From Desulfurococcaceae archaeon (GTDB lineage: Archaea > Thermoproteota > Thermoprotei_A > Sulfolobales > Desulfurococcaceae): DNA of 52,643 bases. This document shows positions 1 through 52,643 of this stretch, in pieces (the first letter of the stretch is position 1; every line of letters starts with the position of its first letter). The position numbers and the translations under genes were made by a program. The notes under the pieces are model-generated. The model saw only the letters and a program-made list of their open reading frames with translations. It searched no databases and was not told where the DNA came from. The DNA is taken from NCBI GenBank assembly GCA_020833225.1, contig JAJHQS010000006.1, positions 1 to 52,643 of the forward strand. The letters are read 5' to 3'.

Positions 1-1219
1 TAAATAATCTAAATAATTTTAGTGAAAGTGAAATTAACATATATTTAGGATTATATTGCATTTCCTTGTAAATTAAAGATATAAGCTCACTTATTACTGC
101 AAGTGCTTCTGGAGTATTGAAGTCGCTGCTAAGAGCCCTATGGAACTTTGAGTTTAGATCTATTAGTTGTTTAAGAATACTAAGATCTCTGTCGTTTAAG
201 TAGTGGAGCTCTTTAGCCTCTTTGTAAAGCCTTTCTATAAGCCTATAAGCGGACTCTATTCTTTCATAAAGTCTTTTAGCGCTCTCAATACTATCCTCTG
301 AGAAGTAAAGTGGTTTCCTATAATGTACGTGGAGATACCATAACCTAAGTACTTCTGGTCTCCACTTCTTTAATGCGTCTCTTAATGGTATAATATTACC
401 TAAGCTCTTACTCATTTTATCAGCCCCCACCATTACTAAGCCGACGTGCATCCACACTGAAACCCAGGGTTTTACACCGAAGAAAGCTTCGCTCTGTGCT
501 CTCTCATTCTCGTGATGTGGAAATATAAGATCTGTTCCTCCCCCGTGAATATCAAATCTCTCACCAAGATACCTAGAGCTCATTACGCTGCACTCTATGT
601 GCCATCCTGGTCTTCCTTTACCCCATGGACTCTCCCAGTATGGTTCTCCAGGTTTACTGGCTTTCCAGAGAGCAAAGTCATAGGGTTTTTTCTTCTCACT
701 GAGAAACTCTTGTTCTTGACTCCATAAGGTTTTTTCAAGCCTACCTGAAAGCTTACCGTAATCTTCATATTTATCTACTTCAAAATAAACGCTTCCACTG
801 GGTGCTATATATGCATAGCCTTTATCTATCAACACAGATATAAACTCTATAATCTCCTTTATATGTTCTGTAACACGGGGGTGATGATCTACACTAACTT
901 TTAATGCCTTAAGTGCCTCTAAGTAGTCTTTAGTGTATTCTTCAACTATTTCTCTCCAATCTCGTTTCTCTTCAAATGATCTCTTTATTATCTTATCATC
1001 TATATCTGTAATATTCATTACGTGTATAACGGTATAGCCTCTAAGTACTAGATATCGCTTAAGAGCATCGTATACAACATATGGTCTTCCATGACCTATG
1101 TGAGTATAATCGTAGACTGTAGGACCACACACATACATTTTAATGGTATTTGGCTCTACAGGTTTAAGTTCAATCTCCTCTTTACTTAGAGTATCATGTA
1201 TCCTTATAGTTGGTAACAC
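1..1219 (-). CDS. cysS: Cysteinyl-tRNA synthetase (C-terminus cut by window edge)
   Basis: Class I aminoacyl-tRNA synthetase that charges tRNA-Cys with cysteine in the cytoplasm. Reading the minus strand from a GTG at 1219 gives the family's opening, [19 protein letters not shown], with the zinc-ligand Cys and the HIGH-type motif. A central block with GWHIECS and [14 protein letters not shown] supplies the other zinc ligands, and KMSKSLGN is the second signature. No stop codon occurs before base 1, so the last part of the anticodon-binding region is missing. The GTG start lies 4 bases after the stop of the phosphorylase gene, so the two are probably co-transcribed. Identity is secure; the exact start rests on the absence of a better in-frame start. 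Confidence 0.95.
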
Positions 1220-1223
1220 AATT

Positions 1224-1955
1224 TTAGTCAGCCCTGTAGTATTTATCATACACATCCAATATAATCTTACCTACCTTTAAAAATACATCAGCGAGTTCCT
1301 TTGTTGTTAAAAACTCTTTCACGGCTTCCTCTCCGTGGAGAACATCGCTAACTACAAGAACACATGCTGACGCGAAACCCCTCATCCAGCCTAGTGCAAA
1401 AAGTACTGCCGCTTCCATTTCCACTGAAATTATACCATATTTATTCATAATTTCCACGAATTGAGGAGACTCTGCATAGAAGCTGTCACTTGAAAATACC
1501 GGTCCATACTTATAAGAAATACCATATTTCTCTAATGTATTCATAATGTGAAATGTTAATTTAGGGTCGGGTCCAGTGGCGCCACATACTCCAGGCATAT
1601 ATTGTCCCAGTGCACAACCTCCCTGAGGGTAAGCAGCCGCAGTAGCAACTATTATGTCTCTTATTCTAATGTCTTTTCTAATACCACCAGTAGTTCCAAG
1701 CCTAACTATTCTCTTAGCACCGAGTTGATGTAACTCTTCAAAAACAATTGCTGCACTAGGGGCCCCTATTCCATGAGTAGCCAGTGTTACTCGCGTATTC
1801 TTATAGTATCCAGTAATAACTACGAAACCTCTATGTGTATTTACAACTTTAACATCACTTAGAAGAGTGGCAAGTAGTTCTGTTCTTGCAGGGTCTCCTG
1901 TGGCTATAATATTAGGTGCTATATCCTCTTCACGGGCTTTTATGTGAATAGGCAT
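1224..1955 (-). CDS. Purine-nucleoside / 5'-methylthioadenosine phosphorylase family
   Basis: Phosphorolytic cleavage of a nucleoside (inosine, guanosine or methylthioadenosine) to free base and sugar-1-phosphate; a nucleoside salvage enzyme of the PNP/UDP family. Visible family signatures are GDPAR (residues 20-24), THGIGAPS (60-67), RLGTTG (85-90), the nucleoside-binding EMEAA (179-183) and VVSD with the purine-contacting Asp204. The layout closely resembles the hexameric MTA phosphorylase I remember from Sulfolobus. At 243 residues it is full length. It sits between a hypothetical gene 2 bases upstream and cysS 4 bases downstream, in one operon. Substrate preference (purine, MTA or uridine) cannot be decided from these motifs. 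Confidence 0.88.
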
Positions 1956-1957
1956 TC

Positions 1958-2521
1958 TTACTCCCTCTTCTCACTTTTCCTAGTCTTAGTTCTCTGTTTC
2001 TTTCTTTTTCTCCTCCCTGTTTTTACATTATTCTTAATAACAGGTAGTGTTAATTCGTGGCGTAATATTACTCTCTTATAGTCTTCGCACTCCAATATAA
2101 TGAAGTCGTAATCAATGTTCTTTAGTAACTCTATAGCCCCCTCGTAAACTAAAACTTGCGATCTTGGTTTAAACTCGTAGACAACTATACATTTCTCGCT
2201 GCCTTTACACTTTACAAATAATAGCCTTCTTAAGTACGAAGGTTTAGGTGAAATAATAGTTGAAACGTTTTTTAAAGCGTTCTCTCCAAGAATCACTCTA
2301 AGTCCTGGTATTTCAGCAGTAACTAAAAGGATTTTTCCACTAGTGCGATGTTTAATAATATTCTCAGCCGCTATTTCAACAAGTTCATCTATAGTGATTC
2401 TAGTCGCATTTACTTCGCATATATTCCATAGTTCTTTATCTATTCTTAAAGCCCCTATGCGAACATGACTATTGCTTTCAAATACTTGTTCTAATAGTTC
2501 TATTCTTGAAGCCACTTGCAT
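1958..2521 (-). CDS. Hypothetical protein with basic C-terminal tail
   Basis: I do not recognise this 187-residue protein. The first 160 residues look like a compact alpha/beta fold with alternating hydrophobic strands and no membrane segment. The last 20-25 residues are almost entirely Lys and Arg (GRRKRKKQRTKTRKSEKRE), which suggests a nucleic-acid or ribosome contact. It is the first gene of an apparent operon with the nucleoside phosphorylase (2-base gap) and cysS. The ATG start is followed by an open frame without internal disruptions, and codon use looks like its neighbours. Confidence 0.6.
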   Translation of the reverse strand: MQVASRIELLEQVFESNSHVRIGALRIDKELWNICEVNATRITIDELVEIAAENIIKHRTSGKILLVTAEIPGLRVILGENALKNVSTIISPKPSYLRRLLFVKCKGSEKCIVVYEFKPRSQVLVYEGAIELLKNIDYDFIILECEDYKRVILRHELTLPVIKNNVKTGRRKRKKQRTKTRKSEKRE

Positions 2522-2582
2522 ACAACTTCTCCAGAAATTTTTTAGTTAAGCTTTACTATTAATCTTACTATAGGGGATTTTC

Positions 2583-3071
2583 GTGAATATAAAGCTTCAC
2601 GTAGTCCCGGTTAAAATTCCGCAAGGAGCAAATGTCATTATTGGTAGGAGTCATTTTATAAAGACAGTTGAAGACATATATGAAGCCCTTGTAACCAGTG
2701 TTTTGGGAATAAAGTTTGGATTAGCATTTAATGAAGCTAGTGGTAAGAGACTTATAAGATATGAGGGTAATGATGATGAACTAGTTAAAGCAGCTGTAGA
2801 AACTGCTTTAAATATCGGTGCAGGCCACATATTTGTATTATTTATTAGGAACGCTTATCCTATAAATATATTAAATCAGCTAAAGAATGTTCAAGAGATA
2901 GTATCACTATATGTGGCCACAGCTAACCCTGTTGAAGTAATTGTAGCTGAAACAGATCAGGGAAGAGCCGTTATCGGAGTTGTTGATGGATATACGCCAC
3001 TCGGCGTAGAGTCCGATGAGGATAAAAAAGAGAGAAGAGAATTTCTAAGGAAAATAGGCTATAAAATGTAG
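2583..3071 (+). CDS. Adenosine-specific kinase family protein (COG1839/DUF355)
   Basis: The protein of 162 residues matches the archaeal family called adenosine-specific kinase, or AMP-binding protein of the DUF355 type. Features include the opening [22 protein letters not shown], the block [41 protein letters not shown], and [24 protein letters not shown]. Biochemical knowledge of the family is thin, so the kinase label is a family label rather than a proven activity. The GTG start is preceded by GGGGAT at a normal spacing. It is divergent from the hypothetical/phosphorylase/cysS operon, and the 61-base gap must hold both promoters. Confidence 0.8.
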
Positions 3072-3089
3072 ATGATTATTAATGAACTT

Positions 3090-3407
3090 TTAATATGCAT
3101 TATCAGTTTCTCTTAGAACATCGAGAACATTAGCCACTGCAAAGTCTTTTTCGATTCTCACAATTTTTATCTTTACTTTTGCCCCTAGCATAGCATTTGG
3201 TATAATGATTTTTCTACCTTTGTAGAAAACTATGCCGCGGCCTTTATTATCAACATCATAGATATCTACTATTAATTGCTGACCTACCTTAATCTCTTCA
3301 TCTGAGTTCTTATAGTTAACCCGTGGATATATGCTATACTTATACACATCACTAATATATGGTTCTTCCCGTCTCTTATTTCTCAACACACTAACACTCT
3401 TCAACAA
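3090..3407 (-). CDS. TRAM-domain protein
   Basis: A small (105 residues or slightly fewer) RNA-binding protein. Residues from about 38 to the end form one TRAM domain: VGQQLIVDIYDVDNKGRGIV, KGRKIIIPNAMLGAKVKIKI, and a final strand. Archaeal stand-alone TRAM proteins act in RNA binding and have been proposed as RNA chaperones. The first 30 residues are basic and variable. The start is a TTG preceded by GGAT; a GTG or TTG a few codons later is also possible. It converges with the adenosine-kinase family gene, 18 bases apart. Confidence 0.78.
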   Translation of the reverse strand: MLKSVSVLRNKRREEPYISDVYKYSIYPRVNYKNSDEEIKVGQQLIVDIYDVDNKGRGIVFYKGRKIIIPNAMLGAKVKIKIVRIEKDFAVANVLDVLRETDNAY

Positions 3408-3466
3408 TCCTATAGTACTGAGCTATAATATAGCTTTAGGGGGTTTATAAATGAGAGGGGATTAAA

Positions 3467-4063
3467 TTGTATCAAGACTTCTTGAGGAGTATAGTAAATC
3501 CTATATTAAACGAGTATGTAGAGCGTGGAATGCCTATAAAAGTAGCTAGTGAAGTGAGAAAGCTAATTTTTCTAGCTGAGGTTAAGTATAAATTTAGTAT
3601 ATATGATGGGGATATACGCAATTTAAAACTCTACTTAGAATCGCGTGAATTTGCTGATCTAGTAGATTTCTTACGTTCAACTAATTGTATAGATGTCTTG
3701 GTAGAAGTACTTGAGAGAGCTAAAAAGGCCTATAGCGATATTGAATATTTGCGGTCAACTATAGAGAGAGCTCTTTATCAGGTGAAAGAGAGTCTTACTA
3801 AAGGTAGTAATAAGGAAGACGAGTTACTTAGAAGTATTGATGAATTAGCAGAAAGACTTAAAAAGAAAATTAACACTAAGCAAGTAAAAATGTTAAAGAG
3901 AACTATTAGACTCGTAATTGATGAGAACACAGAGTTAAAAATCAAAGTATTTAGAGGGAGAGTTATCGTAGAAGTATTAGTTAGAAGAATAATAGAGAAA
4001 CCGGCGTGGAAAGACCTTTTAGAGGTGATTGAGAGATTTGTCGAGAAAACTCGTTATATTTGA
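3467..4063 (+). CDS. Hypothetical protein, helical
   Basis: Unrecognised protein of 198 residues, mostly charged helix (long stretches of E, K, R and L), ending with a short beta segment (TIRLVIDENTELKIKVFRGRVIVEVLV). No signal peptide or membrane segment. The TTG start is supported by a strong GAGAGGGGAT ribosome-binding site five bases upstream. Its last 26 bases overlap the start of the HAD phosphatase gene, so the two are translationally coupled; this is the only hint of a shared role. Confidence 0.6.
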   Translation: MYQDFLRSIVNPILNEYVERGMPIKVASEVRKLIFLAEVKYKFSIYDGDIRNLKLYLESREFADLVDFLRSTNCIDVLVEVLERAKKAYSDIEYLRSTIERALYQVKESLTKGSNKEDELLRSIDELAERLKKKINTKQVKMLKRTIRLVIDENTELKIKVFRGRVIVEVLVRRIIEKPAWKDLLEVIERFVEKTRYI

Positions 4064-4676
4064 TTGCGATGGCGTATTAACAAATGCTAAGAGTAGTTGG
4101 AGTGTCTTACACGAGTACTTTGGAAGCAAAGATAACGAGTATTTTGCCGAGCTCTATAAGAGGGGGTTAATCTCCTATCTAGACTGGATGATTATAGACG
4201 TAGCTTTAATGATACATAGTCGTGGCGCTCCAATAACGAAGAGTGAGGTAGAAAAGGCTTTCATGAATGTGGAGATCAGGAGGGAGGCGCGTACCGTTAT
4301 TAAAGAGCTAAAGAAAAATAAACATATTCCGGCTGTAGTTAGTAGTGGTGTAGATTTACTTGTGCGCAGAGTGTGTAATGAGCTTGGCATAGAACTTTGC
4401 TTATTTAACGAGTTATTGTTTGTTAACGATGAACTAGTACCAGGGGGGATTCCTCGTGTTCCATTACGCGAAAAACCCAACATAGTTAAAAGGCTTATAC
4501 ACAGTTTAAACTTTAACTTAGAGGATGTTGTTTATATAGGAGATAGCTGGTGGGACATAGAGGTGTTTAAAATAGTGCCAATGTCTATAGCTATTAAACC
4601 TTGTGGAGAGGTCTGTAATTACGCTAAATATGTTATAAATAACTTAACAGAAATGCTCGATCTTCTTAACTACTAA
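4038..4676 (+). CDS. HAD-superfamily phosphatase, phosphoserine phosphatase-like
   Basis: Haloacid dehalogenase superfamily hydrolase of about 212 residues. Motif I is FDCDGVLT near the N-terminus (catalytic Asp nucleophile and general acid Asp). Motif II is the Ser in AVVSSGVD. Motif III/IV is the Lys in EKPNIV with GDSWWDIEVF. The SSGVD block and the helical cap resemble phosphoserine phosphatase-like members, but the substrate is not readable. I place the start at TTG 4038 because GAGGTGAT lies eight bases upstream, the spacing used by many genes here; an in-frame TTG at 4029 is the alternative. The gene overlaps the upstream hypothetical gene. Confidence 0.82.
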   Translation: MSRKLVIFDCDGVLTNAKSSWSVLHEYFGSKDNEYFAELYKRGLISYLDWMIIDVALMIHSRGAPITKSEVEKAFMNVEIRREARTVIKELKKNKHIPAVVSSGVDLLVRRVCNELGIELCLFNELLFVNDELVPGGIPRVPLREKPNIVKRLIHSLNFNLEDVVYIGDSWWDIEVFKIVPMSIAIKPCGEVCNYAKYVINNLTEMLDLLNY

Positions 4677-4741
4677 TTTAAATCAATAATAGCCCCTAAA
4701 AGAACCCTTGATTTTTAGAACTTGTATACTCGTGAATATGT

Positions 4742-5872
4742 ATGGAGTGGTTTATTACGCTATTAAACGTGAGACCTGATGCCTTAAGCGTGTGGTCTAA
4801 TCCTGTAGTTAGAGAAAGACTTTCATGGTATTATAGTGTTATGAGAAACGAGAAACCCGCGAAATTCCTCATTGCAAAAAAGACTCCCGTTGAAATTAAC
4901 CCGTACTTACAAGAATTAGAACTCAAAGATTTATGGAGACTACATGAAAAAGCATCTCAGAGATTTACAGAGTACTTGAGATCTGTGAAGAGAGGTGAAC
5001 TAAGTATTGAGAAGCTCGAAGATCCTAAATACAGCTACTTAGATGTAAAAATAGCTATAGCTTATAAGCTGATAACTCCTTGTAGACTATGTGAAAGAGC
5101 TTGCGGAGCTTTAAGACTTAAAGGTAAGCCTGGAGTGTGTCTTGTAGATAGAGATATTATAGTTCATAGCTTCTTTCACCACATGGGAGAAGAAGCTCCA
5201 CTAGTTCCCAGCGGTACTATATTTTATGGTGGTTGTAATTTTAAGTGCGTCTTTTGCCAGAACTACGATATTAGTCAGGTGAGGGCTCGTGAAGGCGAGA
5301 AATTGAGCCCTAAAGAGCTTGCAAATATCCAGGTACATCTTAGAAGGCGTGGTGCTAGAAATATAAACCATGTAGGGGGAGAGCCAACACCACACTTGCC
5401 ATTTATCTTAGAGAGTTTTAAGTATTTAGATGTTAACGTGCCTCAATTATGGAATAGTAACATGTACATGTCTCTTGAGTCAATGATACTTCTCGAAGAC
5501 ATTATTGATATATGGTTACCAGATTTAAAGTACGGTAATAATAACTGTGCCTGGAGATTGAGTAAAGTGAGAAATTACTGGGAAGTCGCAACGAGAAACA
5601 TTAAACGAGCCCATGACGCAGGGGATATAATAATTAGACACCTCGTTATGCCTAATCATTTAGAGTGTTGTACCCGCCCAATACTTGAATGGATAGCTAG
5701 AAACACACCACGTGCATTGGTAAACATAATGGATCAATATCGCCCTGAGCACTTAGTTGCAAAGTATCCAAAAATGTACTCTGATATTGCAAGGAGACCT
5801 ACACGAAACGAAATACTAGAAGCCTATAGGATAGCTGAGGAACTTGGAATAGTTTATGAGCCTGTGTCTTAA
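4742..5872 (+). CDS. PflX-type radical SAM protein
   Basis: Radical S-adenosylmethionine protein of 376 residues, like the uncharacterised PflX family (COG1313) related to pyruvate formate-lyase activating enzymes. The cluster-binding motif is C165-x3-C169-x2-C172 (GGCNFKCVFCQNYD). An earlier Cys set (C114, C117, C121, C133) is typical of the family and may bind a second metal or cluster. GGEPTPHLPFI follows as the SAM-contacting region. No dedicated substrate is known and no glycyl-radical enzyme is nearby. The ATG start begins a continuous frame; neighbours are on the same strand but more than 45 bases away. Confidence 0.85.
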   Translation: MEWFITLLNVRPDALSVWSNPVVRERLSWYYSVMRNEKPAKFLIAKKTPVEINPYLQELELKDLWRLHEKASQRFTEYLRSVKRGELSIEKLEDPKYSYLDVKIAIAYKLITPCRLCERACGALRLKGKPGVCLVDRDIIVHSFFHHMGEEAPLVPSGTIFYGGCNFKCVFCQNYDISQVRAREGEKLSPKELANIQVHLRRRGARNINHVGGEPTPHLPFILESFKYLDVNVPQLWNSNMYMSLESMILLEDIIDIWLPDLKYGNNNCAWRLSKVRNYWEVATRNIKRAHDAGDIIIRHLVMPNHLECCTRPILEWIARNTPRALVNIMDQYRPEHLVAKYPKMYSDIARRPTRNEILEAYRIAEELGIVYEPVS

Positions 5873-5917
5873 AAATTAAAATTATCATGTTTTTAACTTG
5901 CAATTGGGATATATGAT

Positions 5918-6274
5918 ATGATCGCGAGCTCTGATGCACACTACTATGAGGAGATTTATTTTGACGAATTTTATAGAGTCTTAGTTTTAAGTGAAAAGGA
6001 CAATTTTATCGTGTCTGTAGATGTATATGTGAAGAAAGCTAGTTTTGAAAGTCCTAAGGAGACCTGTATTGATAACATCTGCTTACTACTTAAAGAGGTC
6101 AAAGATGCATCAAGAACCTTGCTAGGCGTGATCAACATTTTAGTAGTAGCTATTAAAGTACGTGAAAACCCAGTTGAAGTTATAAGTGTGAAATGGATAT
6201 TAAATCATAAGCCTAGTAGAGAGGAGATAGAGTATATCTATAAGAAGTCATGGGAGATTGTAAATACACTGTAA
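5918..6274 (+). CDS. Hypothetical protein
   Basis: Unrecognised 118-residue soluble protein with mixed alpha/beta character. Four Cys or His residues are scattered but form no clear metal motif; a CIDNIC pair occurs near the middle. It starts at an ATG preceded by GGGATAT and lies between the radical SAM gene and valS on the same strand. Codon use is like its neighbours, so I take it as a real gene, without functional assignment. Confidence 0.55.
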   Translation: MIASSDAHYYEEIYFDEFYRVLVLSEKDNFIVSVDVYVKKASFESPKETCIDNICLLLKEVKDASRTLLGVINILVVAIKVRENPVEVISVKWILNHKPSREEIEYIYKKSWEIVNTL

Positions 6275-6335
6275 AATTAGATGCATAGTTAATTTAAAAT
6301 AACTGTAATAATCTATTGACAACAGAGAGGGATTT

Positions 6336-8783
6336 ATGATGCCACAACAATTTCAACCTAGACTAATAGTTACTCGCTGGGAGCCTAGTAGAGAACTTGA
6401 ACTCATTAGTAAATGGGAGGAAGAAGGAATTTATGTGTTTACATATACCCCACAGGATAGTAAAATTGTAGCAATAGATACCCCGCCACCATATACTAGT
6501 GGACGCTGGCATGTAGGTGCTGTTGCACACTATACTCAAATAGACATGATTGCCAGGTATTTTAGGCTAAAAGGCTATAAGGTGCTTGTACCATTCTACG
6601 CTGATAGAAATGGTCTTCCAGTAGAAGTTCAAGTAGAGAAGGTCTATAAGATCAACCCACATGAAATAGCTAAGTCACCTGAGGGGAGACTGTACTTTCT
6701 CAATTTATGTAGAAAATTCCTCGACGAGATAGAGAACGAACTGGTAAAAATATGGAAGAGAGCTGGGTGTTCTTTTCAGTACTGGAAGAATGGAACTGAT
6801 AGCGAAGAATATAGAAGAATAACTCAGGCAACCTTTATAGAGCTATATAGGAGAGGATTGATCTATAAAGCTGAGAGACCAGTGAACTGGTGTCCTCGCT
6901 GTAAGACAACACTTGCAGATGCTGAGTTAGAGTATGAGGTGAAAGAAGATTTTCTCTACCATATTCTTTTCACAGTAGAAGAGACTGGAGATAAAGTCAT
7001 AGTTGCTACTACGAGACCAGAGCTTCTACGTTCCTGTATGGCTCTTGTGTTTAATCCTAGAGACTCTAGATATCAGTCGCTTCGAGGACTACATGCTGTT
7101 AATCCACTATATGGGCATAAAATGCCGATTTTAACACACGAATCAGTAAACCCGGAGTTTGGCAGCGGCTTAGTGATGGTATGTAGTTATGGTGATCGCG
7201 AGGATGTGAGGATGTTTAGAGATCTTGCATTAACACCCTTAATTCTAATTGATAAAGATGGTAAATTAAAAGAGGAAGCAGGCGTATTAGCAGGATTAAC
7301 TGTAGAAGAAGCTAGAAAGAAAGCGGTTAAAATATTAGAGGAAAAAGGCCTCTTAGTTAAAAAAGAAAAAATAATACATGAAGTTCCAGTTTGCTGGAGA
7401 TGTAAGACGCCGATTCAAATCATTCACGCTACTGAGTGGTTTTTAAAGCAACTTGAATATAAAGATGAGCTTTTAAGACTCATCGATCAAGTGGAATTTA
7501 AGCCATCTATGCATAAGGTAAAACTATTAGATTGGATCATGAGTGTAACTTCAGATTGGCCTATTAGCAGAGATAGATACTATGCTACAGAAGTGCCGGT
7601 ATGGTATTGTAAAGAATGCGGCGAAATACTTGTACCTGAACCTGGTAAGTACTATAGGCCATGGATAGATCCGCCGCCCTGGGAGAAATGCCCTCGTTGT
7701 GGTGCCCCAAGATCAAGTCTAGTGGGAGAAACCAAGGTATTTGACACATGGTTTGATAGTAGTATAAGTGTTCTCTACGTAACAGGCTATATGAGAGATA
7801 AAGAACTCTTTGAGAAGGCTTTTCAATTAACGATTAGACCTCAGGGACTAGATATTATTAGAACATGGCTCTATTATACACTTCTACGAGTATACCAATT
7901 GACCGGTAAACCAGCATTTAAATGGGTTAGAATCACAGGCATGGGTCTCGACGAGAAAGGGGAGGCGATGCATAAGTCAAAAGGCAATATTATCGACCCA
8001 GAACCCTATATTGAAAAATATGGCGCAGATGCATTCCGCTACTGGGCCGCTATTAGTGCTAAATTAGGATATGACTATAGGTTTAGTGAAGCTACTATTA
8101 AAACTGGATTGCTCTTTGCGACTAAATTATGGAACATCGCTAGATTTATATCTAATTTCCCTGAGCCTGAAAAATATACACTAAGACCTATAGATAATGC
8201 TACTTTAGCATTAGTTAATAGGCTAATAATTACTGTAGATAATGCATATAAAGAACTTGATGTCTACGTACCTATTAATGAGATCTACCAGTTCACATGG
8301 AACTATTTTGCTTCACATTACTTAGAATTAGTAAAGAACAGGGCATATAATCTTAGCGGTAAATATAGTGAACTAGAACAAAGAGGAGCTTGGTATACGC
8401 TACATTATACACTAAGACGGGTGCTCATTGTATTATCTCCTATAATGCCCTTTATTACAGATGCCATCTACAGAGAACTATATGGGCGTAGTGTTCATAG
8501 TGAGAAATATCCAGAACCTGAAGAACAGTACTTGAAGATATCGCCAGACCTAGCTATAGATGTACAGCGCGTAAACCATGTGATCTGGAAGTTCAAGAAA
8601 GCTAGAGGTATTAAGCTAAACATGCCGCTTAAGGAAACAATATATTTACCTTTAAAATTAAAGCCTGTAGCAGAAGAGCTTATAGACCTACATCACTTAG
8701 AGCACTTAGTGTTCTATGAGAAAGAGCCCCCACTAGATGCTATAAAACTAGAAGAGGGCGTTTACATTAAGTCTTCTTCATGA
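6336..8783 (+). CDS. valS: Valyl-tRNA synthetase
   Basis: Class I synthetase that charges tRNA-Val. The HIGH-type signature is WHVGAVAHY (residues 58-66), the valine-specific GLPVEVQVEK follows, and the editing (CP1) domain shows VIVATTRPELL and the DREDVRMF region. Two zinc-knuckle Cys sets are present (CPRCKTTLADAE and CKECGE...CPRCGAP). The KMSKS-type motif is MHKSKGNIIDP near residue 548. Length is 815 residues, slightly short for the family because the C-terminal extension is small. The start is one of two adjacent ATGs behind GAGAGGGAT. It converges with the PHP gene, overlapping 17 bases at the 3' ends. Confidence 0.96.
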   Translation: MMPQQFQPRLIVTRWEPSRELELISKWEEEGIYVFTYTPQDSKIVAIDTPPPYTSGRWHVGAVAHYTQIDMIARYFRLKGYKVLVPFYADRNGLPVEVQVEKVYKINPHEIAKSPEGRLYFLNLCRKFLDEIENELVKIWKRAGCSFQYWKNGTDSEEYRRITQATFIELYRRGLIYKAERPVNWCPRCKTTLADAELEYEVKEDFLYHILFTVEETGDKVIVATTRPELLRSCMALVFNPRDSRYQSLRGLHAVNPLYGHKMPILTHESVNPEFGSGLVMVCSYGDREDVRMFRDLALTPLILIDKDGKLKEEAGVLAGLTVEEARKKAVKILEEKGLLVKKEKIIHEVPVCWRCKTPIQIIHATEWFLKQLEYKDELLRLIDQVEFKPSMHKVKLLDWIMSVTSDWPISRDRYYATEVPVWYCKECGEILVPEPGKYYRPWIDPPPWEKCPRCGAPRSSLVGETKVFDTWFDSSISVLYVTGYMRDKELFEKAFQLTIRPQGLDIIRTWLYYTLLRVYQLTGKPAFKWVRITGMGLDEKGEAMHKSKGNIIDPEPYIEKYGADAFRYWAAISAKLGYDYRFSEATIKTGLLFATKLWNIARFISNFPEPEKYTLRPIDNATLALVNRLIITVDNAYKELDVYVPINEIYQFTWNYFASHYLELVKNRAYNLSGKYSELEQRGAWYTLHYTLRRVLIVLSPIMPFITDAIYRELYGRSVHSEKYPEPEEQYLKISPDLAIDVQRVNHVIWKFKKARGIKLNMPLKETIYLPLKLKPVAEELIDLHHLEHLVFYEKEPPLDAIKLEEGVYIKSSS

Positions 8784-9441
8784 ATCCTCTAACTAGGTGT
8801 TTAACACTCCACAATGCTCTCTTAATGACACTGTTAAAAGGGCGTGAACGATAGACAGGTTTAACTTTACCTTTTCTAATTGCCTCCATAATTGAACCTT
8901 GAGATAACTCATCTACCTCTATGTAAGTATAAGATGTACCTATTTCTTCAGGTATGTGTGCATCACTATTAGCTAAGCCTGGTTTTCCCAGTAATTGAGC
9001 TGCCTTAATGGCTTTTAAATTGGCGCCTTTAGTAGATGACGCGTTCCATACTTCAATAGCATCCCACTCCTTGTAGTTAAATATTAAGTCGCCGATACCT
9101 AGTCGAACAATGTCATAGGGGTGTGCAGGCACAACTAGGCAGCTCTCTACATGAGCCTTCTCAAGTAGTAGATCTATTCTTCTAGGAAAATCTATCTCTT
9201 TTTCACAGTACACGAGAACATCTCCTTCTACACACCTAACCTCTACACCTATAATAACTAGTGGCAAGCCTCCTATTTTACTCTGATATCTGTGAGCAAT
9301 AAGACTCCCCGCGAAAGTGTCATGATCGGTGATGGAGATCACATCTAGACCCTTCTCACCCGCAATATATAAAATCTCCGAAGGAGAGGCCCGACCATCA
9401 CTAAAAGTCGAATGTATGTGTAGATCTGCTCTTAATAACAT
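8767..9441 (-). CDS. PHP-domain metal-dependent phosphoesterase
   Basis: Polymerase-and-histidinol-phosphatase (PHP) fold hydrolase of 224 residues. Metal-binding motifs are DLHIHSTFSDG at the N-terminus, ISITDHDTFAG, the His in VPAHPYD, and NSDAHIPEEIG near the C-terminus, so the full metal set is present. Members hydrolyse phosphate esters such as nucleoside monophosphates or 3',5'-bisphosphates; the substrate here is unknown. The start ATG follows GGTGTG. The gene is convergent with valS and divergent from the ferredoxin gene. Confidence 0.87.
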   Translation of the reverse strand: MLLRADLHIHSTFSDGRASPSEILYIAGEKGLDVISITDHDTFAGSLIAHRYQSKIGGLPLVIIGVEVRCVEGDVLVYCEKEIDFPRRIDLLLEKAHVESCLVVPAHPYDIVRLGIGDLIFNYKEWDAIEVWNASSTKGANLKAIKAAQLLGKPGLANSDAHIPEEIGTSYTYIEVDELSQGSIMEAIRKGKVKPVYRSRPFNSVIKRALWSVKHLVRGFMKKT

Positions 9442-9530
9442 AACACACCACTCTATACTTCCACTTGTTCATTGTACTCGCTGAATAATAAATAATACAA
9501 GGTAGTATAAAATAGATATAGGTATTACCA

Positions 9531-9731
9531 ATGACATTAACTACGAATAACATACGTATTAAAGTAGATTTGAATAAATGTACACTATGTAAGAAGTGTG
9601 TTATGTATTGTCCTACTTACGTGTTTAGTCTCGTGAAGAATAAAATTGTTGCTGACAGCTCAAGATGTATTGAGTGTTATGGATGCATACCTCTATGTCC
9701 AAGTGGTGCTATTAAAATAGAGATTTCTTAG
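9531..9731 (+). CDS. Ferredoxin, 2x[4Fe-4S]
   Basis: Small electron carrier of 66 residues. Two cluster motifs are complete: C17-x2-C20-x2-C23-x3-C27P and C46-x2-C49-x2-C52-x3-C56P. This matches ferredoxins or ferredoxin-like subunits that accept electrons from 2-oxoacid oxidoreductases, a set of which is encoded near 37-40 kb. The last four bases overlap the end of the convergent zinc-ribbon gene. Confidence 0.9.
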   Translation: MTLTTNNIRIKVDLNKCTLCKKCVMYCPTYVFSLVKNKIVADSSRCIECYGCIPLCPSGAIKIEIS

Positions 9732-9964
9732 TAATAGGGTTTAAGCTCGCTTCCACAGAAGGGGCATTTGTAGTGCACTTTTCTAGCATCAGCAGCACAA
9801 AAATATGCTTTTACACGACTCTCTAAACATCTTGGACAGTAATATATGTTTTTGAGATCATACCCCTGTAGAAAATCGAGTGTAGTCGCGCAGAGTATAC
9901 ACTTCTCAGTAGTCCAGCCTCGGTGACCAGATTTATTTACTCCTCGGAGCAATCCTCCAGTCAT
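9728..9964 (-). CDS. Multi-zinc-ribbon small protein
   Basis: Unrecognised protein of 78 residues with three Cys pairs: CILC, CPRC and CPFC, plus an isolated Cys between the last two pairs. This pattern suggests two zinc ribbons and a nucleic-acid or protein-binding role. I choose the ATG at 9964 because AGGTG lies six bases upstream; a GTG three codons earlier is the alternative. The 3' end overlaps the ferredoxin gene by four bases in convergent orientation. Confidence 0.65.
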   Translation of the reverse strand: MTGGLLRGVNKSGHRGWTTEKCILCATTLDFLQGYDLKNIYYCPRCLESRVKAYFCAADARKVHYKCPFCGSELKPYY

Positions 9965-10026
9965 TTTAAGCACCTTGACTACTTAGTTTATAATTAGAGG
10001 GGTTTAAAAGTAAAGGTGAAGTAGAA

Positions 10027-10716
10027 GTGTTAATTCTAGCTACGTCTGATGTACATAGTCCAGAAAACCTCCAACTATTTCTCGAATCTCTAAATAATGT
10101 CTCCACTACTCCTCAACTAGTAGTATTTGCAGGAGATATGGTTAAGAGAAACAATATTGTCGCGCTAAGACCCATCATTAATGCTGTTAAGCAGAAGCTA
10201 CCTGAATCCAAGATAATTAGTATTTTTGGTAACGAGGAGTTTCTAGGCTACGAGGAGCTTTACATGTCTGTTTACAAAGAGATCACTTGGTTAAACGATA
10301 ATTACTTAAAGATAGAACTTAGTGGAGAAGAGCTTTGTATTATTGGTACAAGAGGTGCACTAGATAAATTAACTAGTTGGCAGCAGCGTAAAATGCCTTT
10401 ACTCGAAAAGCGCTACAAGGAATTACCAGGTAAAATTGGGAAAATCGCACGGGAACTCAGAGTTTCTGGGTGTAATAAGATAATACTTGTCTCGCACTAC
10501 GGTGTCACATATAAAAATTTGAGTGGAGAAGACCCTAGTATATATCCCTATTTAGCTTGTTCACGCTTTGAACACATTATGGAGGAGGGTTTAGTAGACA
10601 TTATAATTCACGGACATGCACATAGAGGAGTTATTGAAGTTATGAATATTCACAATGTACTAGTTTACAATGTGTCACTTCCAGCTAGGCGTAAACTTGT
10701 ACTAATAAATACTTAG
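10027..10716 (+). CDS. Calcineurin-like metallophosphoesterase
   Basis: Phosphoesterase of 229 residues with the dimetal site of the MPP family. Motifs in order: ATSDVHSPEN (D-x-H), AGDMVKRNN (GD), FGNEEFLG (GNH/E variant with Glu replacing His), LVSHYG and IIHGHAHRG (GHxH). Such proteins hydrolyse phosphomono- or diesters; the substrate is unknown. The start is a GTG with AAAGGTGA upstream. It is convergent with the CitG-like gene. Confidence 0.85.
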   Translation: MLILATSDVHSPENLQLFLESLNNVSTTPQLVVFAGDMVKRNNIVALRPIINAVKQKLPESKIISIFGNEEFLGYEELYMSVYKEITWLNDNYLKIELSGEELCIIGTRGALDKLTSWQQRKMPLLEKRYKELPGKIGKIARELRVSGCNKIILVSHYGVTYKNLSGEDPSIYPYLACSRFEHIMEEGLVDIIIHGHAHRGVIEVMNIHNVLVYNVSLPARRKLVLINT

Positions 10717-10723
10717 GTCTCTT

Positions 10724-11599
10724 TCACTTTAAACCCTCAAAAGATCCGAATGCCGCTATTAATATTACAACTTCACTAATATCATTAAAGACCAATTTGC
10801 TTTTTCTAAATAATAATTCAAGCTCGTACATAATCTTCGCACACTCTTGAGTTTTCATATAACCACAAAGCTCGGCATTCTTAACCCTCTCTATTAGTGT
10901 TGAAGGAATATATGGCTTAATGAGCTCCATATAGAGTTTAATTATGCTATGATAAAGACTTCTTTCGCTTTTATAGATCTCTTGTAGCCTCTTCAAGTAT
11001 GTGAATAACATACCCTCATGTATTTCAATAATTAAAAAACCCTTCCAACGAGAACCAAGAGCTTTACATATTTCGTTTAAATTTACAGAGGTCTTTAAGA
11101 TAGCTATATCCACATAGCTTGACTCTTTAAGATGATCATACATGTCATGTCTACCAATTGTTCTCAACGCGTCAATAAAGTTCTTAATATCACTCCACGC
11201 ACCATTCAACATTATCAATTCAAGAGCTCTCTTAAACTTTGAACTTTCTTCAAGAATACTCTCTACACCACTAATACCTAAAGCTACGCCTCCAATTATT
11301 AGGGGTACTATGAACTGTGGGTGAACAATATTGCAAGTTCTAAATACTTCCTTTAAGGGATCTACTAAAAGCTTCTTGTACCCAATACTGCTAGCAGCGA
11401 GTTCACCTCTCCGCACTTTATCACCTAATTCTATAGCGTCTGCTACGTTGCCAGTAATAAAGATTAAGTTGCAGAGCACTTCGTCAAATAGCGTTCCAGG
11501 AGAATACCTGTGAATGCCTCCGGGTTTTATATAGGCATTAAGCCCCACCACGGCACCGTGTATTAGTGTTTTAGCTATATTTAAGCTCATTTTAGTCAT
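10724..11599 (-). CDS. CitG-like triphosphoribosyl-dephospho-CoA synthase family
   Basis: This 291-residue, largely helical protein resembles the CitG/MdcB family. That family makes the prosthetic-group precursor of citrate or malonate lyase from ATP and dephospho-CoA. The supporting blocks are KPGGIHRYSPGTLFDE (family KPG...R.S..), HPQFIVPLIIGGVALG (family NT..G.....P...) and the acidic helical C-terminus. No citrate lyase genes are in the window, and archaeal members are known whose substrate is unclear. It is the last gene of a run with the HD protein and AGOG. A second ATG three codons downstream is also a plausible start. Confidence 0.6.
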   Translation of the reverse strand: MTKMSLNIAKTLIHGAVVGLNAYIKPGGIHRYSPGTLFDEVLCNLIFITGNVADAIELGDKVRRGELAASSIGYKKLLVDPLKEVFRTCNIVHPQFIVPLIIGGVALGISGVESILEESSKFKRALELIMLNGAWSDIKNFIDALRTIGRHDMYDHLKESSYVDIAILKTSVNLNEICKALGSRWKGFLIIEIHEGMLFTYLKRLQEIYKSERSLYHSIIKLYMELIKPYIPSTLIERVKNAELCGYMKTQECAKIMYELELLFRKSKLVFNDISEVVILIAAFGSFEGLK

Positions 11600-11667
11600 C
11601 CACTCAAGTATAGATGAATAGTCTAAGATATATTTGACCTTCCTTTCACCTTGAAGAATGAAAATTT

Positions 11668-12252
11668 TTACTTTAGCTCTTTTCTTAGGGTATTTAAGAG
11701 CTTCTTAGTTCTCTCTGTAAGCTTCTCAGCAACTTTTTTAGAGTATTCAAAGTACATTTTACATTTTAAACTAAATATTTTCTCGTAAAAGTGCCTAATT
11801 GAGTAGTCAATATCTCTATTTGTTCTCTCACCATATATAAAGACTCTTAGAAAACCTACTACTCCAAGAGCATCTAGCTTATCAGCGTCGCTGAGGACCT
11901 TTCCGAGAACACTCTGAGGAAGCGTATTTCGCGCCTTCGCATAGCTATAGCTGTGAGTACTTATTGCCTCTAGAATTTCTGATAACACATAATCGGAGCA
12001 TTCGAGCTCTCTGAGTAAATTCTCAGCTATAAGAGCTGAGTAATAGGCATGTGGCTCGCCAATAAAGCGACCTACGTCGTGTAAATACACTGTGAGAACC
12101 AATATATCTTCATTTAAGTTTAATTTCTCGTACTTTACAATCCTCTTAGCCCAGTTGAGTACTCTTTTTACGTGTAATATTCCATGATCAAAAGAATTAC
12201 CATATAGGGTTTGCGCTATGTTTACTAATAACTGTATCTTATCAAGGCACAT
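11668..12252 (-). CDS. HD-domain phosphohydrolase
   Basis: Metal-dependent phosphohydrolase of 194 residues. HD-domain signatures are H (DHGILHVKRV), the HD pair in VYLHDVGR, H (STHSYS) and the final Asp in DADKLDALG. Members act on nucleotides or cyclic nucleotides; the substrate is not inferable. The ATG abuts the stop of the AGOG gene directly, so translation is probably coupled; with a DNA repair glycosylase upstream, a nucleotide-sanitising role is possible but only an inference. Confidence 0.82.
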   Translation of the reverse strand: MCLDKIQLLVNIAQTLYGNSFDHGILHVKRVLNWAKRIVKYEKLNLNEDILVLTVYLHDVGRFIGEPHAYYSALIAENLLRELECSDYVLSEILEAISTHSYSYAKARNTLPQSVLGKVLSDADKLDALGVVGFLRVFIYGERTNRDIDYSIRHFYEKIFSLKCKMYFEYSKKVAEKLTERTKKLLNTLRKELK

Positions 12253-13107
12253 TTATAAACACCCGCATTTAGTGAATTCCTCTAGTAAAACCCGTGGTAA
12301 ATCTATACCTAGGGTGTTTTTCAGCTGAGAATGTGCTTTTTCCAAATTACATTGTGTCTTAATAATAATACCTGTGAGTAGCCATGTAAATGTATCTAAG
12401 TGGGCACATGTTATTCCTAGTTCTCTGCATACTTCGCTCCAAGCATTTTGCACTATTCTAAAGTATTTTCGAGTTACAAGTATTCTCGAACACATATATG
12501 TGTCTTTACAGGGTTCACTAATACTAATAATACAACTCATCATAGCTAACAAGGCATTTCGATAATCAAGAGGAATACTTAAACCCCAATAGTTGGGCTC
12601 AGTACTGCAGAGGTCGCACACATAGCCGTACATTTTAGCTGCAAAGAGAATTGTTTTTGAAAATGGTGAGACCTTAAGTGTATTAGCTATTTTCTCTACT
12701 AGTTTAGCTATTTTATTGCAGTATTTAAGCGGGTCTTTGCGAAGCTCTAATACAAGTTCAGATTCTAAAATCTTTCTGACTCTATTGAGTTTCTGTGCTA
12801 AAAGTCTAGGTGAGTATGTAGATAAGAAGGTCTTAAATAGATCTAGGTATTTATTACTTGTATTCTCTTTGAAGTATTTTGAAAAGTTGAACCAGTATAA
12901 TTCACCCGAAGTAATGAGTTGATATGATACTATTGCATTAGTGATCACTAAAATAACTGTTTCACTACACGTTCTAGTCTGTAAGAGTTCCCCTATAGCT
13001 GTGTACTGGGGATCTCTCTTATAAAGCGTTTTCAGAGTGTTTTTATATGGTTTTAAGAGGTTAACCAGCTCTTTTATTCTAGTGGTATTAACCTCTATTA
13101 ATAACAT
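12253..13107 (-). CDS. AGOG 8-oxoguanine DNA N-glycosylase/lyase
   Basis: Archaeal GO glycosylase of the HhH-GPD superfamily, which removes 8-oxoguanine from DNA and nicks the abasic site. Matching blocks to the Pyrobaculum enzyme as I remember it: YKRDPQYTAIGELL, the ISYQL/W..F.KYF helix region, PFSKTILFAAKMYGYVC with the Schiff-base Lys, the IPLDYR segment with the acidic residue, and GITCAHLDTFTWLL. The C-terminus ends CGCL, similar to the GGC end of other members. ATG 13107 is chosen because GAGGTG sits seven bases upstream; a TTG 21 bases earlier lacks such a site. First gene of the AGOG-HD-CitG-like operon. Confidence 0.88.
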   Translation of the reverse strand: MLLIEVNTTRIKELVNLLKPYKNTLKTLYKRDPQYTAIGELLQTRTCSETVILVITNAIVSYQLITSGELYWFNFSKYFKENTSNKYLDLFKTFLSTYSPRLLAQKLNRVRKILESELVLELRKDPLKYCNKIAKLVEKIANTLKVSPFSKTILFAAKMYGYVCDLCSTEPNYWGLSIPLDYRNALLAMMSCIISISEPCKDTYMCSRILVTRKYFRIVQNAWSEVCRELGITCAHLDTFTWLLTGIIIKTQCNLEKAHSQLKNTLGIDLPRVLLEEFTKCGCL

Positions 13108-13177
13108 ACATTTACACCTCTGCACCAAGAGAACTTATAAAAACCCCTTAGTATAATTTTCTGCGAGGTTGTTTAAT

Positions 13178-13471
13178 TTGAGTATTGCTGTATTAACATG
13201 TAAAGGTAGTATTGTTACAAGTTACGAGGAGGCAGAAGAACTCATAGTATATGATATGGATAGTAGAGCTGTAAAACTCTCGCTAAAGAAGCCGAACAAT
13301 ATTGAGGTCCTTGAAGACCTCTTTGAAGAACATGGTTATGACTTCTGGGTTTTCATAACAACTTCTATACCAGAATATGTGAGAGATGTTATCGAAGCCA
13401 TGGGTGTAAAAGTACAAATAGTGAAAAGTGGTTCTCTTAGAGAAGTTTTAGAAGAGCTCTTTGTATTGTAG
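13178..13471 (+). CDS. Hypothetical protein, possibly NifX/NafY-like fold
   Basis: A protein of 97 residues beginning LSIAVLTCKGSIV. The pattern of a short strand, a central YDFWVFITTSIPEYVRDVIEAMGVKVQIV and a final helix recalls the dinitrogenase iron-molybdenum cofactor (NifX-like) fold, but no catalytic motif is visible and the call is weak. TTG 13178 follows GAGGT at the usual distance; TTG 13169 is the alternative. It opens a tight four-gene run that continues with another hypothetical, the splicing endonuclease subunit and hisS. Confidence 0.55.
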   Translation: MSIAVLTCKGSIVTSYEEAEELIVYDMDSRAVKLSLKKPNNIEVLEDLFEEHGYDFWVFITTSIPEYVRDVIEAMGVKVQIVKSGSLREVLEELFVL

Positions 13472-13490
13472 TAGAAATGGTGAATTAGAA

Positions 13491-13784
13491 GTGGTTCAAC
13501 ACGTATTAATAGACATTGTAGATCAGAGTGGTGAGCTCTTTCAGAAAATAACTAGTATTCTAGGTGAGTGTGTCTTAGCATGCACAGGTGGAGGTGTTAA
13601 TGGTAATTCGATATCTTTGTATAAGTGCGGAGAAGTAGCTTTAACTCTATATAAATTACGTAAAGAGCTCTTAATCGATGTATTAGGTGGAGAAGACACT
13701 CTTGTCTATAAGATTTTAAATGTGTTGCCACGGGAGAGGGTAATAGTTAGGTTTATTGAGCGTGGAGTTAGCTCTCAGTCTTAA
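13491..13784 (+). CDS. Hypothetical protein in splicing endonuclease/hisS operon
   Basis: Unrecognised 97-residue protein; mixed alpha/beta with a Gly-rich turn (CTGGGVNG). I place the start at GTG 13491 because GGTGA lies seven bases upstream; the frame is open back to TTG 13461, which would overlap the previous gene. Gaps to neighbours are 19 and 13 bases, so co-expression with the endonuclease subunit and hisS is likely. Confidence 0.55.
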   Translation: MVQHVLIDIVDQSGELFQKITSILGECVLACTGGGVNGNSISLYKCGEVALTLYKLRKELLIDVLGGEDTLVYKILNVLPRERVIVRFIERGVSSQS

Positions 13785-13797
13785 ATAGGTGTAATAT

Positions 13798-14322
13798 ATG
13801 AAGAGTTTACCGAGGAGTTTCACTATTATATTTGACAGTAATAGTTGTAAGGGTTATGTTGAGGGAGATTTCTCAAGAGATCTTGCTGAGAGATGGTTTG
13901 GTAAATATGAGGATAACAGACTGGTTTTAGACCTCGTTGAAATAGCCTATTTACTCTTAACAGAGCGCGCGCTTGTAGTTACTAGTAATAACAGGTTTGA
14001 AAGGCTAAATGATCTCGTTCACGCTCACGGCGAGTGTTTTAAGAGTTTTTTCTGGCCTATGCTCACGGTTTTTAAAGATCTACGTGATCGAGGGAGAAGG
14101 GTTAGAGTGCTTGAACCTTTAAAATTCCTCGTTAAAGATAAGAGTGGCCGGTTAAGGTTAGTTCTCATTTTAGAGGAGAAGAGCCCTGTAGGTATTGAGA
14201 CAATTGCGCAATTTGTTGAGGAGGCGCGTAGAAATAATCTACTCGCAACACTGGCGATCGTAAGTTTACAGGGCGAGTTAACGTATTATGAAGTAGTACA
14301 AGCAGATCTCAGGGTGACATAG
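13798..14322 (+). CDS. tRNA-splicing endonuclease, structural (non-catalytic) subunit
   Basis: EndA-family protein of 174 residues. Crenarchaeal splicing endonuclease is a heterotetramer of catalytic and structural subunits that cuts bulge-helix-bulge motifs in pre-tRNA. The family block YKDLRDRGY appears here as FKDLRDRGRRVR, and the end LTYYEVVQADLR is typical. The catalytic Tyr and His positions are not preserved: after the DLRDRG block there is no His in the expected segment, and the Lys expected in the following helix is replaced within ARRNNLLATLAIV. I therefore call it the structural partner; the catalytic subunit is not in this window. Its stop codon is immediately followed by the hisS start. 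Confidence 0.8.
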   Translation: MKSLPRSFTIIFDSNSCKGYVEGDFSRDLAERWFGKYEDNRLVLDLVEIAYLLLTERALVVTSNNRFERLNDLVHAHGECFKSFFWPMLTVFKDLRDRGRRVRVLEPLKFLVKDKSGRLRLVLILEEKSPVGIETIAQFVEEARRNNLLATLAIVSLQGELTYYEVVQADLRVT

Positions 14323-15624
14323 GTGACTAGTGAATATTTGCCTCCACGAGGTATGCGTGATATTATTGGAGTAGAAGCTGAACTTTATGAGTATTTATTT
14401 TCGGAGTTTAAAAGAACTGCTAAGAGTAGAGGTTTTTCACCAATTATAACCCCAACAGTAGAGTATTTTAAATTATTTGAAGCTAAGAGCGGTGAGGAAA
14501 TAAGGAATTCAATGTATGTTTTTGAAGATAAAGCAGGACGTGTACTAGCTCTAAGACCAGAAGTAACTGCTAGTGTCGTAAGAGTTTATTTGAGAACCCT
14601 ACGAGCATTACCAAAACCAATTAGACTATACTATATTGCCCAGTGTTTTAGATATGAAGAGCCACAGCATGCAAGATATAGGGAATTCTGGCAAGGAGGA
14701 TTAGAAGTACTTGGAGATCCAGATGTTAACGCTGATCTGAGTGTTGCTATAACTGCTAGCGAATTTTTAGACAATATTGGAGTAAAACACGTATATATAG
14801 TTGGAAACGTGTCAATATATAGGAGTATTTTAAGAAGCTACGGCGTAGATGAAAGCTCTCAAGATCACATATTACACCTAATAGATAAGGAGAGAATAGA
14901 GAGTGCTATTGAAGAAGTAAAATTAAAGGGGGGTGTTGAAGCGGCTGAAGTAGTTTCGAAAATACTCTCTATAGAAAGCTTAGATACTATTGAAAACTAC
15001 TTATACGACTTAAAAAAAGCTCTTGGAGAACTCTACGAGAGAACACTCCAAGAACACTATAGAACAAGAGATTTTATTAATGCTCTTAGAGAATTAGGAT
15101 ATCAAGTAGTATTTAGTTCTAGGCTAGTAAGAGGGTTGGCATACTACACCGGACTAATATTTGAGTATAAGACTGCTAGTGGAGATCTCGAGGTTAGTAT
15201 TGGTGGAGGTGGCAGATATGATGGATTATCAACAGTGTATAATGGACCTTTTGAATACTCCACTGGACTAGCACTTGGACTTGATAGAATAGCCCTCGTA
15301 CTTTCTAACTCTTTCAAGCCGCAGAGAGTTGAGTGTATAGGAGTAATAGTGCTTAAAGATGTACCGATATCTGTAGGATATCGTATTTTAAAATTAATTC
15401 CTCCATCATTTAAGAGCTTTGTGTATAGGACTAGGTCTCTTTCAAAGGGTCTTGAATATACTAATAAAGTCGACTGTGATTTCACTATAATTGTTGGTAG
15501 TAGCGAGTATAAGCAGAATAAAGTATTAGTTAAAAATATGAGAACGGGTGTTCAGGTCCTAGTAGACATGAACTCTCTACCTGAGTTTTTGTTTTTACAG
15601 TCAAAATTCTCTAACCTAAAATAG
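14323..15624 (+). CDS. hisS: Histidyl-tRNA synthetase
   Basis: Class II synthetase charging tRNA-His, 433 residues. Motif 2 region reads YYIAQCFRYEEPQHARYREFWQ, preceded by ALRPEVTASVVR. The two histidine-specific signatures are LVRGLAYYTGLIFEY and SIGGGGRYDGL, and motif 3 is STGLALGLDRI. The anticodon-binding domain occupies the last 100 residues. The GTG start directly follows the stop of the splicing endonuclease subunit, indicating coupled translation. Confidence 0.95.
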   Translation: MTSEYLPPRGMRDIIGVEAELYEYLFSEFKRTAKSRGFSPIITPTVEYFKLFEAKSGEEIRNSMYVFEDKAGRVLALRPEVTASVVRVYLRTLRALPKPIRLYYIAQCFRYEEPQHARYREFWQGGLEVLGDPDVNADLSVAITASEFLDNIGVKHVYIVGNVSIYRSILRSYGVDESSQDHILHLIDKERIESAIEEVKLKGGVEAAEVVSKILSIESLDTIENYLYDLKKALGELYERTLQEHYRTRDFINALRELGYQVVFSSRLVRGLAYYTGLIFEYKTASGDLEVSIGGGGRYDGLSTVYNGPFEYSTGLALGLDRIALVLSNSFKPQRVECIGVIVLKDVPISVGYRILKLIPPSFKSFVYRTRSLSKGLEYTNKVDCDFTIIVGSSEYKQNKVLVKNMRTGVQVLVDMNSLPEFLFLQSKFSNLK

Positions 15625-15716
15625 AGATTTTCTAGGGGAGTTAAAGAGTTTATAGTTGCATGGAGAGAAATTTTAAGAGTATTTAATATGTAGAGAAACA
15701 TAGAGGTGTAAGTTTC

Positions 15717-17165
15717 TTGGCTAGAGTTAGACTTGAAAAAGTAGGAGACTACGAGTGGAGAATACCTGCTGGATTTAAGCCCTGCATGAAAACAGATGCG
15801 ATAATATTTGCTGATGAGTACTTATTAGAGAAGATGGAGAGCGATCTTACACTAGATCAAGCCGCTAACGTGGCGTGTCTACCTGGTATAGAGCTATACT
15901 CCTATGTTATGCCTGATGGTCATCAAGGCTACGGCTTCCCTATTGGCGGTGTTGCTGGCTTTGACATAGAAGATGGTGTTATAAGCCCTGGTGGTGTTGG
16001 CTATGACATTAATTGTGGTGTTAGAGTTCTCCGCACGAATTTATCGCTTCAAGACGTGAAAAGTAAGTTGAGAGATCTTGTTGACGCCATATTTAAGAAC
16101 GTGCCGAGTGGAGTTGGCTCTACAGGTTATTTGAAACTAACATTTAGAGATCTTGACGAGGTTCTCGAGTACGGTGTAAAGTGGGCTATTGAGCATGGCT
16201 ATGGTTGGGAGAGAGATGCTGTTCACACTGAGGAAGAGGGCTCTATGAAGGGGGCACGTGCAGACAAAGTCAGTAGAGTAGCGAAGCAGAGGGGTCATGA
16301 ACAGCTAGGTACTCTTGGTGCTGGTAATCACTTCTTAGAAATACAAGTTGTCGAGGAGATTTACGATCCTCACATAGCTAAGATCATGGGTATTACTCAC
16401 GTTGGGCAGATCACCGTTATGATACACACTGGTAGTAGAGGACTTGGACATCAAGTTGCAAGCGACTACCTCATGATTATGGAGAGAGCTATGAGAAAAT
16501 ATGGTATTAGTGTTCCAGATAGAGAGCTCGCGGCTGTTCCATTTAAGAGCCCTGAAGCACAAGACTATTTTGCAGCTATGGCTGCTGCAGCTAATTTTGC
16601 GTGGGCTAATCGACAAATAATAACACACTGGGTTAGAGAGAGCTTTAGACAGGTTTATAAGAGGGATCCGGAGGAATTTGACTTAGAAGTAATATATGAT
16701 GTAGCACATAACATTGCTAAAATAGAAGAGCACATAATTAATAGTGAAAAATACAAAGTAGTAGTACATAGGAAGGGGGCTACTAGGGCATTTCCACCAG
16801 GACACCCAGATATACCAGAAGACTATAAATCTATAGGTCAACCAGTACTAATACCTGGAAGTATGGGCACTGCAAGTTACATCTTAGTGGGCATATATGA
16901 GGGCGCAAGAACCTGGTATAGTGCCCCTCACGGTGCAGGTAGGTGGCTTAGTCGAGGTGAGGCTATAAGATCGTATTCACCAGATCGCGTGATATCAGAG
17001 TTAGAGAGGAAAGGTATAGCTATACGTGCAGCCACTAAGAGAGTTGTTAGTGAAGAAGCTCCCGAAGCCTATAAAGATGTTGATAGAGTTGTATTTGTAG
17101 CTGAGAAGGTTAAAATAGCAAAGCCTGTTGTTAAACTCGTACCCATAGGCGTCGTCAAAGGGTAG
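15717..17165 (+). CDS. rtcB: RtcB tRNA-splicing ligase
   Basis: GTP- and Mn-dependent RNA ligase that joins tRNA exons after intron removal by linking 2',3'-cyclic phosphate and 5'-OH ends. Key residues visible: DGHQGYGFPIGG, the metal-binding Cys100 in GYDINCGVR, GAGNHFLE, HTGSRGLGHQ, and APHGAGR near residue 403 that carries the guanylylated His. Length 482 matches the archaeal protein and no intein is present, although some archaeal rtcB genes carry one. TTG start with GAGGTG eight bases upstream. It follows hisS by about 90 bases, close to the splicing endonuclease subunit. Confidence 0.96.
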   Translation: MARVRLEKVGDYEWRIPAGFKPCMKTDAIIFADEYLLEKMESDLTLDQAANVACLPGIELYSYVMPDGHQGYGFPIGGVAGFDIEDGVISPGGVGYDINCGVRVLRTNLSLQDVKSKLRDLVDAIFKNVPSGVGSTGYLKLTFRDLDEVLEYGVKWAIEHGYGWERDAVHTEEEGSMKGARADKVSRVAKQRGHEQLGTLGAGNHFLEIQVVEEIYDPHIAKIMGITHVGQITVMIHTGSRGLGHQVASDYLMIMERAMRKYGISVPDRELAAVPFKSPEAQDYFAAMAAAANFAWANRQIITHWVRESFRQVYKRDPEEFDLEVIYDVAHNIAKIEEHIINSEKYKVVVHRKGATRAFPPGHPDIPEDYKSIGQPVLIPGSMGTASYILVGIYEGARTWYSAPHGAGRWLSRGEAIRSYSPDRVISELERKGIAIRAATKRVVSEEAPEAYKDVDRVVFVAEKVKIAKPVVKLVPIGVVKG

Positions 17166-17180
17166 TTTTCGATTAGAGAA

Positions 17181-17357
17181 TTATTTTGATTTAGGTCCTC
17201 CTTTGAGTATCTTTTTAGGTCTTAATGTACCCTTTGACCTACATCTCCTACACTTCACTGCTCCAGGCGGATTTAAAGCACCACACTTTCTACACACTTG
17301 TTTTTTCAAAACTCTCTCTTCAACTATTTTTAAAAGCTCAGGGTTTGTTATAGGCAT
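17181..17357 (-). CDS. rpl40e: Ribosomal protein L40e
   Basis: A short gene of 58 residues, seen by translating the minus strand. The zinc ribbon is C22-x2-C25 ... C36-x2-C39 with the family pattern [18 protein letters not shown], followed by the basic end [14 protein letters not shown]. This matches archaeal/eukaryotic L40e, a small component of the large ribosomal subunit. The ATG at 17357 has AAAGGTG upstream, and the stop is TAA at 17181-17183. It is convergent with rtcB. Confidence 0.9.
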
Positions 17358-17421
17358 TTTCTAGCACCTTTGAGCTTAATCACAATAAGAATAATGTTGA
17401 TGGGTTTTTAAATCAAGTAAT

Positions 17422-17982
17422 TTAGAGTTTAATTCCCGCATCTTCGAGTCTTTTTATTATTAACTCGCGTTCCTCCTCAGGATATAGGTTTAGAGCATTT
17501 TCTAGTAATTTTTTATTAAAAATCCCTTTGGATTTGAGCTCAGAAACATATTTTTTAAGTTTATTGATGTCTACGCCTTGACGAGCTTTGAGAATTAAGT
17601 AGTGTTCTGGTTTAATGAGAGCTATTTTCTCACCGTGAATTCTTATTTCATCAGCGCTCTCTAAGATCTCGCTTGGTATTTCAATATCCATATAATTCTC
17701 GTAGAGTTCAACTACTAAATGACCTTCCACTGTTGGTATAATTAGCGCAGGTATTCCGATCTCTGTTAGTGAAGTCTCCCATCCAAGTTCACGTGCAATA
17801 TTCTCATAGAAATCTCTCTCCATAATTGGACTTGGCTCTAATATGAAGAGGTCTAGATCGCCCTCTAGCCTCTTGTATCCAAGAGCTATTTGTATAACAG
17901 TATCGCCAATTACAATTGCCTTAACACCGCGTCTTACTAGCTCAACGTAAACATGTACTAAGTCTTCTAGTTTATATGCCAC
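17422..17982 (-). CDS. Nucleotidyltransferase-fold protein
   Basis: Protein of 186 residues with the opening pattern of minimal nucleotidyltransferases: GVKAIVIGDTVIQIALGYKRLEGDLDLFIL, where the usual GG is GD and the usual DxD motif appears as DLDLF. A conserved-looking lower part reads KPEHYLILKARQGVDINKL, as in DUF1814/NTP-transferase proteins. Activity and substrate are unknown. GTG start with GGTGTTGAT upstream. Divergent from endonuclease V, with 46 bases between the starts. Confidence 0.68.
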   Translation of the reverse strand: MAYKLEDLVHVYVELVRRGVKAIVIGDTVIQIALGYKRLEGDLDLFILEPSPIMERDFYENIARELGWETSLTEIGIPALIIPTVEGHLVVELYENYMDIEIPSEILESADEIRIHGEKIALIKPEHYLILKARQGVDINKLKKYVSELKSKGIFNKKLLENALNLYPEEERELIIKRLEDAGIKL

Positions 17983-18028
17983 ATCAACACCAATTTATTA
18001 TAGTTGTAACTAGGTATTTTAATTATGC

Positions 18029-18688
18029 TTGGTGTATGTTTTGTTTAATGTGGAACGCGCTAAGAAGCTCCAAGAAGAACTTTCAATTAAGGTTCTAAGT
18101 GAATTTTATAATACTCCTCCTTTAGATACTAGTAGACTAATCTATATAGCTGCTTTTGATTCTGCTTACGCAAATTCAAAACAATATGCCACTGTAGTAC
18201 TCTATAACTACGCAAAGAGAGCTGTGATTGAGAAAAACTATGTTATTGTAGATGTTAAAGTGCCCTATATTCCGGGATTACTTGCTTTTAGAGAAATACC
18301 GGGTTATATGAGAGCCTATATGAAGATACCTATTAAACCACAACTCATACTGGTAGATGGTCATGGATTATCACATCCAAGATCTTTTGGTATAGCAACA
18401 CATCTAGGCCTAGTACTAGGCTTACCAAGTATAGGCGTCGCTAAAAAACACCTCTATGGCGAGGTTTTTGAAACTAGTAATGGGAGAAGACAAATTAGAG
18501 CTCATGGATTAATAGTAGGCGAGATATTAGAGCATGAAGGAAGGAAATTATACGTCAGCATAGGCTATAAAATACGCCTTGAAGATGCTGTTAACATTGT
18601 AAAAAACCTCTTAGTTAAAGGAATAGAGTTACCAATACCACTTTACGAAGCAGACAAATACTCAAAACTAATAAAGAAACAACACTAA
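18029..18688 (+). CDS. nfi: Endonuclease V
   Basis: DNA repair nuclease that cuts next to deoxyinosine (deaminated adenine). The catalytic set is clear: AAFDSAY (first Asp), VPYIPGLLAFREIPG (Tyr wedge and Glu), VDGHGLSHPRSFGIATHLG (second Asp) and GVAKKHLYG (Lys). Length 219 is normal. TTG 18029 is used here, but adjacent GTG codons in the same frame could serve; no strong ribosome-binding site is visible, so the message may be leaderless. The gene ends 16 bases before a tRNA gene. Confidence 0.92.
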   Translation: MVYVLFNVERAKKLQEELSIKVLSEFYNTPPLDTSRLIYIAAFDSAYANSKQYATVVLYNYAKRAVIEKNYVIVDVKVPYIPGLLAFREIPGYMRAYMKIPIKPQLILVDGHGLSHPRSFGIATHLGLVLGLPSIGVAKKHLYGEVFETSNGRRQIRAHGLIVGEILEHEGRKLYVSIGYKIRLEDAVNIVKNLLVKGIELPIPLYEADKYSKLIKKQH

Positions 18689-18704
18689 TTAATAATAGGC
18701 TTAA

Positions 18705-18779
18705 GGGCCCGTCGCCTAGCTAGGATAGGGCGCCGGCCTGCGGAGCCGGAGGTCCCGGGTTCAAATCCCGGCGGGCCCG
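18705..18779 (+). tRNA. tRNA-Arg (anticodon GCG)
   Basis: Complete cloverleaf of 75 bases: acceptor GGGCCCG/CGGGCCC with discriminator G, anticodon stem CCGGC/GCCGG around the loop CTGCGGA (anticodon GCG, reading CGC/CGU), and T arm CCGGG-TTCAAAT-CCCGG. No intron, and CCA is not encoded. It differs from the tRNA-Arg at 40189 only in the anticodon loop. The decayed accessory island begins right after it. Confidence 0.96.
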
Positions 18780-19071
18780 CATCTCCCTTAAATACCTATT
18801 TAAATAGGATTATTTCTAATAGTTCACGCTTCTATAGGAGAAGTGTAAACTATTAGGTAATGTGCTAGGTGAAAATCATATTTATTATTGTTGAATGTGT
18901 AATTGGTTGCTTATTTTATGGTTTTTAATTTTTTATATAGTTGAATTATGTGATGTGCTTGATTGATCCCATTAGTTTATTATTTTCCTTATTATTTCTT
19001 TATCTCATTATTTACTCTCAATTACAATTTAGAGCACTTACTAATGCTATAGATTAAAGTTGATTAGAGAA
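18780..19071. other. AT-rich gap after tRNA-Arg
   Basis: About 290 bases without a gene. It contains one long inverted repeat (18817-18855, listed separately). The rest is very AT-rich and has stop codons in all frames. No box C/D pattern, tRNA or convincing small gene was found. Its position behind a tRNA and before pseudogenes fits an integration hot spot whose contents have decayed. Confidence 0.6.
18817..18855. repeat. 17-bp inverted repeat (hairpin)
   Basis: Arms 18817-18833 and 18839-18855 pair over 17 positions with one C-A mismatch and one G-T wobble, around a 5-base loop. It starts 38 bases after the tRNA-Arg end. It could be a transcription-terminating or protein-binding hairpin, or the relic of a mobile-element end; no second copy is seen in the window. 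Confidence 0.7.
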
Positions 19072-19756
19072 ATTAAGGAAAAAATACCAGTAGAGAGTTA
19101 TAACAATGATTCATAGACGAGAGAAAATGTTTTTTAGGATTCCCAATTTATAGGTATGTTGACATAGAAGATTCAGAGGCTGTTTCAAGGGCTATTAGAA
19201 CTACTCCTCCAGATCAACCGATAGCCCTCGTACTACATACACCTGGAGGACTGGTATTAGCCTCATCACAGATTGCAATGGCACTTAAGAGACTAAAGGT
19301 GAGAAGGTCGTGATAATACTACACTACGCTATGAGTGGTTGTACATTCATCGCTCTGGCCGCTGACGAGATCATAATGGATCAGGATGTTGCTTTAGGTC
19401 CACTCGACCTACAAGTACAAGTAGGAGGAGCAGTTTGCCCAGCACCTAGTATTATTAAAGTAGCCGAAGTAAAAGGTGATAATACATGAGATGACATGTT
19501 AGTATTAGCGGATATAGCTGAGAAAGCTATTAGCGAAATACAGAGTTTAATAGTTAAGTTACTTGAAGACAAGTTAGGTAGAGATGAGGCTTTAGAAGTT
19601 GCCAAAGAGCTTATAGAAGATAAGTATATTCATGACTATCCAATAACAGTAGAAGAGGTTAAGAAACTCGGACTAAATGTTAAAACAGAGATACCGCCAG
19701 AAGTCTACACATCATGGAACTATATCCTCAAGCTATTCAACAAAGACCCGGCGTAG
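19072..19756 (+). pseudogene. Clp-fold serine protease (SDH/DUF114 family), degraded
   Basis: Fragments in successive frames rebuild a protein of the archaeal SDH-type Clp-fold proteinase family: IHRRE, then GFPIYRYVDIEDSEAVSRAIR, LVLHTPGGLVLASSQIA (oxyanion GG region), HYAMSGCTFIALAADEI (catalytic Ser in the MSG turn), and a C-terminal half running to 19756. Lesions visible are a frame break near 19105-19130, a one-base deletion near 19300 and an in-frame TGA at 19487. The last 86 codons remain open from 19496, but this piece lacks the catalytic part. I conclude that the gene is dead. Confidence 0.82.
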
Positions 19757-19953
19757 AATACTTACCAAGACCCCACATATCATTTTATTAAAGAGAACGA
19801 GCTACATCTTGAAAAGGGATTTTATTAAGTTAAATAATTACACTTAACCCTATACTGACTACTTATTAAGTACGAGTAAAACTGGAATTTCCTAGATGTA
19901 GCAATAAAAGTAGGTTAATAGAGATAGAAACACTTAGAGATAAATGATTATAT

Positions 19954-20050
19954 ATGATGGTTTCAAGGACAAGAGATTGGATAAGGCAAGCCAAGAGGAA
20001 TTATATTTCTGCAATTGTTAATTATAGAGAGGGGCTTCACGAAGAAGCGT
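19954..20050 (+). pseudogene. HEPN-domain gene, 5' fragment
   Basis: The first 32 codons of a HEPN protein (MMVSRTRDWIRQAKRN... ending LHEEA) run from ATG 19954 to the edge of the TnpB element. The reading then enters element sequence and stops. The missing part resumes in the same frame at 21391. HEPN proteins paired with MNT nucleotidyltransferases form toxin-antitoxin modules with RNase toxins. Joining the two parts gives an uninterrupted protein of about 138 residues, a normal length. Confidence 0.82.
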
Positions 20051-20053
20051 TTA

Positions 20054-20108
20054 CCACCTGCCAAGACCTGTAATTATCTGTGAATAGCTGTAAATACTTG
20101 GCAGGTGG
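20054..20108. repeat. 12-bp perfect inverted repeat at element left end
   Basis: CCACCTGCCAAG (20054-20065) is exactly complementary to CTTGGCAGGTGG (20097-20108). The 31 bases between the arms are three tandem 10-base units plus one base. The structure begins three bases inside the inferred left end, where IS605-type elements carry the hairpin recognised by their transposase. Confidence 0.85.
20068..20097 (+). repeat. Three tandem 10-bp iterons (left end)
   Basis: CTGTAATTAT, CTGTGAATAG and CTGTAAATAC follow each other without spacers, consensus CTGTRAWTAN. A 10-base period places each unit on the same face of the helix. Two inverted copies occur at the other end of the element (21351-21370). 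Confidence 0.8.
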
Positions 20109-20200
20109 CTCATCACGCTACCCCCGAGCCCCCTTACCGCAGTAGCTCACCACTAGTCGCCTAGCGGTTCATCACCCTGCGGTTCTCGGAAACTCGGGGA
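20109..20200. ncRNA. GC-rich structured segment upstream of tnpB
   Basis: This stretch is markedly GC-rich against an AT-rich background. Two nested perfect 7-bp stems are visible: CCCCGAG (20122-20128) with CTCGGGG (20193-20199), and ACCGCAG (20136-20142) with CTGCGGT (20177-20183). A motif TCAYCAC recurs three times (near 20110, 20146 and 20169). In AT-rich hyperthermophiles such islands are usually structured RNA, so a non-coding RNA or structured leader belonging to the element is likely. Strand and ends are not determined. Confidence 0.5.
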
Positions 20201-20208
20201 CACCGATA

Positions 20209-20218
20209 AGTATATAAA
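20209..20218 (+). promoter_or_regulatory. TATA box of the tnpB-like gene
   Basis: AGTATATAAA lies about 36-45 bases before the TTG start of the tnpB-like gene, in the right place for an archaeal TATA box. It separates the GC-rich structured segment from the coding region, so that segment is not part of this transcript. Confidence 0.6.
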
Positions 20219-20253
20219 TCTCAGAAGCTTATAAGTTTTGCTGGGCTATAGCC

Positions 20254-21348
20254 TTGGTTGAGAATCCTCTCTACACCATTAAGCTATCATTCAATGCTAG
20301 CGGTGATAGGGCTAAGAAGATACTGTCTACTGCTTGGCTGTTTAAGCTTGCTTGTCACAGGGTTCTTAGTAGGAGTAAGGAGTTGTTGAATGCTTTGATA
20401 CCGTCTAAAATTGCTTGGGTTAAGATGTTTTATAGTGATGCCAGAGACCTCATACCTAATAAGAGGTATGCTTATGGAGCTGTGTACCTCGTCTACGGCA
20501 TTTGGGAGAGCTCTAGGAGACTGAAAGTAGACTACAGATGTGTTGAGCTCTCAGACTGGTTAATGTTTCAGCACTACGATAGGGAGGTGGATGGAAACGT
20601 TGTCAAGGTTCTAGAGGATAGCTCAGCACTAGTAACTACATACAGCTATGACAGCTCTAAGGATAGAGTGCTGATAAAGGCGAAGCCTAATAAGGGTTAT
20701 GGGGAGCTCTTGAAGCTTGTTGTTGAGTCTAAGGAGAAGTACATGCCCAGAGTAGTAGTCAGAGGATATAATATCAGAAACGGTAAGCCCTATGTTAGTG
20801 GTGAAATCCACGTAACTATCGGTTACGACTTCTACCTAAAGCACATGACAAGGTATAGAGAGCCTAAAGGCAGTTTAATAGGTGGTATAGATGTTAATAC
20901 TGATAGAATCAACCTTGCAATAATAGATGAGAAGGGGAATCTAAGAGACTACAAAACATTCTGGTTCTCAGAAGCAGTAACTAGAGGTTATCCGAGGAGA
21001 AAGGCTTGGAGTGTCATAGGTATGAAGATTCACGAGATGCTTAGGTATGCCTACAACCACGGCGTATCAACAATTGCTTTAGAGAACCCAGAGGTGTTAA
21101 GCTACCTAAAGCTTGCATGGATTAGGAACGGCGATAGAAAGCATGAGAACTACAACTACAAGAAAACTATTTTCAGAAACTCTATCATTGAAAGAATAGC
21201 GATGAAAACCCCTCTCTACGGACTAAACACAAAGTTTGTAGATCCGAAGAGGACAACAAGCTCTAGAGGACACAACGAGATTATGAAGAGGTTTGGACTA
21301 GACAGACACACAGCATCAGCATACATCATAGCCTTGAGAAGTATTTAG
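20254..21348 (+). CDS. tnpB: TnpB-like RuvC nuclease lacking the zinc ribbon
   Basis: Protein of 364 residues of the IS605 OrfB/TnpB family, the RNA-guided nuclease group ancestral to Cas12. The RuvC triad is complete: D213 in GGIDVNTDRINLAI, E277 in TIALENPEVL, and D350 in FGLDRHTASAYIIA. Normal TnpB carries a C-x2-C...C-x2-C zinc ribbon between the second and third acidic residues; here that place (VDPKRTTSSRGHNEIMKRF) holds no Cys at all. The N-terminal 200 residues form the usual variable, basic region. Start at TTG 20254 is the first available in frame; a ribosome-binding site is not obvious. The reading frame is intact, unlike all neighbours in the island. Confidence 0.85.
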   Translation: MVENPLYTIKLSFNASGDRAKKILSTAWLFKLACHRVLSRSKELLNALIPSKIAWVKMFYSDARDLIPNKRYAYGAVYLVYGIWESSRRLKVDYRCVELSDWLMFQHYDREVDGNVVKVLEDSSALVTTYSYDSSKDRVLIKAKPNKGYGELLKLVVESKEKYMPRVVVRGYNIRNGKPYVSGEIHVTIGYDFYLKHMTRYREPKGSLIGGIDVNTDRINLAIIDEKGNLRDYKTFWFSEAVTRGYPRRKAWSVIGMKIHEMLRYAYNHGVSTIALENPEVLSYLKLAWIRNGDRKHENYNYKKTIFRNSIIERIAMKTPLYGLNTKFVDPKRTTSSRGHNEIMKRFGLDRHTASAYIIALRSI

Positions 21349-21350
21349 AA

Positions 21351-21370
21351 ATATTTACAGCTATTTACAA
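21351..21370 (-). repeat. Inverted 10-bp iterons (right end)
   Basis: Read on the minus strand this is TTGTAAATAG-CTGTAAATAT, two copies of the iteron found three times at the left end in opposite orientation. It begins just after the tnpB stop codon and ends 20 bases before the inferred right boundary. Next to it CAAAACAC (21368-21375) pairs with GTGTTTTG (21393-21400), a hairpin spanning the element/HEPN junction. Confidence 0.72.
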
Positions 21371-21390
21371 AACACTTCAAACCTGTAACA

Positions 21391-21714
21391 GCGTGTTTTG
21401 AATCGCATCAAGCAGGTGAAAAAGCTGTTAAAGGATTACTTAATTTCCTCTATAAGGAGAGAAGAGGGTGCTCAATTACTTTTATGTCCTCTGAGCTCGG
21501 ACTAGAGGTTCCTGTAGAGATTAAAGAGTGTGCTCTGCTACTAGATATTCCAACTAGGTATCCAGATGTCTTTGACGAAGGTGCTTCAATGGATTACTAT
21601 ACAAGTAAAGACGCTGAAGAGTGTATAAAGCGTGCTGAGAAGATCTTGAAGTGGGTTGAGAAAAATTGTTGGAGAAACTCAAAAGAATTTGAGTTTCTCC
21701 AACGAACTAGTTGA
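21391..21714 (+). pseudogene. HEPN-domain gene, 3' fragment
   Basis: Continues the HEPN protein in the frame left at 20050: ACFESHQAGEKAVKGLL (the conserved A-x-F-x-x-x-Q-A-x-E-K-A helix), later IPTRYPDVFDEGASMDYYTSKDAEECIKRAEKIL, ending at TGA 21712. Typical family members have RGHS where this has RRGCS, so the catalytic His of the R-x(4-6)-H motif may already be lost. The fragment has an internal ATG at 21484, but without the first helix it is unlikely to be functional. Its 3' end overlaps the MNT remnant. Confidence 0.82.
21668..21703. repeat. Perfect 16-bp inverted repeat at HEPN-MNT junction
   Basis: GTTGGAGAAACTCAAA (21668-21683) and its exact complement (21688-21703) flank a four-base loop AGAA. 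It lies in the last codons of the HEPN frame, and the likely TTG start of the MNT gene falls inside the right arm. In RNA it would form a very stable hairpin over that start. Confidence 0.9.
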
Positions 21715-22037
21715 CAAGTTAATTAATATAAAGTTAGACTAATAATACTCTTTGGTTCTAGAGCTCGAGGAGATTACACAGATGAAAGCGATATTGACGT
21801 CTTAATTGTAGCTGATAAAATGCCAAGTGATCCGAGGGAGGCGTATGAAATAGTAAGAAGACTAATTGACGTTAAAATCGCCCATTATGCCTTAAGACCG
21901 ATTCTTTCTCAAAGAAGCTGGAGAGCGAGAGCACACTTATAATGGAAATACTTAAAGATGGAAAAACAATATACGCTGATAAAACGCTCTTAGAGAAAGC
22001 TATGTCAAAATATAGAAAAATAAGAAAAAAGGACTAG
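21689..22037 (+). pseudogene. MNT nucleotidyltransferase (antitoxin partner), frameshifted
   Basis: Minimal nucleotidyltransferase remnant. From TTG 21689 the frame reads SFSNELVDKLINIK, then a one-base loss near 21733 shifts into RLIILFGSRARGDYTDESDIDVLIVADK, which holds the signature GSRARGD and the DID metal site. A second shift near 21900 is needed to continue into KKLESESTLIMEILKDGKTIYADK, ending at TAG 22035. MNT proteins neutralise HEPN toxins, in some systems by adding AMP. With two frameshifts and a disrupted partner the module is inactive. Confidence 0.85.
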
Positions 22038-22080
22038 AAGGGGGAGACCTGGGAGAAGTTGAGTTAATACTACTTTATAT

Positions 22081-23340
22081 CTACAACGTGGTACTTAATA
22101 ATATAAGTAATCCTAAAGCTATTATCGCGAAGACGATGCTTATTCCAGAAGCTGTATAACAACCATCTCTCACAAGTCCTATTGGTGCTGAGAGAAGTAT
22201 TATTCCCAGGTGACCATAGAAGCCGATAAGCCCAGTAATACCTCCCGTGAGTATTGGGAATTGTGAGAGCATTTTATATGATACTGAGATAAGTAATGCT
22301 AATATTAGAATGTAGAATGCATAGAGTCGAGATCTCTCTTTAACAAATATCCGTGTACTCATTACCTCTTCAATAAAGGTATTTACCGCTGTTACGTGAG
22401 CTGTACTTGTATAACTATATTTTATTGGGTTAAGTATTAATGTGAGTATTTTAGATGAAAATGTAGGCATTTTTACTTTACTTAATATTTCATATCCCTC
22501 GAGACCTCGTGAAAGCCCGATATTTACTGCTCTTAAAACATCTAATTGGGACCTACCCAGAGACTCTATTAATGCTAAGTCCAAAGATCTACCCAGTAAG
22601 ACGTTAGAATATACTTCTCTAAAGATCTTAATGACCTCTGCGTCTACACTTAGCAGATTACTTAAAAATTTCTTTGTAAAAATGTGTAAAACAATTAATA
22701 CCACTAGAGTAATTAAACCCATCCCCGGCAAACTATATAATATAGGTAAGAGAAGCAAGTAGAGTAGATCGCAAATTACTAAGAGAACGCGAGTAGGGTA
22801 ATAGAGGCGCTTTATTACTTTAAAAGCTAACAAATAACTTATTAAGCCAATACACTGAATAATTAAAACACTAACCCATGCAGGTAAGTTCCAAATAGGT
22901 AAAACAACTAGTAATGATAGCGTGAGTATTAGAGCTATTGTAGACTCGTAAAGTACCTCTAAAATCCTCAGCGACTCTTCAATTCTTGCCTTTACATTTA
23001 AGAGCTCTGCGTGTAAGCTGTTATTTACATATGTCTTTGTGTCACCGCTAGTTACTAAGATATCGCTATAACCTCTTAGAAAACTCGCTAACTTAGATAC
23101 CCGGAGACTTCGACTAAGTTCTTGTAGAGCTATGTGAGGATCTCCAAGAGATCTCTCTAACACAACGTACCAGTTTGCGACTTGTACATAGCAGTTTACT
23201 AGGTTAATCTCTCCTTCGTGAATTGCTGTAAAAAGATCGTATACTTTAAGTCCTCCAGCCTCAAGAGCTGATAATGTAATGAGAAAGTCACTGAAATATT
23301 CATCAAGACACTTATTAAACATCTGAAACGTTGTTTTCAA
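22081..23340 (-). CDS. Type IV pilus assembly membrane protein (TadC/ArlJ-like)
   Basis: Integral membrane protein of 419 residues with the layout of archaeal pilus platform proteins (GspF/TadC/FlaJ family). A soluble N-terminal region of about 135 residues is followed by four hydrophobic segments (about 136-180 and 195-225), a second soluble helical stretch (228-330), and three more segments to the C-terminus. It anchors the assembly ATPase and extends the pilus. The TTG start has GAAGGTG upstream. It follows the ATPase gene by 13 bases and is the last gene of the pilin-ATPase-platform operon. Confidence 0.75.
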   Translation of the reverse strand: MKTTFQMFNKCLDEYFSDFLITLSALEAGGLKVYDLFTAIHEGEINLVNCYVQVANWYVVLERSLGDPHIALQELSRSLRVSKLASFLRGYSDILVTSGDTKTYVNNSLHAELLNVKARIEESLRILEVLYESTIALILTLSLLVVLPIWNLPAWVSVLIIQCIGLISYLLAFKVIKRLYYPTRVLLVICDLLYLLLLPILYSLPGMGLITLVVLIVLHIFTKKFLSNLLSVDAEVIKIFREVYSNVLLGRSLDLALIESLGRSQLDVLRAVNIGLSRGLEGYEILSKVKMPTFSSKILTLILNPIKYSYTSTAHVTAVNTFIEEVMSTRIFVKERSRLYAFYILILALLISVSYKMLSQFPILTGGITGLIGFYGHLGIILLSAPIGLVRDGCYTASGISIVFAIIALGLLILLSTTL

Positions 23341-23353
23341 TAAAAATGCACCT

Positions 23354-24850
23354 TCAACGTGACGCTACTTGGTATAATTGTGTAGTGTAATACTCAGCTA
23401 TTTTATCAGCTAAGTCTTGATGTGAGAAAAATCCTCTTGCAACAAGTCTTTCGAGAAAAAGGGCTCTCTCTAGAAGTAATTCACGTAGATCCTCAATGTT
23501 ATAGTAGAGTTTAAGTCTTTCACACCGCGAGATAAGTTGGTCTATGTCGATGTAGTTCTCTTTACTAGCATCATATATATCTACTAGAGAACAGTTACCA
23601 AGGACCTCGGAAACTCTTACGACATGCCTCTTATTTCCAATAACACCCATTAATACAATAGTCCATATATTACTCAGCAGATTCTTAGGTATTGAGATCG
23701 GTGGAGCTGTGAGTCTTTGAATAACAGACTCTGGACTATCAGCGTGGATAGTATTTAAAACACCATGTCCTAGTCTAGACGCCTGTACTAGTAATCTCGC
23801 TTCAATACCCCTAACCTCTCCGATCACAATGTAATCTGGCCTACGCCTTAAAGTGAATTTTAGTAGCATATAGCTATCTATCGGTGTTACATGTGAGAAA
23901 ACCTCAACACGCTCTGCGAAAACATCCCACAACTCACTTATGGCTGTAAGCTCCGGCGTATCTTCGATAATAATGACTTTTCTATGTGGAGGAATCATGG
24001 TTAAAATTGCTTGAAGCAGTGTTGTCTTACCTGAGCCTACAGGACCAGCCACTATAATCCACCCGTGTTTTTCAAGAACAAGCCACAAGTATGATGCAAG
24101 TTCAGTCGTGATTACTCCTTCATTTATGAGCTTAGTCATTGTCCAGAGCTCGCTTGGCTTCTTCCTAATTACAATACTAGTACCCTGTGCAGATATGACA
24201 TCACCGTAGACAATACTAGCTCTAATACTGCTCTTCACGGACCCCTCTACGAGTGGTTGTGTTAGAGATAAATGTTTACCGGCTTTTCTAGAAATAGTCA
24301 TGGCAAGTCTATCCACTAGTCCGGGATCTACGATTACATTACTCTTAATCCAACCATACCATGAGAAGTCTCTGTGTACTACATAAACCCTACCACTCAC
24401 TCTATTTAATGATACATCTTCAATCTTATCGTCAATAATAAATGGTAAGAGAGGGCCTAAGCCGCTGTAAATTTTAAGGTAATTATACTCAGCAACGCCC
24501 AAAGAATCTTGTAGCTCTAAGTTTAATTTACTCTCACTCCACTCAGAAGAATGCTCCTGAAACTCCTTTATAATTTTGTAAATATCACTCCGCGTTATGA
24601 GAGGTTCTTTAATAACATAGTAGAGTTCCCCACTACTAGCACCTATAGTTACATCTACAACTCCTAGTAGCCTATATTGGCTTAACACATCACTAAGAGA
24701 TACTTCTTCACACCTATACCTCTTAGTGTAAAGATCTAGAAGTAGTTCAACAATATTGCTTGTAAAATCACTCTTATTACTAGTAAAAAGTCTAGAAAAC
24801 CTAGAAGAAATAGGGGTAAGAGTAAAAAAAGATCTTATATTCACCTTCAC
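23354..24850 (-). CDS. Type IV pilus assembly ATPase (GspE/VirB11 family)
   Basis: Secretion ATPase of 498 residues that powers pilin polymerisation at the inner face of the membrane. Walker A is AGPVGSGKTTLLQ around residue 270, the Asp box is IIIEDTPEL, Walker B is YVIGEVRGIEA and the His box is GHGVLNTIHAD. The N-terminal 180 residues form the usual family-specific domain with GLGPLLPFIIDDKIEDVSLN. Operon partners are a pilin-like protein 17 bases upstream and the TadC-like membrane protein downstream. Archaellum ATPase is less likely because no other arl genes are present. Confidence 0.88.
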   Translation of the reverse strand: MKVNIRSFFTLTPISSRFSRLFTSNKSDFTSNIVELLLDLYTKRYRCEEVSLSDVLSQYRLLGVVDVTIGASSGELYYVIKEPLITRSDIYKIIKEFQEHSSEWSESKLNLELQDSLGVAEYNYLKIYSGLGPLLPFIIDDKIEDVSLNRVSGRVYVVHRDFSWYGWIKSNVIVDPGLVDRLAMTISRKAGKHLSLTQPLVEGSVKSSIRASIVYGDVISAQGTSIVIRKKPSELWTMTKLINEGVITTELASYLWLVLEKHGWIIVAGPVGSGKTTLLQAILTMIPPHRKVIIIEDTPELTAISELWDVFAERVEVFSHVTPIDSYMLLKFTLRRRPDYIVIGEVRGIEARLLVQASRLGHGVLNTIHADSPESVIQRLTAPPISIPKNLLSNIWTIVLMGVIGNKRHVVRVSEVLGNCSLVDIYDASKENYIDIDQLISRCERLKLYYNIEDLRELLLERALFLERLVARGFFSHQDLADKIAEYYTTQLYQVASR

Positions 24851-24867
24851 AATAAAAACCCCGTTAA

Positions 24868-25260
24868 TTATCCTAGTATTTTAACCATAGCTGGTTCAGT
24901 TCTACGTCCATAGTCAAATTTCACAATAACATAAAGGGGTTCAGCTGTTATATTCTCTATTAATATGCTCTGAGCTTTTCCAGGTGGAATGATAATTGTC
25001 GAATTCAGACTTATATTTTGCGGGCTATTTTTGTAAATAATTTCTACCTCGGTAACGTTGACTGAGCTCATGCCTATATTTCTAACTGTTACTTCAAGCC
25101 TCTTTAGTGTCGTTAAATAATATGCACTTTCTACTACTAGTTCACCCGACTGTGTAGACGCAACAAGGTATCTTGATACATATGTGTACAGTAGTAAACC
25201 TCCGGCTATTGTTAAAGCTAGTAATATTGCTGTTGCCACTATTCCCGAGACCCCCTTCAT
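24868..25260 (-). CDS. Type IV pilin-like protein
   Basis: A protein of 130 residues with a class III (type IV pilin) signal: a short basic start MKGVSG followed by a hydrophobic helix (about residues 6-28). The remainder is beta-rich with Thr, Ser and Asn, as in archaeal pilins. The likely prepilin peptidase site lies after the G of MKG or the following small residues; the peptidase itself is not in the window. ATG start with GGTG five bases upstream. It leads the three-gene pilus operon. Confidence 0.75.
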   Translation of the reverse strand: MKGVSGIVATAILLALTIAGGLLLYTYVSRYLVASTQSGELVVESAYYLTTLKRLEVTVRNIGMSSVNVTEVEIIYKNSPQNISLNSTIIIPPGKAQSILIENITAEPLYVIVKFDYGRRTEPAMVKILG

Positions 25261-25430
25261 TTTAACACCCTATCTCTAATAATAGGGCCTTTAAACGTGG
25301 GGAATTTGGTGTTGTTTTTAAAGGGTTTTAGATAGAGTTCACCGATACTATTTCTAATAGGTACTCAGCCATGTGCTTATAATCTATTAATATAAAATAG
25401 AAGTTTTGGCACCTAGTGGGTGCTGTGCTT

Positions 25431-27035
25431 ATGAGTGCTATTAGTGAAGAAAAATATATGAGTATTAGTCCAGCTGAGTTCTTCTACAAGTACCGCGAAG
25501 TAGCTGGTTTTGCAAACCCTGTAAAAGCATTTTACCAGGTGGTTAAAGAACTTATTGATAACGCTCTTGACGCTACTGATATGCATGGTATATTGCCAGA
25601 TGTGAAGATCTCTATTGAGAAAGCCGATGAAGTTCAAGAGTATTATAAAATCACAGTTGAAGATAATGGTATTGGCATACCACCAGATGTTGTTCCATAC
25701 GCTTTTGGAAAAGTGCTTTTTAGTAGTAAGTATGTTATGAAGCAATCTCGTGGAATGTATGGTTTAGGCGTAAAAATGGTTGTTTTATATGCACAAATGA
25801 CCACTGGTAGACCTGTTGAAGTAATCACTAGTAGGGAAAACTATAGGATGATATATTATTTCAAGCTGAGAATAGATATTAATAAGAATGAACCTGTTAT
25901 AATTGAGAGAGGTGCTTGGAGAAAGACACGTGACTGGCATGGAACAGTAGTATCAGTGACTATTGAAGGAGACTGGGGCAGGGCTAAACAGAGAATTTTA
26001 GAATATCTTTCCAGGACATCGATAATCACACCATACGCGAATATTACTTTAATAACACCTGAGAACGAAATAATACACTACTCTAGAGTAACTAATGCTA
26101 TGCCAAAACCTCCTCGTGAATCAAAACCTCACCCACGGGGAATAGATTTAGAGATGTTTAAAACACTAATAAATAATAATGGTAATGGTGAAGAACCAGT
26201 AGAAGAGTTTTTAACAAGTAATTTTCAGAGTATAGGTCCATCAACAGCTAGAGCGATTTTAAACTTAGCTAAGATAGATCCCTATAAGAAATTACATGAG
26301 TTAACAGAAAGCGAAATACAGAGGTTATTTAATATTATTAAAAGCTATGATAAATACAAGCCACCATCAGCCACATCGCTCTCACCACTCGGTAGAGAAG
26401 TCCTAGAAGCAGGTTTAAAGAGGATTTTTGAACCTGAATTTCTATACGCTGTGACTAGGAGTCCACGTTCTTATGAAGGAAACCCCTTTATAGTAGAAGC
26501 TGCCATTAGTTATGGTGGTAATACTCCCATGAGCCCCCAAGAACAACCAATCATATTGAGATATGCAAATAGAGTACCGCTTATATATGATGAAAGCACA
26601 GATGTAGTTACTCAAGTTGTAAAAGAAGATGTGAATTGGGAAAGCTATATGATCTCCTTTCCAGCACCACTAGCTATAGTTGTTCACATATGTAGTACTA
26701 AAATACCGTTTAAAGGAGTAGGTAAAGAGAGTATTGCAGATATTCCTGAAATTAGGAGAGAGGTTAAACTAGCTATTATGGAAGTTACACGCGAATTAAA
26801 ACGTTATCTTGTAAAAAAAGTTAAAGAAAAAGAAGTGATGCGCAGAGTAGAGATCTTAGCAAAGTATATTCCAGAAGTAGCTAGGTCTCTGGCTATAATA
26901 CTCGGAGATAACAGCTCTAAGAACAGAATAGAGGCCGCTTTAACCCGTAAGCTCATAGAATACGTTTCGAGAAGATCTAATGTTTCAGTTGAAATCGTAA
27001 ACTCTATTGTTAAATCTGTGAAGATAGGTGTTTAA
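25431..27035 (+). CDS. top6B: DNA topoisomerase VI subunit B
   Basis: ATPase subunit of the type IIB topoisomerase that relaxes and decatenates DNA. GHKL ATPase motifs are KELIDNALDATD (motif N), EDNGIGIPPD (G1) and SRGMYGLGVKM (G2). A helix-two-turn-helix region follows (SIGPSTARAIL) and then the transducer domain. About 534 residues. I prefer ATG 25431, giving MSAISEEKYMSISPAEFF, which matches the start of characterised homologues and has GGTG upstream; GTG 25416 in frame is the alternative. The gene precedes top6A by three bases. Confidence 0.96.
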   Translation: MSAISEEKYMSISPAEFFYKYREVAGFANPVKAFYQVVKELIDNALDATDMHGILPDVKISIEKADEVQEYYKITVEDNGIGIPPDVVPYAFGKVLFSSKYVMKQSRGMYGLGVKMVVLYAQMTTGRPVEVITSRENYRMIYYFKLRIDINKNEPVIIERGAWRKTRDWHGTVVSVTIEGDWGRAKQRILEYLSRTSIITPYANITLITPENEIIHYSRVTNAMPKPPRESKPHPRGIDLEMFKTLINNNGNGEEPVEEFLTSNFQSIGPSTARAILNLAKIDPYKKLHELTESEIQRLFNIIKSYDKYKPPSATSLSPLGREVLEAGLKRIFEPEFLYAVTRSPRSYEGNPFIVEAAISYGGNTPMSPQEQPIILRYANRVPLIYDESTDVVTQVVKEDVNWESYMISFPAPLAIVVHICSTKIPFKGVGKESIADIPEIRREVKLAIMEVTRELKRYLVKKVKEKEVMRRVEILAKYIPEVARSLAIILGDNSSKNRIEAALTRKLIEYVSRRSNVSVEIVNSIVKSVKIGV

Positions 27036-27038
27036 ATT

Positions 27039-28349
27039 ATGTCTACTATTTCAGAAACAGATGTTAAAACTCGAATGAGGGCTTTAGACCTCATAAAGGA
27101 GAATTTTAAAAGACTCCTTGATGAACTAGATAAGAGTGGTAAACTCCACCTAGTATTTCCCAAGAGAACGCTCTCAAATACTATTTACGACCAGAAGTCG
27201 AAAATACTACTCTTAGGACCCGATATCCAATATAGATCGTTTACAGATATTAATGAAGCAAAGAAATTCACACAAACCATACTTATGGCTTCAATAATAT
27301 ACAAGGCTCTTAGAAACAATGAATATCCAACTATTCGTGACTTATTCTACAGAGGTAAACACACTATTAGCTACACTAGTATTGATGGGAAGAAAGTGTC
27401 GGAAAATAGTTGGGATGATCAAAGGGAATCCGATAGTGTAATTAGAGACTTAGAGGTGTTTCTTAATATACTCCGCGAAGACCTCCTTATACTAAGCAAG
27501 GAGAAGGGAAAAGTAGTTGGGAACCTAATTATAAAGAGCGGTGATGACACCATAGACCTCAGTAAAATGGGTCATGGAGCATACGCTATTGAACCTACGC
27601 CAGACCTCATAGACTTTATAGATGTTGATGCCGAATACGTCTTAGTAGTAGAGAAAGATGCCGTTTTTCAACAATTACACAGATATGGTTTTTGGAAGAA
27701 AAACAAGGTGGTTTTAGTTACGAGTGCTGGTCAACCTGATAGAGCTACTAGGAGATTTGTAAGGAGACTGAGTGAGGAGTTCAAACTACCTGTTTACATA
27801 CTATGTGACAGTGATCCATACGGATTTTATATATATAGCGTATTCAAAGCAGGTAGTATAACATTATCCTATGAGAGTGAGAGACTCGCCACACCTACAG
27901 CTAAATTTATAGGTGTAACACTTACAGATATCTTCGGCACAGAGATCTTTAAAGAGATCCTTAGAGATCCCCAAATAAAAAATACATTAGAAGAGATCGC
28001 CAAAGATGTTTTAAAATTGAAAAGTAAAGAGCCATATTTAAGTATCGAAGAGAGAAGGAACTTCGTAATTAAGGCTAAGCTAAGAGATATTGAGAGAGCT
28101 GTTGAATTAGTAGGCTATAGAGTTGCAGAAGCCTGTATAGGGTCTCCGGAGTATAGAAGTAAAATTAAGAGAAAAGAAGGAGTAAGCGGATATCCATGGT
28201 TTCTTACTCCCGAATGGATTCGCGAACTCTGCATATTCTTTTATACAACTAGTAAACTTGAAATAGAAGCAATTACAGGTAAGGGTTTAAGATTCCTAGC
28301 TGACATCTATATCCCGAGGAAAATTGAGAATGAAGACTGGATAGATTAG
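27039..28349 (+). CDS. top6A: DNA topoisomerase VI subunit A
   Basis: Catalytic subunit, homologous to meiotic Spo11, which makes the double-strand break through a tyrosyl-DNA link. The active-site Tyr104 lies in IRDLFYRGKHT. The Toprim metal site is visible as VVEKDAVFQQL (Glu) and ILCDSDPYGFYIY (DxD). 436 residues, slightly longer than most homologues. It is coupled to top6B with three bases between them. A likely box C/D RNA begins on the other strand directly behind its stop. Confidence 0.96.
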   Translation: MSTISETDVKTRMRALDLIKENFKRLLDELDKSGKLHLVFPKRTLSNTIYDQKSKILLLGPDIQYRSFTDINEAKKFTQTILMASIIYKALRNNEYPTIRDLFYRGKHTISYTSIDGKKVSENSWDDQRESDSVIRDLEVFLNILREDLLILSKEKGKVVGNLIIKSGDDTIDLSKMGHGAYAIEPTPDLIDFIDVDAEYVLVVEKDAVFQQLHRYGFWKKNKVVLVTSAGQPDRATRRFVRRLSEEFKLPVYILCDSDPYGFYIYSVFKAGSITLSYESERLATPTAKFIGVTLTDIFGTEIFKEILRDPQIKNTLEEIAKDVLKLKSKEPYLSIEERRNFVIKAKLRDIERAVELVGYRVAEACIGSPEYRSKIKRKEGVSGYPWFLTPEWIRELCIFFYTTSKLEIEAITGKGLRFLADIYIPRKIENEDWID

Positions 28350-28350
28350 T

Positions 28351-28402
28351 TCAGCTGAGACAGGTCTCCGCAAGCTTTACGGCTTTAATGGGGATTCATC
28401 AT
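28351..28402 (-). ncRNA. Likely box C/D sRNA behind top6A
   Basis: Minus strand: box C ATGATGA (28402-28396), box D CTGA (28354-28351), total 52 bases, the usual archaeal size. The internal boxes are weak: C' could be TGCGGA (28372-28367), and D' is not clear. The 12-base guide before box D (28366-28355, GACCTGTCTCAG) is complementary over 11 bases to the conserved LSU rRNA segment I remember as GUGAGACAGGUC after the peptidyl-transferase region. Perfect C and D boxes plus this target make it likely; the degenerate centre lowers confidence. Confidence 0.5.
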
Positions 28403-28440
28403 CAAGAAGTATTTTACAAACTCTGCCTAATATCTCCTTC

Positions 28441-28596
28441 TTACTCCTCGAAATACTCGATGATCTTATGAAAAGTGTTTTTATTACAGTAAGGACAATA
28501 GTGATATAATTTTGAAAATTCCTTTTTTAGCGGAAAGCTCACATATAACCTCCACTCTAATCCACATTCTAAACATTGTAATAGCCAATATCCCAT
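28441..28596 (-). CDS. Small zinc-ribbon protein
   Basis: A 51-residue frame with two Cys pairs (CLECG and CPYCN) 26 residues apart, the form of a single zinc ribbon. The ATG at 28596 is preceded by TTGGGGT at a normal distance, and the TAA is at 28441-28443. I know no function; such mini-ribbons are common in archaea and usually bind nucleic acid or a protein partner. It lies between the sRNA and the ASCH-domain gene on the same strand as the latter. Confidence 0.6.
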   Translation of the reverse strand: MGYWLLQCLECGLEWRLYVSFPLKKEFSKLYHYCPYCNKNTFHKIIEYFEE

Positions 28597-28636
28597 ATTT
28601 ACCCCAAATCAATAATGTATTCTACCTAGTACTTAA

Positions 28637-29257
28637 TTAGTTTTCTGACATGTCGCTTTCTACTCGCATTGTTTTGAGAACTCCCTTCTCGATTAACATT
28701 TTAATGGCTTTTTTAATAGTCCTCCTGACAATGCCACGTTTATTTAAATTTCCTAATACTCTGAGCGTTGTTTTTCTAATACTACTTGTCCTGGTTAGAT
28801 CAATTAGTATTTTCACTTCAAAGTCGCTTAATTCGTTTTTAATATATCTAAGTGCTATTCGAGCTATATCCACAGGTTTAAGCCCGTGATAAGGATCTTC
28901 GGATAGGAGCATGTCTAATCTCTGAGTAACTTCGAACTCTATTATAGTAACGTAGTCATCATCTCTAATACCCTTGTATACTCTTCTCAATTCCTCTATG
29001 AGCTCTTCTCTTGAGGTGTAACCTTCAAGTTTTGCTTCATAATCACCAAGCTCGCGTAGTCTTTTAAAATACACCCTAGTGATTTTTGCCTTAGCTATGG
29101 GTCTTCCTCCCGCATGTATGATAATCTCATTATACTTGGGTTTTACAATACCCCTTCTAATGGTAGCTCTTTTCTCTCCACTAAATATCTTCTCAATATA
29201 AACTCCCTTAAGCATGAGGTGTCTTCCAATAAACTTTACTTTGGCCTTTTCAACCAT
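28637..29257 (-). CDS. ASCH/PUA-like domain protein with C-terminal helical domain
   Basis: 206 residues. The first 110 form an ASCH domain, a beta-barrel related to PUA that binds RNA: GVYIEKIFSGEKRATIRRGIVK, IHAGGRPIAKAKITRVYF, YKGIRDDDYVTIIEF. The remainder is helical and basic (TSSIRKTTLRVLGNLNKRGIVRRTIKKAIKMLIEKGVL) and resembles a winged helix. The role is unknown; RNA binding or translational regulation is the usual suggestion. It lies downstream of thrS on the same strand with a 27-base gap. Confidence 0.75.
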   Translation of the reverse strand: MVEKAKVKFIGRHLMLKGVYIEKIFSGEKRATIRRGIVKPKYNEIIIHAGGRPIAKAKITRVYFKRLRELGDYEAKLEGYTSREELIEELRRVYKGIRDDDYVTIIEFEVTQRLDMLLSEDPYHGLKPVDIARIALRYIKNELSDFEVKILIDLTRTSSIRKTTLRVLGNLNKRGIVRRTIKKAIKMLIEKGVLKTMRVESDMSEN

Positions 29258-29284
29258 TGAAATAAACCATTTAACTTAGTCATA

Positions 29285-31117
29285 TCATGATAGAAATATA
29301 GGTTGCCTGGAGAGACTTAGAGGGAAGAAGGGTTCTACTTGTGGATATCCCTCACATTCCCTTTTTAATATCTCTATGAATTCTTCTAATCTCATTAAGA
29401 CTTGCTTATTTGCTGAGCGAATTCTCACATTAAGTGTCTGTGTTTTATACTCTCTTTCACCGAGAACTACTATGTATGGTATCCAGAGAATACCTGCTTC
29501 TCTAATTTTCTTGCCTAATGTAATGTCTCTATCATCAACATCAACTCTGAACTTTTCTTCTAATATGCGCTTTGCTACGTTATAGGCATATTCATTGTAC
29601 TCTCTAGATACTGGAATTACTCTTACTTGGATAGGTGAGAGCCATGTTGGTAAGGACACTATTTGACCGCTTTTTTCCATTAATGCGGCATTATCCAAGA
29701 TCATGTAAATATACCTCTCAATACTACCAATAATCGCTGTATGTATTATAACAGGGTATTTTTTGTTACCTGCTTCATCCACATAGGTAATTTCAAATCT
29801 CTTACTATTACCTATATCAATTTGAAACGTGGCAATTTCTCTAGGCCGATTGAGATTATCGATTATGTGATATTCCACGTTGAGAACCCAGTAATATATT
29901 CCTGAAGGAATGACAGCTACTAATGCTGGATACTCGTCGTTCTTTATGAACTCCACTAGGGTATCTCTATGGTTTTCAAAGAAATCTTTAGTTACATTAT
30001 ATAGAGCTATGTATTTTCTACCTGCTTTATAAGCTTCTCTATGTATTTGTCTCTGAACTATTTTAGATACTTCTATAGCCTCATTGAGGTCTTTTGTTAA
30101 AATGTGTAGATCCGGCATGTAGAACTTTCTTAGCCTGAAACATAGGCTGAGCTCTCCGCGTTGCTCAAGTCTATAACTATCTGCTATTTCAAATACCCCG
30201 AAGGGTAGGTCTTTATAACTTATAATCCAGTCTCTAAGCATAGCGAATTGCTGATGGCAAGCTGCATATCTTAAGACGTATCTTTCGTTATCTACCTCAA
30301 CCTCATAGAGTCTATCGCCAAATAATGCAGCATGTTCATATACTGGTCTCTCCCTGAGGTTAAACATGTTTGTCCCCATAACTCTAAATACAGGTATCCC
30401 GAGATCTCTCGCTACTTGCCACGAGTATCTAGATACAGCTTCCATTATTACTGCTGCATATGGTGAGTATCGCATATGTCCATGATCACTCATCGACTCC
30501 CACTCTAAACCAAATTTCTTACAGTAATAGTTAACTCTGTTTTCTCCACCCTCAAGCTCTATGCCATAGACTTCTTTGTCTACTAGAACTTTTAGTTCAC
30601 GGTAGTTAGTGTAGTCAAATTCCTCGGGCTTGAAAACCTTGCCAGAAGGCGTTACAATATAGAATTCTCTTTCTATAGGTCTCTTAGCTAACTGTGATTT
30701 CTTAGTTATTGTTCTTGAGAGCTCGCTTAATGGATGACCATAACACTCTAATTTAAAAGACTTATACCAGCCAAAGGGGGCTTTATGAACTGGTATGCTT
30801 GATCTCTTTAAAAGTGCTTTATATAATGCATCAAGTACTTCAATAGCTTTATGTGGTGGAGCTAACTGTGAAGATAAGTGTGCATAGGGATATAAGACTA
30901 TGATTGAAGGTTTAACCTGATTAGATATGTTTAAAATTTCAGAAGAAGCCTCTTCCACGAGATCCACTGTATCATCGGCTTCAATGCTGAGAAATACTAC
31001 TAGCGAGTTTTCAAAAGTACCTTCAACATTAGCTTGGTTTAACGGCTCAAACTCCTCAACAGCTTTCTCCACTACCTTGTAGCTGAAACTACGCGCATGA
31101 ATACTGAGTATTCTCAC
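29285..31117 (-). CDS. thrS: Threonyl-tRNA synthetase (archaeal type)
   Basis: Class II synthetase of 610 residues. The N-terminal ~140 residues are the archaeal editing domain that removes mischarged serine: MRILSIHARSF, VLYPYAHLSS and PFGWYKSFKLECYGHPLSE. The catalytic core shows YSPYAAVIMEA, FGVFEIADSYRLEQRGELSLCFRLRKF (motif 2) and the C-terminal anticodon domain from PIQVRVIPVS. Some Crenarchaeota split editing and catalytic functions into two genes; here both are in one. I choose GTG 31117 because AGGTG lies seven bases upstream and the protein then begins as homologues do; ATG 31138 is an alternative. Confidence 0.94.
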   Translation of the reverse strand: MRILSIHARSFSYKVVEKAVEEFEPLNQANVEGTFENSLVVFLSIEADDTVDLVEEASSEILNISNQVKPSIIVLYPYAHLSSQLAPPHKAIEVLDALYKALLKRSSIPVHKAPFGWYKSFKLECYGHPLSELSRTITKKSQLAKRPIEREFYIVTPSGKVFKPEEFDYTNYRELKVLVDKEVYGIELEGGENRVNYYCKKFGLEWESMSDHGHMRYSPYAAVIMEAVSRYSWQVARDLGIPVFRVMGTNMFNLRERPVYEHAALFGDRLYEVEVDNERYVLRYAACHQQFAMLRDWIISYKDLPFGVFEIADSYRLEQRGELSLCFRLRKFYMPDLHILTKDLNEAIEVSKIVQRQIHREAYKAGRKYIALYNVTKDFFENHRDTLVEFIKNDEYPALVAVIPSGIYYWVLNVEYHIIDNLNRPREIATFQIDIGNSKRFEITYVDEAGNKKYPVIIHTAIIGSIERYIYMILDNAALMEKSGQIVSLPTWLSPIQVRVIPVSREYNEYAYNVAKRILEEKFRVDVDDRDITLGKKIREAGILWIPYIVVLGEREYKTQTLNVRIRSANKQVLMRLEEFIEILKRECEGYPQVEPFFPLSLSRQPIFLS

Positions 31118-31209
31118 TAGAATACACCTAGTTTTCAAAAATAGTTGATTACAACCTCAGTATATTAAGCGTTTTAAAAAGCATATTAAAATAAGGAGAG
31201 GGGGGAAAA

Positions 31210-32178
31210 TTGCCTGAGAAAAGTAGTGAAGCTTCATTTATATCTGTGCGAGACATTCCCGGCGTAAACCCGCCAATAGCTGAGAAGCTTGAAGCGGCTG
31301 GTTATATTTCAGCGTGGAGTATTGTTGTAGTGAGACCTGAGGAGCTCGCAGAAAAAACAGGTATACCTGTTCCAGTAGCTACTAAGATTATTGAGAATGC
31401 TAGGAGAATGCTTGGTATAAAGTTTAAGACAGCTAAAGAAGTAAAAGTAGAGAGATTAAATGTAAAGAAGATTACTACTGGTAGTAAAAACTTAGATGAA
31501 CTACTCGGCGGAGGTATTGAAACTAAGACTATAACAGAGTTTTATGGAGAATATGGTAGTGGTAAAACACAAATTTGTCACCAGCTTAGTGTAAATGTTC
31601 AACTACCCTATGAAAAAGGCGGATTACTTGGTAAAGCTGTCTATATTGACACTGAGGGTACATTTAGATGGGAACGTATTGAAGCCATGGCAAGGGCCCT
31701 TGGATTAGACCCGGATTCTGTGATGGATAATATTTATTATATTAGAGCGTATAATAGTGATCACCAGATCTCGATAGTAGACGACCTCTTCTCCTTCGTC
31801 CCGAAAAACAATGTTAAGCTAGTAGCCATAGATAGTGTAACAAGTCACTTCAGAGCAGAATATCCTGGAAGAGAGCATTTAGCTGAGAGGCAACAAAAAT
31901 TAAATGCCCACTTACATCAGTTAATGAGACTTGCTGAAGCATATAATATTGCAGTTGTAGTTACAAATCAGGTTATGGCTAGACCTGATATTTTCTACGG
32001 AGATCCCACGGCTGCTGTTGGCGGTCACGTACTTGCTCACGTGCCAGGAGTTAGGGTGTATTTGAAGAAAGCTAAGGGTAATAAGAGAATAGCAAGAGTT
32101 GTAGATGCACCTCATTTACCTGAAGGCGAAGCAGTGTTTGCAATAACCGAAGAAGGTATACGTGACATAGAGGAGTAA
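31210..32178 (+). CDS. radA: DNA recombinase RadA
   Basis: Archaeal RecA/Rad51 protein of 322 residues that forms filaments on single-stranded DNA and drives strand exchange. An N-terminal helix-hairpin-helix domain ([16 protein letters not shown]) is followed by Walker [10 protein letters not shown] (113-121), the polymerisation/ATP-cap region, Walker [10 protein letters not shown], loop L1 [10 protein letters not shown] and loop L2 ending in the PTAAVGGHV block. No intein. TTG start behind GAGAGGGGGG. Upstream thrS is divergent. Confidence 0.97.
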
Positions 32179-32223
32179 ACTTCAACTCATTATCCAACTA
32201 CGTAGTAGTTGTGGTTGATTAAC

Positions 32224-32718
32224 ATGAAAATTCTCTGGAATCCGTGGAGATATGAGTATGTAAAAAAGACAGCGTTATCCCGGAGTGAAAAGGAGTGTTT
32301 ATTTTGTAAGCTTCAAAATATGAGCGATGAGGAAGCTTTTATTATCCATAGAGGACAGTATTCATATGTATTATTAAATGCATATCCATATAACACTGGA
32401 CACCTGATGATCGCCCCCTATAAACACGCAGCTGAACTCACTGAACTCGACGACTCAACTCTCTTAGAAATAGTGCTCTTAGCGAAAAAAGCCATTGCTG
32501 TATTGAGAAGGGCTCTTATGGCTGAGGGATTTAACATAGGTTCAAATATAGGTAGAGCTGCTGGTGCCGGTATCCCAGATCACTTCCACGTTCACATAGT
32601 GCCTAGGTGGGTTGGCGACGCAAATTTCTTAGCTATAATTTCGGGTGTAAAACCACTACCGTTGGGGCTTAGAGAAGCTTATGATATTATTAAAAAATCC
32701 TGGACTCTGGATGAATAA
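32224..32718 (+). CDS. HIT-family nucleotide hydrolase
   Basis: Histidine-triad protein of about 164 residues. The catalytic triad is HFHVHIVP, preceded by N-terminal CLFC (possible zinc pair) and the nucleotide-binding VLLNAYPYNTGHLMIAPYKH. Members hydrolyse dinucleoside polyphosphates or aminoacyl-/nucleoside phosphoramidates. ATG 32224 is preferred; an in-frame TTG 15 bases upstream has no better ribosome-binding site. Adjacent gene 32721 follows after two bases. Confidence 0.88.
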   Translation: MKILWNPWRYEYVKKTALSRSEKECLFCKLQNMSDEEAFIIHRGQYSYVLLNAYPYNTGHLMIAPYKHAAELTELDDSTLLEIVLLAKKAIAVLRRALMAEGFNIGSNIGRAAGAGIPDHFHVHIVPRWVGDANFLAIISGVKPLPLGLREAYDIIKKSWTLDE

Positions 32719-32720
32719 AG

Positions 32721-32945
32721 TTGATCTCGAAAAACGATCTAAGCATTATAGAAGAATATGTGATGTTTGGAGAAAAGAGATTTAGAATATGTGTTAAGGG
32801 AACTAACATAATTGTTAACGTCAAGGCTAGCAATGAGCAAGAGGCATTTACAAAAGCACTACAAGTACTTAATCAAGTAGGTTTAACAAACGATTCTCTT
32901 AATGAGTTAAGAAACCTCATGAGCGGAAAAACTGTCTGTAAATAA
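32721..32945 (+). CDS. Hypothetical protein
   Basis: 74 residues, unrecognised. A short beta region (FGEKRFRICVKGTNIIVNVKA) followed by two amphipathic helices (SNEQEAFTKALQVLNQVG). TTG start two bases after the HIT stop, so it is translated with it. The stop TAA (32943-32945) touches box D of a guide RNA read from the other strand. Confidence 0.55.
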   Translation: MISKNDLSIIEEYVMFGEKRFRICVKGTNIIVNVKASNEQEAFTKALQVLNQVGLTNDSLNELRNLMSGKTVCK

Positions 32946-33004
32946 TCAGTCCGCGGTAATGTCTTCATACCTCAACTCGAGGTCTAGGGGGCTAGTCTCA
33001 TCAC
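32946..33004 (-). ncRNA. Box C/D sRNA, guide to SSU rRNA 530 loop
   Basis: Minus strand: box C GTGATGA (33004-32998), C' TGAAGA (32967-32962), then a 12-base guide CATTACCGCGGA (32961-32950) and box D CTGA (32949-32946). The guide is complementary over ten bases to CCGCGGUAAU, the universally conserved 530 loop of 16S rRNA. By the D-plus-five rule the methylated base would be the C equivalent to E. coli C528. D' is less clear (TAGA near the middle), and the D'-C' spacer contains a small hairpin CCTC/GAGG. Total 59 bases. This replaces what would otherwise be a blank gap. Confidence 0.78.
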
Positions 33005-33041
33005 TACTAAGTAGTTATTTAGTTAAATAATGTTATATTTG

Positions 33042-33290
33042 TTATATTTTCTTAGATTTTAATTTTGCTCTTTGTGATAATAGTTCTGAGTATTCTTCGA
33101 GAAGTCTTTTAGCATAACCCTTAATCTCCTGTGGTGGTATTTTTTTCAATAATTCACGTGTAAATTTAGAAAAACATCTATTACTGTGAAATTTTAATGT
33201 TAAATCTTCAATATTGATAATAATACCCTGTCCTGAAGGAAAAACCCTACCACAGACAATACATCTATGCTTTGATTTCTCTACACTCAC
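33042..33290 (-). CDS. L24e/TRASH-like zinc-finger protein
   Basis: 82 residues. The pattern CIVCGRVFPSGQGIIINI...LKFHSNRCFSKF corresponds to the TRASH/L24e zinc finger (C-x2-C ... C, with H). The rest is a charged helix. It could be a ribosome-associated paralogue of L24e or a metal sensor fragment; the true L24e is usually about 60 residues, so I leave the name open. GTG start; overlaps the end of the membrane-protein gene by 26 bases. Confidence 0.65.
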   Translation of the reverse strand: MSVEKSKHRCIVCGRVFPSGQGIIINIEDLTLKFHSNRCFSKFTRELLKKIPPQEIKGYAKRLLEEYSELLSQRAKLKSKKI

Positions 33291-33975
33291 TTAAGCCAAC
33301 CTCTCTTATTTTCGTATATAATTTTGATACCTCTAAAGTGTAAAGTCTTATTATAAAAGGTAATTTATTACCATGTATCTCAATAAATTTTCTCTCACGA
33401 TTTTCTTTTACACACATGTCTCTGCTATATTCGAGAAATCTCCCATCAACTACTAGTCCTTTTTTATATAGAGTGAAAGAGCGAGGTATTAATAGTTGTT
33501 TTTGTTGCTTCGTTTTTCTTGATACAAGAAATCGCATTCCCTGAATCACGCCGATGAGAAATAGGTACATTATTATAAACTTGAGAAAGTTTATTAAAAA
33601 TCCGCTACCCAGAGCTTGTAGAAAACTACGAATATATGGCTCAATAAACATCGTGTAAAGTGGAATTAACATAAACGCTGTAAAGGGAAGTATGAGGTAT
33701 ATAATTGTTGATTTAAACTGACTTTTTAATTCCTCGGTGAGTAGAGAATCATACATCATTGCTTGAGCACTTGCACCCTCTTTAAATAGTAAGGGTCCTG
33801 CTGATTTATCAATACTCTTAGTACTCTTTAAGCCTGTTCTCGTCATAAGAATCATGAATAATATAAAGTACAATATGAATACCAATAGTGCATATTGAGG
33901 TATGAGAGCTGCTACTAGGGCAAACAATACTATTGAAATAGCTTGAATGACTATGTTGATTTTTCTACTAAACAT
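33265..33975 (-). CDS. Membrane protein, DUF2208-like
   Basis: 236 residues with four hydrophobic segments (about 9-27, 29-47, 88-108 and 123-148) and a soluble C-terminal third (SFTLYKKGLVVDGRFLEYSRDM...). This arrangement matches the crenarchaeal DUF2208 family as I remember it; function unknown. ATG with GAGGTG ten bases upstream. Its 3' end overlaps the zinc-finger gene, so they are co-translated. Confidence 0.65.
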   Translation of the reverse strand: MFSRKINIVIQAISIVLFALVAALIPQYALLVFILYFILFMILMTRTGLKSTKSIDKSAGPLLFKEGASAQAMMYDSLLTEELKSQFKSTIIYLILPFTAFMLIPLYTMFIEPYIRSFLQALGSGFLINFLKFIIMYLFLIGVIQGMRFLVSRKTKQQKQLLIPRSFTLYKKGLVVDGRFLEYSRDMCVKENRERKFIEIHGNKLPFIIRLYTLEVSKLYTKIREVGLSECREIKA

Positions 33976-34054
33976 ATAATACTAACACCTCTTAGCATTA
34001 ATTAAAACTATTATCTAAAGGATTAATAAGCTGGGAAGAAAATACCTAAAATTG

Positions 34055-34103
34055 ATGATGAATCGCCACTTAACAGATGTGTGAAGATGGTCCGTGTTAC
34101 TGA
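34055..34103 (+). ncRNA. Box C/D sRNA, first of a tandem pair
   Basis: Textbook layout on the plus strand: C ATGATGA (34055-34061), 12-base guide ATCGCCACTTAA, D' CAGA (34074-34077), four bases, C' TGAAGA (34082-34087), 12-base guide TGGTCCGTGTTA, D CTGA (34100-34103). The second guide is complementary over 11 bases to AACACGGACCA, a conserved LSU rRNA segment (the region methylated under eukaryotic U18, as I recall). I could not name a target for the first guide. Both guides are exactly 12 bases, as the archaeal RNP requires. Confidence 0.85.
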
Positions 34104-34128
34104 GTAAAAATATAATACTCACTTAGCT

Positions 34129-34176
34129 ATGAGGAGCGATGGGAGTCTGAGAGATGAGGACTTTATCCCCAACTGA
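34129..34176 (+). ncRNA. Box C/D sRNA, second of a tandem pair
   Basis: Plus strand: C ATGAGGA (34129-34135, one change from consensus), 11-base guide GCGATGGGAGT, D' CTGA (34147-34150), GAGA, C' TGAGGA (34155-34160), 12-base guide CTTTATCCCCAA, D CTGA (34173-34176). C and C' share the same TGAGGA variant. The last guide could pair over eight bases with GGGGAUAA of the LSU peptidyl-transferase region; this target is tentative. A TATA-like AAAAATATAATAC lies between the two RNAs, so each may have its own promoter. Confidence 0.75.
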
Positions 34177-34210
34177 GCTCTTCTTAGAGCATTTTCAAGA
34201 CGCTTTTATA

Positions 34211-34387
34211 CTAAGTTACTGGTAATATTTTGGAGAGAATTATTATTATTACTGTGAATATTATGCTTAGAGCTATTAATAAGTGCGGCTTTATAGTGAT
34301 TACAGAGTCTATTTCTTCATAAAATCTAATGAGGCCTGCTGCGGAAGCTATACCCGGGGTACTCTTTTTATCTCTGCGTTTACTCAC
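34211..34387 (-). CDS. Protein translocase subunit Sec61-beta (SecG-type)
   Basis: 58-residue tail-anchored subunit of the SecY/Sec61 protein-conducting channel. The family pattern is visible: basic start SKRRDKKS, TPGIASAAGLIRFYEE, then IKPHLLIALSIIFTVIIIILSKI, one transmembrane helix at the C-terminus. GTG 34387 is chosen because AGGTG lies six bases upstream; another GTG nine bases earlier overlaps that site. Confidence 0.88.
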   Translation of the reverse strand: MSKRRDKKSTPGIASAAGLIRFYEEIDSVITIKPHLLIALSIIFTVIIIILSKILPVT

Positions 34388-34465
34388 ATTAAGCACCTAT
34401 TAAGTTTATTTGTAAGTCACATTTTTAATTCTTTTCATTAGCATGAATTTAGTGGGTTAAAAATT

Positions 34466-34708
34466 ATGGATCTGAGTAAGGCTCAGAAAATTATACGAGA
34501 AAAGTATTATGAGAGAGATTCTGTGAGAGGACTTTATGCGACATTTACATGGTTTATTGAAGAAGTAGGAGAACTAGCAGACGCTGTTATTAAGATGAAT
34601 AAAGAGGCTATAGAAGAGGAGCTTGCAGATGTCTTTGCGTGGTTACTCAGTATTGCAAATCTGCTAAATATTGATTTAGAGGATGCTTTTAGGAAAAAGT
34701 ATCTCTAA
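34466..34708 (+). CDS. MazG-like nucleotide pyrophosphohydrolase
   Basis: 80-residue single-domain MazG protein. The metal-binding helices read EEVGELADAV and EEELADVFAWL (E-x2-E and E-x2-D). Members hydrolyse NTPs or dNTPs to NMP and pyrophosphate, for house-cleaning of non-canonical nucleotides. ATG start. Convergent with GGGP synthase, six bases apart. Confidence 0.85.
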   Translation: MDLSKAQKIIREKYYERDSVRGLYATFTWFIEEVGELADAVIKMNKEAIEEELADVFAWLLSIANLLNIDLEDAFRKKYL

Positions 34709-34714
34709 GTTACT

Positions 34715-35455
34715 CTAAAAGTCTTTGCTCTTCACCGCCCGTATAATTTTCCGAGCTAATTCAAGATCCTCTTCTACAATAGTACCTGTAACGATGATGT
34801 CTGCTCCAGACTTAGTGAGCTCTTTTACTGGTTCAATAGACCTTATACCACCACCAATAATGGTAGTTAACTTAGTGTATTTTTTTACAATTTGTGGAAA
34901 TACTGGTGAAACGGGTTCTGTAGCTCCACTTCCAGCCTCTAAGTATATATATTTAAGCCCTAGCATTTCAGCTGCTAACGCGTAAGCTCCCACTATTTCT
35001 GGTCTGCTTCGTGGAATAGGGTGTATTCTCCCAACATGTGCAACGGTCGTTTCTAAGCCTATGACTAAGTACGCTGTTGGAAGTGGCTCTAACTTGTATT
35101 TTGCAATAATGGGAGCTGCCTGGACGTGTGCTTGAATTAAATAATATGGTTCCAAGCTGTTCATTAGGATCATAAAGAATACTGCATCTGCGTGTGGTGT
35201 TAGGCAATTGATATTCCCAGGGAACACTATTACTGGTAAACCGTGTTCTTTGAGTATTTTAGCTGTTAGCGAGGCTTCTTCAGGCGTTACTGCTAGACTA
35301 CCACCAATCATGAAGGCGTCTGTTCCAGCTTCAACAAGGCTTTTAGATGTTTTTTCGAGTTCGTCTACGTTGACTCTATCAGGGTCTATTAATGTGAAGT
35401 GTAGTTTTTCTCCTTTCTCAATTTTTGTTCTTATGTATTCGTGAACTTTACTCAA
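34715..35455 (-). CDS. Geranylgeranylglyceryl phosphate synthase
   Basis: Prenyltransferase making the first ether bond of archaeal membrane lipids from sn-glycerol-1-phosphate and geranylgeranyl diphosphate. TIM-barrel family signatures: LHFTLIDPDR, DAFMIGGSLAVT, VIVFPGNINCLTPHADAVFFMILMNS, KYIYLEAGSGATEPV and TTIIGGGIRSIEPV with TGTIVEED. 246 residues, normal length. TTG start with GGTG upstream. It lies just downstream of the Elf1 gene on the same strand. Confidence 0.93.
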   Translation of the reverse strand: MSKVHEYIRTKIEKGEKLHFTLIDPDRVNVDELEKTSKSLVEAGTDAFMIGGSLAVTPEEASLTAKILKEHGLPVIVFPGNINCLTPHADAVFFMILMNSLEPYYLIQAHVQAAPIIAKYKLEPLPTAYLVIGLETTVAHVGRIHPIPRSRPEIVGAYALAAEMLGLKYIYLEAGSGATEPVSPVFPQIVKKYTKLTTIIGGGIRSIEPVKELTKSGADIIVTGTIVEEDLELARKIIRAVKSKDF

Positions 35456-35469
35456 TAATATACACCAAG

Positions 35470-35769
35470 TTATTCACTAGACGAACTATCAGTGCTACTT
35501 ACGAATTTTACTCGTGCTTCTCCACGTTCAAATAGATCTATGAATTTAGCATAGACATCAACAGCTTGATATACTATTGGTATGTCTGCGAAATCCTCGT
35601 CATCGAGGAGTCCGCAGTTACCGCATGATATTATAGCCTGAGCACGATCACCTTTCTTCTTCACGATAATAGAGAGAGAAATAAATGAGCAATTAGGACA
35701 TTGGAATATTTTGGGAATTCTTACTACGCGTTTTAATATAACTCTCCTCCTCTTTCTACGACGCCCCAT
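35470..35769 (-). CDS. Elf1-like transcription elongation factor
   Basis: Zinc-ribbon protein of 99 residues like eukaryotic Elf1, which associates with elongating RNA polymerase. Basic N-terminus GRRRKRRRVILKR is followed by CPNC...CGNCG and the helical DEDFADIPIVYQAVDVYAKFIDLFE. The acidic Ser-rich tail is typical. ATG 35769 has GGAGAT at normal spacing; an ATG 12 bases upstream would overlap that site. Confidence 0.83.
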   Translation of the reverse strand: MGRRRKRRRVILKRVVRIPKIFQCPNCSFISLSIIVKKKGDRAQAIISCGNCGLLDDEDFADIPIVYQAVDVYAKFIDLFERGEARVKFVSSTDSSSSE

Positions 35770-35810
35770 TATAATCTCCAAGATACACTAATCATATGTG
35801 CACTTTAAAT

Positions 35811-36200
35811 CTACTTATATAGTTTTCTACGTAACGTTATTGAAAAGCCTTTTTCAAGAATTTCATCTATAATGGTGTAAAGTTCTTCAAGAGTAACAGT
35901 AATGGTTTTAAATAAACCTTTCTTAATAGCTACTAGTAATCCTAACTGGTGTTTACAATAAGACCTGGTCTTTAAGAAAACTGTTCTTACCAAGTAGTCC
36001 ATACAACTACAATAGATGTAAGGTATTAAAATATAGTCACGCTCTCTACCCATGTAAACCCACATAGACCACGAATCCACAGTATTCTTCAATATGGCTT
36101 TTAACTCAACATATTTACCCTCATATATACTCAGAGAAGCTTGGTCCACACCCCTCTCTAAGATACTCATTAATACTTTCCTAGTCTCTTCAACACTCAT
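35811..36200 (-). CDS. SWIM zinc-finger protein
   Basis: 129 residues. The SWIM motif C-x-C-x(n)-C-x-H appears as CSCMDYLVRTVFLKTRSYCKH. Crenarchaeal SWIM proteins of this size have been linked to Rad51-family paralogues (as Sws1 is in eukaryotes); radA lies 4 kb away, but a direct link is inference. ATG start. It stands next to tRNA-Pro on the same strand. Confidence 0.7.
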   Translation of the reverse strand: MSVEETRKVLMSILERGVDQASLSIYEGKYVELKAILKNTVDSWSMWVYMGRERDYILIPYIYCSCMDYLVRTVFLKTRSYCKHQLGLLVAIKKGLFKTITVTLEELYTIIDEILEKGFSITLRRKLYK

Positions 36201-36219
36201 GACAAATCTTCTCGCTAAA

Positions 36220-36310
36220 TGGGCCCGCGGGGATTTGAACCCCGGGTCACGGGGATTTCCGCACCTATAGACCCGAACCCCGCATCCTAACCAGGCTAGA
36301 CGACGGGCCC
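36220..36310 (-). tRNA. tRNA-Pro (anticodon CGG) with 16-base intron
   Basis: Minus-strand cloverleaf: acceptor GGGCCCG/CGGGCCC with discriminator A, D arm GTCT/GGAT, anticodon stem CGGGG/CCCCG, T arm CGGGG-TTCAAAT-CCCCG. Removing 36271-36256 leaves the seven-base loop TTCGGGT with anticodon CGG and a 75-base mature tRNA. Position 37/38 is the canonical archaeal intron site. Upstream on the minus strand CCATAAAAA about 27-35 bases away can act as TATA box. Confidence 0.9.
36256..36271 (-). other. tRNA-Pro intron
   Basis: Minus-strand intron TCTATAGGTGCGGAAA between bases 37 and 38. The four bases 32-35 (TTCG) pair with CGGA near the intron's 3' end (one G-U), leaving three-base bulges on each side. 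This is the bulge-helix-bulge form cut by the splicing endonuclease whose structural subunit is encoded at 13798. Confidence 0.8.
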
Positions 36311-36553
36311 TTTTTATTCTTCATGTGTTTCTCTGTTTTTATGGCTTATTTATGTTTCACGCATACGAACATCTGTCTAAGCTTTAAAACACCTAGTTTT
36401 AACTGTGCTCTAAGTTATCAAAGTATCAAGTCGTGGAGAAGTGTTCTTAAAAATGTTGCAGAATATTCTATCAAAGATCTGCGGGAAGGCGTTGACTAGG
36501 AGCTCTTCTGATTATTATCTATATGAGATAGTTATAAAGCGTGTGACACGTGA
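36311..36553. other. Gap between tRNA-Pro and hypothetical gene
   Basis: About 240 bases with the likely tRNA promoter at its left edge. No gene, box C/D pattern or long repeat was found; a short imperfect palindrome (TATCT...AGATA near 36520) is the only structure. Confidence 0.5.
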
Positions 36554-37114
36554 TTAAGTGTAGTAATGTTGAACAAATAACTCCACATATTTACATGTTT
36601 TTCTAAGTATTTCTACATTCTCTCTCTGTATGCAAAATCTAGTTATGCTCTCTGGAAGAATAGCCTCCCGTGGTGCCTCTATACTTGTATGCCAGATAAG
36701 CTTGTGGTAAACTCTCCTACCACTGCCTGGTTTAATATAGACTAAGATATTATTAAGTCTCACTATACCACTAGATCTAAACTTAGACTCAGCTATTACC
36801 TCTATCCAGGCTTCGAAACAAATCTCTCTCCATAGGGTTACATTCTTCTCTAAAAGCTCACAGAGTGTAGAAGTTTCTTTTAAAGCCTTAGCAAGGTCAA
36901 CTTTATAGTGTATCCTTACAAAATCATAACTTACCTGCTTTAAGTTTAAATTCGCCATTCTCAAAGCATTAACTAACCTAGAAGTGTAACCTAGATCACA
37001 TAGAAAGTCTAATCGTATGTGAAGATAACGTTTCTTTGTAGATGGTAGTTCGTGGCTTTTAGTCTTCATTGACCTTAAGTTCCCTTTAAAACAAATTTCT
37101 AGCTTTAATACCAT
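36554..37114 (-). CDS. Hypothetical protein downstream of por genes
   Basis: 186 residues, unrecognised, soluble and rich in charged residues; no clear motif. It starts two bases after the porB stop, so it is the last gene of the oxidoreductase operon. No cofactor-binding motif suggests that it is an enzyme subunit. Confidence 0.6.
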   Translation of the reverse strand: MVLKLEICFKGNLRSMKTKSHELPSTKKRYLHIRLDFLCDLGYTSRLVNALRMANLNLKQVSYDFVRIHYKVDLAKALKETSTLCELLEKNVTLWREICFEAWIEVIAESKFRSSGIVRLNNILVYIKPGSGRRVYHKLIWHTSIEAPREAILPESITRFCIQRENVEILRKTCKYVELFVQHYYT

Positions 37115-37115
37115 T

Positions 37116-38021
37116 TCACATTAATTTCTTTATCCAGCTCCAATTACTCTCTATATACTCATTAATGCTATTAATAATTTCCGGTGTAATAGTTCTGAAG
37201 CGCCCTTGTAATTTTAAATACTCCTCAATAGGCTTTCTCTTCGAAGAGTCCAGTAGAGGTCTACTAGGACCAGATATTATAAGTTTTCCATTATAATATT
37301 CGTAGAGAATCCAGAAGCCAGTTTCTACAGCTAGTTTAGCTATTTTCACCGTATATTTTGGATCAAATCTCCAACCAGTTGGACATGGAGCATGGATCTG
37401 TATATATTTAAAGCCGTGAATATTTTTAGCTCTTTGTAGTTTACTATATAAGTCATGTGGATATCCAATACTAGCTGTTGCTACATATGGGACATTATGA
37501 GCTATTAATACTTTTGCTACATCCTTTTTATTTTCACCCTTACCTAATATGGGTGTTGTTGTAGTCCATGCACCCCTAGGTGTTGAAGAACTTCTCTGTA
37601 TTCCTGTATTCATATATGCTTCATTATCATACATTATGTAGAATATGTCTTCATTTCTCTCAGCAGCACCACTAACAGTAGCCATTCCAATATCAGCTGT
37701 ACCACCATCACCAGCCCATGCAACTACTTGTACATCACTAATACCTCTCATTTTAAGTGCTTGTGCAACTCCGGAAGCAACTGCTGCCGCTGAAGCAAAT
37801 GGTACGTGAATAATACTGGCTTTTAATGACTGCCCAGGATATGTACCCACAATTACAGATGTACAGCAAGCTGGAATTACGAGTATCATTTTCTCACCAA
37901 ATACTGCTGAGAGTACTTTTAAAGCTATTGGAATAGGACAGCCGTGACAAGAAGCGTCACCAGGTAATACCACGTCGCGAGCACTATATGGTAATGGTGG
38001 TTTAACTTGACTCTCACTCAT
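37116..38021 (-). CDS. porB: 2-oxoacid (pyruvate):ferredoxin oxidoreductase, beta subunit
   Basis: Thiamine-diphosphate-binding subunit of pyruvate:ferredoxin oxidoreductase, which converts pyruvate and CoA to acetyl-CoA and CO2 with reduction of ferredoxin. The TPP/Mg site reads GDGGTADIGMATVSGAAERN...YDNEAYMNTG, and the N-terminal CHGCP plus ACCTS carry cluster-ligand Cys residues. GAWTTTTP is typical of the pyruvate enzyme. I choose ATG 38021 with GAAGGTGAT upstream; GTG 38030 is the alternative. It follows porA after five bases. Confidence 0.92.
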   Translation of the reverse strand: MSESQVKPPLPYSARDVVLPGDASCHGCPIPIALKVLSAVFGEKMILVIPACCTSVIVGTYPGQSLKASIIHVPFASAAAVASGVAQALKMRGISDVQVVAWAGDGGTADIGMATVSGAAERNEDIFYIMYDNEAYMNTGIQRSSSTPRGAWTTTTPILGKGENKKDVAKVLIAHNVPYVATASIGYPHDLYSKLQRAKNIHGFKYIQIHAPCPTGWRFDPKYTVKIAKLAVETGFWILYEYYNGKLIISGPSRPLLDSSKRKPIEEYLKLQGRFRTITPEIINSINEYIESNWSWIKKLM

Positions 38022-38026
38022 AAGGA

Positions 38027-39208
38027 TCACCTTCTAATTCTAACCCAATCGAAATAGCCATGTTCTAAGCCGCTTTCTACACGATTTATAAGTGATAAGA
38101 GCATATTGTGGAAGTCTTCAGCAGATACATGAACACCGGCAATTCCAGCAACAATGTTTACTATTATAGGTAATTTATTTGTATACTGTATAAGACCAGC
38201 CACAAGATCTGTGAATAGCGGGCCCCATGCACCAAAACTTATAGCTCTATCAAATACAAACACACCTTTAGCGCCTCTTAAAACTTCCCATAGATCTTCA
38301 CGTGGAAATGGTCTATAAAATCTCACTCTAATTACTCCTATTGGATAACCCTCTTCTCTCAGTGTATTCACAGCCTCGATCAAGTCGCCAGTCCAACTAC
38401 CCAGGGCTATAGCTATATATTTAGCATTATTACAATAGTAACAGGATATTAAGCCGCCGTATTCTCTACCAAATAGTTTACCATATTCGGAGTCCACGCT
38501 TTTTATAACCCTCTTAGAGTTCTCCATAGCTAATTGAATACCATAAAATATATCTTCTGTATCCTCAGGTAATGTAAGAGGTCCTAAGCCCTTAGGCTCT
38601 AAGCCATCTATTACATACGGCTGTGTGCGTTCACCAAGCCAGTCGTCAACAAGTTTCTCATCTGGAATTTCTACAGGCATAGCTGTGTGACTGAGAATAA
38701 AGCCTTCAATACCAACCATTACTGGTAAATATACTGAGGGATCTTCGCTGATTTTAAATGCTTGAAGAGTGAGATCAAAAGCTTCTTGATTATCCATGGC
38801 ATAAGCCATAATCCACCCAGTATCTCTCTGATCCACGAAGTCGCTGTGATCAGGCCATATATTCCACGGTGTATTAATAGTCCTAGATACTACAGCCATA
38901 ACCATAGGTATTCTAGCTCTCGAAGCCCAGTGTACAACTTCATGCATGTAGAGTAATCCTTGACTACTAGTAGCAGTGAAGACTCTAGCTCCAGCCACGG
39001 CTGCACCAAAGCATGCTGCCAGTGCTGAGTGCTCTGATTCAACCCTGATCATTGATGCTTTTAGCTCTCCAGACTCAATCATCTCTGCAAGCTTCTCTAC
39101 AATGGGTGATTGTGGAGTAATGGGGTATGCTGCAATGACATCTGGTTTTGCTAGTTTTACAGCATATGCTATTGCATAGTTTCCCGTTAGAGCTATTTTC
39201 TTAGACAT
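38027..39208 (-). CDS. porA: 2-oxoacid (pyruvate):ferredoxin oxidoreductase, alpha subunit
   Basis: 393 residues. The signature AYPITPQSPIVEKLAE contacts TPP, ARVFTATSSQGLLYMHEVVHWASR follows, and the C-terminal domain (GVIRVRFYRPFPREDL...FDRAISFGAWGPLF) is the CoA/transketolase C region. It works with beta, gamma and delta subunits encoded around it in the order C-D-A-B. The alpha subunit pattern fits pyruvate better than 2-oxoglutarate or indolepyruvate enzymes. Confidence 0.93.
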   Translation of the reverse strand: MSKKIALTGNYAIAYAVKLAKPDVIAAYPITPQSPIVEKLAEMIESGELKASMIRVESEHSALAACFGAAVAGARVFTATSSQGLLYMHEVVHWASRARIPMVMAVVSRTINTPWNIWPDHSDFVDQRDTGWIMAYAMDNQEAFDLTLQAFKISEDPSVYLPVMVGIEGFILSHTAMPVEIPDEKLVDDWLGERTQPYVIDGLEPKGLGPLTLPEDTEDIFYGIQLAMENSKRVIKSVDSEYGKLFGREYGGLISCYYCNNAKYIAIALGSWTGDLIEAVNTLREEGYPIGVIRVRFYRPFPREDLWEVLRGAKGVFVFDRAISFGAWGPLFTDLVAGLIQYTNKLPIIVNIVAGIAGVHVSAEDFHNMLLSLINRVESGLEHGYFDWVRIRR

Positions 39209-39209
39209 A

Positions 39210-39494
39210 TTACTCCCCTATTTCAGGGATCATTATTATCGCGCTTCTGGGACACACATCTTCACATATACCACAACCCTTACAGTAATCGTAATCTATA
39301 GTAACTCCTAGTTTAGGTTCTACGCGGATGACGTTTACTGGACAATATATTTCACATTGAAAACAACTAGTACATTTCTCATTGTTTACTATAGGCCTCA
39401 TAGTCCTCCACAACCCTGTTTTGCCAGCAACACCTATGATTGGTCTTGATAGAGGTAACTTAACGTTATTTTCAGGTTCTTTAATTTTAACCAC
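39210..39494 (-). CDS. porD: Pyruvate:ferredoxin oxidoreductase, delta (ferredoxin) subunit
   Basis: 94-residue electron-transfer subunit with two [4Fe-4S] motifs: CTSCFQCEIYCP and CKGCGICEDVCP. GTG start with GAGGTG eight bases upstream. It sits between porC and porA with single-digit gaps. Confidence 0.92.
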   Translation of the reverse strand: MVKIKEPENNVKLPLSRPIIGVAGKTGLWRTMRPIVNNEKCTSCFQCEIYCPVNVIRVEPKLGVTIDYDYCKGCGICEDVCPRSAIIMIPEIGE

Positions 39495-39499
39495 TATAT

Positions 39500-40078
39500 T
39501 TACACCTCTCCTAAATATACAAGTTCTTTATATGCTCTACTAGCAGCTTCTCTATTAGATTCTCCTATTCTCGGCCCTAAATATTCAATTATAGCTTTTT
39601 CTACACTCTGAATAGAGAGTATTGGCAAAGCTCTGACAATAGCACCTAGCATAGCAGTATTTACAACAGGCCATCCAGCCACTATAAGTCCGAGTTCTTC
39701 TGCTATTTTTGTAGCATCAACGGCGTATACGTGAACCTTACCCTCTACGTTAATGTGATTTCTAGAGATCTCTGCACCACGAGCGTTTACTATTAATATA
39801 CCATTATTTTTTATCAATACTTTTTTAAGTAAGCCTAGCTGTATCAACCTATGGTCAAACACTACTACAAGATCAGCTTTACTGAAGACACCGCGCCTCA
39901 ATATAGGCTTATCACTAATCCTAGCATATGCTGTTACAGGAGCACCCCTCCTCTCAGCACTAAAAAATGGAAAACCCTGCCCATATTTATTCTCATAAAT
40001 CGCAGCTTGAACTAAAATATGTGACGCCGTTACAGCTCCTTGTCCACCTCTACCATAAAACAATATCTCATAAAGCAT
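39500..40078 (-). CDS. porC: Pyruvate:ferredoxin oxidoreductase, gamma subunit
   Basis: 192 residues. Signature FYGRGGQGAVTASHILVQAA and the later GWPVVNTAMLGAIVRALP mark the gamma (POR C) domain. First gene of the C-D-A-B operon, ATG behind GAGGTATTTT. The promoter must lie in the 110 bases before the tRNA-Arg at 40189. Confidence 0.92.
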   Translation of the reverse strand: MLYEILFYGRGGQGAVTASHILVQAAIYENKYGQGFPFFSAERRGAPVTAYARISDKPILRRGVFSKADLVVVFDHRLIQLGLLKKVLIKNNGILIVNARGAEISRNHINVEGKVHVYAVDATKIAEELGLIVAGWPVVNTAMLGAIVRALPILSIQSVEKAIIEYLGPRIGESNREAASRAYKELVYLGEV

Positions 40079-40188
40079 AAAAATACCTCAAAACTCTATT
40101 ATTCAATAGTCAGGTAAAAAAGTAATTAAGACATTTAAACACCATATACCATAAAATTATTAACCTCTAAAGAAAGAAACACAAAAAG

Positions 40189-40263
40189 GGGCCCGTCGCC
40201 TAGCTAGGATAGGGCGCCGGCCTTCTAAGCCGGAGGTCCCGGGTTCAAATCCCGGCGGGCCCG
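40189..40263 (+). tRNA. tRNA-Arg (anticodon TCT)
   Basis: Complete 75-base cloverleaf, same acceptor, D, anticodon-stem and T sequences as the tRNA-Arg at 18705. The loop is CTTCTAA, anticodon TCT reading AGA/AGG, the preferred Arg codons in this AT-rich genome. No intron, no encoded CCA. A TATA-like CATAAAATTATTAA lies upstream. Confidence 0.96.
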
Positions 40264-40529
40264 CATTTTCTCCTATAATACATTCGATCCTAAAGGTTTC
40301 ACTAAGGCTCTTCATGTGAATAATAAATCAACGTGGCTATACATGGGTAAAATAGTGCTTAGAGTGTTTATTGATTACTAATCATGGCTATTATTATTAG
40401 CATAAGGGCCGGCATTAATCTATAACTATAGAAAGAAAAGCTATGAATAATTTAACCATATACTTTTAAGTTTTTACGATAATTGTGGGGAAGAACAATT
40501 TATGGTTTTTAGTAAATGTTGTAGTAGGT
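40264..40529. other. Gap after tRNA-Arg(TCT)
   Basis: About 265 bases. Frames are closed by frequent stops and I see no RNA gene or repeat. It probably carries only the terminator of the exporter operon from the right and of the tRNA from the left. Confidence 0.5.
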
Positions 40530-41378
40530 TTATTCTTCTATTGTTGCTTTATTGAATGCCCAGCCTGCTATTGCTAGTAGTATTATGGCTGCCCCTGTGA
40601 GTATTGTAGTGTCTGTAAGGGGGTTCATGTAGTCTAGTCCAACGTCGGCCCCTGTTAGCCAATACCTAACTGAGTGTACCGCGTAGCTTAATGGATTGTA
40701 TTGTGCAAATATCTTCATCCAGTCTGGCATTGTGTTGACTGGATAAAATACTCCACTCATAAACATCAATGGCATTGTCAATAGGTTTACTATCATTTGG
40801 AACCCCTCAATGCTCCCAAGTTTTAACGCTATTATTACTCCGAGTGATGAGAACGCAATAGAGGTTATGAAGAGGTAGACTAAAGCTACTGGTACACCAA
40901 TCGGATTTATTCTCGTTGTTATAGCAAAACCGAGGAGTATAATGATCAATGATTGTATAGTGTTCACTATGGAGTCCCCTACAATCCTCCCAGTTATAAC
41001 GAGCCATCGTGGAGCTGGAGCAACAAGAGTCTCTTTGAGGTATCCAAATTGCTTATCCCATATAACACTAATACCTCCAAGAAAACTAGTCATGAAAACA
41101 GTCATGGCAGCCATACCGCTAACCATGAATGTAATATAGTCTATACCGCCAAACAATCTATTAAAATACTCCTCAATAGTTTTAGCAATAACATTGACAG
41201 GTACTCCAGGTATAGATGGAGAATTAATACTACCAGGTTGGAAAACAGCACCCCAACCTAAGCCAAGGAAGATTATCCAGATCAATGGATTGATAATAGT
41301 AGTTATAACCCTTGACCTAGCACTCCACCACCTCTTAACCTGCCTATAAACCATTGCAATAAATGGAGATAAATCCAT
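40530..41378 (-). CDS. ABC-2 type transporter permease
   Basis: Membrane subunit of about 282 residues with six hydrophobic segments in the ABC-2 arrangement: one near the N-terminus, a large extracytoplasmic loop (about 45-95), then five segments with the family block LTMPLMFMSGVFYPVNTMPDWMKIFAQYNPLSYAV. Works with the ATPase encoded just upstream to export a drug, lipid or polysaccharide. ATG 41378 is chosen because GGAGGTGAGC precedes it at the end of the ATPase gene. Confidence 0.88.
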   Translation of the reverse strand: MDLSPFIAMVYRQVKRWWSARSRVITTIINPLIWIIFLGLGWGAVFQPGSINSPSIPGVPVNVIAKTIEEYFNRLFGGIDYITFMVSGMAAMTVFMTSFLGGISVIWDKQFGYLKETLVAPAPRWLVITGRIVGDSIVNTIQSLIIILLGFAITTRINPIGVPVALVYLFITSIAFSSLGVIIALKLGSIEGFQMIVNLLTMPLMFMSGVFYPVNTMPDWMKIFAQYNPLSYAVHSVRYWLTGADVGLDYMNPLTDTTILTGAAIILLAIAGWAFNKATIEE

Positions 41379-41383
41379 AAAGC

Positions 41384-42361
41384 TCACCTCCACCTTCTAC
41401 GTCTCTGCATTATTGGATTAGACTCTAGTGAGTCTCTAAGCTCTCTCCCGGTTAAATGTAAGAAGACCTCGTTTAGAGTTGGCCTCTTATAACTAACCTC
41501 GATTATTTTATATCCATTAACGTATATATTGCTAAGTACCTCGGGCAGAGATTTCGTCGCGTTTTCAACCAGTATCTCTAATGTGTCAACCCCGATCTTC
41601 TTACAACTCCTAAGACTAGGTAAAGTCGTGCAAATGCCCTCAGGTACTTCTTTATCAAATTTCACATATATTACATCGCTTCCAAGCATGCTTTTAAGAT
41701 CGTCTGCAGTACCCATAGCAATGATCCTCCCATGATCCATTATTGCAATTCTATCAGCTAACTCCTCTGCTTCATCCATGTAGTGTGTAGTCATAAGGAT
41801 CGTTACATTATACCTCCTCCTCAACTCCCTTATATAATCCCAGATCTTGGCTCTAGATTGAGGGTCTAGGCCGATGGTTGGCTCATCTAGTATCAACATT
41901 TCAGGATTACTCATTAAGCCCCTCGCGAGTTCAAGTCTCCTCTTCATTCCACCACTAAAATACCTTACTTGCTTATTTGCATATTCCTTGAGATCAACGA
42001 ATTCCAGTAGCTCATATATTTTCTCCTCAAGCTCTCTCCCCCTCAATCCATAGAGTCTCCCGTGTACGTAGAGGTTATCATATGCTGTCAACTGATTGTC
42101 GAGGCTTGGATCTTGAAATACAATTCCTATTTTCTTCCTCACCATGTCTGCCTCTCTCACAGCATCATGTCCGAAGACCACTACTTTACCCGATGTAGGT
42201 TTCAATATTGTTGCAATAATGTGTATAGTAGTTGTTTTGCCAGCCCCATTGGGTCCAAGTAGACTAAATATCTCCCCTCTCATTATCTTGAAGCTCACGC
42301 CATTAACAGCTACTACATCCTTGAATCTCTTTACAAGGTTTTCAACGATCACAGCTTCCAT
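41384..42361 (-). CDS. ABC transporter ATP-binding protein (DrrA-like)
   Basis: 325 residues. Walker A GPNGAGKTTT, Q-loop VFQDPSLD, signature FSGGMKRRLE, Walker B MLILDEPTIGLD and the H-loop MTTHYMDEAEE are all intact. The C-terminal 80 residues are the extra domain common to drug-resistance (DrrA) type exporters. It is the middle gene of PadR-ATPase-permease. Confidence 0.93.
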   Translation of the reverse strand: MEAVIVENLVKRFKDVVAVNGVSFKIMRGEIFSLLGPNGAGKTTTIHIIATILKPTSGKVVVFGHDAVREADMVRKKIGIVFQDPSLDNQLTAYDNLYVHGRLYGLRGRELEEKIYELLEFVDLKEYANKQVRYFSGGMKRRLELARGLMSNPEMLILDEPTIGLDPQSRAKIWDYIRELRRRYNVTILMTTHYMDEAEELADRIAIMDHGRIIAMGTADDLKSMLGSDVIYVKFDKEVPEGICTTLPSLRSCKKIGVDTLEILVENATKSLPEVLSNIYVNGYKIIEVSYKRPTLNEVFLHLTGRELRDSLESNPIMQRRRRWR

Positions 42362-42362
42362 T

Positions 42363-42824
42363 TTACATCACATTCCTCAACTTCTCGATTTTCTCAGAAA
42401 GCACTCTCACATCCAGCGAGATCTCTTCTAGTTTATCCCTCGGTAGTTTACCAATGTGTTTAAATAACCACATGATGTCTCTAAGCAACCTCGTGAAACC
42501 ATATGTTTTTGCAAGCTTCATGTTATTTGCAAACTCCTCTAGCTTTACAATAGCATCTTTTCTCTCGCTCAAAAACAACCTCCCTTCCTCAGTAATTGAG
42601 TAAACTTTAACTCTCCTACCACTTTCACTCCTCACTTCTACATCAATAAAACCCATATCCATAAGCCTCTTGAGGACAGGATATATAGCTCCAGGGCTTG
42701 GTTTAAACCCATACATCTCCTCAAATCTCGTCATTAATGCATATCCGTGAACAGGTCCTTTCTCAAGTTCTCTAAGTACCGCGAGAGCTATGAAGCCGCG
42801 TGCTTTGAAATTTATCCTCTTCAC
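42363..42824 (-). CDS. PadR-family transcriptional regulator
   Basis: 153 residues. The winged helix reads FIALAVLRELEKGPVHGYALMTRFEEMYGFKPSPGAIYPVLKRLMDMGFI with the wing VRSESGRRVKVYSITEEGR, followed by a C-terminal dimerisation helix region. PadR proteins repress adjacent exporters until a ligand binds. GTG start with AGGTGAT upstream. It leads the exporter operon and faces a repeated operator-like sequence. Confidence 0.9.
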   Translation of the reverse strand: MKRINFKARGFIALAVLRELEKGPVHGYALMTRFEEMYGFKPSPGAIYPVLKRLMDMGFIDVEVRSESGRRVKVYSITEEGRLFLSERKDAIVKLEEFANNMKLAKTYGFTRLLRDIMWLFKHIGKLPRDKLEEISLDVRVLSEKIEKLRNVM

Positions 42825-42856
42825 AATATATCACCTGATATATCGATTGATATATC
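42825..42856 (-). promoter_or_regulatory. Candidate PadR operator and promoter
   Basis: Three copies of the palindromic octamer RATATATC, AATATATC (42825), GATATATC (42837) and GATATATC (42849), repeat with an exact 12-base period directly before the padR start. The outer copy is at TATA-box distance. A regulator bound here would cover promoter and ribosome-binding site, consistent with autorepression. Confidence 0.6.
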
Positions 42857-42999
42857 TTTTTACCTAATAAACCTTTCTATCTCTCATAGAGAATAGCAGA
42901 GGTTTATGAACTACTCAATGAAACAATGAAGAACGCCCGGAAAATAAGCACGAAATGCTAGAAGCCTATGAATAATAGCTTAATCTCTAGTGTATAAAG

Positions 43000-43206
43000 G
43001 TGTATAAAGCCAAGGATATAGCACAAAATGAGAGTATATGTAGCGAGTCGGCAATTAAGAAAATTTACTTGAAATATAGAGAGTCTTTTAAGAGTAATAG
43101 GAGTAACTTAAATAGCTTTAGAGAGAAGGTTCCGAGGAGTATAGCAACATTTCTTATAAATTATCTCACAGGCACGAACCACGTGCGTGTTGAACGTGTA
43201 GGGTAG
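43000..43206 (+). CDS. Possible small gene, weak
   Basis: 68-codon frame starting at GTG 43000 with AAGGTG overlapping the start. The N-terminal half could be a short helix-turn-helix and the end reads NYLTGTNHVRVERVG. No homology comes to mind and the surrounding DNA has no clear gene, so this may be a fragment or chance. Confidence 0.3.
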   Translation: MYKAKDIAQNESICSESAIKKIYLKYRESFKSNRSNLNSFREKVPRSIATFLINYLTGTNHVRVERVG

Positions 43207-43258
43207 GATCGTAGTAGCAGAAGATCTCATATCGACCGGATATAATTAAATTTGCTAG

Positions 43259-43555
43259 AGAAGGAGTGATAGAGGTGATGACTTTAAAAAGCGAGTAACA
43301 TTCCATGTTGCAATAATAGCTCGCAGCAATGAGATACCCTACCTCATAATCTCTGAGTTAAGACTGGGTGACATATTTCTATCTAGACATCTGCTTAAAA
43401 CTATTGAAGCTATCCTAACCTTAATGACTTCTATGACTAACAAACTTTTATGTTTGAGTTTAAGCCATGGTTTCTTGGCGTTTTTCCACGACTTTACTTA
43501 TCCGCACATGTATTTTGACGTGATAGTTACTGAAACTCTTTATAATATAGGCTAA
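43259..43555 (+). other. 98-codon open frame without a start
   Basis: From the TAG at 43256-43258 the frame is open to TAA 43553. It encodes a plausible protein-like sequence (KKRVTFHVAIIARSNEIPYLIISELRLGD...) but has no ATG, GTG or TTG in its first half. A good GAGGTGATG site sits at 43273-43281 in another frame, so a frameshift after a true start is possible. Best read as a gene remnant. The rest of 42857-43591 shows nothing else that I can support. Confidence 0.3.
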
Positions 43556-43591
43556 ATTAATATAGTAATTGTGTAGGTAGGATGAATTTTT

Positions 43592-44254
43592 ATGGTAACT
43601 AAGCTTAAGCTTCTCATTGTTGGCGGTGGAGATACCGCTGAAATATTACTCTCCGATCCCGCTTTTAGAGAAATCACAGAGGAAGTTGTTGTTATTGAGA
43701 AGGATTCGAGAAGACGTAGTGTTTTCGAGAAGCTAGGAGACGTATTTTTTATTGAAGGTGATGTTATTAACCTACCTCTACACGAGTACGTTAATTTGAG
43801 AGAAATAAATGCGGTGTTCGCGTTGACTGGTAGAGATGAAATAAACTTTCTCGTTCTTGCCATGGCAAGCATATATGAAGTACCCATTAGAATAGGCATA
43901 TTTAGAAGTAAACACGTAGCAGATATTGTTAAGCGACTTCGACTAGGAATCCCCCTAATTAAACCAAGCTTCCTCGCCGGCTCGCTCAAACAAACAATAA
44001 CCTCAATGGTTTCAGTGAGAGAAATACATGAGGTCCCAGCTGGGAAAATATATGTTGTTTCCATTAGTGAGACGGACATAGCTGCCTACAGTAAACTAGG
44101 CGAGTTGAAACTAGAAGAAGATGGCGCTTACGTACTAGCTATTTTTAGTGGAGACAACATCTTACCACCAAGTAGTGACATTATATTAGAGCCGGGATAC
44201 ACCCTTCTCGTGTTAGCACCAAACATAGAATTTGCTAAAAAGATAAGAGGCTGA
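43592..44254 (+). CDS. TrkA-like RCK protein (K+ channel/transport regulator)
   Basis: 220 residues. TrkA-N Rossmann part opens LKLLIVGGGDTAEILL with the acidic VVVIEKD at the second strand and GDVINLP; TrkA-C follows (VREIHEVPAGKIYVVSISE... EPGYTLLVLAP). Such subunits bind NAD(H) or nucleotides and gate potassium channels or transporters. ATG start with GGATGA upstream. Its partner is probably the membrane protein eight bases downstream. Confidence 0.8.
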   Translation: MVTKLKLLIVGGGDTAEILLSDPAFREITEEVVVIEKDSRRRSVFEKLGDVFFIEGDVINLPLHEYVNLREINAVFALTGRDEINFLVLAMASIYEVPIRIGIFRSKHVADIVKRLRLGIPLIKPSFLAGSLKQTITSMVSVREIHEVPAGKIYVVSISETDIAAYSKLGELKLEEDGAYVLAIFSGDNILPPSSDIILEPGYTLLVLAPNIEFAKKIRG

Positions 44255-44262
44255 ATTAAGCT

Positions 44263-45093
44263 GTGTCTAACGCTAACATTACTAGTAATCAAATTCCACC
44301 TTTAGACACAATACTACACAACCTACTAGTAGCGATGGCAATAGCCTTATTGGTGGTTACAATAAGATTTATCACTGGAAGACTTCTTAAAGCCCTTGTA
44401 GATCGTGGAGTTATCTCTACACGTGGACGTGAAATAGTTGTAAGATTAATAGATCTCGTGGGCTTCTTTGCATTTTTCTCAGCAATTATACTACTATTCT
44501 CACCTCAATCCTGGATAGTACTAGCATTACTTGGTGTATTTGCACTAATAGTATTCATAGCAATGTTTGACATAGTAAAGCCATATATTGCAGGTTTAGC
44601 TATACAAATGAGCCCTGTTTTCAGAGCTAAGTCACTCGACATAACTATACCAGGATTCAACTATACTATAAGCGGTAGATTATTAAAGACGAATTCTCAA
44701 TACTTAATAGTACAAGATGCGTTTGGCAATGAATACTATGTTCGCAACGACGTTGCCTTACACTCCATTATTAAGATAACTCCTATATATGTGCGACTAC
44801 TCGTAGAGATCACCTATAAAGATGTGAGTAAAGATCTTGCTAGTAAAATTAATGAAATCACCCAAGCCCTGGAATCGCTCAGATCACCGCTTTTCAAAGA
44901 AAGCGCCAAAATAAATGTGCTTGAAATATCTAATAGGAGAGTTATAATAGGAATCAAATTATACCCCGTGAGTTGCCCAGTTAGACAAAGCGATCTAATA
45001 AGAGCAATGAGCGATATTATGGACACAGTAAAAAGTGTTTCAGGCAAAGATCTTATTTTAGAAGACGTTGTAGTTAAGGTTTTCACAGGTTAA
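44263..45093 (+). CDS. MscS-like membrane channel protein
   Basis: 276 residues with three hydrophobic segments (about 20-36, 62-82 and 87-110), the third being Gly/Ala-containing and followed by a beta domain (FRAKSLDITIPGFNYTISGRLLKTNSQYLIVQDAFGNEYYVRNDVALHS) that resembles the MscS middle domain, where N-D-V-A would correspond to the pore-distal PN motif. I regard it as a divergent small-conductance mechanosensitive channel. The RCK gene immediately upstream suggests regulated ion flux. GTG start; the 3' end overlaps the convergent methylthiotransferase gene by four bases. Confidence 0.62.
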   Translation: MSNANITSNQIPPLDTILHNLLVAMAIALLVVTIRFITGRLLKALVDRGVISTRGREIVVRLIDLVGFFAFFSAIILLFSPQSWIVLALLGVFALIVFIAMFDIVKPYIAGLAIQMSPVFRAKSLDITIPGFNYTISGRLLKTNSQYLIVQDAFGNEYYVRNDVALHSIIKITPIYVRLLVEITYKDVSKDLASKINEITQALESLRSPLFKESAKINVLEISNRRVIIGIKLYPVSCPVRQSDLIRAMSDIMDTVKSVSGKDLILEDVVVKVFTG

Positions 45094-46382
45094 GATTTTA
45101 ACGCATATCCTCTAATGTCAAAAAACGTTATTTCATCAACATATACATTCACCCAATCTCCATATTTAAACATAATGCTATCAGACTTCTTGATTACAAC
45201 TGGTATGTAATTAGAGAGTCTACCAACCCATGATTTATTTCTCTCTGTTATAAAACAATTTACAGTAGTGTTCAAATACTTTTCTCTGACCTTTAAACCA
45301 ATATTCATAGCGGTCTTTAATGCTAATTCAAGTCTCTTCTTCTTTACTCGTGTATTTACTTGGCGCAGTGATGATGCTGATGTAAGTGGTCTAATACTAT
45401 AACCAGCTATGTGTACTCTTTCAAATTCAAGCTCCCTCATTACTCTTATTGTCTCTTCAAAATCCTCATCACTCTCACCTGGAAAACCTATAATTATGTC
45501 TGTTGCAATACTCACATCAGGGATCTTTGCTTTTACCTCTCTAACTATACTCCTATACTCTTCAACTGTATATCTCCTCCCCATAAGTTTCAAAACCCTA
45601 TTACTACCAGATTGTAGCGGTATATGTAGGAACTTGTATACATTCTTACTTTCTTTTAATATAGCTATGAGCTCGTCGAGAAAATATGAAAGGTGTTCAG
45701 GATTTATCATGCCTATTCTAATCATATAATTCCCTGAAACACTATTTACAATCTCCCTGATTAGTTCTGGTAGCACTCTCCTCTTATATAGATCTAGCCC
45801 ATAAACACCTAGATCCATACCGGTCAATTCTACTTCTACAGCACCGGAGTTTACGGCTTCTTGTACAGCTTTTACAATGGCCTCTATACTGTGACTCACA
45901 AGTTGTCTTCTAGCGTATTTAACTATGCAAAAAGAGCAACTATTTAAACAACCCTCTTGTATGGGTATTGGTACAATATTACTACCTCTACACACACCAA
46001 TAACATCTCTACTCCTAATACCATTGATCAATAAAACGCGTTCAAAACGCTCTACTGCAAAGTGAATTTTATCTGCATTTTGCGGTGAAACTAAACTAGC
46101 AGTTGGTGCAATTAAACTTACTGTGTAGGGTTCTACTCTAGCCATACAGCCAGCTACAATTAATTTCTTACCTGTTCTTACGCAGTACTCGTATAGGAAT
46201 TTAATTCTACTTATCATATGGTACTCCGTCTCCTGCCTCACAATACAGGTATTAATTATAATTACATCTGCTTCTTCAATACTATCAACTAACACGTGTC
46301 CTCTCTGAGTTAATGTATTTATCATTAAAGCTTCATCACTTTTATTAAGCGCGCAACCATAAGTCTCTATGTAAATACGCAT
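45090..46382 (-). CDS. tRNA t6A methylthiotransferase (MtaB/CDKAL1-like)
   Basis: Radical SAM enzyme of 430 residues that adds a methylthio group to N6-threonylcarbamoyladenosine-37 of tRNA. N-terminal UPF0004 domain holds three Cys ligands C10, C46 and C79; the radical SAM motif is C145-x3-C149-x2-C152. HIPLQSGSNRVLKLMGRRYT and TDIIIGFPGE follow, and a TRAM domain ends the protein. Archaeal members act as the e-MtaB type. ATG with GGGGG upstream; divergent from aIF2-beta. Confidence 0.92.
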   Translation of the reverse strand: MRIYIETYGCALNKSDEALMINTLTQRGHVLVDSIEEADVIIINTCIVRQETEYHMISRIKFLYEYCVRTGKKLIVAGCMARVEPYTVSLIAPTASLVSPQNADKIHFAVERFERVLLINGIRSRDVIGVCRGSNIVPIPIQEGCLNSCSFCIVKYARRQLVSHSIEAIVKAVQEAVNSGAVEVELTGMDLGVYGLDLYKRRVLPELIREIVNSVSGNYMIRIGMINPEHLSYFLDELIAILKESKNVYKFLHIPLQSGSNRVLKLMGRRYTVEEYRSIVREVKAKIPDVSIATDIIIGFPGESDEDFEETIRVMRELEFERVHIAGYSIRPLTSASSLRQVNTRVKKKRLELALKTAMNIGLKVREKYLNTTVNCFITERNKSWVGRLSNYIPVVIKKSDSIMFKYGDWVNVYVDEITFFDIRGYALKS

Positions 46383-46485
46383 TTAAACCCCCGAGTCAAC
46401 TCCTCGAAAACACACCCAATTACTATAGGTTTTTAGATATGTTTTTATAAAGAGATTAAGTACTATAATCAAGTGGTGCTAAATT

Positions 46486-46914
46486 GTGAAAAACAATAGT
46501 ATAAACTACTCATATGAAGAGCTACTAGAACGTGCTTTCTCAAAACTAGCTGGAAGAAGAGGGAGTGAAGAAGTATTTGAAATGCCACGTGCATCCGTGC
46601 TAATTATCGGGGGAAAAACAATTATACAAAACTTCAAAGATATAGCTCGTGTTCTAGGAAGAGACGAAGAATTGTTAAAAAGATACTTTATGAAGGAGTT
46701 TAACGCTCCTGGCTCTATAAACGAGGCTGGCCAATTAGAATTAAAAGGTAAATATGGTTCATCTGCAGTAAATCAACTTCTCGAGAGATTTATTCAGAAA
46801 TATGTTAAATGCCCCACGTGTGGATCTGTACACACAAAGTTATATAAGAAGGGAAAGATCTTTATTTTAAAGTGCGAGGCATGCGGTGCTGAAACAACAT
46901 TTCAGGCTTTCTAG
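46486..46914 (+). CDS. Translation initiation factor aIF2 beta subunit
   Basis: 142 residues. Central alpha-beta domain (MPRASVLIIGGKTIIQNFKDIARVLGRDEELLKRYFMKEF) and C-terminal zinc ribbon C109-x2-C112...C130-x2-C133. Part of the aIF2 heterotrimer that brings initiator tRNA to the ribosome. GTG start behind GGTGCTAAATT. First gene of a five-gene translation run. Confidence 0.95.
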   Translation: MKNNSINYSYEELLERAFSKLAGRRGSEEVFEMPRASVLIIGGKTIIQNFKDIARVLGRDEELLKRYFMKEFNAPGSINEAGQLELKGKYGSSAVNQLLERFIQKYVKCPTCGSVHTKLYKKGKIFILKCEACGAETTFQAF

Positions 46915-46927
46915 TGGTAGATTCCAG

Positions 46928-47245
46928 ATGGATGAGGATCATTTAAAAGTCTATGTTAAAGTATATAAGGTCAATGGAGAAGTTCTAGTAGCTGCATGCG
47001 ATGAAGAGCTACTTGGAGCTACAATAGTAGATTCCGAGAAAAACATGCACATATATGTAAACCCAGCATTCTATAAAGGTGAATTAATGAGTATAAGAGA
47101 GGCGCTTGAAATACTTAAAACTTCTACGCAGGGTAACTTAATAGGTAGAAATATTGTTGAAGCCGCTGTGAGAGCTGGTCTCGTAGATTCTACTGGCGTT
47201 TTAAACATTAATGATGTAAGGATAGCTATTTATGTAAGGTTTTAA
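46928..47245 (+). CDS. DUF424 family protein
   Basis: About 105 residues. The pattern VLVAACDEELLGATIV...INPAFYKGE...EALEIL......NLIGRNIVEAAVRAGLV is that of archaeal DUF424, function unknown but persistently next to aIF2-beta and NMD3. ATG 46928 is preferred; a TTG at 46886 would overlap aIF2-beta by 29 bases. Confidence 0.8.
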   Translation: MDEDHLKVYVKVYKVNGEVLVAACDEELLGATIVDSEKNMHIYVNPAFYKGELMSIREALEILKTSTQGNLIGRNIVEAAVRAGLVDSTGVLNINDVRIAIYVRF

Positions 47246-47249
47246 AACA

Positions 47250-48308
47250 ATGCGTTTCTGTGTACGATGCGGCCGGGAATTTCCACGCGAACAACTCATA
47301 CGTGGTTATTGTATTGACTGCTTCAAGAAATATATAGGTGTATTTGAGCATAAACCAGTCTTAAAGCTAACAATTTGTCCTAGGTGTTATTCATGGTTAT
47401 TCAGAGGAGACTGGCGTGTTCCTACAAGTTTAGAAGATATGATAAAGGCTATAGGAGCACTGGAGATTAGTAAATATATTAGGAGTGAACTTCAATTAAT
47501 CGATCTCGAAGTACTTGACATTACTCAGAAAAAATTGGATTTTAACACACATCTAAAGATCTATTTAAAAGCTGAAACCACCACCTTTAATGTAATAGAA
47601 GAAGTACAAGGTAGCGTGGAATATAGAACGTGTCCTCGATGTATAGCCAGAAGCTCTGGTACGTACACACACCTCATCCAGATAAGATTTACTAAGAAGA
47701 ATCCGCCACCTCGCTTCATAGAGGGTGTAGAAAAATATCTGCAAAAACTAATTTCTCCTAACGATCTTGTAAACGTTAAATACTGTGAGGGTGGAATAGA
47801 CATTGAACTCGACGATGCAGCAATAGCCAAGAGAATAGTACAAGCTCTCTCACATGAGTTCTCCGCTAAAATCATAACTTCATTTAAAGCAGTAAGGTTT
47901 GATCACAGGAGAGGTGCGTGGAGAGGAATAGTAACATATTCTCTCAGAATACCCGTTCTAGAGAGAGGAGATTTAATTATATATAGAGGTTCTCTCTGTA
48001 TTATAAAAGATCTTAGAGGGAACAGGTTAGTTCTGCTAAATCTAAGTAATAATGTTTACGAAGAAGTTCATATGACAGCATATTGGAATGGGGATTTAAA
48101 ATATCCGAGTAGAATAGAAGTAGAGCGTTACATTGTGAAAAACGTAGAAGGAGATAAAATTATAATTATAAGCGAGACCAGTAAGAATGAGCTAGTCATT
48201 AAGCGCAAACATGATCTCTTGAGAATAAAGCCCGGCAATTCTGTCCTATTAATAAAGGCTGATAATATAGAGTACATTGTGCCTGGAGATTTAGAATTAT
48301 TGAGGTGA
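47250..48308 (+). CDS. NMD3-like ribosome export/assembly protein
   Basis: 352 residues. N-terminal zinc-binding Cys pairs FCVRCGREF and YCIDCF, then CPRCY and a later CPRC, followed by the NMD3 domain. In eukaryotes NMD3 escorts the 60S subunit; archaeal homologues probably act in large-subunit maturation. ATG start, four bases after DUF424, and four bases before aIF1A. Confidence 0.86.
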   Translation: MRFCVRCGREFPREQLIRGYCIDCFKKYIGVFEHKPVLKLTICPRCYSWLFRGDWRVPTSLEDMIKAIGALEISKYIRSELQLIDLEVLDITQKKLDFNTHLKIYLKAETTTFNVIEEVQGSVEYRTCPRCIARSSGTYTHLIQIRFTKKNPPPRFIEGVEKYLQKLISPNDLVNVKYCEGGIDIELDDAAIAKRIVQALSHEFSAKIITSFKAVRFDHRRGAWRGIVTYSLRIPVLERGDLIIYRGSLCIIKDLRGNRLVLLNLSNNVYEEVHMTAYWNGDLKYPSRIEVERYIVKNVEGDKIIIISETSKNELVIKRKHDLLRIKPGNSVLLIKADNIEYIVPGDLELLR

Positions 48309-48312
48309 TTTA

Positions 48313-48651
48313 TTGGGTAAAAAAAGCAAAGGACCAGAAGAAGTTAAAGTAGAAATACCACTTCCAAACGCCGATGAAGGAACAGTTATTTGTGGTGTAA
48401 TAAGACACCTAGGAGGAGACTACGTGCTAGTGAGATGTATTGATGGCTATGAGAGAAAAGCCAGAATACCCGGTAAGCTGCGGAAAAAAGTTTGGATTAT
48501 TGAAGGAGACGTAGTTCTCGTCGGACTTTGGGGCGCTGGATCTGATAAATGTGACCTCATATATAAATATAGCAAGAGTGAGATAAATGCGCTTGTGGAA
48601 CGAGGAATTGTGCCTAAAGAGTTCATCGATGCTCTAAGCGGATTAATATGA
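48313..48651 (+). CDS. Translation initiation factor aIF1A
   Basis: 112 residues. OB fold with EGTVICGVIRHLGGDYVLVRCIDGYERKARIPGKLRKKVWI and GDVVLVGLWG; basic N-terminal tail. It occupies the A site during initiation. TTG start with GAGGTGATT upstream. Its stop overlaps the RIO1 start (ATGA), so translation is coupled. Confidence 0.95.
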   Translation: MGKKSKGPEEVKVEIPLPNADEGTVICGVIRHLGGDYVLVRCIDGYERKARIPGKLRKKVWIIEGDVVLVGLWGAGSDKCDLIYKYSKSEINALVERGIVPKEFIDALSGLI

Positions 48652-49466
48652 AGAGAGATGAAATTGACCGCTTGCTGAGAGAAAAGACTAGAATGTGGGA
48701 AAGGAGAATTAAAGACGAAGATCTATTCGAAGTCGTAGAAGAAGTCTTTGACACAGCAACAGTTAAAACAGTTCTTGAACTTATGAGAAGAAAGATACTG
48801 AGAAAACTAAATGGTGTAATAAGCACGGGTAAAGAATCTAGAGTATATCTTGCATATGGTTTTTCAGGCGAACCACTAGCTGTCAAAATATACCTCACTT
48901 CTAGTGCAGAGTTCAGAAAAAGCATTTACAAGTATATTACCGGCGATCCTCGTTTTGAGAAAATACGGTTTAAAGATACAAGATCATTAATTATAGCCTG
49001 GGCTCACAAAGAATTCAGGAACTTAAAGAGAATGTATGAAGCTGGAGTTAAAGTTCCTAAGCCTGTAGCTTGCTTAGACAACATCCTTGTAATGGAGTTT
49101 CTCGGAGAAGAAAACGCTCGCTATCCTCTCTTAGTAGAAGCATATAAAGAGCTTACCAGCGAGGAGCTCAAATACCTTTTTCAACTAACATGTGAAGAAC
49201 TAAAAAAAATCGTATGTAAAGCTGAGCTCGTTCACGGTGACTACTCCGAATATAATATCATGATCAAACCTGATCTCGACATTGTAATCATAGATGTAAG
49301 CCAAGCAGTTGAACTTTCACATCCTAACGCACTTGAATTTTTAATTAGAGACATTGAGAATATATATAGGTTCTTTGTTAAAGAAGCAAAACTAGATATT
49401 CATAGGGAGCAAATATGGAGTAAAATTGAACCATGTTTGAAAGAAAAAGGAGTTCAATCCTCTTAG
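48648..49466 (+). CDS. rio1: RIO1-type serine kinase/ATPase
   Basis: 272 residues. P-loop-like STGKESRVYLA, catalytic HGDYSEYNIM and metal-binding IIDVSQAVE, the three hallmarks of RIO kinases. In eukaryotes RIO1 acts late in 40S maturation, and archaeal RIO1 has a similar proposed role. Overlaps the aIF1A stop by four bases. Confidence 0.94.
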   Translation: MKRDEIDRLLREKTRMWERRIKDEDLFEVVEEVFDTATVKTVLELMRRKILRKLNGVISTGKESRVYLAYGFSGEPLAVKIYLTSSAEFRKSIYKYITGDPRFEKIRFKDTRSLIIAWAHKEFRNLKRMYEAGVKVPKPVACLDNILVMEFLGEENARYPLLVEAYKELTSEELKYLFQLTCEELKKIVCKAELVHGDYSEYNIMIKPDLDIVIIDVSQAVELSHPNALEFLIRDIENIYRFFVKEAKLDIHREQIWSKIEPCLKEKGVQSS

Positions 49467-49591
49467 AACCCGATATTACGCGTGGTCTTTGCTTCGTTTC
49501 TTTATTAGCACAGAGATGTATTTAAAACCTTTATTCTACGCCACATATTTTTAATTTAATAGCAAACATCAAACATATTTAACAAGTCTCA

Positions 49592-50254
49592 GTGTTTATA
49601 ATTACTTTATGGTGGTGTAAAATAGTAATAAGTAGCGTAAATTCACATAAAGATCAAGAAGGTGGGCAAGGTCGTTTCATACTAGGAGTAACTAGGATCT
49701 ATGAAAAGATCTCGCCAGAGAGAGTTGGAGTTCTTCTCGGGAATGGTGGGAGAGTTAAGAGAGAGATCGAGGAAAAAACAAAAACAATAATTACAGTTGA
49801 CTCTTCAAGTGGGAGTATCGTCATAGAGCCGGCTTTTCAGAGTACTACTGCTTTAGATTTGATTAAAGCACAAAACATTGTAAGAGCTATAGCTCATGGT
49901 TTCAGCCCTGAGAAGGCGTTTAGACTACTAGAAGACGATCAAGTATTAGAAATCATCGACGTAAGACAATATGTTGGCGATAAACCAAATCACATTAAGA
50001 GGGTGCTTGGAAGAATTATTGGAGAAAATGGTAAAGTCAGGAAAATACTAGAGGAAATGACTGGTGCTTATATTTCTATTTATGAGACATATGTCGCGGT
50101 TATTGCAGATTACGAAGTAAGTAATATTGTTAAGAGGGCAGTAGAAATGTTAATTGAGGGTAGAACACATTCAACAGTCTATAAGTATATTGATAGAGAA
50201 ATCTTTTCTCTTAAAAGGAGAAGAATAACTGAGTTGTGGAGAAAACCACCATAG
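49592..50254 (+). CDS. KH-domain protein, Dim2/PNO1-like
   Basis: Two KH domains: KISPERVGVLLGNGGRVKREIEEKTKTIITVD and RVLGRIIGENGKVRKILEEMTGAYISIYE, with GxxG loops, as in archaeal Dim2/PNO1, a small-subunit assembly factor. GTG 49592 is the only standard start, but it lacks a ribosome-binding site. The site GGTGGTG (49611-49617) lies downstream of it and four bases before an ATA codon (49622), so the real start may be non-standard. The preceding 125 bases hold the promoter. Confidence 0.88.
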   Translation: MFIITLWWCKIVISSVNSHKDQEGGQGRFILGVTRIYEKISPERVGVLLGNGGRVKREIEEKTKTIITVDSSSGSIVIEPAFQSTTALDLIKAQNIVRAIAHGFSPEKAFRLLEDDQVLEIIDVRQYVGDKPNHIKRVLGRIIGENGKVRKILEEMTGAYISIYETYVAVIADYEVSNIVKRAVEMLIEGRTHSTVYKYIDREIFSLKRRRITELWRKPP

Positions 50255-50350
50255 AGATATGATTAAAAACTGGGGAAGAGGCTGCTACTTAATAGTTTAT
50301 TAAGCTTAAATATAATCATTCACTTCTTGACTATAATATGGTGGTGTTAA

Positions 50351-50560
50351 TTGAGTAGTGCTATAAAAGAATTAGTTAAAATAGAAGAGCCTGCTTCACC
50401 TCCACTGTGTAGTAGTTGTAGAAAGCCATTTACTCCAGGAGAATATGGAGTGGAGTTTCCATGTCCTAATTGCGGTAAAGTTACTATACGTAGATGTAAA
50501 AAATGCAGGAAACTAGGAGTTAAATACGAATGTCCTGCCTGTGGATTTGTGGGACCATAG
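50351..50560 (+). CDS. Zinc-ribbon RNA-binding protein (COG2888-like)
   Basis: 69 residues with four Cys pairs: CSSC, CPNC, CKKC and CPAC, giving two zinc ribbons. Such proteins occur next to EF-1-beta in many archaea and are listed as predicted RNA-binding proteins involved in translation. TTG start exactly four bases after GGTGGTG. Confidence 0.85.
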   Translation: MSSAIKELVKIEEPASPPLCSSCRKPFTPGEYGVEFPCPNCGKVTIRRCKKCRKLGVKYECPACGFVGP

Positions 50561-50570
50561 GTGAGTTTAC

Positions 50571-50846
50571 ATGGCCAGAGTAGCTGTTGTACTTAAAATA
50601 TACCCTGAAGACGTTACTATAGATCTAGGTGAAATTGTTGAGAAAATCAAAGAAACCCTTCCACCTGACTACAAGCTTGAAATGTGGGATTTAGAACCTG
50701 TAGCTTTTGGTATCAAAGTTCTTAGGGTATTAATAACTATGCCTGAAAATATAGAGGGTGGTACAGAGCCCCTAGAACACATTATTAGTAATATAGCTGG
50801 TGTTAGCCAAGTAGAAGTCATATTGGTCTCTAGAGCCCCTGACTAA
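50571..50846 (+). CDS. Elongation factor 1-beta
   Basis: 91 residues, the GDP/GTP exchange factor of EF-1-alpha. Pattern MARVAVVLKIYPEDVTIDL, KLEMWDLEPVAFGIKVLRVLITMP and VSQVEVILVSR are typical of archaeal aEF-1-beta. ATG eleven bases behind the zinc-ribbon gene. Confidence 0.94.
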   Translation: MARVAVVLKIYPEDVTIDLGEIVEKIKETLPPDYKLEMWDLEPVAFGIKVLRVLITMPENIEGGTEPLEHIISNIAGVSQVEVILVSRAPD

Positions 50847-50893
50847 GAGCCGAGTACTCGTGGAAAAACCTTCGAGATCTCGCCAGGGCTCTT
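50832..50893 (+). terminator. Hairpin with T-run after EF-1-beta
   Basis: AAGAGCC (50845-50851) or AGAGCCC (50832-50838) can pair with GGGCTCTT (50886-50893), followed by TTC. Inside are two 10-bp palindromes, CGAGTACTCG and CGAGATCTCG, that can pair with each other. Likely a transcript end; alternative pairings might allow a switch, which is speculation. Confidence 0.5.
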
Positions 50894-51184
50894 TTCTATA
50901 AGTTACATCGTGTGCTGGATCTAAGAGACGCCAAGAGAGTCTTAATGATTTAAGGTATATTTGCATAAATCACTATAGGGCTCTGAAATAACGTGCCAAG
51001 GTAGTATTCGTTGTGGAACCTCACGATGCGGGCCTTTTCAACACTAATATTCTGACAATATTACCCGGGTTCTCTCTTCATCGGCTCCATTTATAGTTAT
51101 GGTATGTATAATTTTAAATATATTATGAGATAATCTTTAATGAAGATAATAGAGTACAACTTTAATCTATTTCCGTGGTATTTT
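50894..51184. other. Gap between EF-1-beta and pth2
   Basis: About 290 bases. It contains the candidate structured RNA listed at 51012-51088 and, at 51108-51125, an AT-rich stretch that may hold promoters in both directions. No protein gene is visible. Confidence 0.5.
51012..51088 (-). ncRNA. Candidate structured RNA (minus strand)
   Basis: On the minus strand GGAGCC and GGTTCC pair (one G-U) to close the segment, followed directly by ACA. Next come GATG/CATC, CGGG/CCCG and a terminal AATATT-GTCAG-AATATT hairpin. A K-turn-like GATGA opposite GTGA lies next to the closing stem. A TATA-like ATTTAAAATTATA is properly placed upstream. It may be an H/ACA-like or atypical C/D RNA; class and target are not determined. 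Confidence 0.35.
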
Positions 51185-51532
51185 ATGAAACAGGTGATCG
51201 TAGTCAGAACAGATCTCGAGATGAGTAAGGGTAAACTAGCTGTCCAAGTAGCTCACGCATCTGTTATTGCAGCATTTGAAGCATACAATAACTACTATGA
51301 GTGGTTTAAGGAGTGGTGGGAGAGCGGTCAGAAAAAGATTGTTTTAAGAGTTCCAAGTGAAAAAGAACTTCTAGAACTCTATGAGAAAGCCCAGAGACGA
51401 TGTCTCCCCATAAGCCTCGTAGTAGATGCTGGCCTCACAGAGTTACCGGCAGGTACTATTACAGCACTTGCAATAGGACCCGCACCAGATGATAAAATAG
51501 ACGAGATAACCGGTCACTTAAAAACACTCTAA
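51185..51532 (+). CDS. pth2: Peptidyl-tRNA hydrolase, archaeal type (Pth2)
   Basis: 115 residues. MKQVIVVRTDLEMSKGKLAVQVAHAS is the family opening with catalytic-region His, and LVVDAGLTELPAGTITALAIGPAP closes the active site. It releases tRNA from peptidyl-tRNA. I use ATG 51185 because this gives the normal protein start and length; an upstream ATG at 51140 would add 15 atypical residues. Confidence 0.94.
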   Translation: MKQVIVVRTDLEMSKGKLAVQVAHASVIAAFEAYNNYYEWFKEWWESGQKKIVLRVPSEKELLELYEKAQRRCLPISLVVDAGLTELPAGTITALAIGPAPDDKIDEITGHLKTL

Positions 51533-51574
51533 TACTTCGCATTTTAAAAATAAACTTATAGTTCTGTGATAATT

Positions 51575-52643
51575 ATGGATGCCTTAACTTATCCCCACCC
51601 ACTTGATTACGTTGTAGGTATAAAATATACTCTCACAAATAATAAAATTAACAAGATCTTTAAGCCTACACCAGAGAACTTTTATGTTGAAGAATTATTG
51701 GACTTTGAGAGCATGGGCTATAATGCTGAGAAAGGAGATTACGCTGTTATTCAACTTGAAAAATATAATATTGAAACCCTTAAAGCACTAGAAGTTCTCG
51801 CAAAAACGCTTAATATTCCAGTTGAAAATTTACATATAATGGGGTTCAAAGATAAAAATGCACATACTAAATCCTATGTATTTATTCGTAGAACAATACT
51901 TGACTATTCAAAACTCCCACTAGAAAAGAGGTGTTTAAGAGCAGATCTCGTAGGATTTATTCGCGTAAAGCCTTCAATTAAACACCACCTAGGCAATAAA
52001 TTCACTATTATAATTACTAATGTGAAAAGAGAAGACATTGAAGTATTTAAGGATATAGTAAGACAAATAGAAATATATGGCTTGCCTTCATACTATGGTT
52101 ATCAGAGATTTGGGTATCATAGATGTAATTCACATATTTTAGGGAAACATCTCTTATTTCTCAGAGAAGATCTTTTCGCCGACGAGTTGCTTACAAAAAT
52201 ATACCTCTACGAAGAAAGTGCCTTAATAGCAAAGAGGTTTCTCAGAGACTACCATGATCTACGTTATGAAAATTTATACTTAAAGAAGGGGTGTATAAGT
52301 GTTCATGATGGTGTCTGCAAAAAATATATTACTATATTACGCGATGCTTACTCAAGCTATCTTTTTAACTTACTACTTAACATTGTTATTGAAAAGTGGG
52401 GGTGGAGCCAACTAGATCAAGATTTTCCCACACCAGGCTGTAAAGAGACATCTATTCCGCTGTATAGTACATTACTAGAAATTGAGGGCTTAAAGTTTCT
52501 AGATTTGAGGCTTTTACCCTGCTATTATAGACATGGTTTATTTAAACCAGAACACAGCACTATAAAGATATCTAATAATACACTATACTATGAGTTTACA
52601 TTAAAACGCGGAATGTATGCAACTATAGTCCTCAGAGAGTTAT
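51575..52643 (+). CDS. truD: tRNA pseudouridine synthase TruD (C-terminus cut by window edge)
   Basis: Pseudouridine synthase modifying U13 of tRNA (and other sites in archaea). The frame is open from ATG 51575 to the window end, 356 codons. The signature with the catalytic Asp is MGFKDKNAHTKSY; later GLPSYYGYQRFG and HHLGNKF are typical. The final residues are outside the window. It follows pth2 after 42 bases on the same strand. Confidence 0.92.
   Translation, partial: MDALTYPHPLDYVVGIKYTLTNNKINKIFKPTPENFYVEELLDFESMGYNAEKGDYAVIQLEKYNIETLKALEVLAKTLNIPVENLHIMGFKDKNAHTKSYVFIRRTILDYSKLPLEKRCLRADLVGFIRVKPSIKHHLGNKFTIIITNVKREDIEVFKDIVRQIEIYGLPSYYGYQRFGYHRCNSHILGKHLLFLREDLFADELLTKIYLYEESALIAKRFLRDYHDLRYENLYLKKGCISVHDGVCKKYITILRDAYSSYLFNLLLNIVIEKWGWSQLDQDFPTPGCKETSIPLYSTLLEIEGLKFLDLRLLPCYYRHGLFKPEHSTIKISNNTLYYEFTLKRGMYATIVLREL

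Follow-up and report, generated by a model that had tools for sequence, protein, structure and literature searches.

A tandem pair of predicted box C/D sRNA genes next to sec61-beta

The window, by which we mean the whole stretch of DNA analysed here (52,643 nucleotides), is contig 84 of an 84-contig genome of 1.47 Mb that is 99.55% complete. A 235-bp gap between the gene of a DUF2208 membrane protein (33265-33975, minus strand) and sec61-beta (34211-34396, minus strand) is occupied by two complete box C/D sRNAs in tandem, sRNA1 and sRNA2, which are spaced by 25 nt and composed as follows:

34022-34029, plus strand: TATA-like element ATTAATAA, probable promoter, 26-33 nt upstream of sRNA1 box C
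34055-34103, plus strand: sRNA1, box C/D guide RNA (C to D), 49 nt, with orthologues in 23 parsed genomes
34055-34061, plus strand: sRNA1 box C, ATGATGA
34062-34073, plus strand: sRNA1 D' guide, ATCGCCACTTAA, 12 nt
34074-34077, plus strand: sRNA1 box D', CAGA (CAGA or CGGA, i.e. CRGA, in 23/23 orthologues)
34081-34087, plus strand: sRNA1 box C', GTGAAGA
34088-34099, plus strand: sRNA1 D guide, TGGTCCGTGTTA, 12 nt, invariant in 22/23 genomes
34100-34103, plus strand: sRNA1 box D, CTGA (CTGA in 23/23 orthologues)
34125-34127, plus strand: sRNA2 terminal stem, 5' arm AGC, compensatory change
34129-34176, plus strand: sRNA2, box C/D guide RNA (C to D), 48 nt
34129-34135, plus strand: sRNA2 box C, ATGAGGA
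34136-34146, plus strand: sRNA2 D' guide, GCGATGGGAGT, 11 nt, only in the window's genus
34147-34150, plus strand: sRNA2 box D', CTGA
34154-34160, plus strand: sRNA2 box C', ATGAGGA
34161-34172, plus strand: sRNA2 D guide, CTTTATCCCCAA, 12 nt
34173-34176, plus strand: sRNA2 box D, CTGA
34177-34179, plus strand: sRNA2 terminal stem, 3' arm GCT, compensatory change
34211-34396, minus strand: sec61-beta, convergent neighbour, outside the RNAs

The original prediction had described a tandem pair of box C/D guide RNAs with complete box sets, guides of 11-12 bases, a spacing of 25 bases and Sec61-beta as a neighbour, and in these respects it was accurate: both sets of C, D', C' and D boxes are present, the guides measure 12, 12, 11 and 12 nt, the distance from 34103 to 34129 agrees, and the product of the neighbouring gene, on the opposite strand, matches PF03911 with 40.9 bits (cut-off 27). 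An 80-aa MazG-like pyrophosphohydrolase ORF (34466-34708) lies between sec61-beta and the GGGP synthase gene.

Several boxes depart from the textbook form (D' CAGA, C' UGAAGA, C and C' UGAGGA), with deviations that are confined to D' and to position 4 of the C/C' hexamer and that retain the GA dinucleotides of the kink-turns. Across the sRNA1 orthologues, CTGA never serves as D': all 23 have CAGA or CGGA there, with UGAAGA or UGACGA as C', so that the U-U pair normally present in the internal kink-turn is replaced family-wide.

A descriptor of the arrangement (C, 9-13 nt, D', 2-9 nt, C', 9-13 nt, D), run over both strands of the 52.6-kb window, returned exactly two matches, namely the two sRNAs; in 200 first-order Markov shuffles of the window it returned 0.005 matches on average, with a maximum of one. 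As this descriptor was composed with the sequence already known, conservation provides the stronger, independent test.

Conservation of the pair and of its order

Within the genus, the tandem pair is found near the genes of GGGP synthase and sec61-beta in five genomes (G030, G031, G033, G034 and G035), and in a further one, G036, roughly 1 kb separates the two RNAs, which share contig and strand. Among these congeners the boxes and guides are almost unchanged, while the linker differs in both length and sequence. Beyond the genus, sRNA1 occurs family-wide, including in records titled Desulfurococcaceae, Desulfurococcales and Staphylothermus; sRNA2 follows it 9-66 nt downstream in eight genera (g1, g2, g3, g4, g6, g11, g12 and g14), and the tandem pair is present on three additional contigs. 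Altogether, boxes and guides are kept in more than 20 genomes at shifting loci; since the pair mostly lies at other loci outside the genus, it is the pair, rather than its genomic address, that is kept. The deep tandem linkage of the two sRNAs across a Desulfurococcaceae-type family is new.

The D guide of sRNA1, GGTCCGTGTT, is the same in all 23 parsed orthologues except for two letters in G021, and the D' guide of sRNA2 is exchanged between genera. An Acidilobaceae contig (L162) carries a GTTATCCCCGA-CTGA element behind an sRNA1-type guide. A wobble-tolerant guide search in several registers through 300 genomes of the phylum added G112 and G126, both with a genuine C/D context; G161, also returned by this search, and weak matches in G018, G024 and G025 were rejected as lacking such a context. 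The 129-aa ORF neighbouring the pair had no relative in a scan of the genome contigs. In G023 (genus g13), neither sRNA was found by similarity, and the 23S differs at the target sites described below (AGGGATAA at E. coli 2444, AACTCGGACC at 1366), which is consistent with joint loss of guide and target.

Alignment of 25 orthologous upstream regions on box C revealed an A+T peak from -33 to -26 (1.00 at -30), followed by a fall to 0.40 at -25/-24; the peak is a signal of the whole set, in which single TATA-like boxes vary. This is the position expected of a TATA box if transcription starts immediately ahead of sRNA1 box C, and it probably marks a promoter. The shortness of the linker and the conserved gene order further suggest that sRNA1 and sRNA2 are probably transcribed together from this promoter. 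Finally, the terminal stem of sRNA2 reads AGC/GCT in the window's genus and GGC/GCC in most other genera, a compensatory change; a few rows are broken (G031, G027), and G001 and G003 are arranged differently.

Predicted targets in 23S rRNA

The window genome's assembly is without 16S and the 5' half of 23S. The sRNA1 sites were therefore read from congeners, whose rRNAs were aligned to E. coli 23S (E. coli numbering is used throughout). The partial 23S of the window genome (G000:C31, L001) has intron-like insertions after positions 2297 (433 nt), 2552 (33 nt) and 2588 (254 nt), and other such insertions occur in congeners near 1083, 1913 and 1952.

The D guide of sRNA1 pairs with AACACGGGCC at 572-581, a target that is invariant in the relatives examined, and the nucleotide at N+5 is A575, the U18 site (predicted Am575). 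The U18-equivalent site (571-581) reads AAACACGGGCC in every related 23S examined, and the pairing includes one U-G in nearly all genomes, with a second, far-end one in the window species. The exact AACACGGACC is found at 1366-1375 and not at the U18-equivalent site. The LSU match originally proposed thus stands as to the region, and fails as to the exact 11-base pairing, the site having one or two G-U pairs. The D' guide of sRNA1 has a core, TCGCCAC, that is kept in nearly all orthologues and pairs with AGUGGCGA at 596-603 over 7-8 bp in relatives; this probable target, with N+5 at 597 (about Gm597), lies 24 nt beyond that of the D guide.

The D guide of sRNA2 pairs over 8 bp in the window's genus with GGGGAUAA at 2444-2451, placing N+5 at G2446 (predicted Gm2446). 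Its counterpart elsewhere in the family, GTTATCCCCG, is a perfect 10-bp complement of CGGGGAUAAC at 2443-2452, which identifies the target and supports the suggestion of a site near the peptidyl-transferase centre; in G031, a U-G together with a regained G-C maintains the pairing. The D' guide of sRNA2 pairs with GCUCCCAUCG at 2472-2481 over 9-10 bp (N+5 at position 2476), whereas the sRNA2 D' guides of other genera have no clear 23S target. In each sRNA, the targets of the two guides are thus about 24-30 nt apart. Two guides had initially been left without a target; both turn out to have probable 23S sites, close to that of their partner.

The suggested matching of the guides to the organism's own rRNA and tRNA placed both sRNA2 sites in the window genome's own 23S. 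Targets in tRNA were rejected: on 37 tRNA sequences called at 30 tRNA loci of this genome, the guides scored 8.0 points at most, and none of the matches looked conserved. The 52-kb window itself contains three tRNA-Arg genes, at 18705-18780 (GCG), 36220-36310 (TCG) and 40189-40264 (TCT), the TCG gene spanning 91 nt and probably bearing an intron. The best 16S sites for the D guides were weaker than those in 23S, except that the short sRNA2-D guide has a 16S site of equal strength. A match to 16S GUGGCGAAG is likewise available to the TCGCCAC core, with 7 bp in G035 as compared with 8 in 23S. A site in 23S domain IV, GGGGGUAAC, which the sRNA2-D guide of other genera fits in the window's genus, was set aside as a non-conserved target because it reads GAGUAAC in the genera that keep the guide.

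Shuffled guides reached the best observed rRNA score in 3 cases out of 400 for sRNA1-D (the best-scoring site being the one at 1366), 26/400 for sRNA2-D', 119/400 for sRNA2-D and 123/400 for sRNA1-D'. The short pairings of sRNA1-D' and sRNA2-D (7-8 bp) are therefore non-significant taken alone and rest on conservation and on adjacency to the partner site. In all, length or conservation supports the complementarity of sRNA1-D and of both sRNA2 guides to rRNA; that of sRNA1-D' is weak.

The role of the D' guides and a possible second sRNA1-D site

It is possible, even if we lean against it, that these are real C/D sRNAs in which at least one of the two D' guides directs no methylation, and acts instead as an RNA chaperone tethering nearby 23S segments or on other targets. 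Non-methylating pairings and chaperone roles have been proposed (PMC4644070). The sRNA1-D' pairing would suit such a role, as it spans only 7-8 bp, leaves three or four bases beside the D' box unpaired and shifts its register by one in some genera; so would the replacement of the sRNA2 D' guide between genera, with a clear target in the window's genus only. By contrast, the preservation of the sRNA1-D' core, whose target lies beside that of the D guide, and the 9-10-bp pairing of sRNA2-D' in the window's genus speak against this alternative.

The match at 1366-1375 raises the question of whether sRNA1-D serves two 23S sites, A575 through the U-G wobble and the hairpin at 1366-1375, AACACGGACC, through Watson-Crick pairs (predicted Am at about 1369). 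Such a dual role, which we regard as doubtful, would account for the retention in the guide of a U that forms a wobble pair at the U18 site. In its favour are the exact 10-11-bp match, seen in most of the family and in those congeners whose 23S is known, and the order-level relative G112, whose 1366 site differs (AATAGGTACC) and is accompanied by a fully Watson-Crick guide, GGCCCGTGTTT. The association between guide and site is, however, confounded by kinship, and two genomes separate the sites: G003 retains the sRNA1-D guide despite an altered 1366 site (AACACGGAGC), whereas G021 retains the 1366 site with a guide whose two changes preserve 10 bp with 572-581, the wobble having moved, and no longer fit 1366. 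The conserved target of sRNA1-D is therefore 572-581, with 1366 at most a second one, and a dual role supplements the explanation of the pair as methylation guides without replacing it.

Another box C/D sRNA, distinct from sRNA1 and also with a guide for the U18 site, lies directly upstream of an Alba gene (L164 and L165, at about 1501; L154, at about 2061). It occurs in relatives at the level of the order and in Sulfolobales archaeon Acd1, where the gene was judged by eye. In two of the order-level relatives its guide, GGCCCGTGTTTCTGA, is fully Watson-Crick (GGCCC). Judging from these two relatives, guides for the U18-site nucleotide are probably more widespread in the order.

Comparison with U18 and with archaeal double-guide sRNAs

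Eukaryotic U18 guides Am1313 in human LSU rRNA and Am647/649 in yeast. The guide and the D-type box that follows it in sRNA1 are the same as in U18 but for one letter, the SNORD18 (RF00093) consensus reading AUGGUCCGUGUUUCUGA and the window AUGGUCCGUGUUACUGA; most family members carry exactly GGUCCGUGUUUCUGA. With a single letter of difference, the predicted methylation falls on the equivalent adenosine without a shift of register: like SNORD18, sRNA1 has a guide to the conserved LSU AAACACGG site with N+5 at the equivalent adenosine. Other features differ. The U18 guide lies upstream of D' (C'/D' motif), whereas that of the archaeal sRNA1 lies upstream of D; sRNA1, unlike U18, has a second guide; and the archaeal target is GGGCC instead of the GGACC of U18, resulting in one G-U pair. 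The SNORD18 model scores 14.0 bits on sRNA1, against a gathering threshold of 41. As judged from this score and from the half that carries the guide, sRNA1 is not a member of SNORD18.

The near identity of letters could mean that the U18 methylation (the LSU adenosine at position 575) and its guide predate the split between archaea and eukaryotes, the family retaining from that ancestor a GGUCC guide suited to a GGACC target; in that case, sRNA1 would correspond on the archaeal side to a snoRNA family that the last eukaryotic common ancestor already possessed. We consider such an ancestry unlikely: the one-letter difference, and the GGUCCGUGUUUCUGA of most family members, stand against the low model score, the different position of the guide and the fact that, among 300 genomes of the phylum, the exact guide followed by CTGA occurs only within this family. 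A shared target and a shared register would by themselves force nearly all of the shared letters, so that convergence suffices and is the simpler reading. A 2012 survey listed no archaeal counterpart for U18. The guide and D box matching U18 in letters and register are new in this respect; an earlier prediction at this site is possible among the 719 archaeal sites of a 2015 pan-archaeal study.

The pair otherwise shares the properties of archaeal double-guide box C/D sRNAs (PMC4644070, PMC7994747): two kink-turn box sets, a length of about 50 nt, guides of 11-12 nt, proximal rRNA targets in the ribosome core and the N+5 register. It does not differ categorically from this known kind, for which proximal double targets are usual and clusters of two or three genes have been described (PMC7994747). 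Its own marks are the sRNA1 D' box (CRGA in 23/23) and the tandem order that persists across genera despite different loci. It also has an upstream TATA-like signal, as reported for about 20% of such genes (PMC7994747). At gathering thresholds, Rfam returned tRNAs and no C/D family over the whole window. Several of its archaeal C/D models match below threshold; sR5 (RF01304), an archaeal C/D sRNA, scores 37.9 bits on sRNA1 (gathering 40, i.e. 2.1 short), in an alignment that rests mostly on boxes and spacing, the guide letters differing from those of sRNA1.

Proposed function and significance

Taken together, the locus very probably contains two archaeal box C/D sRNA genes, likely to be co-transcribed, whose products would act as double guides directing 2'-O-methylation of 23S rRNA. 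A tandem pair of box C/D guide RNAs remains the best reading of the locus: its anatomy, its rarity in shuffled sequences and its conservation agree. The anatomy, the deep conservation, the complementarity in a conserved register and the compensatory terminal stem provide direct support. A chance occurrence of box-like motifs in an A+T-rich spacer, which short, partly non-canonical boxes without an above-threshold Rfam match might suggest, is highly improbable given the 0.005 matches expected per window against two seen, and is already refuted by the persistence of boxes and guides at changing loci.

Archaeal C/D RNPs assemble from L7Ae, Nop5 and fibrillarin (PMC7994747), and the genome encodes fibrillarin (341.3 bits). 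In each folded RNA, the kink-turns would recruit L7Ae first, followed by Nop5 and fibrillarin; the two guides of the RNA would hold neighbouring stretches of pre-23S rRNA, the nucleotide paired to the fifth guide base from the D or D' box being 2'-O-methylated. sRNA1 would in this way serve domain II (A575, which U18 marks in eukaryotes, and about G597) and sRNA2 the peptidyl-transferase/H89 region (G2446 and position 2476). Of these steps, we infer RNP assembly and methylation, as well as co-transcription and a contribution to rRNA folding.

Archaeal C/D guides have a reputation for rapid evolution, and their genes for unrestrained movement. In this case, the order of the two genes and the two D guides, with their registers, hold family-wide while the locus shifts and the D' guide of sRNA2 is replaced, making the pair a useful natural experiment for learning which guides selection maintains. 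Should the predicted methylation be confirmed, an archaeal guide to the U18 nucleotide would add one more case to the few guided rRNA methylations common to archaea and eukaryotes.
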